Source: a bacterium
Lineage (GTDB): Bacteria > CG2-30-53-67 > CG2-30-70-394
DNA length: 7,840 nucleotides
NCBI GenBank assembly: GCA_024278555.1
Contig: JAJRSX010000086.1
Coordinates: forward strand, 1-7,840
Direction: 5' to 3'
The notes under the pieces are model-generated. The model did no database searches. It saw nothing but the letters and a program-made list of their open reading frames with translations, and was not told the DNA's origin. This document shows, piece after piece, positions 1-7,840 of the stretch; the stretch's first letter is position 1; the number at the start of each line of letters is the position of its first letter. The position numbers and the translations under genes are program-made.

Positions 1-14
1 GTCCTCTGCAGGCT

Positions 15-47
15 GAAGGGGAGAGAGGAGGGGGGGGAGGGAGAGAG
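15..47. repeat. Polypurine mirror-repeat tract 3' of rplY
   Basis: The plus strand is uninterrupted purine from 15 to 47, so the rplY-sense strand is pure C/T here. The core 21-47 is a near-perfect mirror repeat centred on position 34. Eleven of the 13 position pairs match (for example GAGAGAGG at the left against its mirror at the right), with mismatches only at 29/39 and 30/38; the centre is a run of eight G. Such tracts can in principle form triplex (H-DNA) or G-rich structures. No gene is visible in 1-56. In related genomes pth often follows rplY, so its start may lie just outside the window. Confidence 0.6.
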
Positions 48-56
48 CGGCAGCCC

Positions 57-689
57 CTACTCCTCGGTCGCCTCCTCGCCAGCGGCCTCACCCTCTTCGC
101 CTTCGCCCTCTTCACCCTCGGCCACGATCGCCTTCTCGATGCGCGGCGCCACGATCTTGAAGAGGACCGTCTCTTGCGGGGCGAGGACCGACACGCTGGT
201 GTCCAGATCGGCGACCGTAAAGGTTTGATCGATGTCGAGGTCGGTGAGGTTGACCTCGATGGCCTCGGGCAGGTCACCGGGGAGGCAGCGGACCCGCACC
301 CGATCGCGCACCACCTGGAGGATCCCGCCGTGGCGGACGCCGGCGGGGTCCTGGCCGGTGGCCACGAGGGGAACCTCGAGGGTGATCGGCCGGTCGGCGA
401 CGATCTCCAGGAAGTCGAGGTGGAGCATCCGCCGGGTCACCGGGTGGACGCTAAGCTCTTTGATCACCGCCGAGCGCGTGGTGCCGTCCACCTCCAGCGC
501 CGCCACGGTGTTGCGCGGGTGGTGGCGGAGGAAGTCGATGAGGTCGCGGGTACCCACCGACAGGGGGGTGGCACTTCGGTCGCCGCCGTAGAGGATGGCG
601 GGGATCTGCCCCTCTCGGCGGAGGCGGCGGGCGGCGGACTTGCCGGTGTCGGTACGGGACTCACAGGTCAGGGTGACGGTGGCGGACAT
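57..689 (-). CDS. rplY: 50S ribosomal protein L25 (TL5/CTC type)
   Basis: This 210-residue protein binds 5S rRNA in the central protuberance of the large ribosomal subunit. The N-terminal L25 domain (about residues 3-95) shows the family pattern: G16-K17, the basic stretch RRLRREG (21-27), then IPAILYGG (29-36), and a conserved HLDFLEI (90-96). Residues about 100-185 are the second, beta-rich TL5/CTC domain (typical ITLEVPL at 102-108). The last 20 or so residues are a Glu/Gly/Ala acidic tail, common in long L25 forms. E. coli L25 lacks the second domain, so this is the long stress-protein-like type. The ATG at 689 is the only start that keeps the whole domain. It lies 36 nt after the prs stop, so the two are probably cotranscribed. 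No purine-rich Shine-Dalgarno is visible before the ATG. The identification is secure. Confidence 0.95.
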   Translation of the reverse strand: MSATVTLTCESRTDTGKSAARRLRREGQIPAILYGGDRSATPLSVGTRDLIDFLRHHPRNTVAALEVDGTTRSAVIKELSVHPVTRRMLHLDFLEIVADRPITLEVPLVATGQDPAGVRHGGILQVVRDRVRVRCLPGDLPEAIEVNLTDLDIDQTFTVADLDTSVSVLAPQETVLFKIVAPRIEKAIVAEGEEGEGEEGEAAGEEATEE

Positions 690-725
690 GGCGATTTCGG
701 GGATCGGGGGTGCAGGGGCCCTGGG

Positions 726-1667
726 TTACGAAAAGAGTGCGGAGACCGAGGTCTCTTCGTGGATGTTGCGTACCGCCGTGCCGAGGTAGGGGCCGACGGA
801 GAGGGTGGTGATCTTCTTCTTATCGACCCCGTCGGGGAGCGGGATGGTATTGGCCACCACCACCTCCTCCAGGGGGGAGGCGGCGATCCGCTCATAGGCG
901 GGGCCGGAGAGGACCGGGTGGCTGCAGGCGGCGACCACCCGGCGTGCGCCGTTGGCGATCAGGGCGGCGGCGGCCTCGGTGAGGGTGCCGGCGGTGTCGA
1001 TCATGTCGTCGACGATGAGGCAGTCGCGGCCGGCCACGTCGCCGATGATGTGCATCACCTTGGCCACATTCGGGCCGTCACGGCGCTTGTCGATGATCGC
1101 CAGGGAGGCGTCGTCCATCCGTTTGGCCACCGCCCGCGCCCGCTCCACGCCGCCGGCGTCGGGGGAGACCACCACCAGGTCCTTGAAGGTGTGGTTCTTC
1201 AGGTAGTCGATGACGATCGGCGCGGCGTAGACGTTGTCTACGGGGACATCAAAGAAGCCCTGAATCTGCCCGGTGTGCAGGTCCATGGTGAGCAGCCGGT
1301 CGATGCCGGCGACGCTCAGCAAATCCGCCACCAGGCGGGCGGTGATCGGCACCCTCGGCATGACCTTGCGGTCCTGGCGGGCGTAGCCGTAGTACGGCAC
1401 CACCGCGGTGATCCGTTGCGCCGACGCCCGCTTCAGGGCATCGACCATCACCAGGAGCTCCATCAGGTTGTCGTTGCACGGGTGGCAGGTGGACTGGACC
1501 ACGAAGCAGTCGTAGCCCCGCACGTTCTCACCCAGAGCGACCTGGATCTCCCCGTCGGAGAAGCGGTTGACCGTGGCGGCGGAGAGGGCGATACCCACCT
1601 CCTCGCACACCTCCAGGGCGAGGGGGAGGTTGGAGGAGCCAGAGAAGATCTTCAGCTTGTTGCTCAT
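726..1667 (-). CDS. prs: Ribose-phosphate pyrophosphokinase (PRPP synthetase, class I)
   Basis: This 313-residue cytoplasmic enzyme makes PRPP from ribose 5-phosphate and ATP, feeding purine, pyrimidine, His, Trp and NAD synthesis. Visible motifs are FSDGE (36-40, ATP site), the flexible loop YARQDRK (95-101), the metal-site segment DLHTGQIQGFF (129-139, with His131), SPDAGGVERAR (168-178) and the PRPP-binding loop VDDMIDTAGT (219-228). Length and motif order match class I enzymes end to end, with no truncation. The start MSNKLKIFSG aligns with the usual N-terminus, and no other in-frame start nearby would preserve it. The ATG lies only 7 nt after the encoded CCA of tRNA-Gln, and no Shine-Dalgarno fits there. 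The order tRNA-Gln, prs, rplY is a conserved proteobacterial arrangement; ispE, which often precedes the tRNA, is absent here, with pepP in that place. Confidence 0.97.
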   Translation of the reverse strand: MSNKLKIFSGSSNLPLALEVCEEVGIALSAATVNRFSDGEIQVALGENVRGYDCFVVQSTCHPCNDNLMELLVMVDALKRASAQRITAVVPYYGYARQDRKVMPRVPITARLVADLLSVAGIDRLLTMDLHTGQIQGFFDVPVDNVYAAPIVIDYLKNHTFKDLVVVSPDAGGVERARAVAKRMDDASLAIIDKRRDGPNVAKVMHIIGDVAGRDCLIVDDMIDTAGTLTEAAAALIANGARRVVAACSHPVLSGPAYERIAASPLEEVVVANTIPLPDGVDKKKITTLSVGPYLGTAVRNIHEETSVSALFS

Positions 1668-1674
1668 GGGGCGC

Positions 1675-1749
1675 TGGTTGGGGCGGTAGGATTCGAACCT
1701 ACGATTGCAGGGATCAAAACCCTGTGACTTACCACTTGTCGACGCCCCA
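1675..1749 (-). tRNA. tRNA-Gln (anticodon UUG)
   Basis: A full cloverleaf of 75 nt including an encoded CCA can be drawn on the minus strand. The acceptor stem is TGGGGCG (1749-1743) with CGCCCCA (1685-1679), followed by discriminator A and CCA (1677-1675). The D arm is GAC/GTC with loop AAGTGGTAA. The anticodon arm is CAGGG/CCCTG with loop TTTTGAT, giving anticodon TTG (Gln). The T arm is GTAGG/CCTAC with loop TTCGAAT. Position directly upstream of prs agrees with the known tRNA-Gln-prs linkage. With no other tRNA in the window, it is probably processed from the front of the prs-rplY transcript. Confidence 0.97.
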
Positions 1750-1806
1750 AGAGAGGGTCGTGGATCGAAAGAGGGGAGAGACCCCCGGTCGGGAAAAGGG
1801 CTGGGG

Positions 1807-1836
1807 AGGCTAGCGCCCGGCCCACCTGGAGGTCAA
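1807..1836 (-). promoter_or_regulatory. Probable sigma70 promoter for tRNA-Gln-prs-rplY
   Basis: On the minus strand, TTGACC (1836-1831) is followed after 18 nt by TAGCCT (1812-1807), embedded in GCTAGCCT, a form often seen at -10 in GC-rich proteobacteria. The predicted transcript would start near 1800, about 50 nt before the tRNA 5' end. This is the best promoter match in the 1750-2041 gap. It is a reading of consensus only; the transcription start is not known. Confidence 0.5.
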
Positions 1837-1881
1837 GCAAGAAGCTCGGTCCCGACGCGATCCCGCCCGCCCGCGGTAGCA

Positions 1882-1952
1882 GCGGGTTGTACCCGCGATC
1901 CGTGCCTGCGGCGCGGCCGGCCCTTGGGGCCGGGGTCGGGGGTACAACCCCC
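1882..1952. repeat. Cluster of three small palindromes with alternative pairing (REP-like)
   Basis: Three compact hairpins lie in a row: GCGGGT-TGT-ACCCGC (1882-1896), CCGGCCC-TTG-GGGCCGG (1917-1933) and GGGGGT-ACA-ACCCCC (1938-1952). The outer two are also reverse complements of each other over 11 nt, GGGTTGTACCC (1884-1894) and GGGTACAACCC (1940-1950). The region can therefore fold as three local hairpins or as one long stem enclosing the middle hairpin. No T-tract follows on either strand, so it is not a standard intrinsic terminator. It lies between the pepP 3' end and the tRNA-Gln promoter. A REP/BIME-like extragenic element is possible; a structured RNA is the alternative. Confidence 0.6.
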
Positions 1953-2041
1953 TCCTTCCCAAGACCCCGAGGCCCCGGCGCCGTCCCGACGATCTTCCCA
2001 AACTGTCCTTGGTAATAAGGTTCGGCCGTCGTTCGTTTGGC

Positions 2042-3346
2042 CTACGACACCTGGCCGACCGCCGCCTCCACCGCCTCGGGCAGCTTGGGGATCGCCTCGG
2101 TGAGGATGTCGCAGCCGGTTTCGGTGACCAGACAGTCGTCCTCGATACGGATGCCGATCCCGGCGAGCTCCGGCGGCACGCCGTCGCCGGGGGCGATGTA
2201 GAGGCCCGGCTCGACGGTGAGGAGCATCCCCGGGCGGAGCCTTCGCCAGCCGTCGTCGTCGCGGTAGTCGCCCACGTCGTGGACGTCCATCCCGAGCCAG
2301 TGGCCGGTGCGGTGCATGTAGAACCGTTTGTACGCCTCCGCTTCGATCAGCTCCGCGACCGGGCCGGTGAGCAGCCCGAGGTCGACCATCCCCTGGGTGA
2401 GGACCTCGACTGCCGCGGTGTGCGGCTCATCCCAGCGGTTGCCGGGGCGCACCCGCCCGATCGCCTCTGCCTGGGCGGCGAGGACGATCTCGTAGCAGTC
2501 GCGTTGCGCCGGGGTGAAGCGGCCGGTGACCGGGTAGGTGCGGGTAACGTCGCCGGCGAAGAGGTCGAACTCCGCCCCGGCGTCCACCAGGAGGAGGTCG
2601 CCGGCCGCCATTCGCCGCCGGTTGTCCACGTAGTGGAGGGTGCAGGCGTTCTCTCCCGAGGCGACGATCGACGGGTACGACCAGGTGGTGCCGTGGCGGA
2701 GAAAGGCGGTCTCGATCGCCGCCTGCACCTCGTACTCGAAGCGGCCCGGCGCCGCCGTTGCCATCCCCGCCCGGTGGCCGTCGGCGGTGATCTCGCAGGC
2801 GCGCCGCGCCGCCGCCACCTCCTCCTCCCCCTTGATCAGGCGCATCTCGTGGAGGATCGCCTCCACGTCCACCACCACCCGCGGCGCCCGCACCCCGGAG
2901 CGCGCCCTGGCCCGCACCCGGTTGAGCCAGCCGGCGACCCGCCGGTCGAGCTCCGGCTGGCGGCCGAAGGGGTAGTAGAGGTGGGTCACATCCTCCAGGT
3001 AGGGCGGCAGGAGGTCGTCGATCTCGCCGATCGGGTGGGCCTCGTCGGCGCCGAGCGCCTCCATCGCTCCGTCGATCCCGAGGCGGTGGCCGGTCCACTG
3101 CTCCTTTGCCGGGTCGCGCTCGCGCACGAAGAGGACAAACGGCCCCTCCTCCCGGCCCGGGGCGAGCAGCGCCACCGCCTCGGGCTCGTCGCAACCGGTG
3201 AGGTAGAAGAAGTCGGAGTCGGGGCGGTACGGGTACTCCACGTCGCGGTTACGCGGCCGCACCGGCGTTGCCGCCAGGATGGCGATCCCCCCCTCCATCT
3301 GCTCCATGAAGCGGGTACGGCGGGCGGCAAAGGTGGCGGGGTCCAT
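2042..3346 (-). CDS. pepP: Xaa-Pro aminopeptidase (aminopeptidase P, M24B)
   Basis: This 434-residue dinuclear metal enzyme removes the N-terminal residue from peptides with proline in second place. The N-terminal aminopeptidase-P domain (about 1-135) shows VEYPYRPDSDFFYLTG (36-51), closely like E. coli PepP. The pita-bread catalytic domain (about 165-425) keeps all metal ligands: Asp255 (LLLVDAG), Asp266 (GDVTRT), His349, Glu379 (TVEPG) and Glu402 (RIEDD). The active-site residues His238, His345, His356 and Arg400 are also present. I chose the ATG at 3346 (MDPATFAARR) because it aligns with the family N-terminus. The reading frame stays open upstream to 3439, but those 31 codons read through the octamer array and its hairpin. 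There is no strong Shine-Dalgarno; the start context is AGCGAGCCCC then ATG. The enzyme is complete and probably cytoplasmic. Confidence 0.95.
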   Translation of the reverse strand: MDPATFAARRTRFMEQMEGGIAILAATPVRPRNRDVEYPYRPDSDFFYLTGCDEPEAVALLAPGREEGPFVLFVRERDPAKEQWTGHRLGIDGAMEALGADEAHPIGEIDDLLPPYLEDVTHLYYPFGRQPELDRRVAGWLNRVRARARSGVRAPRVVVDVEAILHEMRLIKGEEEVAAARRACEITADGHRAGMATAAPGRFEYEVQAAIETAFLRHGTTWSYPSIVASGENACTLHYVDNRRRMAAGDLLLVDAGAEFDLFAGDVTRTYPVTGRFTPAQRDCYEIVLAAQAEAIGRVRPGNRWDEPHTAAVEVLTQGMVDLGLLTGPVAELIEAEAYKRFYMHRTGHWLGMDVHDVGDYRDDDGWRRLRPGMLLTVEPGLYIAPGDGVPPELAGIGIRIEDDCLVTETGCDILTEAIPKLPEAVEAAVGQVS

Positions 3347-3370
3347 GGGGGCTCGCTGTGCTCGCAGGGG

Positions 3371-3545
3371 GTAGGGAGGTAGGGAGGTAGGGGCGGTCAG
3401 CCCTTCGGGCTGATGATTATGCCGATGGGGCGGCTGCAATACAGCGGCGGAGAAGCACGTGTCGATCGGGGAGACTGCCCACGAGTAAAAACTGTGGCCG
3501 CGAAGCGGCCATCCACCCCTACTTCCCTACTTCCCTACTTCCCTA
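3371..3545. repeat. Symmetrical element: inverted GTAGGGA-octamer arrays, each with a TTC-loop hairpin
   Basis: The left array (plus strand, 3371-3393) is two units of GTAGGGAG and a final GTAGGGG. The right array (minus strand, 3545 down to 3516) is TAGGGAA, two units of GTAGGGAA and a final GTAGGGG. The arrays point inward. Three nt after the left array comes a 7-bp hairpin TCAGCCC-TTC-GGGCTGA (3397-3413). Four nt after the right array comes a 7-bp hairpin TGGCCGC-TTC-GCGGCCA (minus strand, 3511-3495). The inner part 3414-3486 holds no gene and no other clear structure; an ATTATG at 3416-3421 could be a weak minus-strand -10 for pepP. The outermost TAG of the right array is the thiI stop codon. 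Confidence 0.7.
3487..3511 (-). terminator. Intrinsic terminator of thiI
   Basis: On the minus strand the 7-bp perfect GC-rich stem TGGCCGC/GCGGCCA with a TTC loop (3511-3495) is followed by CAG and then five T (3491-3487). It lies about 30 nt beyond the thiI stop and reads in the thiI direction. It is the same hairpin that forms the right half of the octamer element. Confidence 0.65.
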
Positions 3546-4715
3546 AGCCTCCGCCTCCACCACCCGCACCTCCACCTGTGCCAGGGCGGCGGCGAGGAGC
3601 GGCTCCAGCTCCAGGGCGTGCTCCACCGCGCTGAGCTTGCGGTCGGTGGAGCGGGTCGCCGGCTCCTTCGGCTCCAGGAAGGAGCAGCAGTCCTCGTGCG
3701 GCTCGATGGAGAGGTCGAAGGTGCCGAGCCTCTTGGCCTCGTCGATGATCTCCTCCTTGTCCCAGCCGAGCAGGGGCCGGAGGATCGGTATCGGTGAGCA
3801 GCGGTCCACCGCGGTGAGGTTGGCCAGGGTCTGGGAGGCGACCTGGCCGAGGGACTCGCCGGTGACCAGGGCCGGCGCCTTCAGCCGCCGGGCGATCTCC
3901 GCGGCGAGGCGCACCATCGCCCGCCGGTAGAGGAGCACCCGCAGGGACGACGGGGCGTGGCCGACGATGTGGCGCTGGATGTCGAGGAGGGGGATCTGGT
4001 GCAGCTCGCCGGGCCCCTGGTAGCGGCCGAGGAGCCCCACCAGCCCGACCACCTTCTCCTGGGAGGCGGCGTTGGTATACGGGAAGCTGTGAAAGTGGAC
4101 GAAGCTCACCCGGCAGCCGCGGCGCATCATCCGGGCGGCGGCCACCGGCGAGTCGATGCCGCCGGAGAGCAGCGCCACCACCTGGCCGCTCACCCCCACC
4201 GGCAGGCCGCGCCGCCCCTCCATCCGGTCGCAAAAGACGAAGCAGCGGCGGTCTACCACCTCGATCCGCACGGTCAGCGCCGGATCGCCCAGGTTGACCG
4301 GCCAGCCGGTCTCGCGGGCGACCAGCCCCCCGATCTCCTGGTTGATCTCCTGGGAGGGGTGGGGGAACGACTTGTCCGCCCGCTTTGCCCGCACCGCGAA
4401 GCTCGCCGCAGTGTGGCCCTCGATGACCCGCAGGGCGGCCTCGCGGATCGCCTCCATCTCCGGGGGGCAGGCGAGGGCGGGGGCGAAGTAGGCGATCCCG
4501 AAGACCCGCCGCAGCCGTGCGATCGCCTCCTCCTCGTGGCCCGGCTCCAGCTCCACCATGACCCGGCCGTAGAGGCGCCGCACCCGCACCGGGGAGATCG
4601 GGGCGAGTCCGTGCTCGATGTTGGCGATCAGCCGCCGCTCAAACAGCGGCCGGTTGCGCCCCTTGAGGCCGATCTCGGCGTAGTGGACGAGGAGACAGGG
4701 GGAGAGGTCGGCCAT
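3543..4715 (-). CDS. thiI: tRNA 4-thiouridine synthetase ThiI, without rhodanese domain
   Basis: This 390-residue enzyme adenylates U8 of tRNA and transfers sulfur to give 4-thiouridine; in many bacteria it also supplies sulfur for the thiamine thiazole. The N-terminal ferredoxin-like part begins YAEIGLKGRNRPLFE (12-26), the family signature, followed by a THUMP domain (about 61-165). The PP-loop SGGIDSP is at 184-190, then FVHFHSFPYT (205-214) and TGESLGQVASQT (285-296), both typical of ThiI. The protein ends at about the length of the rhodanese-less class; the E. coli enzyme is about 480 residues with a C-terminal rhodanese carrying the catalytic Cys456. A Cys pair in HEDCCSF (Cys343, Cys344) corresponds in position to the Cys344 region of E. 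coli. The ATG at 4715 gives the standard N-terminus; no Shine-Dalgarno is visible, the context being CTCACCCC then ATG. The stop TAG is part of the adjoining repeat array. Confidence 0.94.
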   Translation of the reverse strand: MADLSPCLLVHYAEIGLKGRNRPLFERRLIANIEHGLAPISPVRVRRLYGRVMVELEPGHEEEAIARLRRVFGIAYFAPALACPPEMEAIREAALRVIEGHTAASFAVRAKRADKSFPHPSQEINQEIGGLVARETGWPVNLGDPALTVRIEVVDRRCFVFCDRMEGRRGLPVGVSGQVVALLSGGIDSPVAAARMMRRGCRVSFVHFHSFPYTNAASQEKVVGLVGLLGRYQGPGELHQIPLLDIQRHIVGHAPSSLRVLLYRRAMVRLAAEIARRLKAPALVTGESLGQVASQTLANLTAVDRCSPIPILRPLLGWDKEEIIDEAKRLGTFDLSIEPHEDCCSFLEPKEPATRSTDRKLSAVEHALELEPLLAAALAQVEVRVVEAEA

Positions 4716-4745
4716 GGGGTGAGTGGGGGTGGGGCGAGGCGCGGA

Positions 4746-4774
4746 GGTGTAGCAGATGGCCGGCGGATGGCCAA
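4746..4774 (-). promoter_or_regulatory. Possible thiI promoter
   Basis: On the minus strand, TTGGCC (4774-4769) and TACACC (4751-4746) are separated by 17 nt. A start near 4739 would leave a leader of about 24 nt before the thiI ATG. Both boxes are imperfect, so this is a tentative consensus reading. Confidence 0.3.
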
Positions 4775-4902
4775 GGAGGACGGGGTGCCCATCATCGTCG
4801 GTTGGAGTCTCGCCCAGAGAGGCGGAGAACGGTGGGGGGTAGGGGGAGGCAGGCGGGGAGGCGGTGTCGCCGGTGGTACGTCAAAGAGGGCAACCGCTCA
4901 AC

Positions 4903-4932
4903 GCAAAGGCGCAAAGAGGCCAGGGCGCAAAG
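4903..4932. repeat. GCAAAG-unit repeats
   Basis: GCAAAG occurs at 4903-4908, 4911-4916 and 4927-4932, in the setting ACGCAAAGGCGCAAAG. Similar GCAAAG tracts are familiar in intergenic regions of various proteobacterial genomes; their function is not established, and this statement is from recall. Confidence 0.55.
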
Positions 4933-5137
4933 GGGGGGGATCGCTGGGGGGGAGGGGTCGACGGTGGTGGCCCAGGGGATGGCGTGGGCCTTGAAGGCTA
5001 TTTGAGCCACGGAATCCCCGGAAAGACACGGAAGGGAAGCGAGCCACGGGTAGAGGCGTCGCTGGTGGTAAACACCAGGGGGCGGCGGGGGCCTGGAAGG
5101 CAGAGCTCACCGCGAAGACGCCACGGGGCAAATGCTC

Positions 5138-5222
5138 TGGGGTCAGGCTTGCAAACTTGCAAGTTTGGACCTCGCTGTCGGCCATCAACGGGCAAACTTG
5201 CAAGTTTGCAAGCCTGACCCCA
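5138..5222. repeat. Perfect 30-bp inverted repeat with 25-nt loop
   Basis: The left arm 5138-5167 and right arm 5193-5222 are exact reverse complements over 30 nt, around a 25-nt loop (5168-5192). The outer end of each arm is TGGGGTCAGG or its complement. Each arm also contains the perfect 14-nt palindrome AAACTTGCAAGTTT (5153-5166 and 5194-5207), and TTGCAA recurs, so each arm can fold on itself as well as pair with the other. No T-tract follows on either strand. The element lies 60 nt beyond the 3' end of the minus-strand gene at 5283. It has the form of a small non-autonomous mobile or REP-type element. Confidence 0.85.
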
Positions 5223-5256
5223 ATTCTGACCCCAATTCGAAGGTAGACCCCAATTC
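5215..5256. repeat. Three GACCCCAATTC direct repeats
   Basis: TGACCCCAATTC occurs at 5215-5226 and immediately again at 5227-5238; AGACCCCAATTC follows at 5245-5256 after 6 nt. The first copy overlaps the outer end of the right arm of the inverted repeat, and TGGGGTCA opens the left arm, so the same octamer bounds the structure. Copies of GGGGTCA/TGACCCC with AATT spacers are, from recall, seen near REP-associated tyrosine transposases; no transposase gene is in this window. Confidence 0.75.
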
Positions 5257-5282
5257 CTGCGTGGTGAACCGGCCTACCGAGG

Positions 5283-5711
5283 TTACGCCGCCTCCGCCTC
5301 CGCCTCGACCTCTTCGCCGCTCTGGGCGAGGCAGTAGCCGGTCTTCTTGACGATGTCCGGCGCCTCGCCCTCGGGGAGACGGTAGTGGCGGATGAGCAGC
5401 CGGGTCAGCTCCGAGGCCCGTTCGGTCGGCACGTAGCGGGTCACCGGGCAGAGGGTCTCCAGCCCCTCACACGGGTTGAGAAAGGAGATGCGGGTCACCG
5501 GGATGCGCGGGAAGCGGTCGTAGAAGGCGCGGTGGGAGATGTACTCCTCCTTGGTCACCCACAGCATCACCTGGGTGTCGGCCACGTGCAGGCCGTGCTT
5601 GGCCTCCATCAGGTATTTCCACAGGTGGAACTCCTCCACCGTGACGTAGCGGATGTCCGACTCAAAGAGGCCATCTCCGTCTTTCACCACCTGGCACCGT
5701 ACCAACTTCAT
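5283..5711 (-). CDS. Unrecognised 142-residue protein
   Basis: I do not recognise this protein. It has no signal peptide and no membrane segment, and looks soluble, mixed alpha/beta, with many aromatic and charged residues. It has four Cys (6, 81, 88, 127), with Cys81 and Cys88 in NPCEGLETLCP. A helical stretch rich in Leu and Arg runs from about 97 to 110, and the tail (132-142) is Glu/Ala-rich and probably disordered. It looks like a real gene: a good Shine-Dalgarno (AGGAGAGGG, ending 8 nt before the ATG), a frame of natural composition, and a clear position divergent from tolC. Codon use looks like that of its neighbours. The shared upstream region suggests possible coregulation with the efflux channel, but that is inference. 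No function is proposed. Confidence 0.8.
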   Translation of the reverse strand: MKLVRCQVVKDGDGLFESDIRYVTVEEFHLWKYLMEAKHGLHVADTQVMLWVTKEEYISHRAFYDRFPRIPVTRISFLNPCEGLETLCPVTRYVPTERASELTRLLIRHYRLPEGEAPDIVKKTGYCLAQSGEEVEAEAEAA

Positions 5712-5725
5712 GATGTTGTCCCTCT

Positions 5726-5760
5726 CCTGGTGAAATCCAACCGGCCCTGGTGAAACCCAA
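5726..5760. promoter_or_regulatory. 20-bp-spaced direct repeats over the RBS of the 142-residue gene
   Basis: CCTGGTGAAATCCAA (5726-5740) and CCTGGTGAAACCCAA (5746-5760) differ at one base of 15 and repeat every 20 bp, about two helical turns. In the minus direction the first copy runs into the Shine-Dalgarno of the gene starting at 5711. An inverted pair CCAACCGG (5737-5744) and CCGGTTGG (5762-5769) overlaps them. This could be an operator or a translational control site; the sequence alone cannot decide. Confidence 0.45.
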
Positions 5761-5829
5761 TCCGGTTGGTGGGCTCTTCACCCCTTGTCGCCGACTAAAA
5801 AAGGAAACTTAACCCATTTCTTTGCCGGT

Positions 5830-5865
5830 GTGTCGCTTGACACCTTTGCTCCTCCCCACAATCCT
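5830..5865 (+). promoter_or_regulatory. Possible tolC promoter with palindrome over the -35 box
   Basis: A perfect TTGACA lies at 5837-5842. The best -10 at 17 nt spacing is AATCCT (5860-5865), a weak match. The -35 box is inside the palindrome GTGTC-GCTT-GACAC (5830-5843), a natural place for a repressor or activator. AT-rich sequence at 5794-5820, rare in this window, lies just upstream and could act as an UP element. A weak minus-strand promoter (GCGACA at 5836-5831, TTAAGT at 5812-5807) would share the palindrome. Confidence 0.4.
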
Positions 5866-5878
5866 GACCGTCCATTTC

Positions 5879-5884
5879 AGGAGG
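5879..5884 (+). promoter_or_regulatory. Ribosome binding site deciding the tolC start
   Basis: A perfect AGGAGG lies 5 nt before the ATG at 5890. The frame also stays open upstream, with a TTG at 5785, but this site and the signal peptide that follows fix the start at 5890. Confidence 0.85.
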
Positions 5885-5889
5885 CGCCC

Positions 5890-7323
5890 ATGTCCCGTCT
5901 GACCCCCATCCTCGTCGCCCTCGTCGCCCTCATCCCCAACCTCGCCCACGGTGCCGCGACGCCGGAGAAGAGCGGCGTCATCGATCGGATCGTCGCCTCG
6001 GTGGCGGAGGCGGAGCACGGCGTCACCGACCAGTACGGCGCCCCGCCCCTGTCCCTGTCGGAGGCGATCGACACCGCCCTGGAGAAGAGCCCCTACCTGA
6101 AGGCGGCGGAGCTCGACGCGGAGGCGGCCCTGACCCAGGTGCAGGAGGCGCGCGGCCACGCCTTCCCGAAGATCGTCCTCTCCGAGACGATCATGCGCAC
6201 CGACCACCCGGCGTGGGCCATCTTCGAGCAGTTCGGTCAGCAGGAGTACGACTTCGCCCTCTTCCGGGATTTCCAGAATCCCGACCGGATCAACCACCTC
6301 ACCCCGCGCACGAACTTCCAGACCAAGCTCCAGATCGAGCAGCCCGTCTACACCGGCGGTCGTCTGTCGGCCGGGATGGACCAGGCCCGCCTCGGCGCCA
6401 AGGCGCAGGCGCAGGCGAAGGAGCGGGTCCGCCAGGAGGTGATCTACGACGTCGTGCGCACCTACTACGGGGTGCTCCTCGCCCAGCGCGGTGAGCACGT
6501 CGCCAAGCAGGCGGTGAAGACCGTCGCGGCGCACGTGAAGACCGCCGAGAACCTCTACCGCGCCGGGGTGGTGGTGAAGTCCGATGTCCTCTCTGCCAAG
6601 GTGGCCCTCGCCAAGACCCGCGAGCAGGCGATCATCGCCGGCAACCAGGTGAATCTCGCCAAGGCGGCGCTCAACCACTACATGGGGGTGGAGCAGTCGA
6701 CCGAGTACGCCATCCAGGGCGACCTCAACTACGTGCCGGTCTTCTTCGGCCTCGCTGACCTCATCAAGGAGGCCCTCGCCGAGCGGCCCGACCTGCAGCA
6801 GGTGATCTTCGGGACCGAAGCGACCCGCCGCTCCATCGACTTCGCCCGCGCCGGCTACTACCCCACCGTCGGCGTCATGGCCAGCTACGCCTTCGACGAC
6901 AGCGGCCCCAAGGACCTGTTCAGCGACGGGCGCAGCTACACCCTCGCGGCGATGGCCAACTGGACCATCTTCGACGGATTTATCACCAAGGCGCAGGTCG
7001 AGCGGGCGACCCTGCAGACCCAAAAGATGGAGCGCGTTCAGGAGCGGGTGAAGAGCGGCATCGCCCTCCAGGTCCGGCAGGCCTACCTGGCGCTGGATGC
7101 GGCGCGCAAGCGCATCCAGGTGACCCGCAAGGCGGTGACCCAGGCCAAGGAGAGCCAGCGGATCATCCACAGCCGTTACCAGGCCGGAGTGACCACCATG
7201 GTCGAGGTCCTCGACGCCGACACCGCGCTGCTCGGCGCCCGTCTGGCGGCGGTGCAGGCGCGCTACGACCATAACCTGGCGCAGGTCCAGCTGGATTTCG
7301 CCCTCGGCCGCCTGAAGTCTTAG
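5890..7323 (+). CDS. TolC-family outer-membrane efflux protein
   Basis: This 477-residue trimeric channel of the outer membrane would join an inner-membrane pump and adaptor for efflux or type I secretion. A signal peptide is clear: Arg3, hydrophobic core 7-17, cleavage near AHGA (19-22). There is no lipobox Cys, so it is of TolC rather than OprM type. Two outer-membrane-efflux repeats are visible (about 53-268 and 288-474). Paired signatures are QPVYTGG (151-157) and WTIFDGF (358-364) after the barrel strands, and YRAGVVVKSDVLSAK (223-237) and YQAGVTTMVEVLDADTAL (430-447) in the coiled-coil helices. The first barrel hairpin carries a loop longer than in E. coli TolC (about 103-140, rich in Phe, Asp and Asn). 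There is no pump or adaptor gene beside it, so the substrate is unknown. A symbol is not assigned because the family has many paralogues. Confidence 0.92.
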   Translation: MSRLTPILVALVALIPNLAHGAATPEKSGVIDRIVASVAEAEHGVTDQYGAPPLSLSEAIDTALEKSPYLKAAELDAEAALTQVQEARGHAFPKIVLSETIMRTDHPAWAIFEQFGQQEYDFALFRDFQNPDRINHLTPRTNFQTKLQIEQPVYTGGRLSAGMDQARLGAKAQAQAKERVRQEVIYDVVRTYYGVLLAQRGEHVAKQAVKTVAAHVKTAENLYRAGVVVKSDVLSAKVALAKTREQAIIAGNQVNLAKAALNHYMGVEQSTEYAIQGDLNYVPVFFGLADLIKEALAERPDLQQVIFGTEATRRSIDFARAGYYPTVGVMASYAFDDSGPKDLFSDGRSYTLAAMANWTIFDGFITKAQVERATLQTQKMERVQERVKSGIALQVRQAYLALDAARKRIQVTRKAVTQAKESQRIIHSRYQAGVTTMVEVLDADTALLGARLAAVQARYDHNLAQVQLDFALGRLKS

Positions 7324-7518
7324 GGCGCGGAGGAGATGGGGCGCGGATCTGGCCGCAGGTTGGGTCGCCGCGGCGAGCTGGGTGGACTCCTCGGGCGGGA
7401 TCACCTTCACGCCCCTGGAGCGGGGTGCGCCAGGCGGGCCGGCACTCGGGACGATGTGGCAGGAGGGGGCCGTGCCCCCGATCGGGGCGGGCCAAGGGCT
7501 CGCGAAAACCACCGGGAG

Positions 7519-7542
7519 TGAGCGCCAAGAGGCGCTTATTTT
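7519..7542 (+). terminator. Probable intrinsic terminator downstream of tolC
   Basis: The stem TGAGCGCC/GGCGCTTA (7519-7526 and 7531-7538, one G-T pair) with an AAGA loop is followed by four T (7539-7542). It reads in the tolC direction about 195 nt after the stop. The T-run is short and the distance long, so confidence is moderate. The opposite strand has no T-tract after the stem, so it would not serve the gene at 7572. Confidence 0.5.
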
Positions 7543-7571
7543 GGACTTCTCAGCGAGACCCGAGAGGAAAT

Positions 7572-7840
7572 CTATTGCCCGGCTCGTTCCGCGTGGTAGA
7601 GCTGCTGCACGGCGAGGCGGTGGGTCTCGGTGACCGGCAGGCCCGCAGTGGTCGCGGCCTCGTCCCTCGCCTCACGCTGCAGTGCCGCGGGATCACCGGC
7701 GACTGTCTCTCGGCTGCGTCCGGCGGCCGCGAGACGGATGCCGCTCATGGCATACGGCGTCGGCGAAAAATCACCGGTTATCGAGTCGATCTGCCAGTAC
7801 TCTCCGGAGACCATGTTGCCGCTGCCATCGAGGTTGAAGA
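7572..7840 (-). CDS. C-terminal part of an unrecognised protein, cut by the window edge
   Basis: The minus-strand frame is open from the right edge of the window to the TAG at 7574-7572. It gives at least 88 residues, beginning FNLDGSGNMVSGEYWQID. The ATG at 7814 is probably internal, because the frame already reads protein-like before it and no Shine-Dalgarno precedes it. The Gly/Asp/Ser-rich start followed by FSPTPYAMSGIRL hints at the end of an extracytoplasmic beta-rich domain, followed by a more helical, charged tail (roughly the last 50 residues). This is a guess from composition; I recognise no family. It is convergent with tolC. Confidence 0.55.
   Translation of the reverse strand, partial: FNLDGSGNMVSGEYWQIDSITGDFSPTPYAMSGIRLAAAGRSRETVAGDPAALQREARDEAATTAGLPVTETHRLAVQQLYHAERAGQ

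Follow-up and report, generated by a model that had tools for sequence, protein, structure and literature searches.

The DNA analysed here is a stretch of 7,840 nucleotides (the window) in which pepP and thiI, both encoded on the minus strand, are separated by a repeat element that fills the gap from the thiI stop codon to the pepP start codon. Its left half, read on the plus strand, begins with an inward array (3371..3393) made of two GTAGGGAG units (3371-3378 and 3379-3386) and a closing GTAGGGG (3387-3393), followed by the linker CGG (3394-3396) and by hairpin X (3397..3413), a 7-bp stem of sequence TCAGCCC-TTC-GGGCTGA that is represented by model R1 below. The right half has the same plan on the minus strand, where an inward array (3516..3546) composed of TTAGGGAA (3546-3539), GTAGGGAA twice (3538-3531 and 3530-3523) and a closing GTAGGGG (3522-3516) leads through the linker TGGA (3515-3512) into hairpin Y (3495..3511; TGGCCGC-TTC-GCGGCCA, read from 3511 to 3495), which also has a 7-bp stem and is represented by model R2. 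The predicted plan of mirrored octamer arrays, each closed by GTAGGGG and joined by 3-4 nt to a 7-bp hairpin with a TTC loop, is thus correct at every base, with two and three array units and linkers of 3 and 4 nt. The hairpins enclose a spacer (3414..3494) that exceeds the spacer of most copies by about 43 bp. An outer module, O (GCGAGCACAGCGAGCC; 3350..3365, minus strand), separates the left array from the pepP start codon (3346-3344) and lies immediately upstream of the latter. We set this start codon by the MDPATFAARR N-terminal beginning, which is conserved in the congener, the single second genome of the genus available for comparison. The thiI stop codon, TAG (3545-3543), lies inside the outermost unit of the right array.

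The arrays had been taken for something other than chance low complexity, and several observations bear this out. The array pattern GTAGGGRNGTAGGGR matches four times in the window and not at all in 200 dinucleotide shuffles, the pepP-thiI stretch folds with a z-score of -6.7 as RNA and -5.8 as DNA with none of 200 shuffles equally stable, and the core of the element recurs throughout the genome, as described below. An Rfam search of the window returned tRNA only and placed no family above its gathering score at the element.

To learn how often this arrangement occurs, we assessed the 3.06-Mb source genome by searches, by stretches around the matches and by five 20-kb controls. The exact array pattern has 19 matches in the genome, most of which adjoin a hairpin with a second, inverted hairpin further along. 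Covariance models built for each half yielded at least 144 matches for half X (R1) and at least 103 for half Y (R2) at E<=1 and, among the matches listed, a score cut and merging left at least 169 halves in 113 clusters. Within these clusters, again among the matches listed, 54 pairs are convergent and none divergent, mostly with one X and one Y, in agreement with the convergent repeat-plus-hairpin modules that had been suggested. A core model consisting of hairpin X, a conserved spacer of about 40 nt and hairpin Y detects at least 73 copies in the source genome and 4 in the congener, compared with none in 58 other genomes, six of which belong to the same class. Other copies therefore exist in number, and the pepP-thiI stretch is almost certainly one copy of a defined repeated element. 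A pattern scan of a set of genome contigs, partly checked, gave 26 stretches, among which there may be records of the source genome itself. We take these stretches to be palindromes that are unrelated or arose here and there by chance, and rejected a wide distribution. The element is best read as a lineage-specific, high-copy, BIME-like head-to-head heterodimer of REP-like hairpins, bracketed by inward G-rich arrays and in many cases also by an outward module O beside a gene start. Several elements lie close to contig ends, and at one of these (L146, at the end of contig C158) near-pure C follows directly after the element, which is probably an assembly artefact.

The consensus core is approximately GGACRGCCCTNCGGGCYGATGAGATGNCGATGGAAGCCACCCACGAAACAATCATCGCTGGCCGCGNAGCGGCCAACC, and both of its stems show compensatory exchange: in stem X one pair alternates between A-U and G-C (12 versus 11 sequences), and in stem Y the outermost pair alternates between U-A and C-G. 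Read in the head orientation, 78% of X loops and 65% of Y loops have the form TNC, with a middle base that varies, so that the TTC loop seen at the pepP-thiI locus is really a TNC loop, equivalent to a GNA triloop on the opposite strand. GNA triloops are unusually stable. At pepP-thiI the core spans 152 bp, compared with about 108 in most pairs, and the spacer holds an insert of about 43 bp that is unlike the (GTAGAAA)n GGGGG of other copies. The latter insert is found in the spacers of L084, L123, L120, L121, L125 and L158, where it lengthens the core by about 30-50 bp.

Outside the hairpins, the arrays point inward and consist either of 8-mers (TAGGGANN) or of 7-mers (TGRGGGR). Across the genome the 7-mer pattern matches 93 times and a reversed control never, 48 of the 62 merged heptamer sites have a detected half-element no more than 130 bp away, and array motifs are absent from 100 kb of control DNA. 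The left and right arrays of a copy agree in unit type (permutation p about 1e-4), and pairing is better for native arrays than for arrays exchanged among copies (p 0.001). Swapped arrays pair almost as well as native ones, and array pairing is in part a trivial effect of G-rich versus C-rich composition. In predicted folds, 52 of 53 copies have at least eight array-array pairs. Further out, the module GCGAGCRNAGCGAGCC has 60 exact copies in the genome versus none for its reversed control; 50 of these 60 have a half-element at a distance of 200 bp or less, and each of the 50 faces outward. Judging from its sequence, module O can fold as two GC pairs, two G-A mismatches and two further GC pairs closed by an RNA-type triloop. 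A different repeat, AGTCTGTCGGACTTATGCACRA, directly adjoins some elements (L063 at 1599, L071 at 1548, L150 at 1072 and L158 at 1047).

Next, we considered the genes that the element separates. By the rough calls of a simple GC-frame gene caller, it lies between 44 co-directional, 10 convergent and 3 divergent gene pairs; the pepP-thiI copy was counted as convergent owing to an antisense ORF and is truly co-directional. In co-directional settings hairpin X comes first in 34 cases and hairpin Y in 8 (p 7e-5), and the pepP-thiI copy, being one of these 8, runs against the majority. A TAGGG or TGAGG stop context was found in 45 of 68 genes facing the element, compared with 16 of 68 control genes (p 1e-6), which is consistent with arrays that provide the stop codon of the upstream gene or overlap it, as in thiI. 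The C terminus of thiI differs from that of its congener homologue, which ends with TAA. We also considered the arrays as a three-frame stop cassette. All frames are stopped on entry in just 22% of arrays (6% in shuffles), so this is no general rule and the idea was rejected.

Comparison with the congener shows that the element is present at some orthologous gaps and absent from others. Its core and array are lacking from the congener iscS-iscU gap (about 33 bp) and from the ftsE-ftsX gap, where an O-like remnant precedes ftsX, and the element is likewise absent from infB-rbfA and several further gaps. Of the compared loci, C12_11667 is occupied and C6_4843 half occupied in the congener, and the spacer common to the congener copies is particular to them (GATCATGACGG...GAGACCCC). 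This mixture of occupied and empty gaps, together with the congener-specific spacer, points, in this comparison of two species, to gain and/or loss accompanied by within-species homogenisation. At pepP-thiI itself, where an empty site in a relative had been sought, the 629-bp gap of the congener contains a convergent pair of hairpins immediately ahead of pepP, in which the stems and the spacer are different ones and the G-rich sequence is of the heptamer type. The gap is thus occupied in both species, with turnover of the element at the same site. Array unit type and number differ among copies and between the species at one locus, which is not the pattern of vertical descent without variation. 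The suggestion of a small mobile element is plausible in view of the filled and empty orthologous gaps, although neither a transposase nor a target duplication could be linked with the element: no target duplication was identified among the compared gaps, which are too diverged to define insertion borders. On balance, the element was probably mobile in the past.

The source genome encodes four Y1_Tnp/RAYT proteins. At least two of the RAYT genes have terminal inverted repeats of their own (L023, GGGGTCAGGCTTGCAA...; L020, GGGTCAGGTCTTG...), an arrangement that resembles the TIR-associated RAYTs in which a GGGGWSAS motif was described (PMC3733652). A PDB sequence search with one RAYT query gave no match. 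The window also contains, at 5140-5222, an 83-bp inverted-repeat mini-element (GGGGTCAGGCTTGCAAACTTGCAAGTTTG ... CAAACTTGCAAGTTTGCAAGCCTGACCCC), the ends of which agree with the terminal inverted repeats that flank the L023 RAYT gene and further copies of which occur in L156, L259 and two congener loci. From this match it is likely to be a non-autonomous relative of the L023 RAYT element.

These genes raise the possibility that the element is a classical RAYT-mobilised GTAG REP or REPIN, a non-autonomous REP pair moved by a tyrosine transposase of the genome and with arrays that are amplified GTAG tags. Besides the four encoded RAYT proteins, the head-to-head heterodimer with its conserved spacer, as in GTAG REPs, and the presence or absence of the element in different species speak for such an origin. 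By contrast, the surroundings of the four RAYT genes, and of the sampled RAYT genes of relatives, contain neither an X nor a Y half, and at least two of the four bear other terminal repeats, so that RAYT mobilisation is unsupported. RAYTs are, moreover, also present in class members without the element, the tetranucleotide at its stem is NNGG rather than GTAG, and 7-mer copies are wholly without GTAG. We consider this origin quite unlikely, while RAYT action on the element in trans is conceivable. Simple slippage is a further candidate, in which G4-type repeats expand on their own as selfish or neutral sequence and the hairpins are functionless passengers. The variation in array units and numbers noted above would be expected under slippage, similar G-rich heptamer repeats occur elsewhere without known function, and predicted G4 motifs are present in 26 of 53 left arrays and 32 of 53 right arrays, roughly half, versus 1% of background windows. 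Yet the arrays are tied to cores, the control DNA being free of their motifs, and they face inward, the pairing of the hairpins is conserved and the orientation of the element is biased relative to transcription, all of which makes slippage by itself unlikely.

Hairpin Y could also be the intrinsic transcription terminator of thiI, given that on the thiI-pepP sense strand it is followed by CAGTTTTTAC and that one terminator-like site, a marginal one, was observed versus 0.1 expected. However, the T tract begins 3 nt past the stem, and in the X-first majority of copies neither hairpin is followed by a T tract. A terminator therefore cannot explain the family, and we rejected intrinsic termination as its general function; for hairpin Y of the pepP-thiI copy, too, it is highly improbable. 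A less remote alternative, which is nonetheless rather doubtful, treats the tandem arrays as exchangeable arms that close a REP pair. The two arrays of a copy would be kept both alike and complementary, whereas their unit, 8-mer or 7-mer, would switch from copy to copy and, at a given locus, from species to species, and the arrays would also deliver the stop codon of the upstream gene, such that the whole forms a self-contained intercistronic boundary cassette.

Instead, we favour a composite repeat that acts as an RNA boundary, gains copies through a REP/MITE-like process and carries arrays that turn over, an explanation to which, taken as a whole, we assign a probability of roughly 0.6. In a transcript, the G-rich 5' array would pair with the C-rich 3' array to give a long outer stem enclosing hairpins X and Y, and this stem with its two side hairpins would constitute a structured boundary between co-directional genes. 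Such a boundary might shield the 3' end of the upstream mRNA and uncouple the neighbouring genes. Array units that contain TAG or TGA would often provide the stop codon of the upstream gene, so that an incoming ribosome would often halt at an array unit. New copies would arise through the REP/MITE-like process, and the arrays would turn over through slippage or conversion. For the intercistronic boundary function taken on its own, which draws on the predicted fold, the compensatory exchanges, the bias in orientation and the context of the stop codons, we put the odds slightly below even. Both the matching of arrays and the bias in orientation might stem from shared ancestry or from the way in which copies are made instead of an RNA function.

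Because the sister species carries a diverged parallel set of elements, orthologous gaps allow the turnover of arrays to be traced along with gain and loss, and the orientation bias and array-derived stop codons open the way to a test of a REP-like RNA boundary role. Among known repeat families, the closest likeness is to the GTAG REPs and BIMEs. The GTAG REP family has stems of 6-13 bp with a short loop and, in most members, GTAG (or GTGG) at the stem (PMC3733652, PMC2817692), head-to-head heterodimers with a conserved spacer have been described (PMC3733652), and a REPtron is a RAYT gene flanked by the same repeats (PMC3733652, PMC2817692). Our element resembles these in its short GC-rich palindromes with 2-4 nt loops, its many intergenic copies, its pairing of two different stems, for the most part head-to-head and around a conserved spacer, and its location mainly between co-directional or convergent genes. 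It differs in having NNGG at the stem, with GTAG confined to the array units of some copies, in lacking a RAYT gene flanked by the X or Y repeat, and in adding tandem G-rich arrays and an outward module outside the hairpin pair. Since it has neither GTAG at the stem nor a flanked RAYT gene, we do not file it as a GTAG REP. The same two-hairpin plan recurs in unrelated genomes, of Rhodobacterales (L196 at ~1820 and L192 at ~3165) and Propionibacterium (L184 at ~680 and L194 at ~6960), where convergent hairpin pairs lie inside long complementary outer arms and, as in our element, stems GGCCC..GGGCC and GGCCGC..GCGGCC face each other. There the outer arms are unique sequence and not tandem arrays, and these are apparently separate repeat families.

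The arrays, in turn, recall the G4 heptamer class of Xanthomonas and Nostoc, which has the unit GGGNATC or GGGGAYT and whose G-rich heptamer arrays, in Xanthomonas, are paired convergently in the gaps between aligned genes (PMC4692102). Shared with these repeats (PMC4692102) are the G-rich tandem units, the predicted G4 motifs, the intergenic and often convergent placement, the position near or overlapping a stop codon on the coding strand and near a start codon on the non-coding strand, and the occupation of the same gaps in sister species with varying lengths. Unlike them, our element has TGRGGGR or 8-mer TAGGGANN units, and each pair encloses a conserved two-hairpin core that is unreported in that paper, which raises the question of whether similar cores lie inside the convergent Xanthomonas array pairs. 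The original prediction knew of no named family with this plan. Both of its parts do have precedents (PMC3733652, PMC4692102), whereas no description of hairpin pair and arrays combined was found in the open-access literature searched, and the joining of a REP-like pair with a repeat-array layer appears to be new. One modular element, in at least 73 copies in this 3-Mb genome, thus unites two hitherto separate classes of bacterial intergenic repeats, the REP dimers and the G4-type heptamer arrays.
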